Source of the DNA: Candidatus Woesearchaeota archaeon
GTDB taxonomy: Archaea > Nanobdellota > Nanobdellia > SCGC-AAA011-G17 > PNOQ01
Direction of reading: 5' to 3'
DNA: 49,265 nt
Assembly (NCBI GenBank): GCA_018693795.1
Contig: JABHMJ010000010.1
Coordinates: 1 to 49,265 of the forward strand
This document shows positions 1-49,265 of the stretch, in pieces. The notes under the pieces are model-generated. The model was given only the letters and a program-made list of their open reading frames with translations. It did no database searches and was not told the DNA's origin. Numbering within the stretch: the stretch's first letter is position 1; every line of letters starts with the position of its first letter. The position numbers were made by a program, and so were the translations under genes.

Positions 1-3000
1 CCTTCTAATTCTGAAATAGTTCCACCAACTAATGTATCTGTAATTCCGCCAGCTTTAATTCTAGTTCTAACTTCACCATCACATACACCCATCATCCAAT
101 AATGATCTGCAGTTTGTGTTCCAGAAGCTTTTGAAATAATTCTTGGACCACAAGAATTTACAACATCTGGATTTACCCAGGCTGTAATTGTTATTTCATT
201 ATTAACTTGAACATCTCCCATGTTTATTGAATTAGCAATTCCATCAAAATCATAAGCCCCACTTAATTGCCCAGTTATTTGGGTTGGACATGAAGTACAA
301 ACCCCATTATAACTACCAGTAACATCACTATAATCTAAATCTAATGTTAAGTGAGATATTAAAGTTCCAGAAACAGTACAATCACTGTATGAGCATCCAG
401 TTGCAGTACATGTTTTTGTTAAACAATTTTCATTTACTGGACATAATAAATCATTCAATGTTCCTGCACCACATGTTCCTGCGGAACATATGTCATTTTC
501 AGTACAAGTAATTCCATCGTCACATGAATTTGTATTTGGAGTGTTAACACAAGTTCCGGCATTACATGAATCTGTTGTACAAACATTACTGTCCTCACAT
601 TCTGCATCTAAAATACAACCACAATCTTCATCTGTTAAAGTATCACAATCATCATCTAATCCATTTCCACATATTTCTTCGTCGTTTGGAAGTATTTCAC
701 CAACACAACTTCCCCATGTTCCTCCGGAACATGTTTCAGTACCTGCTGAACATTCACCAACGTTTGAACCACAAGATCTTGTATTTCCATCTGTGCAACC
801 AACAGCTGCTGTAAAACTAATTTCTTTTCCATTACTCACTGTTCCATCTGCATCTATTACGAAAAGATAATATGTTTGATCTGAATTTAATGCTCCTTGA
901 TTTGCTGAAAATTGTATTGTTGTTCCATCCCAAGTTGTGTGGGGGATTTGAATTTCACAATTAGTGGCTAAGTCCTTATTTTGATTATTACAAATTTCAA
1001 TTCTTGCAACAGTGTTATCCACATAAACTTCATCCCAATACCACAAACCATTAGCATTATCAGGACAAGCACTACTCACCCCATAATATGACGAAAAGTA
1101 TATTGAATCTGTACATCTTCCTTCACCAAAATAAAAATTATCCACAATTTCCGATTCTATCTCTAAATTTCTAAATGTTTGCCAGAGTCCATCAGTGCCA
1201 AAATGTGCCACCCATTCCCATCGTTCCCAAGAGTCTCTAAAAGGGGTTCCACCAATGCTGCTAATGGCTATATTGTTATTATAATCTTCCCAAACACCAG
1301 ATCGCCACCACCCACTACAATCTCCTCCAGTTCGTATTGCCGGATAATCCCATCCTCCAGCGTTAAGATTCATAAATTTCATACTGCTGGAACTTTCAGT
1401 TTCAGTTCCGTAAAACCAGCCTGTAATGTATATTTCACCATCACAACCATCCGGATAGTTATCCGCCCCCAATAAACTAGTTCCAACAGTCCCTTGTTTA
1501 GAAACAATATTGTTATTTCCCCTAGACACATCATCCGAATATACAGGATCAAACCCTCCCCATTCAGAACCAGTACTCCAACGAGGACCAGATATTATTT
1601 CATTAATAATTCCCTGCTCAAAATCATCTCGTAACCAAGGTGCAACTGGACTCTTAACACCAAACGAACTTCCAGAAATATTAAAACTATCTCCATGCCT
1701 TAAAACACCTAAATTAGAAACATCACCAACATGAGGAACACCAGGAATAACTTGACTAACTTTTAAATTATTTGAACTTTCAATATTAATTAAACTATCT
1801 TCATTTAAACTTGCAACAAAAACATACTCTGGATCTGAATCTCCACCATCAGTATCATCAACCCATTCTGTAATCCAAGTTTGAGTTGCAACTCCAGAAC
1901 TAAAAGTTGTAGAAGCAGGATTAGTTACTGCAACAGGATCTAAATCAACAAATAATAAAAAATCATCTGTGTCAAACAATTCAAAATCTAATTGTTTTCC
2001 ATCACAGTTATTTCCATTAACTGTTAATGTTACTTGTGTGCCTTCATCGGCAGTTGTTGTACTCCAAGATGCTGATGTCAATGAACAATCAGGAATAACT
2101 CCTGATGAAAAACTAACTGGAACACCATTTGAAACTGTTCCATCTTCATCTATTACGAATAAATATAAAGAATCAGTATCTAAGAAAGAACCCTGATTTA
2201 CTTTGAAAGCCAATACATCTGTTGACCATGAAACAAGTTCTTGCATTTCATAATGAACCTCATATGAATTTCCAAAAGGATCAAAAGAATTTGTATCTGC
2301 GATTACAATTCTAGAAAGACTGTCATCAAAAGAAATATCTCCAAAAAGAAATTCCATATCTGGATCAAGGTTAGCCGAAATACTTGGGTCATAACCAATC
2401 ATTCTTATATGATCATAAATACCATCACATGAACTAAAATCAGACCAAGTAGAAACTAATATTCCATCTACGATAGCCCAACTCTTAACTTCAGAAGGAG
2501 AAACATGGGTAATAACTTTAACATGCTCCCATTCGCCTTCACGCATAGAATGAATAGAACCAAAATAATCATTTTCCACCCACTCCATGCAACCATGCAT
2601 TTCTGTAGCAAAAAGAGAACCAGGAACATTTGCAAGTACAAGTTGATCAACCGTACTTGCATCATGCCATTTACGAAGTACTTTGCCAGATACAAAACCG
2701 CCAGGACCTTGGCCAAAATCATGACTAGCCCTAAACCACCAGTCAACATATGTCCATCCTTCTGCATCATTTATATCAAAATTTCTAGCAAAAAATCCTT
2801 TTCTCCCATCAGTATCTGCTAAATTTCTTACAAGATATGATGTATGATTTGAATAACGACTATTTTCACCAATATAAAATCTTGGAACACGCCCATATTC
2901 ATGATTATACCAGGGACAATCTAAACAATATTGCAGGGGATTTCCTTCTCCAACACCATATGTGCCTCTCGTAGGAACAATACTCCCGTGAGAGGTATCA

Positions 3001-3197
3001 TAAGAACTATAGGCATCTATTGAATCAATATTATCAAAAATTAATGCTTGATTGTGATTCTTAAAACCAAAATCAACCCCACTAATACTTATCTGGCTGC
3101 CATGCACTAAATTAGATTCAATAGGATTGACAGAAGGAACAGCACTAACTAAATTAATAAATAATAAAATAACAAATAATAACCCCAACTTTTTCAT
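1..3197 (-). CDS. Large secreted surface protein (partial, runs off left edge): signal peptide, two TIG/IPT-like 'HG..(F/I).ISG..FG' segments, MopE-like Cys-rich segment, LamG-like domain
   Basis: Read by hand on the minus strand from ATG at 3197 (MKKLGLLFVILLFINLVSAVPSVNPIE...) to base 1 with no in-frame stop (~1065 aa). Absent from the ORF track because it lacks a stop in the window. Contains CGNGLDDDCDTLTDEDC and ITAWVNPDVVNSCGPRIISKASG. Confidence 0.9.
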   Translation of the reverse strand, partial: MKKLGLLFVILLFINLVSAVPSVNPIESNLVHGSQISISGVDFGFKNHNQALIFDNIDSIDAYSSYDTSHGSIVPTRGTYGVGEGNPLQYCLDCPWYNHEYGRVPRFYIGENSRYSNHTSYLVRNLADTDGRKGFFARNFDINDAEGWTYVDWWFRASHDFGQGPGGFVSGKVLRKWHDASTVDQLVLANVPGSLFATEMHGCMEWVENDYFGSIHSMREGEWEHVKVITHVSPSEVKSWAIVDGILVSTWSDFSSCDGIYDHIRMIGYDPSISANLDPDMEFLFGDISFDDSLSRIVIADTNSFDPFGNSYEVHYEMQELVSWSTDVLAFKVNQGSFLDTDSLYLFVIDEDGTVSNGVPVSFSSGVIPDCSLTSASWSTTTADEGTQVTLTVNGNNCDGKQLDFELFDTDDFLLFVDLDPVAVTNPASTTFSSGVATQTWITEWVDDTDGGDSDPEYVFVASLNEDSLINIESSNNLKVSQVIPGVPHVGDVSNLGVLRHGDSFNISGSSFGVKSPVAPWLRDDFEQGIINEIISGPRWSTGSEWGGFDPVYSDDVSRGNNNIVSKQGTVGTSLLGADNYPDGCDGEIYITGWFYGTETESSSSMKFMNLNAGGWDYPAIRTGGDCSGWWRSGVWEDYNNNIAISSIGGTPFRDSWERWEWVAHFGTDGLWQTFRNLEIESEIVDNFYFGEGRCTDSIYFSSYYGVSSACPDNANGLWYWDEVYVDNTVARIEICNNQNKDLATNCEIQIPHTTWDGTTIQFSANQGALNSDQTYYLFVIDADGTVSNGKEISFTAAVGCTDGNTRSCGSNVGECSAGTETCSGGTWGSCVGEILPNDEEICGNGLDDDCDTLTDEDCGCILDAECEDSNVCTTDSCNAGTCVNTPNTNSCDDGITCTENDICSAGTCGAGTLNDLLCPVNENCLTKTCTATGCSYSDCTVSGTLISHLTLDLDYSDVTGSYNGVCTSCPTQITGQLSGAYDFDGIANSINMGDVQVNNEITITAWVNPDVVNSCGPRIISKASGTQTADHYWMMGVCDGEVRTRIKAGGITDTLVGGTISELE

Positions 3198-3271
3198 AAA
3201 TAAATAAGGCTAATAAGTATTTATAAGATTAACTTAAAAAAACTTATAAACATAAACAATAATCAAAACAT

Positions 3272-3433
3272 ATGAAACCAAAAATCCCTTTACCAAAAGA
3301 TTATGATTACAAAGCAACATTAGAAAAATTAGACGAATCTGAATTAAAGGCAAGAGTGATGTTAGATATCTTTAAAGAACTTAAAAAAAGAAAACAAAAA
3401 AATCCAGAAAAATGCCCTTGGTGTAATAAATAA
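3272..3433 (+). CDS. Small 53-aa protein with C-terminal CPWC motif
   Basis: ATG..TAA, MKPKIPLPKDYDYKATLEKLDESELKARVMLDIFKELKKRKQKNPEKCPWCNK; TATA-like ACTTATAAAC ~30 nt upstream; below the ORF-track size cut-off. Confidence 0.6.
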   Translation: MKPKIPLPKDYDYKATLEKLDESELKARVMLDIFKELKKRKQKNPEKCPWCNK

Positions 3434-3482
3434 AAACTTTATCACAATAATCTATATAAATAAAAAAACTAAAAAATCCAAC

Positions 3483-3677
3483 ATGACTACATTACAAGAA
3501 AAATATCCAATAATAACAGAATTATTATATGATTTAAGATTAAAAGGAGAAATTTCTTTTATGACCCCACATGGAATATTAAAAACATTAGAACCATATT
3601 TACAAGAAGATAAACTATATAAACCAAAAGATCAAAATCAAGATAATGATCCCAGAAATCTTGAGCAACGGGTATGA
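3483..3677 (+). CDS. Hypothetical small protein
   Basis: 64-aa ORF, same strand as and overlapping the next gene; no recognised family. Confidence 0.5.
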   Translation: MTTLQEKYPIITELLYDLRLKGEISFMTPHGILKTLEPYLQEDKLYKPKDQNQDNDPRNLEQRV

Positions 3678-4191
3678 AAGGGCACTTCACATATTAAGTC
3701 AACCCTTACACAATGAAAATTTATTATGGATTCTTGTACCTTTATTTTTAGCATTAATTTTAATGGAACTTTATTTCGGAAGATATGAAAAAGAAGAACT
3801 AGGATGGAATACTGCTTTCGGGAACTCATTAATATTAATTTTCGTATCTGCAAATTTAGTAAACCATTTAATAAATAACAATTTATGGACAGATCCAGTT
3901 AAAGCAGGAGTAGTATTCACATTATTAATTTTAGGATTCATATTAACATTGCTAGATTACTTTCATGCACTACCTGAAAAATTAGCATTCACCGTATCTT
4001 CAAAGTTTCCAATAAGTTTCATTGCGTTTTTAGCAATATTATTTGTATACATAGATATTCCAATAGATACAACAACACTACTATCATTAGGACTAATATT
4101 TATAGCAGCATATCTAATAATTTCATTAGTTCATTTCTTAACCCCCACATTTCATGGGTTAATGTCTCAGGAAGTTCCTGATCCAGAATAA
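3646..4191 (+). CDS. Multi-pass membrane protein, unknown function
   Basis: 181 aa with several hydrophobic segments. Confidence 0.7.
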   Translation: MIPEILSNGYERALHILSQPLHNENLLWILVPLFLALILMELYFGRYEKEELGWNTAFGNSLILIFVSANLVNHLINNNLWTDPVKAGVVFTLLILGFILTLLDYFHALPEKLAFTVSSKFPISFIAFLAILFVYIDIPIDTTTLLSLGLIFIAAYLIISLVHFLTPTFHGLMSQEVPDPE

Positions 4192-4195
4192 AAAA

Positions 4196-4432
4196 TTAAG
4201 CTACCCTTTCATCAAGGGCATTTTCAGCTTGTTGTTTTGCAGCTTCTTGAGCTTTCTTTGCTTCAGCTTCTAAATCTACACCTAAATCTTTCAAAGCCTT
4301 CATATGTGCTTGAATTAACTGATCAACAACTCCAACCATTTTAGCCAATTCATTTCTTTCATTTCCCAAAGTATTTAATGCACCCTTATGGAAACCAATT
4401 AATTCTTCTTTACTCATATTTTCTTCAACCAT
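4196..4432 (-). CDS. Small Ala/Glu-rich helical (coiled-coil-like) protein
   Basis: 78-aa ORF; GAGGT Shine-Dalgarno-like sequence before ATG. Confidence 0.6.
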   Translation of the reverse strand: MVEENMSKEELIGFHKGALNTLGNERNELAKMVGVVDQLIQAHMKALKDLGVDLEAEAKKAQEAAKQQAENALDERVA

Positions 4433-4441
4433 TTTTTAACC

Positions 4442-4579
4442 TCACTTATATTTTGTTATTTGTTTTATTATTGCTTGCGAAATAAAATCTTCTTCATCAG
4501 CAAACAACCCAGTTTTATCAACAACAGCTTTAACACTATTCATCAATTGTTTTGGTATTTTTATATCAATCACTTCCAT
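4442..4579 (-). CDS. Small ribbon-helix-helix (CopG/ParD-like) protein
   Basis: MEVIDIKIPKQLMNSVKAVVDKTGLFADEEDFISQAIIKQITKYK; GAGGTGATT SD-like sequence; below ORF-track cut-off. Confidence 0.6.
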   Translation of the reverse strand: MEVIDIKIPKQLMNSVKAVVDKTGLFADEEDFISQAIIKQITKYK

Positions 4580-4645
4580 TTAATCACCTCTCAAACATAA
4601 TAGAAAAAAGAGACGCCAACCATTTATAAAGATTCTTATCAAAAT

Positions 4646-5245
4646 CTATTTTTTATGTTTTCTTTTAGGTTTAGTATATTCCAATACAATAAAAAATAGA
4701 ATAACAACTAATAAAATTAATAAAATATTACAATAATTAAAACCTTCAACAGAAACTATTTCAGGATCTTCAACTAATAAACAGCCTGCATTCTCTTGGC
4801 ATATATAATTTTCATCACAACTAGTATCTTCAGACCAATCTAAACAAACATCATTATCATAATATCCGCATCTTTTATACACTAAATCATTAGAACAAAC
4901 TAAATTTCCTGGATCACACTCATGTTCACACCCATCATCAACAATAGAATTAGTTTCACTATCATCATTTTCATCAGAACATCCAGGATCTAACGGAAAA
5001 TCAATTAATCCGTCTTGATCATTATCCATTCCATCTTCACAATCATATTTAATAGTTCCACTCCCCCCAGAACCAGGAACTTCAACAGGAACATCAGGTT
5101 CTTCAGGTCCACCAATAACTAATCTACTCCCAACAGATGCTTCAGAACTTGGAGAAAAAACTAAATTTAGATCACCAGATAAACATAAAGTAAAATATAC
5201 AACAAAAACAATCAAAAAAATCCAAAATAAACTTTTAACATTCAT
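4646..5245 (-). CDS. Membrane-anchored Cys-rich surface protein
   Basis: N-terminal TM, DCEDGMDNDQDGLIDFPLDPGCSDENDDSE calcium/MopE-like segment, C-terminal TM plus basic tail KPKRKHKK. Confidence 0.7.
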   Translation of the reverse strand: MNVKSLFWIFLIVFVVYFTLCLSGDLNLVFSPSSEASVGSRLVIGGPEEPDVPVEVPGSGGSGTIKYDCEDGMDNDQDGLIDFPLDPGCSDENDDSETNSIVDDGCEHECDPGNLVCSNDLVYKRCGYYDNDVCLDWSEDTSCDENYICQENAGCLLVEDPEIVSVEGFNYCNILLILLVVILFFIVLEYTKPKRKHKK

Positions 5246-5871
5246 TGTTTAATATTTTGATCTGGTTGAGCCATTGGCATCTCTTCCTTTTTTCTTCGGA
5301 ATTTCCTATATAAAATCAAACCAACCAAAGCCAATACAACAACAATAACCACAACATAAACAAAAGTATAATCTCTTCCACTTGGACTACACTGAACTGA
5401 AATCCCCATTGGAGCTCCAACAGCAATAGCAGCAGCAGAACCAGTGCCTGCTTGAGATTCTTCTGTGCTAACTTCAGAAGCTAAAATTTTACCTTCATAC
5501 TTAACAATTGAATCTCCGCAAGTTTGTTTACACATAGTTCCTAAAAATAAACAATCATTTTCATAAACATCTCCAACCTCGAAACAAACTTCTACAGGAA
5601 TAGCATCTTCATGAGTAGTATCTCCAACAATAAAAGTAGAATCTCCAACAGATTTTGTAACTCCCTCTAATTCTTCAGAAGGACTAAGCCTTACATTAAC
5701 AGAATCTTCCCAAGGATTATAAACTTTATATTCTATACATTTTGTTGTTTGTTCTTCAACTAACAAACTATCTTCTTCCCAATAAAGACCAACTCCAGAT
5801 CTAGCAGAAACTCCTTGAGAGAATAATAAGAAACACACCAACATTACTGCAATAATAGTTTTATTTTCCAT
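5242..5871 (-). CDS. Secreted/membrane-anchored protein with C-terminal TM
   Basis: Start moved from 5958 to internal ATG at 5871 (MENKTIIAVMLVCFLLFSQGVSA) because the track start overlaps the upstream gene; C-terminal TM plus KFRRKKEE. Confidence 0.7.
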   Translation of the reverse strand: MENKTIIAVMLVCFLLFSQGVSARSGVGLYWEEDSLLVEEQTTKCIEYKVYNPWEDSVNVRLSPSEELEGVTKSVGDSTFIVGDTTHEDAIPVEVCFEVGDVYENDCLFLGTMCKQTCGDSIVKYEGKILASEVSTEESQAGTGSAAAIAVGAPMGISVQCSPSGRDYTFVYVVVIVVVLALVGLILYRKFRRKKEEMPMAQPDQNIKQ

Positions 5872-5875
5872 TTTA

Positions 5876-6502
5876 TTATATACAACCAGTAGTTGTTTCA
5901 ACCCCCTCAAACCATATAATATTACTATAAGTTCCTTTTTGCTGTCCAGCATCAACATCTAACCAAAATCTATAATTATTTTGACTACCTGGAGCAACAG
6001 TAGTACTTCCTAAAACATAATTTGTTGTTAATGCAGATCCAGGCAAGGCAGGATTATTAATATCATTTAATGTAGAGTCATCCCAAACATAATTCGCTAA
6101 AGGAATTGTATCTAATGCAGGATTTGTTAAAGGGCCATCTGTTTTTAAACAAAAATCAACATTTACATTTGAATCAGAACTTATTGCTATATCGTATCCT
6201 GTCTGATCACCAACATCAAAATTAGCAGTTCCATCTTGAGCTGTAACCGGCAAATTTTCAATAGTACCAAAATCAATACCATTACTCAAATCAGTTGATA
6301 AAGACAAAGCAAGATAAGCAGAAATAGTAACAGAAGATGGAGCAGAAGCTTCAACAGCCCTACCTGTTATTGGAACAGTATTATTTCCATCAGAAGTAGT
6401 ATTAGTAAATAAACCAAAAACAGCAACTACAAAAACCAAAATTAAAACAGATAAAGTAACATTTTCTCTTTTATTAGATTCTTTCCTCTTTTTCTTAGGC
6501 AT
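5876..6502 (-). CDS. Surface protein with N-terminal TM, ITGRA motif and a domain paralogous to the C-terminus of the 6534-7571 product
   Basis: ...LSNGIDFGTIENLPVTAQDG...LTTNYV...GQQKGTYSN aligns with the C-terminal half of the neighbouring protein. Confidence 0.7.
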   Translation of the reverse strand: MPKKKRKESNKRENVTLSVLILVFVVAVFGLFTNTTSDGNNTVPITGRAVEASAPSSVTISAYLALSLSTDLSNGIDFGTIENLPVTAQDGTANFDVGDQTGYDIAISSDSNVNVDFCLKTDGPLTNPALDTIPLANYVWDDSTLNDINNPALPGSALTTNYVLGSTTVAPGSQNNYRFWLDVDAGQQKGTYSNIIWFEGVETTTGCI

Positions 6503-6533
6503 AACTAAATTAATGGATTAGTATATATAAACC

Positions 6534-7571
6534 TTACGGTAAATCTCCATGAGGAACCGCCTTTACATCAACAAGGTTAGAATATAATCCTGGAGATTGC
6601 CCACCAGGAACTGTCAAAAAGAATTTAAAATAAACGTTTGTTCCACTAGGTAAATTTTCTCCAATTAAATTATCTAAATAGTTTGTAGTCAAAGGATATT
6701 TTACTCCCCCAGGAATACTTCCATCAATTAAACTATAGCTAAATTCTTCATTATTTAATAAAATACTATTCCCTCCTGAAATTAAATTACCATTTGCACG
6801 AACATAAATATCCACATTAGTTCCAGTTGCATCTATTTGAGCATTGTAATCTGTTATTCCTACCCCATTATTCCCTCCAGCATCTTGATCAGTAACTGGC
6901 AATTCAGAAATATCCCATGCAATTCCTGTTGCCATAGCATTTGACAATGAAACAGAAATAGAAAAAGCATCTAAAGTTGAAAAACTCCAAACTTCTCCAG
7001 TAAATTCTCCAAAAGAATCTTTAGCAACAATTTGCCAAAGATAAGTTGTTCCTGGACTTAATCCCCCTAAAACATAAGTGGTTTCAGTTTGATCAGATGA
7101 AACTAAAACTAAACTCTCTCCAAAATAAACATCATAAACAATCGAATCCTCATCATCATCTACAGCATCCCAACTTAAAACAACGCCAGTAATTGGTTGA
7201 TCAATTGCACCATCTATTGGATTTGGATTAGAGATAACTGGTAAAATATTACAAATTGTATTGGGAATACAATTAATCATACATTGTGTTGGGGCAGGAC
7301 TTAATTTAGGAATTCCAGGACTAAGTAGTGGAAGTCCAGTTTTATCACCATCACTTACTGGGGGGTCTCTAATTTCTGGTATATCGCAAGTTCTTCCATA
7401 TGTCATTTCGTGTGCACCACAAGTTCCTCGGCCACATCCAACTTCTTCCCAATCAGTACAATCTCCACAAAAAATTTCTTCTGGAGCCAATTGAGGTTCT
7501 TGTTGAGATCCAAAGAAATATAAAATTAAAATAATCACAAACGCAATAATTCCAACATACAATTTTTTCAT
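6534..7571 (-). CDS. Secreted protein with fibronectin type III-like domain and C-terminal domain shared with 5876-6502
   Basis: FnIII-like NPNPIDGAIDQPITGVVLSWDAVDDDEDSIVYDVYFG...TYLWQIVAKDSFGE; C-terminal PVTDQD...LTTNY...GQSPGLYSN. Confidence 0.7.
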   Translation of the reverse strand: MKKLYVGIIAFVIILILYFFGSQQEPQLAPEEIFCGDCTDWEEVGCGRGTCGAHEMTYGRTCDIPEIRDPPVSDGDKTGLPLLSPGIPKLSPAPTQCMINCIPNTICNILPVISNPNPIDGAIDQPITGVVLSWDAVDDDEDSIVYDVYFGESLVLVSSDQTETTYVLGGLSPGTTYLWQIVAKDSFGEFTGEVWSFSTLDAFSISVSLSNAMATGIAWDISELPVTDQDAGGNNGVGITDYNAQIDATGTNVDIYVRANGNLISGGNSILLNNEEFSYSLIDGSIPGGVKYPLTTNYLDNLIGENLPSGTNVYFKFFLTVPGGQSPGLYSNLVDVKAVPHGDLP

Positions 7572-7643
7572 ACATAAAAAAAGAAGAAGGAATATATAAA
7601 TCTTATCGAAAATTTTATATATGGGAAATTCTAAAATTGATTT

Positions 7644-8354
7644 ATGTTAAAAGGGAAAGTTGCAATTGTTACTGGTGGGACAAAAGGCATTGGTGAGGGA
7701 ATTGCAAACAAATTCAAAAAAGAAGGTGCAAAAGTAGTTGTATCAGCAAGAACAAAAATAAAAACAAAACACTATTTCATAAAATGTGATGTTTCTAATT
7801 CTGATGAGGTCAAAAATTTAATCAACGAAACAATAAAAAAATACAAAAGAATAGATATTGTAGTAAATAATGCAGGGATATTCCCTTTCATAGAATTCAA
7901 AAGCATGACAGAAGAACAGTGGGATGAAGTAATGAATGTAAATTTAAAAGGAATGTATTATATAACAAAGGCAGCCCTACCATATTTATTAAAAAGAAAA
8001 TCTGGCAAAATAATAAATATTGCATCTATTGCTGGAACAAAAGTTGGATTTCCAAACTTAGTTCATTATTGTACAACAAAAGCAGGAGTTTCAGGATTTA
8101 CAAAATCACTAGCATTAGAACTAGCAAAATCAAATATTCAAGTTAATGCAATAGCTCCTGGAGTTATCATGACGCCTGGAGTAAAAAAAGGATTAGATAA
8201 AAAAACAATTAAAAATTTATTAATGACAATTCCAGAAGGAAGAGGGGGAAAACCTTCAGATATCGCGGCAACAGCAGCTTTCTTAGCTTCAGAAGAATCA
8301 CAATATATCACTGGACAAACAATAGTAGTTGATGGTGGCTATACAGATCAATAA
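7644..8354 (+). CDS. SDR-family oxidoreductase (3-oxoacyl-ACP reductase-like)
   Basis: TGGTKGIG, NNAG and YCTTK motifs, C-terminal GQTIVVDGGY. Confidence 0.92.
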   Translation: MLKGKVAIVTGGTKGIGEGIANKFKKEGAKVVVSARTKIKTKHYFIKCDVSNSDEVKNLINETIKKYKRIDIVVNNAGIFPFIEFKSMTEEQWDEVMNVNLKGMYYITKAALPYLLKRKSGKIINIASIAGTKVGFPNLVHYCTTKAGVSGFTKSLALELAKSNIQVNAIAPGVIMTPGVKKGLDKKTIKNLLMTIPEGRGGKPSDIAATAAFLASEESQYITGQTIVVDGGYTDQ

Positions 8355-8605
8355 AAAGGCCAAGCACTATGTCCAAATTGAACTAATAAATCGAATTTTA
8401 AATCTTTTAATCCCAACGGAGTATCACATGCGCCCCAACAAGAACCACTCCAAATAACAAAATTACAATCAACTTTTATTTTTAACTCTTTTACAATTTC
8501 AGTTGCCTCTGGTTTTAAACCATCTGGCAATTGCAAACAAACTAATTTAGCATTCTCTTTTTTTATTTCTTTTACTAAATTATCTATTTCTAAATCATAT
8601 TTCAT
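8348..8605 (-). pseudogene. Truncated Dph2-like (diphthamide synthase) N-terminal fragment
   Basis: KLVCLQLPDGLKPEATEIV...SGSCWGACDTP...DLLVQFGHS resembles the Dph2 N-terminal domain; ends right after GHS at 85 aa and overlaps the SDR 3' end by 7 nt. Confidence 0.65.
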
Positions 8606-8646
8606 AATATATTTTGAAAAACTAATAGCTTTTTAAAGCTTACTTA

Positions 8647-8991
8647 ATGGATAAATTAATGGAATATAGACATCCATGCGGACTTTTAGAAGAACAATCA
8701 ACTTTAGAATTTTCTACAACTGAAGATCCAATTCCTTGCATTTACAATGATTTATGCAACATAGAAGGAGTTCCATATAATTATGAATGTACTCAAGAAG
8801 AAGGATGTCCAGTAGATTGCCAAGAATTCTATCACATGTTACAATCTAAATTAAAAGGGATAGAAAATGGGGCAAATATTTTAGAAAAAATAGTAGATAA
8901 GATGAAGAAAGAAAGAGAAAAAGAAGGAAAATTAAAATTAGAAGATGAAATTCAATTAAAAAGTATACAAGACATGCCAGAAAGATCCTAA
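8647..8991 (+). CDS. Hypothetical protein, Cys-rich N-terminus, charged C-terminus
   Basis: 114-aa ORF with A-ending codon style of the other plus-strand genes. Confidence 0.6.
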   Translation: MDKLMEYRHPCGLLEEQSTLEFSTTEDPIPCIYNDLCNIEGVPYNYECTQEEGCPVDCQEFYHMLQSKLKGIENGANILEKIVDKMKKEREKEGKLKLEDEIQLKSIQDMPERS

Positions 8992-9022
8992 AAAATATTT
9001 ACACAAATTTTACTAACACTCT

Positions 9023-10936
9023 CTATCTTTTCTTTTTAAAAAAATTAAAAGATTTTCTTCCAGTTTTATGTTTATAAATCAAAAAGTATGTTACACAAGC
9101 TACTAATATAATCACAACCCCAATTAAAACAAAATAAAACCATTCTAATGAACTAAGTAAAATTATTGTTCCCCAAACTGCAAGTCCAAATAATATTATA
9201 TAATCAATAACAATATTCCATAAAGTTTTTTCATAACTATAAACAACTTCTTCAATATGTTCAAATACTAAATTAGCAGAACCATTTGATATTGAATTTA
9301 AAGTTACTGCCAATTCATTCTGTTCATTTTGATTCATATCATAATATTGTGTTTCGCCAACCAATATTTTTTTACTTACTGGCTCAGAAGATATTACAAG
9401 TACAACATAATCTGTCCCAATTTCAGATATTTCTGCTTCATGCAATTCTTCTCCAATAGAAAATGTATTTATTTCATTTTTTTTCATTTCAAAAGATTTT
9501 TCACCATCAACAGAAAAATCCCCCAAATCAGTCTCCAAAACCTCGGATTCTTCTTCAACAACTTCTTCATCTTCAATAGATAAAGAGGCACTCCCTCCTC
9601 CTCCAGAAGTAGTAGTACTTGTAGTTGTGTCATCAGGAAGATCAATAGTAAAATAATTATAACCAAAACTAGTATTACCCATATTATCTTTCACAATAAC
9701 ACTCCAATTATAAGAACCTGCATCAATTAAATTAACCCAATTATAAGTAACGGGAGTTCCAGAAGAAACAGAGGTATTTGTACTTAACAATGTATCATTC
9801 CCAAAGAAATAAACAGTCATACTATCTCCCCCAGTATCATTAACAGTAATATTAAAACAATCAGTTATTGATCCATTAAAAACAGCCAAAGGAAAATAAT
9901 CTGTACTATTTGCATTATTTATAACATAACTAGAATCACATATAGCATCCTTATTTGCATCAGTACATGTTTCTGAAAATCCATTTGTACCAGTATAGTT
10001 ATCCCAATAATTCCCTCCAATAAAATTACCCCCAATAATGTTTACACCAGATTGTAGACTTATATTAAAATGGTTTAATGAAAAATTACTAGGAATAAAA
10101 ATATTATTTGTATTATTAAGTATATTATTAAAAAATATTTGATTAGTTAAATTATTCACACCAGAATTAAAATAAATACCATAATTTGAGTTATTTTCTA
10201 TTTTATTATTTGTAAAATTATTTGAATCCGCCGCCGCATTATTATTGTAATTAATTCCATAAGCATTATTTAAAAAATTATTATTGCTAATCGTAAAATT
10301 TATTAAATCGCCAAATATATTTATCCCCTCTTCAAACATATTTTTTATGGTAGAATTTACAATCATCATACCATTAATATCATTTAGTGTTATGCCTGCT
10401 CCAGAACCAGAATCCAAAGTAACATTAGAAATACTTATATTAGTTAAATCATTATCAGATCCAGTATAAAAATAAAGAGATTCTGCGGTACTACCAGAAA
10501 CATCCACATTATTTACATTAATAAATGAAACATCATAAAACATAATGCCTTCTGCTGAACTATTAATTACTGAAACATTTTCAACGGTAATATTTTGTAA
10601 TAACTCTTCAAAATAAATAGATGTGGACCAACCCTGCAATACACAATTTACTATGGAAAGGTTTGTAGACAAAGAAGACATAGTTGCATAAATCCCATAT
10701 TTATTTGAAGGTCCATTCAAGATATTATTCTGACAATCTAATTTTACATTACTAATATTAATTTTCATACAATCATTGCTTCCAGTATAAGTAATATTAG
10801 AATCTAACACATAATCTCCAGAAGAAGTAATATTAGTACAATCACTTATAGTTGTAGCAGAATAAACACTTTGAATAGCAAAAAATAATATAAAAACCAC
10901 TATAAAAGCCAATTTACTCCTTTTCATATATAACAA
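9023..10936 (-). CDS. Membrane-anchored right-handed beta-helix (NosD/PbH1-like) surface protein
   Basis: Signal peptide; repeated NxxxxNNxFxNN...NYWDNYTG; C-terminal TM with basic tail. Confidence 0.8.
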   Translation of the reverse strand: MLYMKRSKLAFIVVFILFFAIQSVYSATTISDCTNITSSGDYVLDSNITYTGSNDCMKINISNVKLDCQNNILNGPSNKYGIYATMSSLSTNLSIVNCVLQGWSTSIYFEELLQNITVENVSVINSSAEGIMFYDVSFINVNNVDVSGSTAESLYFYTGSDNDLTNISISNVTLDSGSGAGITLNDINGMMIVNSTIKNMFEEGINIFGDLINFTISNNNFLNNAYGINYNNNAAADSNNFTNNKIENNSNYGIYFNSGVNNLTNQIFFNNILNNTNNIFIPSNFSLNHFNISLQSGVNIIGGNFIGGNYWDNYTGTNGFSETCTDANKDAICDSSYVINNANSTDYFPLAVFNGSITDCFNITVNDTGGDSMTVYFFGNDTLLSTNTSVSSGTPVTYNWVNLIDAGSYNWSVIVKDNMGNTSFGYNYFTIDLPDDTTTSTTTSGGGGSASLSIEDEEVVEEESEVLETDLGDFSVDGEKSFEMKKNEINTFSIGEELHEAEISEIGTDYVVLVISSEPVSKKILVGETQYYDMNQNEQNELAVTLNSISNGSANLVFEHIEEVVYSYEKTLWNIVIDYIILFGLAVWGTIILLSSLEWFYFVLIGVVIILVACVTYFLIYKHKTGRKSFNFFKKKR

Positions 10937-10963
10937 AAAGCTATTTCTGATTTATATAATTTT

Positions 10964-12562
10964 CTATGAAATTTCAAATAATTCTGATAAATTCAATTCA
11001 AATCCAACAACAGGATTTTCTAATGAAAAATTCTTCAAAACTTTTGGGTTAATTTCGCCAACATATGCAATATCTTTTCCATTAACTGAAACTCTAGCAA
11101 CCCTTCCAGAAATAAATGAATCATGAACAACAGATTTATATTTACCAACTAAACCTAGCGAGTTAAACAATGAATCTAAAATTTGTCTAGCTTCAGTATA
11201 AGATGCGCTAGCATTAGTCAATAACAAACCAAGGCGAACTTTCTCAGAAGGTAAAAAAACATTCCCAGCTTCAAATATTTTTTGAGGAACTTCATAATGT
11301 TTATTTGAACGCAAAACATCTAATAAACAAGGAATCATCCAACTTCTCATTACATTATATTCTTCATTCAAAGCATTCTCAATTTCAACTAGTTTCAAAG
11401 AAATCCCCATATTTTTTGTCTGATCATCTTTTTTAGCTAAATTATATGTATTAGTTTCCAAAAATCCAAATCCAGTTAAAATGTTGCAAACTTTATTTCT
11501 AAATTCTTCAAATTTATTTTCTTCAGCAACCCCGCCAAAATCACTTATTGAAGCATCAAAATTTTCATAACCATATGCAATTGCAATATCTTCAACTAAA
11601 TCAATTTGAGAAATTACATCAGTCCTATAACAAGGTATTTTTACAATTCCTTTCTCATAACCATATCCCATTTTTTCCAAATAAGATTTTACTTCTTTCA
11701 AAGATAACCCTAAAACTTTATTCACATAATCAATATCAATTTTAACTTTTTTAGGTTCTAAATTTGGATAACTTTTCCCACCAACATCAACAGAATAAAT
11801 ATCTGCCCCCCTTTCAGAAAATCCAGTAACTAAAATATTCAAAGCTTGTTCACATGCTTTCAAATCTAATCCAGTAACATCAATAAATAAATTTTTACTT
11901 TCAACACTAACTTTTGTATCTTCAGAATTGATTATTGGTGGCATACTCAAAACTTTTTCGTTTTTATCCAACCAAACTGGAACATCTTTAAAATCTTTAA
12001 GTAAATGAGCAAAATCAGTACCTTTTGGATGGTTTTCTAAAATTTCATTAACGCTCATTTCTTTTTTCATTTCCAAAGGAATAAATTTAAAATTTCTAGA
12101 TTTGACTCCATATGTTAAAGGAAATTCAATTTTATCTAAATCATAAACACCAATAGATAATTTTCTTCTATCTCTACCAAATGTTTTATGTAATTTTTCT
12201 TGAACTTGCATTAAATATTGAATAATTAACTCATTTAATTTAACATTTTTAACAACAGCACAAACCGCATGCGGACGAACTTTTTTAACACCTTTATCAA
12301 CTTTAACTTTGAAAGAACCTTTATTTACTTTATAATGATCCAATCCAGTTTTAATTCCCATAAATGAAGATAATGCTTTTGCAAAACCAGCAGCAGTCAA
12401 CATATCTGGCCTATCTGGAAAAACCTCAACAACAATTTCTTTATCATCCATACTTTCTAAATCAGTTCCAATCATTGAAATTCTATCTCTTAATTCGGCA
12501 TCAGAAACTTTCTTTCCAAGCATATTCAATATATCCTTTTTATCTAAAGTTATTGTTGGCAT
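10964..12562 (-). CDS. pheT: Phenylalanine--tRNA ligase beta subunit
   Basis: Archaeal PheT-like sequence (PTITLDKKDILNMLGKKVSD..., GRDRRKLSIGVYDLDKI, ...VVGFELNLSELFEI); adjacent to pheS. Confidence 0.93.
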   Translation of the reverse strand: MPTITLDKKDILNMLGKKVSDAELRDRISMIGTDLESMDDKEIVVEVFPDRPDMLTAAGFAKALSSFMGIKTGLDHYKVNKGSFKVKVDKGVKKVRPHAVCAVVKNVKLNELIIQYLMQVQEKLHKTFGRDRRKLSIGVYDLDKIEFPLTYGVKSRNFKFIPLEMKKEMSVNEILENHPKGTDFAHLLKDFKDVPVWLDKNEKVLSMPPIINSEDTKVSVESKNLFIDVTGLDLKACEQALNILVTGFSERGADIYSVDVGGKSYPNLEPKKVKIDIDYVNKVLGLSLKEVKSYLEKMGYGYEKGIVKIPCYRTDVISQIDLVEDIAIAYGYENFDASISDFGGVAEENKFEEFRNKVCNILTGFGFLETNTYNLAKKDDQTKNMGISLKLVEIENALNEEYNVMRSWMIPCLLDVLRSNKHYEVPQKIFEAGNVFLPSEKVRLGLLLTNASASYTEARQILDSLFNSLGLVGKYKSVVHDSFISGRVARVSVNGKDIAYVGEINPKVLKNFSLENPVVGFELNLSELFEIS

Positions 12563-12563
12563 T

Positions 12564-14042
12564 TTATATCCAAGATTTCATCTCCTTTAATTGTTTTAAA
12601 TCATTTTTATAAAAATCTCTTAAATCTTTAATTCCATAATAAGGTAAAATAACTCTACCCAAACCAAATCCCCATGCTAAAACTGGAATATCTTTTCCTA
12701 ATAAAGGCTTAACAACTTCTGGCCTAAATATCCCTGCACCACCAAGTTCTACCCAACTATCTTTTTCTTTAACATAAACATCAATCTCAACAGAAGGCTC
12801 TGTATAAGGAAAATAAGCTGGCCTAAATCTAACATCATCATAACCCATTTTCATAAAAAACTCTTTCAAATATCCCAATAAATGTTTAAAATTAGCATTT
12901 GGATCAATAACAATTCCTTCTGATTGATTAAACTCAAATAAATGACTCCAATCTAAAGCTTCATTTCTATAATTTCTTCCAATACTAAAATACTTTACAG
13001 GCAAATCCTTTTCTTTCAAATTAGCAATAGTTCTAGCAGACAAAACAGTAGTATGCGTTCTTAACACTGATTTCATAGCTACTTCTGGATCCCATTTATA
13101 TTTCCACCCTTCTTCATGTTGTTTTTTAACAGCATCAACTATTTTTTTTGAAGGTAATTTGGATTTTCCTTTCAAGAAAAAAGTATCTTGCATCTCTCTG
13201 GCAGGATGATCTTGTGGAACAAATAAAGAATCAAAATTCCAAAACCCACTATTAATAACAGGACCGCTCATTTCTTTAAATCCCATACTCAACCAAATCT
13301 TCTTAGCATGATTTTTTGCTTCATTTACAAAATGCCTTTTGCCAGGATAAATTTTAGGAACATTAATTTCAACATCATATTTTCTAAATTTCTTTTTTTC
13401 AAAAGAACCATCTCTAATCATTGCAGGAGTTAAACTCTCAATGAAATTATCAGAAATTTTAGATTTACTTAATTTTTTACCCAAAGCAGTAATTTCGATT
13501 AATTTATCTTTTTTTACAACAATTTCTATTAACTCTCTTCTTTTCAACAAATCTTTTAACATATCTTTATTTAATAATTCTTTTTCTTTAGGTAAACTTT
13601 CTAAAAACTTTTCTTCAGGAGATTTAGTTTTTAACAATTCTTTTCCTTTAGCAGTAATTTCAATTTCCTTTCCAAATATAATTGCTTTTTTTCTTTTCAA
13701 AAATCCTAAAGATATATTTACTTCTTGTCTAGATAATCCAGTTTTCTCAGAAATTTCATTTAAAGATAATCTTTTTTCTCTTATTGCTTTCAAAAATTGT
13801 TTTTCTGGCAGTCCTTTACTTAAATATTCTTTTCCATTTTTTCCAATTTGAACTAATTCAGAATTATTTTTTTTAATTTTTAGGACCCCTTTATTCTCAA
13901 ACCATTGTAATGCTCTTGAAACTTCAATTTCTTGTAAGTTAGATTTTCCTTGAATTTCTTTCAAACTTTTACATTTAGAAATATAAGGCAACACTTTCCT
14001 CTCTAAAGGATGTAAACTCTCAACTAATTCTTTCACACTCAT
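12564..14042 (-). CDS. pheS: Phenylalanine--tRNA ligase alpha subunit
   Basis: N-terminal winged-helix-like repeats; class II motifs DHPAREMQDTFF, LRTHTT, FEFNQSEGIV, WGFGLGRVILPYYGI. Confidence 0.95.
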   Translation of the reverse strand: MSVKELVESLHPLERKVLPYISKCKSLKEIQGKSNLQEIEVSRALQWFENKGVLKIKKNNSELVQIGKNGKEYLSKGLPEKQFLKAIREKRLSLNEISEKTGLSRQEVNISLGFLKRKKAIIFGKEIEITAKGKELLKTKSPEEKFLESLPKEKELLNKDMLKDLLKRRELIEIVVKKDKLIEITALGKKLSKSKISDNFIESLTPAMIRDGSFEKKKFRKYDVEINVPKIYPGKRHFVNEAKNHAKKIWLSMGFKEMSGPVINSGFWNFDSLFVPQDHPAREMQDTFFLKGKSKLPSKKIVDAVKKQHEEGWKYKWDPEVAMKSVLRTHTTVLSARTIANLKEKDLPVKYFSIGRNYRNEALDWSHLFEFNQSEGIVIDPNANFKHLLGYLKEFFMKMGYDDVRFRPAYFPYTEPSVEIDVYVKEKDSWVELGGAGIFRPEVVKPLLGKDIPVLAWGFGLGRVILPYYGIKDLRDFYKNDLKQLKEMKSWI

Positions 14043-14081
14043 AACAATTTAAAAACAATATTATTTAAAAAACTAATGGTT

Positions 14082-14267
14082 TCATAAGTATTCAGAAATT
14101 TCATTAACATATATATTTCTTTCAATTTCTTCTTTAGATTTTTCACTTGAAAAACAATCTTCAGAAACAGCGGGCGCATAAATCCAAACCTTGGAAGCCT
14201 CTCCAACATCATCTAAATGATCTGCCCACTCAGAAGGTCTGCCACAAATTAATTCAGATAAATTCAT
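14082..14267 (-). CDS. Hypothetical small protein
   Basis: 61-aa ORF overlapping the upstream ORF by 4 nt. Confidence 0.45.
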   Translation of the reverse strand: MNLSELICGRPSEWADHLDDVGEASKVWIYAPAVSEDCFSSEKSKEEIERNIYVNEISEYL

Positions 14268-14770
14268 TCTCCCCTAATCCTGTTAGCTTCTTTTGTACAT
14301 TTCTCTCTAAAATCAAAAATATCTCCTTGAATATTTTTAAGAACTTTAGCCATCACAATATTTACATCTAAAGCATTCAAATCTTCACGTTTCATAACAT
14401 AAGTATGCAATAAACGCGCAGTTTTAAGAGAAAAAGCATCATAAGCAATATCACTAATTTCTAAAAAATCACCATTTAATACTCCTTGTTTTGCCCTATT
14501 TAATTCACTAATAACCTTGGCATTTCCTAGCAAAAATTCAATATATGGTGTAGTTTGTACTTCCCCGCTCCCGAAATCATCATTACCAACAAAATTAATA
14601 GAATTAACTAAACTTTCAATTTCAGAATCATAAAATCCTGAATAATCTGGAACAACCTTACTTGGAGTTTCAGAAAATAAATCACTTGTTCTACTCAATT
14701 TATTATAAGAAAAAGAATCATCAGAATTAAAATCAGGCCCACCATCCCATTTTCTAGGTTCGCTTGCCAT
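14264..14770 (-). CDS. Hypothetical protein
   Basis: 168-aa ORF directly downstream of the TrmB-like gene. Confidence 0.6.
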   Translation of the reverse strand: MASEPRKWDGGPDFNSDDSFSYNKLSRTSDLFSETPSKVVPDYSGFYDSEIESLVNSINFVGNDDFGSGEVQTTPYIEFLLGNAKVISELNRAKQGVLNGDFLEISDIAYDAFSLKTARLLHTYVMKREDLNALDVNIVMAKVLKNIQGDIFDFREKCTKEANRIRGE

Positions 14771-14779
14771 TTTAAAAAT

Positions 14780-15571
14780 TTATTTACTCCATGCTTGTTC
14801 AAATAATGAATTCAAAGTACCAGCAAAAAACGGACTATTAATCCATACACCAATATCATTTTTATCAGTAATTTTTTCATCATCAGTTAACATAAACATC
14901 AAATTACTACCATCAACTAAAATAAATCTTGAATTTATTCCATCAATATTTTTAACAGTAGCAATTCCTTTTAATTCATTAATAATTCCTTTTGAATTTT
15001 CACCCAAAGGTGCAGCAATTTTAATTTTAACACCATTCTTGGATAAATTCTTAAACATAAATTTCAAACTGTCTACTTTTCTTACTAATCCTTTTTCTGT
15101 AGTTGAAATAACCACAGATTTTTTAGCATCTTTCAAAACAGTTTCCATATGATCATATAAATTTCTTCTACCCTTGATTGATCCAGAAACAGTAGAAGGA
15201 TCAACATGTTCTATTCCATTCTTAAATAAAAAGTCTAATTCAGTAAAAAATTCAGTATCTTTTAATTCTGAAATAGTTTTTACTTTAGTATCAGCATGAT
15301 CTAAAACAGATTTCTTAACTCTTGAAATAACTTCTTGAGGTTCAACTGCTAAATACTTAATAGGTTTACCTAATTTCATTAATATAAATCCTCTTTTCTC
15401 AAGAGATTCTAAAACGTCGTAACTTCTTGATCTTGGTACTCCACTAATATCTGCCAATTCACCAGCAGTAGCTATACCTTTTGATAGTAAAGCCATCCAT
15501 ATTTTTGCTTCATACTCGTTAAGATCGAAAGACGACCTCAATCTTTTTAAAAATGTTTCATTCATTATCAT
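14780..15571 (-). CDS. TrmB-family transcriptional regulator
   Basis: N-terminal wHTH LNEYEAKIWMALLSKGIATAGELADISGVPRSRSYDVLESLEKRGFI plus C-terminal domain typical of the TrmB family. Confidence 0.9.
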   Translation of the reverse strand: MIMNETFLKRLRSSFDLNEYEAKIWMALLSKGIATAGELADISGVPRSRSYDVLESLEKRGFILMKLGKPIKYLAVEPQEVISRVKKSVLDHADTKVKTISELKDTEFFTELDFLFKNGIEHVDPSTVSGSIKGRRNLYDHMETVLKDAKKSVVISTTEKGLVRKVDSLKFMFKNLSKNGVKIKIAAPLGENSKGIINELKGIATVKNIDGINSRFILVDGSNLMFMLTDDEKITDKNDIGVWINSPFFAGTLNSLFEQAWSK

Positions 15572-15691
15572 ATTTAATCACGTATTTAGAACAAATCTCC
15601 CATTTATAAACCTTTCCATATATTGCCATCAATAGGTAGTAAAAATATAATAATCAAAAAAGCTTAAAAGACACTATATGCCCCCCAATAT

Positions 15692-17026
15692 ATGAGGCAT
15701 TATTTGACAATATTCATAATTCTTTTATTAATTTCAACAGCAACTGCAGACCAATTGGAAAATACTGGCGCATTAGATAGAAAATCCGCAGTAATAATAA
15801 AACCAATAAATATAACAAACACAACACTAAATATAACAGATTTCAACATCACAGACAATATTACACTAAATATAACAGATTTAATCAATATAACTGAAAA
15901 TATTACACTAAATATAACAGATTTAATCAATATAACTGAAAATACTACAATAATTATAATCCCAATAAATTTTACTAATTTCACAGAATTTAACCTAACA
16001 AAAAACGAAACAATAAATTTAACAAATTCTTCTTTAAACAATACAATAAACATATCAAAAACAATAAATAAAACAAAAATATTATCCCCCCCAGCAAGAG
16101 ATTCAGAAATTACATATTATTATGTTGGATCAAAATTAATTGCTTCAAAAGATTCTTCTGGGATAAATTATCATTATCAAGACCATTTAGGTTCAGATAT
16201 TAATTCTAAATCTTTACCTTTTGGGCAACCAATATATATAGAAAATAAATTTCCTTTTACCGGAAAAGAACTCGATGAAGATTTATATTATTTCGGAGCA
16301 AGATATTACGATCCAAACATAGGTAGATTTACTTCAGTAGATCCAGTAAAATCAGAACCACCTTATCAATATGTAAAAAATAATCCATTAAGATTTATAG
16401 ATCCTGATGGAAAAGAAACAAAAGAAAAATATCAAAATCTAATATTATATTCTGAAGCAATGAAAATAAAAGAAACACCACTAATACTAAATTTCCCAAC
16501 ACAACAAGAAGTAGAAAACTATAGAACAACAGTAATTGATTCATTAATTACATCAAACCAAAATAATCATATTATAGATCTAGGAAATGGACAACCAATT
16601 TCTCTTCCAGGATACGGAGAATCCACAGAACTTCCAATATTTGAAACAAACACGATAAATACATTATTCAAAATGGAAGTAGCTAGAAATGGTCCAATAG
16701 AAAATGTTGTATTTTTTATGCATAGTGAACAAAATAACCCAAGAAATATAGTTTTAGAAGATCCAATTCTAAAAAGAGATACAAGAGAACCAATAAAAAG
16801 ATTATCCGATGAATTATACTCTCTTCCAAAAAATTATTTTGATAAAGATAATGGACAAATAATATTTGCAATATGTAATGGGGATAGTTGTATCAACGGA
16901 CAAACATTAGCAGATAGTTTGGGCGTTAATGTATTCCTTTCATCAGAAAAAATAGAATATGTAGAGGGAACAAGTCCGCCAATAGTATATGGACATTTTA
17001 ATGAATATAAACCTAAAAAAGATTAA
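15692..17026 (+). CDS. Short RHS-core protein: signal peptide, Asn/Ile/Thr sequon-rich stalk, single RHS repeat-associated core, C-terminal variable domain
   Basis: YHYQDHLGS...PFTGKELDEDLYYFGARYYDPNIGRFTSVDPV...YVKNNPLRFIDPDG is the canonical RHS core; preceded by NITNTTLNITDFNITDNITLNITD.... Confidence 0.9.
   Translation: MRHYLTIFIILLLISTATADQLENTGALDRKSAVIIKPINITNTTLNITDFNITDNITLNITDLINITENITLNITDLINITENTTIIIIPINFTNFTEFNLTKNETINLTNSSLNNTINISKTINKTKILSPPARDSEITYYYVGSKLIASKDSSGINYHYQDHLGSDINSKSLPFGQPIYIENKFPFTGKELDEDLYYFGARYYDPNIGRFTSVDPVKSEPPYQYVKNNPLRFIDPDGKETKEKYQNLILYSEAMKIKETPLILNFPTQQEVENYRTTVIDSLITSNQNNHIIDLGNGQPISLPGYGESTELPIFETNTINTLFKMEVARNGPIENVVFFMHSEQNNPRNIVLEDPILKRDTREPIKRLSDELYSLPKNYFDKDNGQIIFAICNGDSCINGQTLADSLGVNVFLSSEKIEYVEGTSPPIVYGHFNEYKPKKD
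15824..15946 (+). repeat. Three tandem in-frame units (39, 42 and 42 bp) encoding TLNITDxxNIT(D/E)N(I/T)
   Basis: acactaaatataacagatttaatcaatataactgaaaatatt at 15863-15904, repeated at 15905-15946 with one mismatch; degenerate first unit 15824-15862. Confidence 0.9.
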
Positions 17027-17394
17027 TGATTATGTTCGCCGTATTTTAAAGAATCAACTTTAGTACTAACAAAATATTGTTTAAATTCAGGTTTACTATT
17101 TTCTTCATAATTAACACCAATTAATAAATTAGTTCCAGTTATATTAAAAATTTCATCATGTTTTTCAAAAATAGAATCTAATCCCTTTCCTTTCAAACCA
17201 GTAATAGAAACATTAACGATCTTACCATCAGAGTATCTTCCTCCATAAAGAGTATCAACATGAGAACTAATCTGATCATACATACTGTGTGGATTAAAAT
17301 TTTTTTGTTGTTCAGAATCCCCACTAGAACAACCACCACAATAAGCAGTAGCCAAAGCAGCTAAACCAAATCCAATATTTTTTAATTTATTCAT
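17023..17394 (-). CDS. Secreted/lipoprotein-like small protein, unknown
   Basis: N-terminal hydrophobic segment with clustered Cys (YCGGCSSGD); convergent, 4-nt overlap with the RHS gene. Confidence 0.6.
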   Translation of the reverse strand: MNKLKNIGFGLAALATAYCGGCSSGDSEQQKNFNPHSMYDQISSHVDTLYGGRYSDGKIVNVSITGLKGKGLDSIFEKHDEIFNITGTNLLIGVNYEENSKPEFKQYFVSTKVDSLKYGEHNH

Positions 17395-17444
17395 ATTAAA
17401 ACAACAAACAACAATAACTTTTAAAACTTTCTATTTGAAAGTGG

Positions 17445-18515
17445 TTACACTAAAAATTTAGAAATGGATTTTTTAACTTTTTCTCTGTTCTCTTGATGTT
17501 CTTTCAAACATTCTTGAGTTTTCTTTATTGTATATTTCTTCAAATCACCAGTCAATAATTTCCCACTTTTATAATCATCATAAATTTCTTTTAATTTTTC
17601 CTCATCATCTTCTAAAAACAAATTCAAATATTGATAACAAACATCAATATCAGGATTTCCACCTTTTTTTCTATGCTCTTCTAAAGTTTCACGTCCACCA
17701 GAAAATGCTTTTTTCAATTTTTTCTCAATATCTTTCATAGAATCATCGGTATATATTGCAGAATAAGGATTTGAAGAACTCATTTTACTTCCACCATCTA
17801 ATCCTGGCAAAAATTTAGACAATATATCTCCTGGTTTAGTTAATTTCAACTTATATGCAACATCTCTAGCCAATTTAATAAAAACATCTTGATCAACACC
17901 AACAGCAACTAAACTAGGAATGCCATATTTAACAGTTGGATACAAAATATGTGCAATTTGCATTGCAGGATAAAAGTTAATTCCAATATTCTTATCTCCA
18001 GTAAATCCAAAAGCCGATCTTACTGTATTATTTGTGATAGTTTTACCACATTTCATAGATAAATTATACAATTCTTGATCCATATTTTCAAAATCAATTA
18101 TAACTTCTGTTTTTTTTGGATCAAACCCCACAGCCAATATATCTAACAAATTTTCATAAGCTAATTTTTTAGATTCTTCAAAGGATAATTTAGACTTAAA
18201 CAAGAATTTTTCATCATCAGAAAGAGGAATAAAAACTCTACAACCAAATTTATCTTGCATTTCTTTAACAAATTTAAATAATTGTAAATGGGCTAACGTA
18301 ATCTTGGCACTTGGACCTCTTCCAGAAACAATAGCAAAATCTTTTCCAATAATTTTATCTAAATCTCTGTGAGCAAAAAACACATTTTTATCAACTAATC
18401 TAATTCCATTTAATTTAGACTTCAATTTATTATCGATTAAAGAAGCCCCAAATTGCTTGATTACTTTATTATAATCAACTTCTCCTTCCACTTCATATGG
18501 TGTTAGTTTAGCCAT
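17445..18515 (-). CDS. trpS: Tryptophan--tRNA ligase (archaeal type)
   Basis: GRGPSAKITLAHLQLF, YPAMQIAHILYP, VGVDQD, KMSSS. Confidence 0.95.
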   Translation of the reverse strand: MAKLTPYEVEGEVDYNKVIKQFGASLIDNKLKSKLNGIRLVDKNVFFAHRDLDKIIGKDFAIVSGRGPSAKITLAHLQLFKFVKEMQDKFGCRVFIPLSDDEKFLFKSKLSFEESKKLAYENLLDILAVGFDPKKTEVIIDFENMDQELYNLSMKCGKTITNNTVRSAFGFTGDKNIGINFYPAMQIAHILYPTVKYGIPSLVAVGVDQDVFIKLARDVAYKLKLTKPGDILSKFLPGLDGGSKMSSSNPYSAIYTDDSMKDIEKKLKKAFSGGRETLEEHRKKGGNPDIDVCYQYLNLFLEDDEEKLKEIYDDYKSGKLLTGDLKKYTIKKTQECLKEHQENREKVKKSISKFLV

Positions 18516-18627
18516 ACATTTATCTCGATTATTACTTATTTAAAGATTTCTATGAGAATATTTATCATTTAGATAAAAACAAAAGACAAAACTTATAAAA
18601 AGAACAAAAATAGTTAAAATTATTACC

Positions 18628-18700
18628 GGGGCCATAGCATAACCTGGTAGTGTAGTCGGCTCCAACCCGACTGGTGGGGGTTCAAATCCCTCTGGCCTCA
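18628..18700 (+). tRNA. tRNA-Trp (anticodon CCA)
   Basis: Cloverleaf read by hand: acceptor GGGGCCA/TGGCCTC, D-stem GCAT/GTGT, anticodon stem GTCGG/CCGAC with loop CTCCAAC, T-arm GGGGG-TTCAAAT-CCCTC, discriminator A; no intron. Confidence 0.95.
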
Positions 18701-18745
18701 TTCTCGATTAAAAACACTTAAAAATAACATTAATTCCCCATTTCT

Positions 18746-19114
18746 ATGAAAAAATTATCAACTATAGCTTTAACATTGGCATTAACACTACCAGCAAAAG
18801 CTGAAATGCCAAAAGAAGTATACTCAACAATAGATCAAATTTTACAAACAAGATCAAATCCCAAAACAAAAAGATTAATCTCTTCATTGGCAGACCAATT
18901 AGGAGATAATAATGGGAAAACAACAAATGATGAAATGGTTTACGCTTTAGACATAATGGTATCAAAAGAAACACAAAGATATATTTCAAAAAAACTCTTC
19001 GGAGAATCAAAAATAATAGATGATTTAAGTATCATAGAAAAAGGAAAAATAAAATTAAAATATCCTCAAATTCCATATATAGTAAAATTAAGGAAAAGAT
19101 ATTTAAACAGATAA
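18746..19114 (+). CDS. Hypothetical secreted protein
   Basis: 122 aa with signal peptide MKKLSTIALTLALTLPAKAE. Confidence 0.65.
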   Translation: MKKLSTIALTLALTLPAKAEMPKEVYSTIDQILQTRSNPKTKRLISSLADQLGDNNGKTTNDEMVYALDIMVSKETQRYISKKLFGESKIIDDLSIIEKGKIKLKYPQIPYIVKLRKRYLNR

Positions 19115-19130
19115 AAGAAATTCTACTTTA

Positions 19131-19922
19131 ATGAAGCATAACATGAAAATTACTATAGTTCTTGTATTAATGTTCATAGCAACCCAATTAATTGGTTTAA
19201 CAATAGTAGATACCTATGGAGATAAAGAACTTCCATTAGGAATCGAACGTCCAGAAGTACAAGAAAATATAAGTTATCTCCCTTTAATATTCGCAATTTT
19301 AATTGCAACAGGTCTAGCATTAATTTTAGTTAAATTTGGAGCAATGAAATTATGGAAAGCATGGTTTTTTGTTGCATCATTATATCTATTAACATTATCA
19401 TTAGGAGGATTTTTTGAAGCAAATATAGCATTTATAATAGCAACAGGGTTTATTTTATTAAGAACTTTCAGATTATCAATAATTTCTCACAATATTGTAG
19501 AATTATTTGTTTATGCAGGAATTCCAGTTATATTTGCATCAGTATTAAACATATTATCTGCAAGTATATTATTAATATTCATTTCAATTTACGACGCAAT
19601 TGCTGTATGGAAAACAAAACATATGATTGCATTAGCTAAATTTACAACACAATCAAAAGTTTTCGCAGGATTAATGATTCCATATGATAAAGGAAGAAAA
19701 GCAGCAATTCTGGGAGGAGGAGATATTGGTTTCCCATTATTATTTTCAAGTGTAATTTTACTTAATAATTCATTCCAACACGCAATAATCACAACAATAG
19801 TAACAGCAATAGCATTACTATTATTATTAACATTTAGCAAAAAAAATAAATTTTATCCGGCAATGCCATTCATTTCAGCAGGGTGTTTTATTGGGTACTT
19901 TTTATCTTTATTAATTATTTAA
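19131..19922 (+). CDS. Presenilin-family intramembrane aspartyl protease (PSH-like)
   Basis: Multi-pass; ISIYDAIAVWKTKHM (YD), LGGGDIGFPLLF (GxGD) and YPAMPFISAGC (PAL-like). Confidence 0.85.
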   Translation: MKHNMKITIVLVLMFIATQLIGLTIVDTYGDKELPLGIERPEVQENISYLPLIFAILIATGLALILVKFGAMKLWKAWFFVASLYLLTLSLGGFFEANIAFIIATGFILLRTFRLSIISHNIVELFVYAGIPVIFASVLNILSASILLIFISIYDAIAVWKTKHMIALAKFTTQSKVFAGLMIPYDKGRKAAILGGGDIGFPLLFSSVILLNNSFQHAIITTIVTAIALLLLLTFSKKNKFYPAMPFISAGCFIGYFLSLLII

Positions 19923-20264
19923 TTGTTCCCAAGCATAAGAAACATATTCTAAATTAGATTTATCAAATTTTTCTGGAAAATAACCTTCTTTAGTGCCTAA
20001 TTCTTTTTCTCTAAATTCAGGCGAGTTTTCTAATAAGTCTAAATATTTAAACAAAACACTAGCTTCAGTAAGATAAGGTTTTTTTATTTTTTCCCATTTA
20101 CTTATTCCTTCTTCATAAAGTTCTGCCAATCCTGAAATTGAAGCCAAGCAATTTTTAGTTACATGATTAAAATGACTAAATACATCACTATCAGAACCAC
20201 CTTCAACACTAGAAACTCTTTCTTCTAATTTCCTAGTTAATCCATTAGATATAGCAACATCCAT
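19911..20264 (-). CDS. Hypothetical protein
   Basis: 117-aa ORF, last of a tightly packed minus-strand cluster. Confidence 0.55.
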   Translation of the reverse strand: MDVAISNGLTRKLEERVSSVEGGSDSDVFSHFNHVTKNCLASISGLAELYEEGISKWEKIKKPYLTEASVLFKYLDLLENSPEFREKELGTKEGYFPEKFDKSNLEYVSYAWEQLNN

Positions 20265-20265
20265 T

Positions 20266-20376
20266 TTAACATTCCTTAAATCTTTTTGAACTGCAATAAC
20301 ATTTCATATTTATTGGCACTTTCTTATTTACACAATAAACTGCCTCACATTTCGTACATTTAACATCCATTTTCAT
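20266..20376 (-). CDS. Small zinc-ribbon-like protein (36 aa)
   Basis: MKMDVKCTKCEAVYCVNKKVPINMKCYCSSKRFKEC (CxxC...CxC); starts inside the upstream ORF and ends 1 nt before the next; below track cut-off. Confidence 0.5.
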   Translation of the reverse strand: MKMDVKCTKCEAVYCVNKKVPINMKCYCSSKRFKEC

Positions 20377-20686
20377 CTCCTTCTTTAGCTTTTTTTAATT
20401 CTCTTTCTTGATTCTCTAAAATACTATCTATTGATCCTTTATCAACTGGCAATAACACAGATGCTTGTGCAGGAAAAACTGCAGGACGATTCATATATTT
20501 TTGACCAAAGTCTCCTTCATATCCAGAAGGTTGACTAACTAAGCAAGGATTTAATTTAATTAATCCATCATTCACAGATTCTAAAAATCCATATGTAGTA
20601 GTTCCATTAAAAGAAACAATAACTTCTTGCCCAATATTTTCTTCATAATGGCTATGTTTTTTGTAAGTTTCTGGTCCAAATGTCAT
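20360..20686 (-). CDS. Hypothetical protein (108 aa)
   Basis: Start reassigned to MTFGPETY... at 20686, just after the upstream stop. Confidence 0.55.
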   Translation of the reverse strand: MTFGPETYKKHSHYEENIGQEVIVSFNGTTTYGFLESVNDGLIKLNPCLVSQPSGYEGDFGQKYMNRPAVFPAQASVLLPVDKGSIDSILENQERELKKAKEGDENGC

Positions 20687-20687
20687 T

Positions 20688-20912
20688 TTAATAATTAACC
20701 TCCTCCACTTTCCCAAATTTTGAAACCAAAACCTGTAATCCGTCAGGAAATCCATCATCTTCAACAATTAATCCCTCGATTTCATATATTGGCACTTTAT
20801 TTTCCTCTCCAGTTAAATCTAAAAATCCTTGTAAAGCATCAAAATCTCTAAAAGCATGATATGTTGAACCAACAACTGGTTCTTCTCCAAATCTATAAAA
20901 AGGTCCACTCAT
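20688..20912 (-). CDS. Hypothetical protein (74 aa)
   Basis: Start reassigned to MSGPFYRFGEEPV... at 20912, just after the upstream stop. Confidence 0.55.
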   Translation of the reverse strand: MSGPFYRFGEEPVVGSTYHAFRDFDALQGFLDLTGEENKVPIYEIEGLIVEDDGFPDGLQVLVSKFGKVEEVNY

Positions 20913-20913
20913 T

Positions 20914-21387
20914 TTAATATAATACCCCCACAAGTATAAACTCAATTTCTTCAAATCTAATTTTTCCAGGATCTGCATATGCAACATTATCTCCTTTGGC
21001 TATCGCATACCATCCATCTTGATCATATCCCACATCAATAACCCTATGTGCAATTAAAGAATCACTCCACTCTGCGTTATAGGTAATAACATCCCCAATT
21101 TGAACATCAAATTCATCTTTAGGTCTTAATTCGATTCCTGTTGAACCAACATCTAAGAATCCATCCATTGAATTTGTATTTGTATATTTTGCCCAATTAG
21201 CATCATCAACATAAATAACAATTTTATCTTTATACACTAAAATTTGGCTATCTTTTATCCTATCGCCAGGTGAAATTAACTCTTTTGAAACAAAAACTGA
21301 AGGCGTTTCATAGTTTGAACTAACTACATCATTAGCAAACCACCCTATTGATAACAACATCACACCTAAAATTATTGCTTGTTTCAT
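20914..21387 (-). CDS. Signal peptidase I (S26)-like membrane protein
   Basis: N-terminal TM; TNSMDGFLDVGSTG, DVQIGDVITY, LIAHRVIDVG, YAIAKGDNVAYADPG match the order and spacing of the Ser/His/Asp boxes of archaeal SPase I. Confidence 0.75.
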   Translation of the reverse strand: MKQAIILGVMLLSIGWFANDVVSSNYETPSVFVSKELISPGDRIKDSQILVYKDKIVIYVDDANWAKYTNTNSMDGFLDVGSTGIELRPKDEFDVQIGDVITYNAEWSDSLIAHRVIDVGYDQDGWYAIAKGDNVAYADPGKIRFEEIEFILVGVLY

Positions 21388-21454
21388 ACAATATTTCTTT
21401 GTTTAATCACTTATAAACCTTTCTATTTGTAACTACTTAGAATAAGTAACATAA

Positions 21455-21868
21455 TTATTCAATCAAATCATCTAAATTTCTAGGCAATTTGAACTTAAAA
21501 GTTCCATTTTTTTCTAACTTGCCACGCAATCTAACTTTTGTAGTATCATCTCTATCAATATAATAATCAATCAATGCTTCAGCATAAAGATATTTTTTTC
21601 TTAAACCTGCACTTTCACTAGAATGGGCAGAAACAATATCATCTCCACATCCTAAAATAACAACCATTTTAGAACCTCCATCAGATAAATCAGTACTTAC
21701 ACTTCCTGGAACACCAGATAATTCATAATAACCTTCTTCACTAGAAGAACATACTCCAGAAACATCAACAGGAACATATTCTCTATTTCTCTCTTGGATA
21801 ATATTATTAGTAAAGTATCCAATTGTTAAGACTAAACCAACCCCAAAAATAGTTTTCCCCCAACCCAT
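21455..21868 (-). CDS. Hypothetical protein with N-terminal TM
   Basis: 137-aa ORF; N-terminus IGYFTNNIIQE resembles IGWFANDVVSS of the next gene. Confidence 0.6.
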   Translation of the reverse strand: MGWGKTIFGVGLVLTIGYFTNNIIQERNREYVPVDVSGVCSSSEEGYYELSGVPGSVSTDLSDGGSKMVVILGCGDDIVSAHSSESAGLRKKYLYAEALIDYYIDRDDTTKVRLRGKLEKNGTFKFKLPRNLDDLIE

Positions 21869-21903
21869 AAAAAAAGAGACATCTATTAACTTAAAAAACT
21901 TTA

Positions 21904-23805
21904 CTAAACTAATCGAATAGTTTCTAAATTTTTCGGAGCAGTAGTTTCCATTCGATAAGCTTTATGTACAGAACTAGCAAAATCTAAAACTTTACTTATT
22001 TCTCCATGAACAACAATCATTTTTTTGGGCCTAGGAGACGCCCTACCAACAAAATTCATTAATTGATTTCTATCTGAGTGCCCAGTAAATCCATGAATAG
22101 AATAAATGTCCATTTTAACTTTTACAGGCATTTGTTTACTTCCTTCCATAAACATAATTTCTTTTTCACCTTGTTGTAATCTCCTACCTAATGAACCTTC
22201 ACCTTGATAAGAAGTTAATACTAAACTATGTTTATCACTTTCAGATAAATTCTTAAAATATTCAACAGATGCTCCGCCAGTCATCATCCCAGATGTAGCC
22301 ATAATAATGCAAGGCCCATTCTCTTCTAAAACTTGTTTCATTTCTTTTTGAGAACCAACATGTTTAAAGATTTTACTTAAAAATGGATTTTCATTTTTAT
22401 GGAATATTGCTTGTTTAACTTTATTATTGAAAAAATTAGGATAAGCAGTATGAATCGCAGTAACATCCCAAACCATTCCTTGAACAAAAACAGGAATATC
22501 TGGCAATTTTCCTTCTCTGATAGCTCTCTCAACTATAACCATAATTTCTTGAGATCTACCAACCCCTAAAACAGGTAATAATACTTTTCCACCACGTTCG
22601 ATAGTAGTTCTAATAATATTTAATAAATAATCTTCAGATTCTTGTCTGGTTGCAGTAACATCATCTTTTCCACCATAAGTTCCTTCAATCATTAATGTTT
22701 CTAATCTGGGAAATTTGGTTACCGCAGGAGCCAACAAATTAGAAGATTCATAATTCAAATCACCCGTGTACATAAAATTATGTAATCCCTCTCCAATATG
22801 GAAGTGACATAATGAACTCCCTAAAGTATGCCCAGCATTGTAAAATGTTAATCTTATATCTGGAGAAATATCAGAAACTTCTTCATAATCTAAAACAACA
22901 GTATGTTTTACCATTTCTTTAACATCAGCAGAACCATATAATGGGGCCTTATTTTCTTTTTGACCAATAGATATCATATCTAAACATAATAACGCTGCAA
23001 CATCTCTGGTCGGGGCAGTACAATAAACCGGACCACGATAACCATATTTAAACAATAATGGAATTAAACCACAATGATCTAAATGTGCATGACTTAAAAC
23101 AACAGCATCTAATTCTTCGATCTTCAGCTCAGAAACATCCATATACGGATATTGATCTTGTCCTTTTGCAGCAACATTAACTCCGCAATCTAATAATATT
23201 TTTGATTCATCAGTTTGTAATAAAAAAGAAGATCTCCCAACTTGTCTAGAAGCTCCTAAAAATGAAACTCTGGCATAGCTTGTTTTTCCTTCTTTTCTTT
23301 TTGAACCATAAATTCTCTCTCCAATTTTATTTAAGAATTTTTTTCTATAATCATCATTCTCATATAAAACATTTCTAACACTTTCAATTAATCTAGATCT
23401 TATTGACGGAATTCTTTTAACTAAAGGAACCCAATAAACTTTTGATTTAATTACTTTCAAATTTTCACCAGCTTTTCCAATTGCAACTCCTGGTTTTTCA
23501 GCTTCAATTATAACTTGAGATCTTTGTGGATCAAATATAACATTCAATTGGCCGGCATCACTAGGGATTATTTTCCTAATTTCCTCTTCTGCTTTTTCAA
23601 CAGAAACAGGAATAGAAGTATCCGCTCTCAATTCAACTCTTTTCTTTATAGTTGACACTATTTCTTTAATAACTCCTTTATTATCTAAAAAGAAATCTTT
23701 ATTCTTAGTATACATTACGATATTTGCACCTTCAAATGTGATTGTAGTTACATCTGCATCTTTAGGCAACATATCCTTTACTTGTTCTATTATTTTTAAA
23801 GCCAT
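21904..23805 (-). CDS. aCPSF1 beta-CASP ribonuclease with N-terminal KH domains
   Basis: VAIGKAGENLKVIKS (KH), SHAHLDHCG, YTGDLNYE, ATSGMMTGG, HGFTGHSD. Confidence 0.96.
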   Translation of the reverse strand: MALKIIEQVKDMLPKDADVTTITFEGANIVMYTKNKDFFLDNKGVIKEIVSTIKKRVELRADTSIPVSVEKAEEEIRKIIPSDAGQLNVIFDPQRSQVIIEAEKPGVAIGKAGENLKVIKSKVYWVPLVKRIPSIRSRLIESVRNVLYENDDYRKKFLNKIGERIYGSKRKEGKTSYARVSFLGASRQVGRSSFLLQTDESKILLDCGVNVAAKGQDQYPYMDVSELKIEELDAVVLSHAHLDHCGLIPLLFKYGYRGPVYCTAPTRDVAALLCLDMISIGQKENKAPLYGSADVKEMVKHTVVLDYEEVSDISPDIRLTFYNAGHTLGSSLCHFHIGEGLHNFMYTGDLNYESSNLLAPAVTKFPRLETLMIEGTYGGKDDVTATRQESEDYLLNIIRTTIERGGKVLLPVLGVGRSQEIMVIVERAIREGKLPDIPVFVQGMVWDVTAIHTAYPNFFNNKVKQAIFHKNENPFLSKIFKHVGSQKEMKQVLEENGPCIIMATSGMMTGGASVEYFKNLSESDKHSLVLTSYQGEGSLGRRLQQGEKEIMFMEGSKQMPVKVKMDIYSIHGFTGHSDRNQLMNFVGRASPRPKKMIVVHGEISKVLDFASSVHKAYRMETTAPKNLETIRLV

Positions 23806-23820
23806 TATTCTCTTAAAGAA

Positions 23821-24465
23821 TTACTCTATTTTTTTAACTAAATGTTGGGTCTCAATTTTATGAGCCCCTTTTTCAGTTATAGTAAATATATCAATACCAT
23901 CTCCAGTAGGCATATCTCTTTGAATTGCTGAGCTAATTGCTTTTTTAGCCATAACAACACCTTCTGCAACTGATAAATCTTTTTTGTATAATGTTTCCAA
24001 TACTCCATATGCAATTGGAGAACCAGAACCAGTTGAAACATACTCATCCATTTTACTTAATGAACCATCTACACCAATATCATATAAATGGTATCCATGA
24101 ACATCTCTTCCACCCAATAAAAATGAAACAATTCCAGGAACCATACTTGGTTTTCTTATATTTTGATAAAATATATTAGCTAACATATTTGCTGTTTCTT
24201 TCATTGATGGTTTTTTAGCATTTCTTATTGTTTTTAATCTTAATTCAGCTTTTGATAATTTTAATATTAATTGAGCATCAGAAACCAATCCAGCCATAGT
24301 AATAGCAGAATCATCATTTAATTTATGCACTTTATCTGTTTTATTGTTAGCAACTAAATATCCAGCACTTGCTCTTTTATCTGCCGCTAAAACAATTCCA
24401 TCTTTGCATGCAATACCTACAGTAGTAGTTCCTTTTTTAACCGATTTTTCAATGTTTTCGTTCAT
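23821..24465 (-). CDS. psmB: Archaeal proteasome beta subunit
   Basis: Short propeptide then G|TTTVGIACKDGIVLAADKRAS; YDIGVDGS, STGSGSPIAYGVLE. Confidence 0.96.
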   Translation of the reverse strand: MNENIEKSVKKGTTTVGIACKDGIVLAADKRASAGYLVANNKTDKVHKLNDDSAITMAGLVSDAQLILKLSKAELRLKTIRNAKKPSMKETANMLANIFYQNIRKPSMVPGIVSFLLGGRDVHGYHLYDIGVDGSLSKMDEYVSTGSGSPIAYGVLETLYKKDLSVAEGVVMAKKAISSAIQRDMPTGDGIDIFTITEKGAHKIETQHLVKKIE

Positions 24466-24511
24466 TTAAATTAACCTCTCAAGAATGAGTTTTAATTATA
24501 ATACAAATAAC

Positions 24512-25597
24512 TCATTTATAAGCTTTTCTAAAAAAAGGAAATAAACTAATTAATGGTGCCATTGAAGGAAACCTTAAATTTCTTTTATTTGGATTATCCC
24601 TCTTTTTTGAAGAAGGCATTTCTTCATCTGGAGTTGGAACATACGTTAAATTAGGTCCAATAACAAATTCGTCAAAAACAACCCCATTAGGATATCTAGC
24701 TTGTATCAATAATGATTCTTCATCCCCAACTATTGTAACATAATTATAAGTTTCTTCAGAATATTGTCTAGTAGCAAAAGGATAATCATGATTTAAATTT
24801 AATCTATGTGGGACTCCACCAGATCCACCACTATTAACATAATGCACTCCATCAATATAAAATCTCTCATACGCATGTATGTGCCCTCCAAAAACAATAT
24901 CAACATCATGTTCTATAAAATAAGGACTAAAATCTCTCACCCACATAGCGGCCCCACGACTACCAGAAGTATATCCTGGTCTATGAAAGATAACAAACTT
25001 ATATGTTTTTTCTGAAAATTGATTTAAAGTAATATTTAACCAATCTATTTGTTCTTGTACCCCAACTGCATTTGATTCTACACTTGCAGAATCTGCATCT
25101 AAAATTAAAAATATTGCCTCTTCGCTTTCAATATAATAATATTTATCATTACCTCTATCATTAGGCAAATGTGGGAAATATTGAACATAATGCTCAATTC
25201 CAATCGCTGCATCATGATTTCCTATCGTAGGATAATAAGGATAATTTTTTACTAATTTTCCAGCAATTTCATGAAATATATTCCAATTATTTGGACCACC
25301 CCATTGCCCATGTACAACATCTCCAGAATTAAATATCATATTTGGTTTATGTTTTGAAATTCTCTCAACTATTTCTTTATGTACAGATTCAGCATCTTCA
25401 TATCCTGCATGGGTATCTCCATGAACAATAAAATCAACAGGACCATTCGTAACTTCTGGCAAAGGAGAAACTATATTTCTGGGCTCTCTTATATTTAGCC
25501 CATTAATATCAATTCCTTCTATAGCACCAACTAAACTAATACTGAAAACCATTACAATTATCCCGTAAAATGTATATTTATTCATAATATTAACCAA
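24512..25597 (-). CDS. Secreted calcineurin-like metallophosphoesterase
   Basis: GDTHAGY, SGDVVHG, GNHD, FHRPGY, GGHIHAYER with signal peptide. Confidence 0.9.
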   Translation of the reverse strand: MVNIMNKYTFYGIIVMVFSISLVGAIEGIDINGLNIREPRNIVSPLPEVTNGPVDFIVHGDTHAGYEDAESVHKEIVERISKHKPNMIFNSGDVVHGQWGGPNNWNIFHEIAGKLVKNYPYYPTIGNHDAAIGIEHYVQYFPHLPNDRGNDKYYYIESEEAIFLILDADSASVESNAVGVQEQIDWLNITLNQFSEKTYKFVIFHRPGYTSGSRGAAMWVRDFSPYFIEHDVDIVFGGHIHAYERFYIDGVHYVNSGGSGGVPHRLNLNHDYPFATRQYSEETYNYVTIVGDEESLLIQARYPNGVVFDEFVIGPNLTYVPTPDEEMPSSKKRDNPNKRNLRFPSMAPLISLFPFFRKAYK

Positions 25598-25605
25598 ATC
25601 ATTTT

Positions 25606-25628
25606 ATTTATAAACGTTACTTTTTTCT
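25606..25628 (-). promoter_or_regulatory. Candidate TATA/BRE promoter of the 24512-25597 gene, overlapping the end of the upstream gene
   Basis: Minus strand AGAAAAAAGTAACGTTTATAAAT; the identical 23-mer occurs at 27943-27965 upstream of the 26644 gene. Confidence 0.55.
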
Positions 25629-26612
25629 GAAAATTCTTCCATGCAAATAAAAAGATATTCCAACAACAAAAACAGTTAAAATAAACACAATCCAAACTCC
25701 TCCCATTGCATAACTAGGAGATAATAATATTTTTTCAGCACCTTGATATTCATTTAATTCTGCAGCAGATTTCTGAACTCCATTTTCATCATTTTCATCA
25801 ATTACAAACTGATCAACCCCTACAATTGATGTACTTTCTTGAACAATATCATTAACATCATCAGAAGAACCATCGCTAGAAGTTGTACTATAATCTGGAA
25901 CACAGCAAATTAATCCATTTCCATATTCAACTTCACACTTTCTATCATAATTAGAATTATCATAATAAGAATAACCATCTGAACAACTATCAGTACAAAC
26001 ACCATTTACACTTGCACAATTATTTTGTAAAGTAACACCACTAGGACTATCATCAACATAATCCTCACAACCACTAGTATCATAAGAACAATCACTACAA
26101 CTCACACTCCCAGTATCATACCCAAAATCACTACAACTTTTATCAGAAACAGACCCATCGCATTCCTCTCCAGAATCAACAACCCCATTCCCACACAATT
26201 CTTCAACACACTCATTACTTTCACATGAACTTCCATCATCACATCCACAATCATCACAACAATCTGAACTACTTTCATCTCCTTCACAAAGTCCATCTCC
26301 ACACGTTGGATTTTCACAAGTACCTAGTTCGAAAAGTCCTCCATCTTCAACACAATGAGCAGTATCATCAGGACACCCACAAATACTACAACCAGCTACA
26401 ATAGTACAAGAATCTCCATCTTTAAAACAATACCAAGGTTCATCACCATCCACACAAGAATCCGCGGGAGTTCCATCTGCACATTCCGTACATCCATCTC
26501 CTCCGCCATCAATTACACCAGCATTACCAGTAAAAACATTTCCTAAATTAGTAAAAATCAATACACTAACTAAAAACAAAGACACTAAAATAAACATATC
26601 ACGTTCTTTCAT
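25617..26612 (-). CDS. Cys-rich surface protein with C-terminal TM (paralog of 27954-29078)
   Basis: TM + FTGNAG; CGNGVVDSGEECDG...; C-terminus ILLSPSYAMGGVWIVFILTVFVVGISFYLHGRIFRKK. Confidence 0.85.
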   Translation of the reverse strand: MKERDMFILVSLFLVSVLIFTNLGNVFTGNAGVIDGGGDGCTECADGTPADSCVDGDEPWYCFKDGDSCTIVAGCSICGCPDDTAHCVEDGGLFELGTCENPTCGDGLCEGDESSSDCCDDCGCDDGSSCESNECVEELCGNGVVDSGEECDGSVSDKSCSDFGYDTGSVSCSDCSYDTSGCEDYVDDSPSGVTLQNNCASVNGVCTDSCSDGYSYYDNSNYDRKCEVEYGNGLICCVPDYSTTSSDGSSDDVNDIVQESTSIVGVDQFVIDENDENGVQKSAAELNEYQGAEKILLSPSYAMGGVWIVFILTVFVVGISFYLHGRIFRKK

Positions 26613-26643
26613 AAAAATAAAATGACGTTTACATTTATAAAGT

Positions 26644-27921
26644 TTACTTTCTCTTTTTAAACTCTCTAACAGTATAAGTAAACATAAACACTAAAGAACC
26701 AAAAATTATCCCCACAAATAATAAAAATTCTTCTAAAGTATATTCTTCTATTTCATTTATTGGTGCAAATTTAGGAGATTCAAAATAAACTTCTTTTGTT
26801 CCTTCAATTTCATTTTTTACTAATCCTTTTATTGAAGAATCAACATATTCCTGAACATTAATATCAAACGTACTTAGTTCTATATTACTCGCAGTAACAA
26901 CAACATCAATAACTCCATCCCTATCTAAATCTACCTCTTGAGATTCTCCATCATATAATCTTAATTTAATTGGATTGGAATAAATAATTATATCTATATA
27001 TCCTCTCCCATCAGAAACACTATCTATTTCTATTATGTGCTCTTCCATTTGATTGTCTGAATCTTGAGTTATTTCAAAAACTATTTCATCATTTCTTCTT
27101 AATCCATCCCAACTAAATGAACTATAACTTGTTTGTACTTGATCATTAATTTCAGTTTCAGTTTCAACAATTACCGCATCATCTGCCCCATAAGACCTGC
27201 TCGCACTTCCTCCACTAGGATCTTGATTACATGTCCCATCACTTTGACATGAAAATCCTACATCACATGCACAAGTTTCACAAACATTAACTAAAGTTCC
27301 ATTTGCATTACAATAACTTGGTGCACCACCTGCAACACAAGTACTTATACTAGTTCCATCTGAACATGTTGATGGTGCCGGCGCAGTACAACTTCCAGAA
27401 CCTAAAACCACTTCACAAATTAAACCAGCAGAACAAGCTGGAGATCCAGTAACATTATCACAATCGGCTGGACAACCATTACAAGTTTCTTCTCCGCTAT
27501 CACAAGTTCCATCACCACAAAAACCAGTACAAGAAGAATTATCAAAAGAACATGAAGAACAAGCTAAAGTTCCACTATAAAATCCAACATCAGTACATGC
27601 ATTTCCACCTAAAAGTGCACCATCACAATCCTCAGAAGGATCTAAAAAAGAATCCCCACAATAATTTAAAGTTCTACAACAAACTCCTGGCGCAACACAA
27701 CTTCCGCCATCAGCATAAGTTTCAGTCGGACCACTACATAAATTATCTATACATGTTTCCCATGCCTCATCTTCACAATTAGCCACACCACCACCAGCCA
27801 TACCAGTATAACCCTCATATTTTTCAGAAGATAACAATAAAAATCCAAAACCAGACAAAACAATCAAACTAATTAAATAAAAAACAAAATATTTACTATT
27901 AAAAAATACATCCCTCTTCAT
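26644..27921 (-). CDS. Cys-rich surface protein with C-terminal TM
   Basis: TM + YTGMAG; CGDSFLDPSEDCDG..., CGDGTCDSGEETCNGCPADC; C-terminal TM. Confidence 0.85.
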   Translation of the reverse strand: MKRDVFFNSKYFVFYLISLIVLSGFGFLLLSSEKYEGYTGMAGGGVANCEDEAWETCIDNLCSGPTETYADGGSCVAPGVCCRTLNYCGDSFLDPSEDCDGALLGGNACTDVGFYSGTLACSSCSFDNSSCTGFCGDGTCDSGEETCNGCPADCDNVTGSPACSAGLICEVVLGSGSCTAPAPSTCSDGTSISTCVAGGAPSYCNANGTLVNVCETCACDVGFSCQSDGTCNQDPSGGSASRSYGADDAVIVETETEINDQVQTSYSSFSWDGLRRNDEIVFEITQDSDNQMEEHIIEIDSVSDGRGYIDIIIYSNPIKLRLYDGESQEVDLDRDGVIDVVVTASNIELSTFDINVQEYVDSSIKGLVKNEIEGTKEVYFESPKFAPINEIEEYTLEEFLLFVGIIFGSLVFMFTYTVREFKKRK

Positions 27922-27942
27922 AAGATAAATTTCAACTTAATT

Positions 27943-27965
27943 ATTTATAAACGTTACTTTTTTCT
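27943..27965 (-). promoter_or_regulatory. Candidate TATA/BRE promoter of the 26644 gene
   Basis: Same 23-mer as 25606-25628, overlapping the stop codon of 27954-29078. Confidence 0.55.
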
Positions 27966-29078
27966 AAAGATTCTTCCATGTACATAAAAAGAAATAATAA
28001 TAATAAAAACCGTCAATCCAAACACAATCCAAACACCACCCATTGCATAACTAGGAGATAATAATATCCCTTGCAATCCATTTTCTACATTATAATTAAC
28101 TGGAGAAGTTTGAACGTTTTCACTTTCATCAATAATATAATCTTCAACATTTCTTACATTTCCACTAGTTCCATCAATAATTTCCTCATTTTCAGAAGCC
28201 ACATAACTAGGGACACAACACACTAACTCCTCTCCATAAGCAATTTCACACTTTCTATCAAAATTTGTATCCCCATAATGTATAAATTCATTAATACACT
28301 TATCTGAACACACCCCGTTTACACTAGCACAAGTAGTCGGAATTGCAGTACTTTTATCTTCTTCATTATCATTAGCAACATTACTACAACCACTTGTATC
28401 AAAAGATAAACAATTAGAATTACATGCTAAAGATCCTGAATTATATCCTTGAGTTATACAAGTTTTTGAATTTAAATCACTACCATCACAAACTTCTAAA
28501 CCTTCAACGAAATTATTATTGCAAGCAGAAGGAGCCTCAACAACAGCACAACTCCCAGAACCAAAAACAACTTCACAAATCTGGCCAACAGAACAATCTG
28601 CTTGTTCGCCTTCACAATCACTAGAACAGCTAGAGCAAGTTTCATCTGCATCACAAGTTCCATCTCCACAAGAAGAACTCTCAACTAAAACTAATTGGCA
28701 ACTATCATCACAATAACTACAAGAAAATCCAGGACTAGGAACGCAAACTTCTCCATTACTTGAACCATAATCGCATTCCTCCCCAGAATCAACAACTTCA
28801 TCTCCACAATAAGAAATATCTATACAACAAATATCGGGTGCAATACAAGTCCCAGAATAAGGTTCTTGATTTGATTGACTACAAGTAGAATCACAATAAG
28901 CAGGAGCAGTACAACTTGTACCGGCCATTCCAGTAATCATTTTAAAATCATAAATTAAATATCCCACAATATTATTAAAATCATAATTTACATTATCAAA
29001 TGAAAAAGAAGACACATAAGGACTAATAAAAAGTAAAGAAATCAAAACAACCGTTACTAAAAAAGTTTTTCCTTTCAT
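27954..29078 (-). CDS. Cys-rich surface protein with C-terminal TM (paralog of 25617-26612)
   Basis: MITGMAG; CASVNGVCSDKC...DRKCEIAYGEELVCCVPSY; ILLSPSYAMGGVWIVFGLTVFIIIISFYVHGRIFRKK. Confidence 0.85.
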   Translation of the reverse strand: MKGKTFLVTVVLISLLFISPYVSSFSFDNVNYDFNNIVGYLIYDFKMITGMAGTSCTAPAYCDSTCSQSNQEPYSGTCIAPDICCIDISYCGDEVVDSGEECDYGSSNGEVCVPSPGFSCSYCDDSCQLVLVESSSCGDGTCDADETCSSCSSDCEGEQADCSVGQICEVVFGSGSCAVVEAPSACNNNFVEGLEVCDGSDLNSKTCITQGYNSGSLACNSNCLSFDTSGCSNVANDNEEDKSTAIPTTCASVNGVCSDKCINEFIHYGDTNFDRKCEIAYGEELVCCVPSYVASENEEIIDGTSGNVRNVEDYIIDESENVQTSPVNYNVENGLQGILLSPSYAMGGVWIVFGLTVFIIIISFYVHGRIFRKK

Positions 29079-29134
29079 AAACTATCACCAGTAATATATT
29101 TTTTAAATTTCAATTTTATAAGTCTTTTCCATAT

Positions 29135-30937
29135 TTAAATTTTTGATGAAGGAACCATAAAAATATTTGGATATGAAATTCCTTTTTTATTTAAACAAAT
29201 ACCATTAGTGCATCCATATGTACAAATAGAATCTGAATATACAATATTATCTCCATTACAAGAGTATTGTCTTAAAGATCTTCTTCCATTACATTGATCT
29301 TCTTCATTACCATAAACTCCATTATAATTAGAAACTATTCCTTTTATTTTCAAATCATCTAACTCATCACTATCCTCACAACCAGTAGATTGATAATTAA
29401 CTTCTACATAATTTGTTGGATTTGTTACTCCATTAAATCTATCAATACCCCTAACATTAAATGTATAATCTCCCCAACCTAAAATTTCACTATGGGTGGC
29501 ATCATATTGTTCAGAAAACTCATCAAACAAACCATCAATAGCAGAACTATTAATCCAGCTTCCATTATTTAAATTATATTCAACATTCGAAATTTTATTA
29601 ATAGAGACATCAGAATAATAAGAATTTGGAGAAGGATAAACATCAGAAAATACATCTCCCATTATTGAAAAATAACTACTACTTTGTATTCCTGTAAAAA
29701 AACTAGTAACATTAGGTTCAAAATCAACGATATCTAAAATGCCATCACCGTCACTATCAACCCAACCAATTTGCCCTTTTGCATATTCATCAATTAAATT
29801 ATTTGCAAACGGTGAAGTAATTGATTTCATTATAGAATCTTCAGTTAATGAACATCCATTTATGCAATTTTGATTTTGATAATTCAAATAACCAACATCA
29901 TCAGAACAAGAACAAGAACCATATTGATCTGCAGCACCAAAAATATGTCCAACTTCATGTGCCAAAACAGCATCCATATTATTAATTCCATATTCAGTAT
30001 CATATGTCATAACTAAATATGGTCCGCCACCATCCCCATTCATTACAGCAAAAGCAAAATAATCATCAGCAAACTTCCCATCTTCATCATTACTCGAATC
30101 AACAACAAAAACTGCAAATCCCCAATCAGTATTTTTTAGAGATTTTTGATCATTCACAAAATCATAAATACTATCCATATACGCGCCAGTGAATGGATAA
30201 CCCAAACTTTCCATACTTTGCACAATCCAATAATCAATATGATTAGATTCAATTGGTTCATCAACAACACTAACTTGATCATTCCAATCATAAACAAAAG
30301 TCAAATCAGCATCTGGATTATTAAAAGACCACCAATCTAAACCATTCATAATTTCAGCATGAACTTCCGCAATTTCATCTACAGTCCAATCTTCAGAACC
30401 ACCCACACTCTCTGGTAAAATAACAGAAACACTAACATCTCCAATCATATACAAACTAGTATCAGTAGCCAATGCACCTTGAGGCAAAGATTTTTCAGCA
30501 TTATATTCTTTCTTAGAAAAATCTCTAGCAAAAGGATCATCTTCAAAAGAAACAACATCATTCATAATTGGTTCCAATGAATCATCAAAAACTCTTTCAG
30601 AAATAGGCAAATTTTTCCATTCTAAATTTTTTTCCCAAACAGAATAAATATTTTCTAAACCTTCAGGAGATTCATCTCCAGAATAATAAACTTTAAAATT
30701 TTTAAAATTATAAGGTATTTTTCCAATCAAAACTTTATCTTCAAAAAAGATATGATTTATTTTTCCACCAGAAGCCTCAATTTCACTTCTAGCTAAATTA
30801 ATATCTTCAGCAATAACAAAACCCTCAACTAATTTAACTGGAGATTTAGTATCAACTTCAGCAGCACATCCAGACAAAGACATAATTACTACAAAAAACA
30901 TTACAGAAAACAATGTATTTAATTTTGCCTTTACCAT
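29135..30937 (-). CDS. Secreted metzincin-like zinc metalloprotease, probable lipoprotein
   Basis: HEVGHIFGAAD (HExxHxxGxxD); N-terminal LSGC lipobox. Confidence 0.85.
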   Translation of the reverse strand: MVKAKLNTLFSVMFFVVIMSLSGCAAEVDTKSPVKLVEGFVIAEDINLARSEIEASGGKINHIFFEDKVLIGKIPYNFKNFKVYYSGDESPEGLENIYSVWEKNLEWKNLPISERVFDDSLEPIMNDVVSFEDDPFARDFSKKEYNAEKSLPQGALATDTSLYMIGDVSVSVILPESVGGSEDWTVDEIAEVHAEIMNGLDWWSFNNPDADLTFVYDWNDQVSVVDEPIESNHIDYWIVQSMESLGYPFTGAYMDSIYDFVNDQKSLKNTDWGFAVFVVDSSNDEDGKFADDYFAFAVMNGDGGGPYLVMTYDTEYGINNMDAVLAHEVGHIFGAADQYGSCSCSDDVGYLNYQNQNCINGCSLTEDSIMKSITSPFANNLIDEYAKGQIGWVDSDGDGILDIVDFEPNVTSFFTGIQSSSYFSIMGDVFSDVYPSPNSYYSDVSINKISNVEYNLNNGSWINSSAIDGLFDEFSEQYDATHSEILGWGDYTFNVRGIDRFNGVTNPTNYVEVNYQSTGCEDSDELDDLKIKGIVSNYNGVYGNEEDQCNGRRSLRQYSCNGDNIVYSDSICTYGCTNGICLNKKGISYPNIFMVPSSKI

Positions 30938-30971
30938 ATTAACTTAGATTGTTGATTATTTAAAAAAGTAA

Positions 30972-31254
30972 CTAAAAAAGAGGAGAAATATAAACTCCTT
31001 CCTCTCTTCGTTTTAAAAATTTTTGAATTTCTTCAGGAGCCTTTTCATGACTCAACAATTCAGAAATATTTACATATTCTTGTCTCACCAAAAATTGATT
31101 TCCACGATGACCACAATAAATAATTCTATCTACAAAAAAAGTATCATCAACGCCACGCAGAAAAACCAGCTATCTTATAATAAATAGTTTCTTGGTAATA
31201 GCTACCCAACACATTATTTTCTAAGTCTTGTTTTAATGTTTTTGTTTCTGCCAT
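30972..31254 (-). pseudogene. Small protein gene interrupted by a 1-nt frameshift in a T5 run (31161-31165)
   Basis: Frame 1 MAETKTLKQDLENNVLGSYYQETIYYKIAGF(SAWR*), continuing after deletion of one T as ...FLRGVDDTFFVDRIIYCGHRGNQFLVRQEYVNISELLSHEKAPEEIQKFLKRREEGVYISPLF*. Confidence 0.6.
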
Positions 31255-31350
31255 ATCATATAATGTTTAAATAACATTTAAATATACTTGTATTAAAAAA
31301 TTACTCAAAACTAAAAATCTTTAAAAAGAAAAAATATAATTTATGTAATA

Positions 31351-31704
31351 TTAATCCTTCAAGTATCTTCTACTCGGATAATTAAAAGTCCACATAGCCC
31401 CATCATTTTCATAAATAATCCTATGTTCTCTTTCTATCCTATTATTTGCTAAATCTGCTTCTAATTTTTCTAAATTAACATTAGGCTTAGATCTGGATAA
31501 TTCACCTAATAAGGCAACTTCTTCTTTCCACATATCAGTACCAAATCCATCCAATGAACTATGAATATTAACAACTTCTTTTCCATCTGCATAAATTTCA
31601 ATTAATTCTCCATTAATTGCGGATCTACTTTCTTCATTTTTTACAGTTAAACCAAACTCAAGTAATTCTTCAAGTCTTTCATCAACTGTTCTTTTATCTG
31701 TCAT
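31351..31704 (-). CDS. Hypothetical protein
   Basis: 117-aa ORF. Confidence 0.6.
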   Translation of the reverse strand: MTDKRTVDERLEELLEFGLTVKNEESRSAINGELIEIYADGKEVVNIHSSLDGFGTDMWKEEVALLGELSRSKPNVNLEKLEADLANNRIEREHRIIYENDGAMWTFNYPSRRYLKD

Positions 31705-31758
31705 CTTAATTTCGGGAATAAAGTAACACTTAAAAAGCTTACTTTTTCTTCAAAAACT

Positions 31759-33183
31759 ATGAAAACAGTAGAAAAACTATTAGAAAAAGCAATATCAAAA
31801 ATTCCTAAAGAGAAAGTGGGATTATTATTCTCTGGAGGCGTAGATTCACTAGCTTTAGCTTTCTACTTAAAAAAATTAAATTATGACTTTACTTGTTACA
31901 CTGTCGGCATTAAAGGTTCAAAAGATATAAAAGCAGCAAAAAAACTAGCTTCTGAATTAAAATTAAAACATGAAGTGCGTATAATACCTAAAAAAGAAAT
32001 TCCTTCATACTTAGCAAAAGTTGTTCCAATTCTAAGAAATACTTCTCCAGTAGATGTTTCAGTTGGTCTTACTACTTACTTAGCATCTTTATTAGCAAAA
32101 GAAAAAATTGTTATTTCTGGATTAGGTGCAGATGAAATATTTGGTGGTTATTCTAGACATAAAGATTCTAAAGATTTGAATTCTGATTTGAAAAAAGGTT
32201 TAGATAGAGTTTACAACGGCGATTTAAAACGTGATGTTACTATTGCTAACTCTTTAGATAAAGAAATCTTTGCTCCTTTTTTAGATAAATCCTTAGTTGA
32301 TTATTCATTAGAACTTCCTGCAACTCAAAAAATTAAATCTGGTGTAAATAAATTAATTTTACGTGAATTATTAATTTCAAATGGTATTTCAGAAGATTCT
32401 GCTATGCGTTTAAAAAAAGCTGCACAATATGGAACTGGTTTTGATAAAGTAATTACTAAATTAAGTAAAGGTTCTTCAAAAGAAAAATATTTGCGTTCGT
32501 TTTTTAATGTTGCTTCACTTTATTCATCTGGGAAAGATAGTACATATTCATTACAATTAGTTCGCGATATGGGTTATAATGTAAATTCTTTAGTTACTAT
32601 AAAAAGTTCTAATTTGGATAGTTATATGTATCACACTCCTAATGTTGATCTTGTTGTTCTACAAGCTGAATCTTTAGGTTTGCCTTTGCTTGTTGAGAAG
32701 ACATCTGGTTTAAAAGAAGATGAGTTAAAAGATCTTGAGAGAGCTCTTATTAAGGCTAAGAAGAAGTTTTCTATTTCTGGAGTTGTAACTGGTGCATTAT
32801 TTTCTGAATATCAGGCCTCTAGGATTGGAAAGATTTGTGATTCTTTGGGTTTAGAATGTTTTAATCCACTTTGGCATAAAGACCAAGCTTCTTATATGAA
32901 AGAAGTTATTAAAGCTGGATATAAAATTATATTTAGTTCTATCGCTGCCGATGGTCTTTCTAAAGAATGGCTAGGTAAAGAAATTACTTTAGAAGATGTT
33001 GATAAGTTAGTTAAGTTACATGCCAAAAATGGTTTGAATGTTGCTGGAGAAGGAGGAGAATTTGAATCTCTTGTTGTTGATTGTCCTTTGTTTGAAAAAA
33101 AGATTGAAGTTGTTGATTCTTCAATTGAGATGGAAAATGAGTATACTGGCAAGTATTTGATAAAGAAAGCTAAATTAGTTTAA
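31759..33183 (+). CDS. Fusion of asparagine-synthase-like ATP-pyrophosphatase domain and Dph6/diphthine--ammonia ligase-like domain
   Basis: N-term LLFSGGVDSLALA...ISGLGADEIFGGYSRHK; C-term SLYSSGKDSTYSLQL...VVTGALFSEYQASRI...GEGGEFESLVVDCPLF. Confidence 0.88.
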   Translation: MKTVEKLLEKAISKIPKEKVGLLFSGGVDSLALAFYLKKLNYDFTCYTVGIKGSKDIKAAKKLASELKLKHEVRIIPKKEIPSYLAKVVPILRNTSPVDVSVGLTTYLASLLAKEKIVISGLGADEIFGGYSRHKDSKDLNSDLKKGLDRVYNGDLKRDVTIANSLDKEIFAPFLDKSLVDYSLELPATQKIKSGVNKLILRELLISNGISEDSAMRLKKAAQYGTGFDKVITKLSKGSSKEKYLRSFFNVASLYSSGKDSTYSLQLVRDMGYNVNSLVTIKSSNLDSYMYHTPNVDLVVLQAESLGLPLLVEKTSGLKEDELKDLERALIKAKKKFSISGVVTGALFSEYQASRIGKICDSLGLECFNPLWHKDQASYMKEVIKAGYKIIFSSIAADGLSKEWLGKEITLEDVDKLVKLHAKNGLNVAGEGGEFESLVVDCPLFEKKIEVVDSSIEMENEYTGKYLIKKAKLV

Positions 33184-34336
33184 TCCTCTTAACCTTCTCC
33201 TTTACAAACTTCTGCTTAACAAAACTCTCCAAGAACTTACTAGGATCACTAAACTCACGATCCAACTCAACATAAACCTTACTTTTAGAACTCTTAACCT
33301 TTCTACCATACTTCTTCTTAAAAGCCTTAACATGTTCAGAATACTTCAAACTAGGACCATAATGCCTATAAGTCTTAGAAAGAGACTTAACCTTAAACCA
33401 ATAATGCGAAGAATCCCAACCACTATCCTTAACAAAAAAACCATTATAAGAAAAAGAACGCAAAATACGATCATAAAGAGCACGCATCTTAGATAAAGAA
33501 ACATCCTTTCTACCTTCTAAACCAACAACAGAAAGAACAATATAACCTTTCAAAGAACTAACATCAACTTCCTTAAGTACAAAAGAATCTAAACTAAACT
33601 CAGAACAAACCTTAACAAATTCTTTTAACTTCAAAGAAGAAACACCCGCAGCAGCATTTCTTTCAGCCTGAACTGGATCAATCAAAACAAAAGCACCCAA
33701 CTTAGACTTATTAAGTAATTTCAAAGCAATTCCAGAAGAACTATAATGCTTAGCAGGATCTAAAAATAACGAATCCTTAACAGAAGAAAACTTTTTAACA
33801 ACCTTATTAAACGAACCATAATGACTAACCAACAACTCACAAACATAACCAGAAAAACCTTGCAAATGAGATTCAGCACCATACAAATGTTGAGCCTTAA
33901 GTAAAGCTTTCAACTTTCTAACATCATCTTTTCGTTTCAAACGTTTCTTAACATACTTAACATGTAATGGAGAAACATCCATAACATTAACAGCTAACGA
34001 AGCCTTCTTAACATCCAAAACAGGAACAACCTCAAATATAATATCATCAATTACAATATGAAAATAATCTCTAGAACCATGAACAACATGAACTTCCTTA
34101 TACTTCTTACGTAACATAACATAAAGAACAGAAGAAATATCCTCATCTTTATACTTAGAAAAATTAAACTTAACAAAAACATCTATATCTCTATTCCCAG
34201 GTAAATATGTGTCTTTAGCATAAGAACCCCCTAAAAAAAACTTAATATCTCTAGAATCTTTAAACTTAGAAAGAAACTCTTTAACAGTTTTCTTTAACTT
34301 CTTCTTCTCTTCCGAACTAGGAACAATATTTAACAT
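33170..34336 (-). CDS. cca: Archaeal (class I) CCA-adding tRNA nucleotidyltransferase
   Basis: GGSYAKDTYLPGNRDIDVFV, LKAQHLYGAESHLQGFSGYVCELL, DPVQAERNAAAGVS. Confidence 0.93.
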   Translation of the reverse strand: MLNIVPSSEEKKKLKKTVKEFLSKFKDSRDIKFFLGGSYAKDTYLPGNRDIDVFVKFNFSKYKDEDISSVLYVMLRKKYKEVHVVHGSRDYFHIVIDDIIFEVVPVLDVKKASLAVNVMDVSPLHVKYVKKRLKRKDDVRKLKALLKAQHLYGAESHLQGFSGYVCELLVSHYGSFNKVVKKFSSVKDSLFLDPAKHYSSSGIALKLLNKSKLGAFVLIDPVQAERNAAAGVSSLKLKEFVKVCSEFSLDSFVLKEVDVSSLKGYIVLSVVGLEGRKDVSLSKMRALYDRILRSFSYNGFFVKDSGWDSSHYWFKVKSLSKTYRHYGPSLKYSEHVKAFKKKYGRKVKSSKSKVYVELDREFSDPSKFLESFVKQKFVKEKVKRIKLI

Positions 34337-34479
34337 ATGAATAAACTAAATTAAACATTTAAAAAAGTAACTACCCAGAATAATTAACCTAAATCTTAAA
34401 AGTTTAAAAATATTTCTACAAAACAACATATAACATGCACCATAATAGAAATTATAAAAAATAAACCCAAATTTTTAAA

Positions 34480-34755
34480 ATGGCAATAGAAAAAATAGAA
34501 GGAACATGTGTTGTTTGTGATTTAGAATACACGATAAAACAAATAACACATTGGGATGATGGATACGGAGATTCAAAACACGAATGGCAACAATGTCCAG
34601 AATGTAAATACAATCCGGCCTTAACAAGTGAACTAGAAGAAAGAATAAAATTTTACACAGAAATAACTTTAAGAGCAAATAATCTCCCAAGTATAAATTC
34701 TGAAAAAGTTATAGAAAATCTAGTGTCTGTGTTAAAGAAATATTGGCCAACCTAA
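34480..34755 (+). CDS. Small zinc-ribbon-like protein
   Basis: CVVC...CPEC. Confidence 0.65.
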   Translation: MAIEKIEGTCVVCDLEYTIKQITHWDDGYGDSKHEWQQCPECKYNPALTSELEERIKFYTEITLRANNLPSINSEKVIENLVSVLKKYWPT

Positions 34756-34779
34756 ACAATTTTTTTTGCAAATCTTTAC

Positions 34780-34831
34780 GTTCACATTAATTCTAAAAGA
34801 ATTATGCACGGTTGTAAAACAACTTGTGAAC
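34780..34831. repeat. Structured three-way-junction repeat, copy 1
   Basis: GTTCACA-T-TAATTC-TAAAA-GAATTA-TGCACG-GTTGT-AAA-ACAAC-T-TGTGAAC; ~25 nt after the stop of 34480-34755. Confidence 0.85.
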
Positions 34832-34879
34832 ACTTTTCTAAATAGTTTATTTTATAAATATCAAATAAAATTTATAATT

Positions 34880-35278
34880 ATGAAAAAAGGAATTGTCATA
34901 GGATTAATTCTCGCAGTTTTAGGTTATGTTTTAAGTATTGCATCAGAAGCAACACAAGATTCTGCAGTAATAACTTCATACGTAACTGGAGGATTTGAAC
35001 TTATCTTCTATTTAATATCCATCCCATTAATTTATCACACAGGGAAAAAAATAAGAAAAGAATCAAAAAAAGAAGGAAATCCCGGATTAAGATTAGTAAG
35101 TTGGATAATGTACGGAGTAGCAATTCCACACGCCCTATTATTTTTTAATTGGGGATTAATCGCAGCAGGAAACAATCGAATACCAAATGGCCAAATACCT
35201 GTAAACTCAGTTATTTTCTTTATTGCAGCAATGTTAATGGTTGCAGATGCATGGAATTCTTACAAACAACATTTATAA
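34880..35278 (+). CDS. Multi-pass membrane protein, unknown
   Basis: Start moved to MKKGIVIGLIL at 34880 because the track ORF start (34766) lies upstream of the repeat element and before a TTTATAAAT box. Confidence 0.65.
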   Translation: MKKGIVIGLILAVLGYVLSIASEATQDSAVITSYVTGGFELIFYLISIPLIYHTGKKIRKESKKEGNPGLRLVSWIMYGVAIPHALLFFNWGLIAAGNNRIPNGQIPVNSVIFFIAAMLMVADAWNSYKQHL

Positions 35279-35281
35279 TTT

Positions 35282-35473
35282 TTACTTCAAAACAAATAAT
35301 TCTTCAACACTAACTTTCAAAACTTTAGAAATAGAAAAAGCTAATTGAAGAGAAGGATTATATTTCCCTTGCTCCAAAAAAACAATAGTCTCTCTTCGAA
35401 CCCCAACTTTCTTAGCTAAATCTTCTTGAGTTAAATTATACTTAGCTCTAAACTCTTTAATCCTAGTTTTCAT
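35282..35473 (-). CDS. XRE-family HTH regulator
   Basis: [47 protein letters not shown]. Confidence 0.92.
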
Positions 35474-35874
35474 TTTCTATTATAGTACACCCAACATAAT
35501 CCAAAAAGGATAGCCATACCTAAAACTCCAATGCCCGTTGCTTCTGAAATATCCTCAAAATACAACCATCCGTTTGAAGAACTCCATCCAATAAACAATA
35601 TCCAATACAAAGATATCAAATAAGCTTTAGAACCTGCCTTTTTCATAATATCCTCTGATCTTTCATCATGAATAGAAAATCCTTTTTTTACTTCTTTATA
35701 TTCTCTTTTCAAAAAAGCAATTGCAAACACTAAAACCACAATAGCAATAATAATACTCAAAATACTCCCAACAAATGTTCCATTTTTAAAAGAAACTATT
35801 GAGAATAATATTAATCCTGAAGCTAATAAAAAAGCCGCAATTCCTATCGAATATACTTTTAATTTATCTTTCAT
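35470..35874 (-). CDS. DUF2178-like membrane protein
   Basis: Four hydrophobic segments with central [16 protein letters not shown]; overlaps the HTH gene, a pairing commonly seen in archaea. Confidence 0.8.
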
Positions 35875-36014
35875 TTTTCCTCCATGTTAGATTTACTTAA
35901 CTTTATGTTAGAAATAGATAACATATACTATATAAACTTTTCTATTTTGATAACAAAAAACCACATTTATGATTAACTATTTATCCAACAAACTAATGTA
36001 ATAACAAAAAAACC

Positions 36015-36572
36015 TTACGCTCGAACCCTTCTTCTATAGAAATCAGCCAAAAACATATTATCAGTAAATGCCATTGCTGGAAAACCAATTAAAACTATAA
36101 TCATTAAAGCAAACACAATAACTAACAATATACTCTTCAAAATTACAGTAATATAATCTCCAATATTATAAAATACTGATTTCAAAACCTTAAACTCAAA
36201 ATAAGAACTCACAGTTTCTTTATTATAAAAATTCACAGTTAAAATTGGAACAATAAATACTCCTAAAAATATATCAGTTAAACTCCCAAACCACGGAAAA
36301 ACAAATCCAAAAATTTCAACAATTACAAAATAAGCTATCATAAATGGAAGTCCTTTAAAAAACATAAAAAATCCTAATTCTAAATCACTACTAAATTTGA
36401 ACAAAGGCAATTTCTTAAATTTACCTTTACTAAACTCTTTAACAATTCTAATACTATAACCACTCAAAGCAAGCCAGCCAAAAATAGGCAATAAAATCCA
36501 TAAAATATTCCACAAACCTTTAGCCCTATTAAAGGGATAACTGAATGCATGCTTAAACTTTAAAGTTCTCAT
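36015..36572 (-). CDS. DUF4013-like membrane protein
   Basis: AFSYPFNRAKGLWNILWILLPIFGWLALSGYSIRIVKEFSKGKFKKLPLF. Confidence 0.75.
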   Translation of the reverse strand: MRTLKFKHAFSYPFNRAKGLWNILWILLPIFGWLALSGYSIRIVKEFSKGKFKKLPLFKFSSDLELGFFMFFKGLPFMIAYFVIVEIFGFVFPWFGSLTDIFLGVFIVPILTVNFYNKETVSSYFEFKVLKSVFYNIGDYITVILKSILLVIVFALMIIVLIGFPAMAFTDNMFLADFYRRRVRA

Positions 36573-36654
36573 AATATTAACAACTATAATTAATATAAAA
36601 GCTTTACGTTAAAAATAGTTTACTTTATAAACCATTCAATATTTCCAATTAAAA

Positions 36655-36993
36655 ATGATAGAAGTAATGATTCACGAAAGAGATCTTGATAGTCCAGTAC
36701 AACACCAATCACGACTTGAAGTTTTCAGAAATGTAATTGATGATTGTTTTCCATCTAATTATCCTCTTGAACTAATGCCAAAAACGGGAAATGTAGGACC
36801 AAGTGTAGCAAAATTCATACCAGATTATAATTTAATAATAATGTATGAAATTTCTTTTAAAAGAAAACAAGTAGATGGAAAACATCTAAAAGAAAAAATA
36901 TCTCTAATCACTAGAGAAAAAGTAGCTGCAATAATAGAACAATTAGAAGATAATAAAAAATATTGGAATTCTTATTTACTTAAAGAGGAATAA
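36655..36993 (+). CDS. Hypothetical protein
   Basis: 112-aa ORF, promoter-like TTTATAAACC upstream. Confidence 0.6.
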   Translation: MIEVMIHERDLDSPVQHQSRLEVFRNVIDDCFPSNYPLELMPKTGNVGPSVAKFIPDYNLIIMYEISFKRKQVDGKHLKEKISLITREKVAAIIEQLEDNKKYWNSYLLKEE

Positions 36994-37229
36994 TTAACCA
37001 ACTCTTCCTTATATGCACGATTAGAATTCTTAATAAAATACTCTCGCTTCATAGCTAATTCCTTACTAGAAAACTCCTCGGAATAAACTAATTCTTTAAA
37101 CCCTTTAGCCCTAACATATTTTGATCCTTTTCCAGATTTATGTTTCAAAATTCTCTTAGAAACATCATCAGTATAACCAGTATAATAACTTCCATCCAAA
37201 CATTCAAGAATATAAACAAAAAAAGCCAT
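36972..37229 (-). CDS. GIY-YIG nuclease-like protein (YhbQ-type)
   Basis: FFVYILECLDGSYYTGYTDDVSKRILKHKSGKGSKYVRAKGFKELVYSEEF; start set to MAFFVYIL. Confidence 0.9.
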   Translation of the reverse strand: MAFFVYILECLDGSYYTGYTDDVSKRILKHKSGKGSKYVRAKGFKELVYSEEFSSKELAMKREYFIKNSNRAYKEELVNYSSLSK

Positions 37230-37299
37230 AATAATTCTAAACAAATCATCTTTTTAACTTTTACGTTACTTATTTAAACAAATAAACAATAATAAAACT

Positions 37300-37536
37300 A
37301 TGAATAAATTAACAATTGCAGGAACAATATTATTTGGATTAGGATTACTAGTAGAAATAATATATTCTATCTACCCATTATTTAGTTTAAATGAAGATGT
37401 ACTTCTATTAGGATTAAGAAGAGGAATGATCTGGATGGCATTAGGAGCAATAATGATATTAATCTCGTTAATAAAAGAAAGAATAGATGACGATAAAGAA
37501 TTAAAAAAAATAAACAAGGAGGACTTAGAACCATGA
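37300..37536 (+). CDS. Small membrane protein
   Basis: 78 aa, two hydrophobic segments, overlaps the next ORF by 4 nt. Confidence 0.65.
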   Translation: MNKLTIAGTILFGLGLLVEIIYSIYPLFSLNEDVLLLGLRRGMIWMALGAIMILISLIKERIDDDKELKKINKEDLEP

Positions 37537-37853
37537 TTTTAACAACAACAGAAAAAATAGCAAACAAAGAAGTAGAAAAAACACTAGGATTAGTAAAAGG
37601 TAATGTAATTCAATCTAAACACGTAGGAAAAGACATAATAGCCAGTTTCAAACAAATAATTGGTGGAGAAATAAAACAATACACAGAAATGCTAAGTGAA
37701 GCAAGAGAAATTGCAACTAAAAGAATGATCACAAAAGCTGAAAAACTAGATGCAGATGCAATTATCAATGTAAGATTTATGACTTCAATGGTTATGACTG
37801 GAGCTGCAGAAATTCTAGCTTATGGAACAGCTGTTAAATTAAAAAAAGATTAA
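37533..37853 (+). CDS. YbjQ/UPF0145-family protein
   Basis: GLVKGNVIQSKHVGKDIIASFKQIIGGEIKQYTEMLSEAREIATKRM...ADAIINVRF. Confidence 0.9.
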   Translation: MILTTTEKIANKEVEKTLGLVKGNVIQSKHVGKDIIASFKQIIGGEIKQYTEMLSEAREIATKRMITKAEKLDADAIINVRFMTSMVMTGAAEILAYGTAVKLKKD

Positions 37854-37881
37854 TTTTTATTTAAAAAAAATAAAAAAAATA

Positions 37882-38073
37882 TTATTTTTTATCTTTTACT
37901 TGTTTTTCATCAACACAAGAACCACTATCGCAAGCCTTGCATTTGAAAACATGTAATAACAATACTAAACCTGAAGCTACTACTAACCATTTTGTCCAAG
38001 CAGCTGGTTCCCATAAAGTAAATACAATAACAATTAATGGTATAATAATTCCCATACCTTTACATCCATGCAT
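37882..38073 (-). CDS. Small membrane protein with Cys-rich tail
   Basis: 63 aa; GGAGGTG SD-like sequence upstream; TATA at ~38113. Confidence 0.65.
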   Translation of the reverse strand: MHGCKGMGIIIPLIVIVFTLWEPAAWTKWLVVASGLVLLLHVFKCKACDSGSCVDEKQVKDKK

Positions 38074-38146
38074 ATATCTTCACCTCCATTTAAGAAAAAT
38101 ATTGATTTTACTATTTATAATCTTTACGTTAATATTATCTTTAAAA

Positions 38147-38158
38147 ACGTTTATAAAT
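38147..38158 (+). promoter_or_regulatory. Candidate TATA box of the 38181 gene
   Basis: ACGTTTATAAAT, ~23-34 nt upstream of ATG, consistent with a short or leaderless 5' end. Confidence 0.5.
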
Positions 38159-38180
38159 TGCATGAAACCTTCTTAAATTA

Positions 38181-38546
38181 ATGAAATACATAAAACCAAT
38201 AAAAAATTTAGATGATTTAAAGGAAGGAGACGAAATTCTTATCCAACATGGCAGTATGGGTAATTATGCATTTAGAAATTATTCTGGCCATGGGTATGTT
38301 ATAGAAGTAAAAGAAATATTTTATGGGTTTCAAGAAAAAGATACTCCAAGGTTAAAGGAAAGAGGGCTTATACCAAACAAAACATTATATTTAAAAGATT
38401 ATGTTGAATTTCCATTCACAATAGGTTTTGATGAGGAATCCCCAAATTCCGAAATAGTTGATTGGTTAAGAGAACAAGAAAAGAGAGAAGAAAAAAGTAT
38501 GCCACTAGGAAGAATATCATTAAGTAAAATAGTAGAAAGAAATTAA
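38181..38546 (+). CDS. Hypothetical protein
   Basis: 121-aa ORF. Confidence 0.65.
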   Translation: MKYIKPIKNLDDLKEGDEILIQHGSMGNYAFRNYSGHGYVIEVKEIFYGFQEKDTPRLKERGLIPNKTLYLKDYVEFPFTIGFDEESPNSEIVDWLREQEKREEKSMPLGRISLSKIVERN

Positions 38547-38569
38547 TTATTTAATTCTAAAAACTTTAC

Positions 38570-38619
38570 GTTCACATTAATTCAAAGAATTATGCACAGT
38601 TGTAAAACAACTTGTGAAC
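38570..38619. repeat. Structured three-way-junction repeat, copy 2
   Basis: GTTCACA-T-TAATTC-AAA-GAATTA-TGCACA-GTTGT-AAA-ACAAC-T-TGTGAAC; ~24 nt after the stop of 38181-38546. Confidence 0.85.
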
Positions 38620-38637
38620 GCTTCCCAAAGGTTTGTA

Positions 38638-40554
38638 TTAAAACCCACTACTCAATCCTAAATCAAGCAAAGGTTTATCATTCAAAATTCCAAAAATCAA
38701 TGTATCTTCTGCACCAAAGAAAAACTCAATCAAGGCAAACCCCGGAGTAAAAGAACGACGATAAACTGCCCACAACCCCTCATCCTGAGAAGTCACACTT
38801 TCAAAACTAACACCCTCTTTAATTCCACGTAAAGTAAAATAAGAAAATCCAGAGGTTTCAAAAGTAAATTTAGTTTTTTCAGCGTTATAACTAATATCAA
38901 CTAAATCTAAAGATTCCCACCCATCTTCTGTTAATCTATACAATCCAATAGCAACAATCTGATTTAAAACTAATAAATCATTCAAAACATCAAATTCTAA
39001 TGTAGAACTCCCCGTTGCTTGAATATCATAAAATCCAAAATTAACACTATCTGGAATATCCAATTCCTCAACAAAAGAAGGATGAGTCTCATACTCAACT
39101 ACACTCTCTAAATTTCCTCCAGTAACACTAACTAAATCAGATAAACTATCAGAAACTTCTTCAATAGGAACTGTTACACTGGCAACATCAGAATTATCAA
39201 CACAAATACCACCATTACAAATAAATCCAGAACAACATTCAGATTCACCTAAACAACTCCCTCCAGAAATACCAACACATGAAAGATCAACAACATCATC
39301 AGGAGAGAAAAATGGAACATTATCTCTATCGCCAGACACTACATCAATAACTCCCTTAAAGGCCCCTCCACCAAAAACATCAGAAGAAGAAACATCAAAC
39401 AACTCAGAAATTTCACCAACATCATCAGAAACTAAAGCTTCAGAAGTTTTCTTTACTTTATTATCGACAGAATAAACAACTTCTAAAGGAATCTCCAATC
39501 TATCTTGTAAATTTTCAACTTTTACAACATCAGTAATTATAGATCCACTTGATAATAATATCTCCTCATCAACCCCTTTTTGAATTAATTCTTTAACTCT
39601 CTCACTTCCTTCAATTAAATTATATTCATTCTCTAATTGTCTCCACAATGAACCATTCACACTAGAATTTCCATTAACAACAGGAACTCCATCAGAAATT
39701 AAACATATTCCACTATCTCCACAATAATAACCAGCACCACATCCACAAGCACTACAGTCATAAACTAATTCTTTATCAGAATCACAAAGCAAAGGTTTAG
39801 TCAAAGAACATTGTCCAGGAACAGAACCATCACTACAAGAATTTGAACCTATACTATAAACACTAGGTAAAGAAACTCCATCAGGAAATACATAACAATA
39901 AGCATTTTCACCTTGGCAATTTTGATCACTACAACCAGTGTTAGAATCCGGCCCCAAAGTATTTAAAATCATTCCAAATGGGGCCTGATTAAACCATTGT
40001 TCACCACAAACACAAATAGAAGGTTCATTAATAACACACTTTGGCAAACACCATCCAAAACCTCTATTCAAATAACATATCCCATTATCACCACAATCCG
40101 CAGTTTCCCAAACACAATCTTCTACACAACTCCCACACGATTCAGAATTATCACAAACCCCATCACCACAAGAAGAACTAGAATCTCCTCCATCATCAGA
40201 ATTATAACATCCAGAATTATCAAAAGTACAATCATTATTACAACTTAAAGAACCAGAATTATAACCAAAAGAATTACAAGATTTAAAATCTAACTGTCCA
40301 CCATCACACTCTTCTGCATCATCAACAACTCCATCTCCACACCAACAATCTTCTGGGCAATTATCTCCATCTTCTCCATTTAAACGATTACAAGCACCGT
40401 TTCCACATATACTTCCATTTAATCCTCCATCAACACCAGTAGCCATACCAGTAATTAAATAATTATTTTTCACAACAGCAGAACCAATAACATAACTAAA
40501 AGAAGCAACTAATAAAAATAACATTACAACAGTAACCATCCTCTCTCTTTTCAT
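38638..40554 (-). CDS. Large Cys-rich surface protein
   Basis: TM + LITGMATG; multiple CGDG/CDNSESCGSC repeats. Confidence 0.85.
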   Translation of the reverse strand: MKRERMVTVVMLFLLVASFSYVIGSAVVKNNYLITGMATGVDGGLNGSICGNGACNRLNGEDGDNCPEDCWCGDGVVDDAEECDGGQLDFKSCNSFGYNSGSLSCNNDCTFDNSGCYNSDDGGDSSSSCGDGVCDNSESCGSCVEDCVWETADCGDNGICYLNRGFGWCLPKCVINEPSICVCGEQWFNQAPFGMILNTLGPDSNTGCSDQNCQGENAYCYVFPDGVSLPSVYSIGSNSCSDGSVPGQCSLTKPLLCDSDKELVYDCSACGCGAGYYCGDSGICLISDGVPVVNGNSSVNGSLWRQLENEYNLIEGSERVKELIQKGVDEEILLSSGSIITDVVKVENLQDRLEIPLEVVYSVDNKVKKTSEALVSDDVGEISELFDVSSSDVFGGGAFKGVIDVVSGDRDNVPFFSPDDVVDLSCVGISGGSCLGESECCSGFICNGGICVDNSDVASVTVPIEEVSDSLSDLVSVTGGNLESVVEYETHPSFVEELDIPDSVNFGFYDIQATGSSTLEFDVLNDLLVLNQIVAIGLYRLTEDGWESLDLVDISYNAEKTKFTFETSGFSYFTLRGIKEGVSFESVTSQDEGLWAVYRRSFTPGFALIEFFFGAEDTLIFGILNDKPLLDLGLSSGF

Positions 40555-40593
40555 AAAATAAAAACTAAATTACTAATATAAAAATATTCCTAT

Positions 40594-43077
40594 CTAAAAT
40601 CCAAACAATTTGCTTAATCTTTCCCAAAAACTCCAAGAAGGAGGCCCAAACACCGGTTCTTCCCCAATATAAACCCAATAAGCCTCTCCCATAACAACAT
40701 CAGCAGGCAATATAGAAGAAGTTTCATTAAATAATTGATTTCCATCAAAATCATATCCTGCTTCAGAACTTCCAACCAAATTCCAACCATTAATCAAACT
40801 AAAAGTACTTCCGGCAGTGTAAACTCCATCAAAGACAACCTCTCTACTTGAATTAGAATAAACAATATATCCTTTAAATGGTTCAATTAAAGAAATATCA
40901 TTAATAATATTTTTATAATTAATATCCCATTCACCATCATATGCTAAAACCATATCAGAACTAAATTCACCAATATCGTTATTTGTAATACTAACTAATG
41001 GGACAGAAACATAATTCCACCCGTTAACTAAACTAACATTAAATGATGAATTTAAATATCCACAATCATAACCATTACATGTTTCATCAATTACATTTCC
41101 ACACACATCAGGAGCACTAGGATTAACTGAAGCAGATCCAAAATAATTACAATTTCCGGGTGCAATTTGGCCAATACTTACAGAATCATCTGGATTAAAA
41201 TCTAACGTTTTAATTCCAATCTCATATCCACCAGAGATATAGGCAAATATATTTTGATCTCCAAGTTTTAATAATTCACTTGCAATATTACTCTCCGCCC
41301 CAATAACATTAACAGGGGCAGTCCAAATCCCATTTTCCAAATCATCTGTATAAGAATATACTATTCCATCATGACTCGCAACGGGGGCAGTCCAAAATAA
41401 ATAATATAATCCATTGTTTTCAAAAATATGTGCAGATTCTGCTTTTTCAGTTAAAGTAATATTTAATGGTCCAAGATCACTCCAACTAATTAAATCAGTA
41501 GATTTTGCCATACCGATGACCATAGTACCACTACTCCAACTACTTTCCTCAAAAACAGCAGTTGAATAAACCATATACCAATCCCCACTCGAAGAATCTT
41601 TAAACACAAATGGATCTCTACATTGATATTGCCAAGCTAAATCAAAACCATTCCAAGTTTCATTCCCCCAAAGATTCCAAGTTAAATTACAATCGAATAA
41701 ACATCCATCTCCGGTACTTCCACCACAAGTATTTCCTGGATATTTAGTCCAAGTAATTAAATCACTAGAAGTGGCCAATCCAATTCTTTCTTTATGATTT
41801 GCTGGGCCCTCAGTAAAACCATCAGTAACTCCAGTATAATGCATATAATACAATCCATCTACATCATTATAAACAAGAGATGGTGCCCAAACATGTTCAT
41901 CATCCCAATCTCCAGCACCACTAGAAATATTTAATGCAGCCCCATGATAATCCCAAGAAGATAAATTACTAGAACTTTCATGTCCAAAATCTTTTGAATT
42001 ATTAATATCAGATTGCCAAGAAGATCCAGGAGGGAATCTAATATAAATGGAATGTAAAGTTCCATTGTCATTTAATAATGCAAAATCTTGTGCAGCATAA
42101 TTTAAAGTTGGATCTAAAATAAAAGATTCCTGAACAGAACAAGTTTCACCAGTAACAAAATCATAATAATCATCAAAATCATTACAATCTTCCCCAGCAA
42201 CAGAAGAATATTCTTCAGATAAATTAGCACCACTACAAATTTCTTGAGAAATTAAAGAATAATATAAATCTAAATCATAATCTGCATATCCAGAAAATAA
42301 TTGATAAATATTAATATCGCTATCATTACAATCAACAACCAAACCATCATCATTTGTTTCCCATAAATAACATTCATCATACCCATCTATATCAGAATCA
42401 ACACAATCTCTATCAAAACATTCACCAAAAGTACAAACCCCCCCACCACATTGAGATCCATCAAGCACACTGGTATCATAAATACAATGATCAAATAAAC
42501 AATAATCATTAGAACAAACATTTCCATCATCACATATTGGATCTAAAATAATTTCAGTAGAAGTACAACATGGAACATCAAAACCATTGCACCCCTCATC
42601 AATTCCATTTCCACAAGTTAATCCATTCTCAACAAATCCTGGATTTATACTTGAATTAAAATCATTACAATCATTTGAAAGAACAGAAAGTCCAAAATTT
42701 AAAACATCATTGTAAAATCTTACTCCAATTCCACTACATAATGTAGAAGAAATGTTTCCACCATAAAAATCTCCATCATTATCTTCATACAAATCTACAT
42801 ATAATGCAAACCTTTCAACATCAGAATCATTACAATCAGAATATCCATTAAAAGGCACAATATTGACAGTATCACATCCATCTAAATTATCTTCAATAAC
42901 ATAACCATCCCCATCAAAATCAATACAATCCATGCCGGGAGATAATTTAATTTCATTATCAACAGGAAATAAGAATGCCAAAATATCTCTAAATATATTA
43001 TTATCTTCTTCAGCAGAAACTAAGGAAATAGATAAAATAAATACAAAAAATAAACTAAATACAACACTCCACCTCAT
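40594..43077 (-). CDS. Secreted MopE-like Cys-rich protein with glycoside-hydrolase-type five-bladed beta-propeller (GH43/GH32-like) and shared C-terminal surface domain
   Basis: AQDFALLNDNGTLHSIYI, HVWAPSLVYNDVDGLYYMHYTG, CRDPFVFKDSSSGDWYMVYSTA, ESAHIFENNGLYYLFWTA; C-terminal GWNYVSVPL...AYWVYIGEEP. Confidence 0.82.
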   Translation of the reverse strand: MRWSVVFSLFFVFILSISLVSAEEDNNIFRDILAFLFPVDNEIKLSPGMDCIDFDGDGYVIEDNLDGCDTVNIVPFNGYSDCNDSDVERFALYVDLYEDNDGDFYGGNISSTLCSGIGVRFYNDVLNFGLSVLSNDCNDFNSSINPGFVENGLTCGNGIDEGCNGFDVPCCTSTEIILDPICDDGNVCSNDYCLFDHCIYDTSVLDGSQCGGGVCTFGECFDRDCVDSDIDGYDECYLWETNDDGLVVDCNDSDINIYQLFSGYADYDLDLYYSLISQEICSGANLSEEYSSVAGEDCNDFDDYYDFVTGETCSVQESFILDPTLNYAAQDFALLNDNGTLHSIYIRFPPGSSWQSDINNSKDFGHESSSNLSSWDYHGAALNISSGAGDWDDEHVWAPSLVYNDVDGLYYMHYTGVTDGFTEGPANHKERIGLATSSDLITWTKYPGNTCGGSTGDGCLFDCNLTWNLWGNETWNGFDLAWQYQCRDPFVFKDSSSGDWYMVYSTAVFEESSWSSGTMVIGMAKSTDLISWSDLGPLNITLTEKAESAHIFENNGLYYLFWTAPVASHDGIVYSYTDDLENGIWTAPVNVIGAESNIASELLKLGDQNIFAYISGGYEIGIKTLDFNPDDSVSIGQIAPGNCNYFGSASVNPSAPDVCGNVIDETCNGYDCGYLNSSFNVSLVNGWNYVSVPLVSITNNDIGEFSSDMVLAYDGEWDINYKNIINDISLIEPFKGYIVYSNSSREVVFDGVYTAGSTFSLINGWNLVGSSEAGYDFDGNQLFNETSSILPADVVMGEAYWVYIGEEPVFGPPSWSFWERLSKLFGF

Positions 43078-43116
43078 AAAATAAAAACAAGGTTTTAGGT
43101 ATATAAATATTCCTAT

Positions 43117-46100
43117 CTAATATTTAAATAACCCAAATAAAAAATTCCAAAATCCTGTTGAAGGTGGTGCAAGTTGTGGCTCACTTCCAGTGTATACCCA
43201 ATAAGCATTTCCTAAAACTACACTTCCCGGTAAAATTGGAGAAGTTTCGTTAAATAATTGATTTAAATCAAAATCATAACCCACTATAGAAGTTCCAACC
43301 AAATTCCAATTATCTACTCCCAATGGAGATACATAACTTTCATTTAAAGTTCCATTGAATAAAATACTTTGATCACTAGTAGAATAAACAATATATCCCT
43401 TTAATGGTTCAATAACCCCAACTTCGCTAAGAATATCTTTATAATTAATGTCCCATCCATCATTATATTCTAAAACAATATCTGAATTAAATTTACTAAC
43501 TCCATTTTCAAGCAATCCTCTCAATGGGACAGAAACATAATTCCATCCAGTTGTTAGATCTAAAATATACGAATCAGGATAAGTCATAACAATACAAGAA
43601 GCATCTGCACTACAATCACTATCCCCACAATCTGTAGTTAAATCACAATCATTATTCAAAACATCATTACATGTTAATTCTGTAGCTTCGTAATTTATAA
43701 CACTAGAATAATCATCAAACCATCCTAAAACACCGTTACAAGCTTGAACACTACCTACACAAACACCATCTTGTAATGTATTTAAAGGTTCAATTAAATT
43801 ATCATCATCCACCCCAGTACAATCATCATCTAATCCATTACATGTTTCTGTTAAAGGAGTTCCAGTAGAACAAACAGTTTCTATACCAACATTACAACTT
43901 GAGGCAACATTTCCTGCTGCACATTCTCCAGGCAAAAAACAACTACTATCTATAATATAATCTTCATCTGTAAATCCATCACAATTATTATCTAAATTAT
44001 CACAGCTAAAATCTCCTATTTCTTGGGGAGGCAACACAACACAAGTATCTTCCTGAGATCCAGCTATACAATCTAAAATTCCAGAATTTACACAAACTCC
44101 AACACCACAAGAAGTTATATTTCCATACCATCCTTCACTAGACCCATCTAAAGTTCCTGCACTACAATCATTATCTACATTGTCACAACTTTCGGTAGCA
44201 CCTGGGTAAGTAGTTCCAACAATATCATTACAATCATCATATCCATTAAATGAAACAATGCCAGAAGTATCACAACCACTAGCCAAAGATTCAGCTACCC
44301 AACCATCTCCATCCACATCAGTACAAGAAACTACATCTGAAACAGTAATAGAACTAGTAAGATTTGGACCAAATTGATGATCTACTGTCCCATCAATATA
44401 ACATACAGCATCTCTTATTCCAGCACTTCCAATATTATTACAATTAAATTCACAAGAACTATCTGCACCGCCACAAGTTCCTGCAGCATAATTACATGGG
44501 CCCACCCCCTCAATAAATGCTTCAGAACCCTCGCTAAATACATCAGCAGTACATGTTACATGTATTCTATTTCCAACAAAAGGAGTTGAATCATTAACAA
44601 AAATATCAGTAAGAGTAACTAAACATTCATCATCTCCTAACCTAACGCCATAAACCCCATAATCATAATTTATATCGCAATCATCATCTATCCCATTACC
44701 ACAATCCTCGGTTTGTCCAGGGAATACATTAATATTTCCATCAGCACAATCATCATATCCATAAAATGGAACAATTCCAGAAGTATCACATGAACCTCCC
44801 TCTACAACATAACCATCAGAATCAGAATCCGTACACGCAACAGTAGGTATGGTTCCATCAACCATTATTGTTTGAATATCTATTGCAAAAAGTGCACTTT
44901 CATAAATTCTCACATCATCAATAATTCCATCAAAATAATCTCCAGAATCTCCACCAGTATTAAATCCAATCAAAGTATCAACTCCAGTTCCAAGATCTAG
45001 ATTTCCACCAACTGAATGTGCTTGAGAAGCAACTTCAATCCCATTTTTATAAATTCTAATTGTTACACCATCATAACTAACTGCTAAATGAACGAAACCA
45101 TCTGTTTCTGAAATACTTCCACCTTCAAATGTATCTGTAGTTCCACCTGCTTTTATTCTAGTTCTAATTTGACCATTACAAATACCCATCATCCAATTAT
45201 GGTCTGCAGTTTGCACTCCAGAAGCTTTTGAAACAATTCTTGGACCACAAGAATTTACAAAATCTGGATTTACCCACGCTGTAATAGTTATTTCATCATT
45301 AACTAAAACATCTCCTATGTTTAATGAATTAGTAACCCCATCAAAATCATATCCTCCATTTAATTGCCCAGTTATTTGATTTGGACATGATGTACAACTC
45401 CCATCATAACTTCCAGCAATATCATTATAATCTGAATCTAATGTTAAATGAGCTATTAAATTTCCATAAGTAACCCCAGAAAAGGTACAAACTCCAGCCT
45501 GACAAGTTTCTCCACCAACGCCACAAGAAGTACCATCTAAAGCGGGAGCATAAGTTGGATCAATTGGAATACAATAAGTTCCACTACAAAAAGGATCAAC
45601 TGCTAAACATAAAACATCACAAGAAGGATCTGCTCCAGGCCCAGGAATGGAACATGTAACACTATCAATGCCATCACAATTTTGATCTATTCCATCATCA
45701 TCTATTTCTGTAGCCCCAGGATAAATACTATTATTTGCATCATTACAATCTCCAGTAACTGCAACATTTCCAGAAGCAGCAAAATCAGCAAGATATATTG
45801 GGCTTAAAAGTGCCCCAGAACATATATCTGGTCCAGGAAGATCTCCATAACCATCGCCATCCCCATCTATAAATGTTGAATGGAAAGCAAACCTATCTAC
45901 ATCCGAATCATCACAATCAACATTATCATTGGATAATCCATTAGCAATCAAATAAGCCATAAAAGCCGGATTGGTTTGACTATAATGTTGACAAACACCA
46001 TAAACAGTTGGTAAACTATCCAATAACCCATGTAGATCTCCGTCTCCATCTAAGTACAAATCTTGAAGTTCCATTGCATCAGCATTAGTATCATTACAAT

Positions 46101-47196
46101 CATTAACATGCACTCCATCTTGCCAACCAATAGTAACCACAGTAGTAGCATTACAAACAGATGAACCTGCCTCTAATATAAAATTATCATTATCCTCCTC
46201 AGTACAAACACAACTAGTTGTAACAAATCCCATACAATCAGAAGCACAACTTAAAGTACCATCATTAATAAATCCTTGAGAATTACAACTCTCGCCATTT
46301 AAATTAGCACCGTCACAAACTTCTAAACCACTAATAAAACCATCATTACAAATCCCTTGAGATTCAACAATTTCTGTAACATTCAAAGCTCTTGAATAAA
46401 TTCTTAAATCATCTAGTGAAGCATTAATAAATCTTTCAGGAACTAACCTAGTATCCGCACCAATATGCAAATCATTAATTGGATTATTAATAGAAGCAAC
46501 ACCAATATTATTATTAAATTCAACCCCATCAACATAAAATCTTAAAACATTTTGATCATAAGTAGCTGCGATATGCGCCCAATTTCCAACAATTCCACTA
46601 AGAATTGCACCACCAACAAGATCATTTCCAGGATCATTATCTAATACCGGATAAAAATAAAGATTATCTGTATTAGGATATCCATCAAATACGAATCCAG
46701 AATAACTTCCAGCAGAATCCTCATTAGATAAAATATTAATAAAATCTAATAAACCATCAGAGCCAGGCAATCCATTAGCATTATTTACATTATCCATAAA
46801 TGTAGAAAAGTTTACCCAAAAAGAAATTGTATAATTTCCTCCCAATGCATCAACAGGAATTCCAGGAACTTCTAATAAATCATTTCCATCAAAATAATAA
46901 GCACTATCGGGAACACCATTAAAACCAGTAGTTAAAACAGGAGTGCCAGCATCACCAACAATAGCATCGTATCCATTAACAGAAGCATCTAAATAATTTC
47001 CATCAAAAGGCAAATGCAAAACCAACCCATCATCTAAAGCTTTTCCAGAAGATAATTGGGGGCCATCACCATAATTAAATAAAAAATCCCAAATTTTCTC
47101 AAAAATATTTCTATCATCAACTTCAGCAGCAGAAACTAAACTAGTAAAAACAAATAAAAATACAAAAATACCTACAATCACCTGATTTACTCTCAT
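43117..47196 (-). CDS. Giant (1359 aa) secreted protein with two LamG-like domains, MopE-like Cys-rich segments and shared C-terminal surface domain
   Basis: LVLHLPFDGNYLDASVNGYDA..., LIAHLTLDSDYNDIAGSYDG...; repeated CxNxxDDDC; C-terminal GWNYVSVPL...AYWVYTGSEP. Confidence 0.87.
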   Translation of the reverse strand: MRVNQVIVGIFVFLFVFTSLVSAAEVDDRNIFEKIWDFLFNYGDGPQLSSGKALDDGLVLHLPFDGNYLDASVNGYDAIVGDAGTPVLTTGFNGVPDSAYYFDGNDLLEVPGIPVDALGGNYTISFWVNFSTFMDNVNNANGLPGSDGLLDFINILSNEDSAGSYSGFVFDGYPNTDNLYFYPVLDNDPGNDLVGGAILSGIVGNWAHIAATYDQNVLRFYVDGVEFNNNIGVASINNPINDLHIGADTRLVPERFINASLDDLRIYSRALNVTEIVESQGICNDGFISGLEVCDGANLNGESCNSQGFINDGTLSCASDCMGFVTTSCVCTEEDNDNFILEAGSSVCNATTVVTIGWQDGVHVNDCNDTNADAMELQDLYLDGDGDLHGLLDSLPTVYGVCQHYSQTNPAFMAYLIANGLSNDNVDCDDSDVDRFAFHSTFIDGDGDGYGDLPGPDICSGALLSPIYLADFAASGNVAVTGDCNDANNSIYPGATEIDDDGIDQNCDGIDSVTCSIPGPGADPSCDVLCLAVDPFCSGTYCIPIDPTYAPALDGTSCGVGGETCQAGVCTFSGVTYGNLIAHLTLDSDYNDIAGSYDGSCTSCPNQITGQLNGGYDFDGVTNSLNIGDVLVNDEITITAWVNPDFVNSCGPRIVSKASGVQTADHNWMMGICNGQIRTRIKAGGTTDTFEGGSISETDGFVHLAVSYDGVTIRIYKNGIEVASQAHSVGGNLDLGTGVDTLIGFNTGGDSGDYFDGIIDDVRIYESALFAIDIQTIMVDGTIPTVACTDSDSDGYVVEGGSCDTSGIVPFYGYDDCADGNINVFPGQTEDCGNGIDDDCDINYDYGVYGVRLGDDECLVTLTDIFVNDSTPFVGNRIHVTCTADVFSEGSEAFIEGVGPCNYAAGTCGGADSSCEFNCNNIGSAGIRDAVCYIDGTVDHQFGPNLTSSITVSDVVSCTDVDGDGWVAESLASGCDTSGIVSFNGYDDCNDIVGTTYPGATESCDNVDNDCSAGTLDGSSEGWYGNITSCGVGVCVNSGILDCIAGSQEDTCVVLPPQEIGDFSCDNLDNNCDGFTDEDYIIDSSCFLPGECAAGNVASSCNVGIETVCSTGTPLTETCNGLDDDCTGVDDDNLIEPLNTLQDGVCVGSVQACNGVLGWFDDYSSVINYEATELTCNDVLNNDCDLTTDCGDSDCSADASCIVMTYPDSYILDLTTGWNYVSVPLRGLLENGVSKFNSDIVLEYNDGWDINYKDILSEVGVIEPLKGYIVYSTSDQSILFNGTLNESYVSPLGVDNWNLVGTSIVGYDFDLNQLFNETSPILPGSVVLGNAYWVYTGSEPQLAPPSTGFWNFLFGLFKY

Positions 47197-47199
47197 TTT

Positions 47200-48129
47200 T
47201 TAATTCTTGGGACCTGATAATAATCCGGAATCAGAATCCTCTTTACCAATTTTATTAAATTTTGGTTTATCCACAGATAATTTTCTTATTAAAAAGAAAA
47301 TTCCTACTCCAATAATTATAATTCCTATGATAATGTAAATAATAGTCATAACTCCAGAGGATGCTGTTGCTCTAACACCTGCATCCTGAAAAGATAATCT
47401 AGCTAAACCATCTTGTGTTTCTAAATAGCTTGCCAAAACAATTCTTCCATTAATATCTAATTCAACATTACTATCAACTGGAATAACATATTCTGCATCA
47501 TTAATCCATATTTTTGCACTCTCTGAACTAACTGCATAAATACTAAAATCATAGGAAGATTCATCTATAACTAAAACATACTCTCCACCATTACTTATGA
47601 TTTCTCTTGATTCTTCTGTAACATTAACTTCACTTCCATCCATGGTTGGTTCCCAAGTTCCAACCACAACATCATCATCGCCAGTACCATCATCAGTACC
47701 ATCATCATCATCATCATCATCATCATCATTTGAACCGCTAGGTCCACCGGTTGGTCCACCTGTTGGTCCAGGAGGATCTGTTGGAGGGGCGACATAACAT
47801 AAACCATGACTACTCTCTAAAACTAAATCATTATTAACTTCAATTAAAGATTCATTATATTCTACAATTTCAACAAAAACACCATTAACATAAAAAGAAA
47901 CATTATAACCATTTGCAGCACCAACAACAACAGCATACTCGCCAGCACCGGAAACTCCTCCATTTACTCCAAAAACATCTGTTCCATTTGTAACATTTGC
48001 AGTAATTGAATACCCAGTTTGAACACTAGAACCACATAAAACATCTCCATTAAATAAATTAAAAGTTGGAACCGCATTAACAAACGGCAAAATAAATAAC
48101 ACCACCAATAATAAAATACCTCTTTTCAT
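47200..48129 (-). CDS. Membrane-anchored surface protein with Gly/Pro and poly-Asp linker
   Basis: Signal peptide; GPTGGPTGGPSGSNDDDDDDDDDGTDDGTGDDD; C-terminal TM. Confidence 0.8.
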   Translation of the reverse strand: MKRGILLLVVLFILPFVNAVPTFNLFNGDVLCGSSVQTGYSITANVTNGTDVFGVNGGVSGAGEYAVVVGAANGYNVSFYVNGVFVEIVEYNESLIEVNNDLVLESSHGLCYVAPPTDPPGPTGGPTGGPSGSNDDDDDDDDDGTDDGTGDDDVVVGTWEPTMDGSEVNVTEESREIISNGGEYVLVIDESSYDFSIYAVSSESAKIWINDAEYVIPVDSNVELDINGRIVLASYLETQDGLARLSFQDAGVRATASSGVMTIIYIIIGIIIIGVGIFFLIRKLSVDKPKFNKIGKEDSDSGLLSGPKN

Positions 48130-48201
48130 AGTTTCATAAAATATCTTTTAATATTTAAATATATCGGAAAATATTATAAATAAGCATAATAAATAGGCAT
48201 T

Positions 48202-49265: not shown

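What the first reader, a model, noticed from the sequence alone, without database searches (positions are those of the whole stretch)
34780..34831. Two-copy ~50-nt element that folds as a three-way junction and keeps its pairing
Copies at 34780-34831 and 38570-38619 (same orientation) share P1 GTTCACA/TGTGAAC (7 bp), P2 TAATTC/GAATTA (6 bp) and P3 GTTGT/ACAAC (5 bp). Differences fall where a structure would tolerate them: P2 loop TAAAA vs AAA, and the base extending P3 is G (G-U with T34824) vs A (A-U). Both start ~24 nt after a plus-strand stop codon and are preceded by CTTTAC. It could be a 3'-UTR/terminator element, a small ncRNA, or a non-autonomous mobile repeat; the sequence alone cannot decide.
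Basis: seen in the sequence. Interest (0 to 1): 0.75.

Follow-up and report, generated by a model that had tools for sequence, protein, structure and literature searches.

The report
Archaeal REP-like repeat with branched insert
The two copies are real: they are enlarged, three-armed members of a family of short DNA palindromes scattered through the genomes of related tiny archaea, probably spread as single-stranded DNA; such repeats are well described in bacteria but, as far as I could find, not in archaea of this kind.

Summary
Both copies are where stated, fold as a three-way junction and are far beyond chance. One correction: copy 1 has a 7-bp P2 with an AAA loop, so the copies differ by one whole T-A pair. 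The 5' edge is sharp at an invariant TTTACG; the 3' end runs on into a second palindrome.

Only four such copies were found: two here, two in a sister species. None is in a third congener or in about 380 sampled genomes of the phylum. That second palindrome, GTGAACGCTTTTnnAAAAGGGTT, is the core of a wider dispersed family, TTTTYCGYGAACGYTTTTYCTAAAARGGTTC. It occurs in several genomes of the order, often just after stop codons, sometimes inside ORFs. Its hairpin shows compensatory changes (94% and 97% paired, about 50% when shuffled). Its copies share one strand within contigs, mostly the C-rich strand. The finding's element equals this palindrome with about 45 nt of branched sequence inserted behind the tag. 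Both copies lie in a 4.26-kb gene island absent from the sister genome.

Best reading: a REP-like palindromic element, probably moved as single-stranded DNA. The repeat family is shown; the mechanism is inferred, and no Y1 transposase was found in the own genome. RNA-element and cassette-site readings remain open.

The parts
34774..34858 (+). Y copy 1 with tag and tail: CTTTACG tag; P1 34780-34786/34825-34831; P2 34788-34794/34798-34804; unpaired TGCAC 34805-34809; P3 34810-34815/34819-34824; tail palindrome GTGAACACTTTTCTAAATAGTTTA up to about 34858
38564..38637 (+). Y copy 2 with tag and tail (GTGAACGCTTCCCAAAGGTTTG); ends at the right border of the island
36602..36631 (+). degenerate site without the junction: CTTTACGTTAAAAATAGTTTACTTTATAAA, upstream of the DUF4013 gene start at the position where G001:C28 has a Y copy
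   Evidence: weak by model, 19 bits; exact 9-mer tag
38122..38158 (+). degenerate site: CTTTACGTTAATATTATCTTTAAAAACGTTTATAAATT
   Evidence: weak by model, 17 bits; exact 9-mer tag
34378..38637 (.). 4.26-kb gene island of 11 small genes holding all four sites; absent from G002 (flanking genes adjoin there), and the flanking genes are also close together in G005 and G008

Best explanation
The element is a lineage-specific, enlarged member of a family of short dispersed palindromes (REP-like) in this archaeal order. The basic unit is a one-sided tag (TTTTYCG, here TTTACG) followed by an imperfect hairpin GAAC-G-YTTTT-YCT-AAAAR-G-GTTC. In the lineage of this genome and its sister, about 45 nt carrying two small hairpins came to lie between tag and hairpin. 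The ends GTTCAC and GTGAAC pair with each other and, with the two hairpins, make the three-way junction. How it most likely works (inferred, not shown): the structured single strand is the substrate of a nuclease or transposase acting on replication-exposed single-stranded DNA. That would put copies next to genes in variable islands and on the same strand relative to replication. It probably has no fixed RNA function, though copies behind stop codons will be transcribed.
For: Shown: four Y copies at non-matching positions in two congeners, none in the third. Both window copies lie in an island absent from G002. Junction-free versions occur in G001. A model trained only on G000/G001 sites finds groups of 6-8 relatives in distant genomes. 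The strict core pattern gives 12-15 hits in G010, G067 and G072 with a control maximum of 2 per strand. Y tails align to the family consensus: C35, both window copies above all 500 shuffles. Compensatory pairs in 66 sites: 94% and 97% against 50% and 53% shuffled. Polarity: 31 of 32 hits on the majority strand of their contig, P about 1e-5, and the site strand is C-rich in 35 of 40 loci. Traits match bacterial REPs as described in PMC3733652, and lagging-strand insertion is documented for IS608 and ISDra2 (PMC6006769).
Against: No Y1 (TnpA/RAYT) domain in the own genome; not tested in the site-rich genomes. No clean empty site for a single element. Copy numbers are low for REPs (about 5-15 per genome with a strict pattern). 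C28's tail matches the consensus only weakly (7 of 500 shuffles as good). Polarity does not hold for three of the G001 sites, and coding direction could explain part of the skew. The Y arms show no compensatory change.
Confidence: 0.55

Rival explanations
1. Transcribed RNA element: a 3'-UTR hairpin or junction that protects or ends the upstream mRNA, or a small RNA. The family hairpin is kept for its function in RNA.
For: Three of the four Y copies lie about 23-28 nt behind a stop codon in the same direction. Of 21 fetched family sites with a co-oriented upstream gene, 11 start within -1 to 5 nt of its stop. Compensatory pairs.
Against: C28's copy is antisense and upstream of a gene start. 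Family sites occur inside ORFs (11 of 49). No Rfam match. No RNA explains the strand polarity. The reading orientation relative to the upstream gene differs between this genus and the others.
Confidence: 0.18
2. Recombination sites of an integron-like gene-cassette system: each small gene of the island plus its 3' site is a cassette moved by a tyrosine recombinase.
For: Four same-strand sites, all intergenic, in the island. In G001:C28 five TTTACGTTC sites share one strand. The DUF4013 gene is bracketed by sites in both genomes. This genome and G001 have 6 tyrosine-recombinase hits each against 1-2 in relatives.
Against: The integron R boxes (RYYYAAC/GTTRRRY, own knowledge) are not met. No recombinase reaches the integron-integrase cut-off. 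None lies next to the copies. In other genomes the sites are scattered singly over 60-kb contigs.
Confidence: 0.1
3. Replication- or chromosome-related DNA signal (skewed motif such as Chi- or KOPS-like sites) or another protein-binding site, fixed by selection rather than spread by insertion.
For: Strong strand polarity and link to GC skew in G072 and G010.
Against: Patchy: zero to two strict matches in most genomes of the order; low density; a large structured insert in one genus only; occurrence inside ORFs.
Confidence: 0.1

Closest known systems
GTAG- and CGTC-tagged REPs of bacteria (Di Nocera et al. 2013, PMC3733652), with RPE and dRS3 elements among them
   Same: 20-40 bp imperfect palindrome, unpaired tag at one end, mostly downstream of coding regions, some inside ORFs, several subfamilies; dimers there can have structured spacers with two small hairpins
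   Different: Tag is TTTTYCG (TTTACG here); archaeal host; fewer copies; here a three-way-junction insert between tag and hairpin; no REP-type transposase known in archaea (PMC6006769)
IS200/IS605 elements (IS608, ISDra2) and their non-autonomous derivatives
   Same: Hairpins in single-stranded DNA next to a short T-rich motif; replication-linked strand polarity
   Different: No Y1 transposase in the own genome; no left-end/right-end pair; no internal gene
Integron attC sites (bacterial and archaeal, PMC9668308)
   Same: Structured sites behind genes, same orientation within the island, variable inserted structure
   Different: R-box consensus not met; no integron integrase; sites mostly single and scattered in other genomes
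MITEs of archaea (reviewed in PMC10969869)
   Same: Short, AT-rich, palindromic, intergenic or inside ORFs
   Different: About 30-90 nt; no target-site duplication seen; no autonomous partner found

Membership tests
REP (repetitive extragenic palindrome) | Short (20-40 bp) palindrome that forms a hairpin | tested here: met
   Family core hairpin with compensatory changes; the Y form is longer (about 65-90 nt)
REP (repetitive extragenic palindrome) | Unpaired tag at one end (GTAG or CGTC type) | tested here: inconclusive
   A one-sided tag exists (TTTTYCG/TTTACG) but is neither GTAG nor CGTC
REP (repetitive extragenic palindrome) | Many copies, mainly downstream of genes | tested here: inconclusive
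   5-15 per site-bearing genome with a strict pattern; location fits
REP (repetitive extragenic palindrome) | Associated Y1 transposase (RAYT); not seen for CGTC REPs | tested here: not met
   No PF01797 match in the own genome (85% complete); not tested in the other genomes
Integron attC | R boxes RYYYAAC...GTTRRRY | tested here: not met
   Arms are GTTCAC/GTGAAC or CAAAC/GTTTG
Integron attC | Integron integrase in the genome | tested here: not met
   The seven extra recombinases of G000 and G001 tested score below the TIGR02249 cut-off
MITE | Target-site duplication and ends matched to a transposase | tested here: inconclusive
   TTTAC on the left is invariant; TTTA(C) recurs on the right of some short sites; no clean empty site and no partner found
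Known Rfam RNA family | Match to a curated covariance model | tested here: not met
   None at gathering threshold; only chance-level matches below it

The most novel reading that the evidence does not exclude
A previously undescribed archaeal REP-like system: a palindrome family spread through one order of small-genome archaea, inserted by an unidentified single-strand enzyme with replication polarity, in which one genus evolved a three-way-junction form. The triple covariation between tag and stem (CCG 32, TTA 19, 2 discordant) may mark an intramolecular triplex used for recognition.
Probability: 0.3. Interest if true: 0.68.

Novelty: new variant of a known kind. Interest (0 to 1): 0.47.

Why it matters
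A survey of complete genomes found only the IS200 subclass of Y1 enzymes in archaea, not the REP-type ones (PMC6006769). A REP-like family in small-genome archaea would therefore mean another enzyme or an independent origin. The finding gives a searchable consensus, a strand-polarity prediction and a structural-covariation prediction, all testable on closed genomes.

Tried and rejected
Viral relatives: the first pattern gave one chance hit inside a coding region (L015); all later viral scans failed because the machine gave no answer. Phage and plasmid blastn: only chance matches. Weak model hits in G010:C13, G069:C10 and G000:C40 do not fold alike. The L014 hit lies inside a coding gene. Scanning fetched loci, including those around the tyrosine recombinases, for the Y shape: nothing new. 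The integron reading was favoured for a while and demoted once the scattered relatives appeared. A promoter-element reading of CTTTACGTT (several sites lie just upstream of TATA-like boxes) was dropped because the G001:C28 sites have no such gene downstream.

Full report
Observation. Both copies are present as described and fold as a three-way junction as RNA or DNA. The 3' 21-mer is found twice, with none expected. The shape itself is rare: one hit in about 1 Mb of simulated sequence. Copy 1 has one extra T-A pair in P2, not a larger loop.

Distribution of the Y form. BLAST and a covariance model built from four copies find two copies in this genome (662 kb, 85% complete), two in a congener (G001, archaeon SMBSF35 bin_108), and no convincing match in a third congener (G002), in the rest of the order or in 380 sampled genomes of the phylum. 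The 5' edge is sharp at TTTACG. After the junction a conserved RCTTYnnnAAAnRGTTTR tail follows. Within the Y the stems are nearly invariant in sequence. There is no compensatory change, and both G001 copies lose the innermost P1 pair.

Surroundings. In G002 the genes on either side (the CCA-adding enzyme gene at 33170-34336 and the gene at 38638-40554) adjoin with about 38 nt between them. Window 34378-38637 is thus an island of 11 small genes. They include an HTH_3 regulator, DUF4013, a GIY-YIG nuclease and YbjQ; most of the rest have no clear family. Copy 2 ends at the right border of the island. In G001 one copy sits next to RadC, where homology with this genome stops about 15 nt from the element. 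The other sits upstream of a DUF4013 gene homologous to the one in the island. Closeness to a border is partly forced, because the gaps between genes are short. CTTTACGTT, the start of the element, occurs exactly four times in the window, all + strand and all intergenic within the island. Two of these are the Y copies; the other two (36602, 38122) are degenerate sites without the junction (0.005 expected in the island).

The wider family. G001:C28 carries junction-free versions, for example TTTACGTTCAAACGCTTTCCTAAAGGGTTTGCTTTAC directly behind a stop codon. A model of these (R2, trained on G000/G001 only, with three rows in which the junction was left out) finds groups of 6 to 8 relatives in distant genomes of the order. 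A strict pattern of the core gives 12-15 hits in G010, G067 and G072 and zero to two in most others; the reversed control pattern never exceeds two per strand. The family consensus is TTTTYCGYGAACGYTTTTYCTAAAARGGTTC. The 3' tails of the Y copies align to it: GTGAACGCTTTTGAAAAGGGTT in C35 scores 35 against a shuffled maximum of 22, both window copies score above all 500 shuffles, and C28 is weak. The Y element is therefore the family palindrome with a branched segment between tag and hairpin (inference from alignment).

Structure of the family. In 66 sites from 16 genomes the base before AAC and the base after GTT form a Watson-Crick pair in 94% (G-C 43, T-A 11, A-T 7, C-G 1), against 50% when shuffled. 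The inner Y-R pair is paired in 97% against 53%. Slid positions are at background. Some of this may reflect two amplified subfamilies (C-type, T-type), but several genomes hold both, and four pair types occur. The tag base at -5 covaries with the inner pair (CCG 32, TTA 19, 2 discordant), which a pyrimidine-motif triplex would explain; two subfamilies would explain it too. This is not tested.

Position and polarity. Of 49 fetched sites, 11 lie inside ORFs. Of 21 sites with a co-oriented upstream gene, 11 start -1 to 5 nt from its stop codon (simple ORF calls). Within contigs, 31 of 32 hits share the majority strand (P about 1e-5), and the site strand is C-rich in 35 of 40 loci. A few of these pairs lie close together and may be tandem copies. 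Coding direction correlates in part, so it is not fully excluded as the cause. The window and C28 agree with this polarity; C35, C45 and C22 do not.

Interpretation. Dispersion, downstream location, occasional intragenic copies and a one-sided tag are the published traits of bacterial REPs (PMC3733652). Polarity is what insertion into lagging-strand single-stranded DNA would give (PMC6006769). The survey there found only the IS200 subclass of Y1 enzymes in archaea, and I found no Y1 domain in this genome. The enzyme is therefore unknown, and 'REP-like' is the right word rather than 'REP'. The cassette-site reading (integron-like) would explain the arrays in this genus. It fails on the R boxes and the integrase and does not explain the scattered sites elsewhere. 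The RNA reading cannot be excluded without transcript data.

Limits. MAGs of 60-100% completeness; genomes unnamed; the viral collection was not searchable after the first scan; no metagenome scan was available; polarity rests on a few genomes; literature was checked only in open-access papers, so 'not described before' is provisional.

Noticed in passing
window 36972-37244 (-); G001:C28 309-608, 3023-3098, 3681-3737: A small GIY-YIG nuclease gene lies between the two copies; G001:C28 has one intact relative and two remnants of its 3' end in intergenic gaps, near the family sites. From memory (not verified here), a GIY-YIG single-strand nuclease acts on dispersed repeats in Neisseria, so it is a candidate partner.
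   Followed up: partly
family sites in G072, G067, G010, G061 (L154-L193): Triple covariation of tag base -5 with the inner stem pair (CCG or TTA) forms a mirror repeat TTTTYC...GYTTTT/AAAARG, as expected for an intramolecular triplex, or for two amplified subfamilies.
   Followed up: partly
G000:C7, C34, C37, C43, C51; G001:C37, C41: This genome and G001 have six tyrosine-recombinase hits each, against 1-2 in relatives; most extra ones are about 400 aa, and C34 and C37 lie beside plasmid- or virus-like genes.
   Followed up: partly
G000:C7 8718-10905 (L079): In this genome a 449-aa tyrosine recombinase sits beside RadC, at the place where G001 carries a Y copy: a shared insertion hot spot.
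   Followed up: partly
window 1-300 and 45098-45397; about 24000-49265: A 300-nt direct repeat (87%) and many repeated Cys-rich segments in large surface-protein-like genes.
   Followed up: no
L166 (G010:C6), L158 (G072:C7), L175 (G067:C3): Some family sites lie beside tRNA genes whose length (108-123 nt) suggests introns.
   Followed up: no
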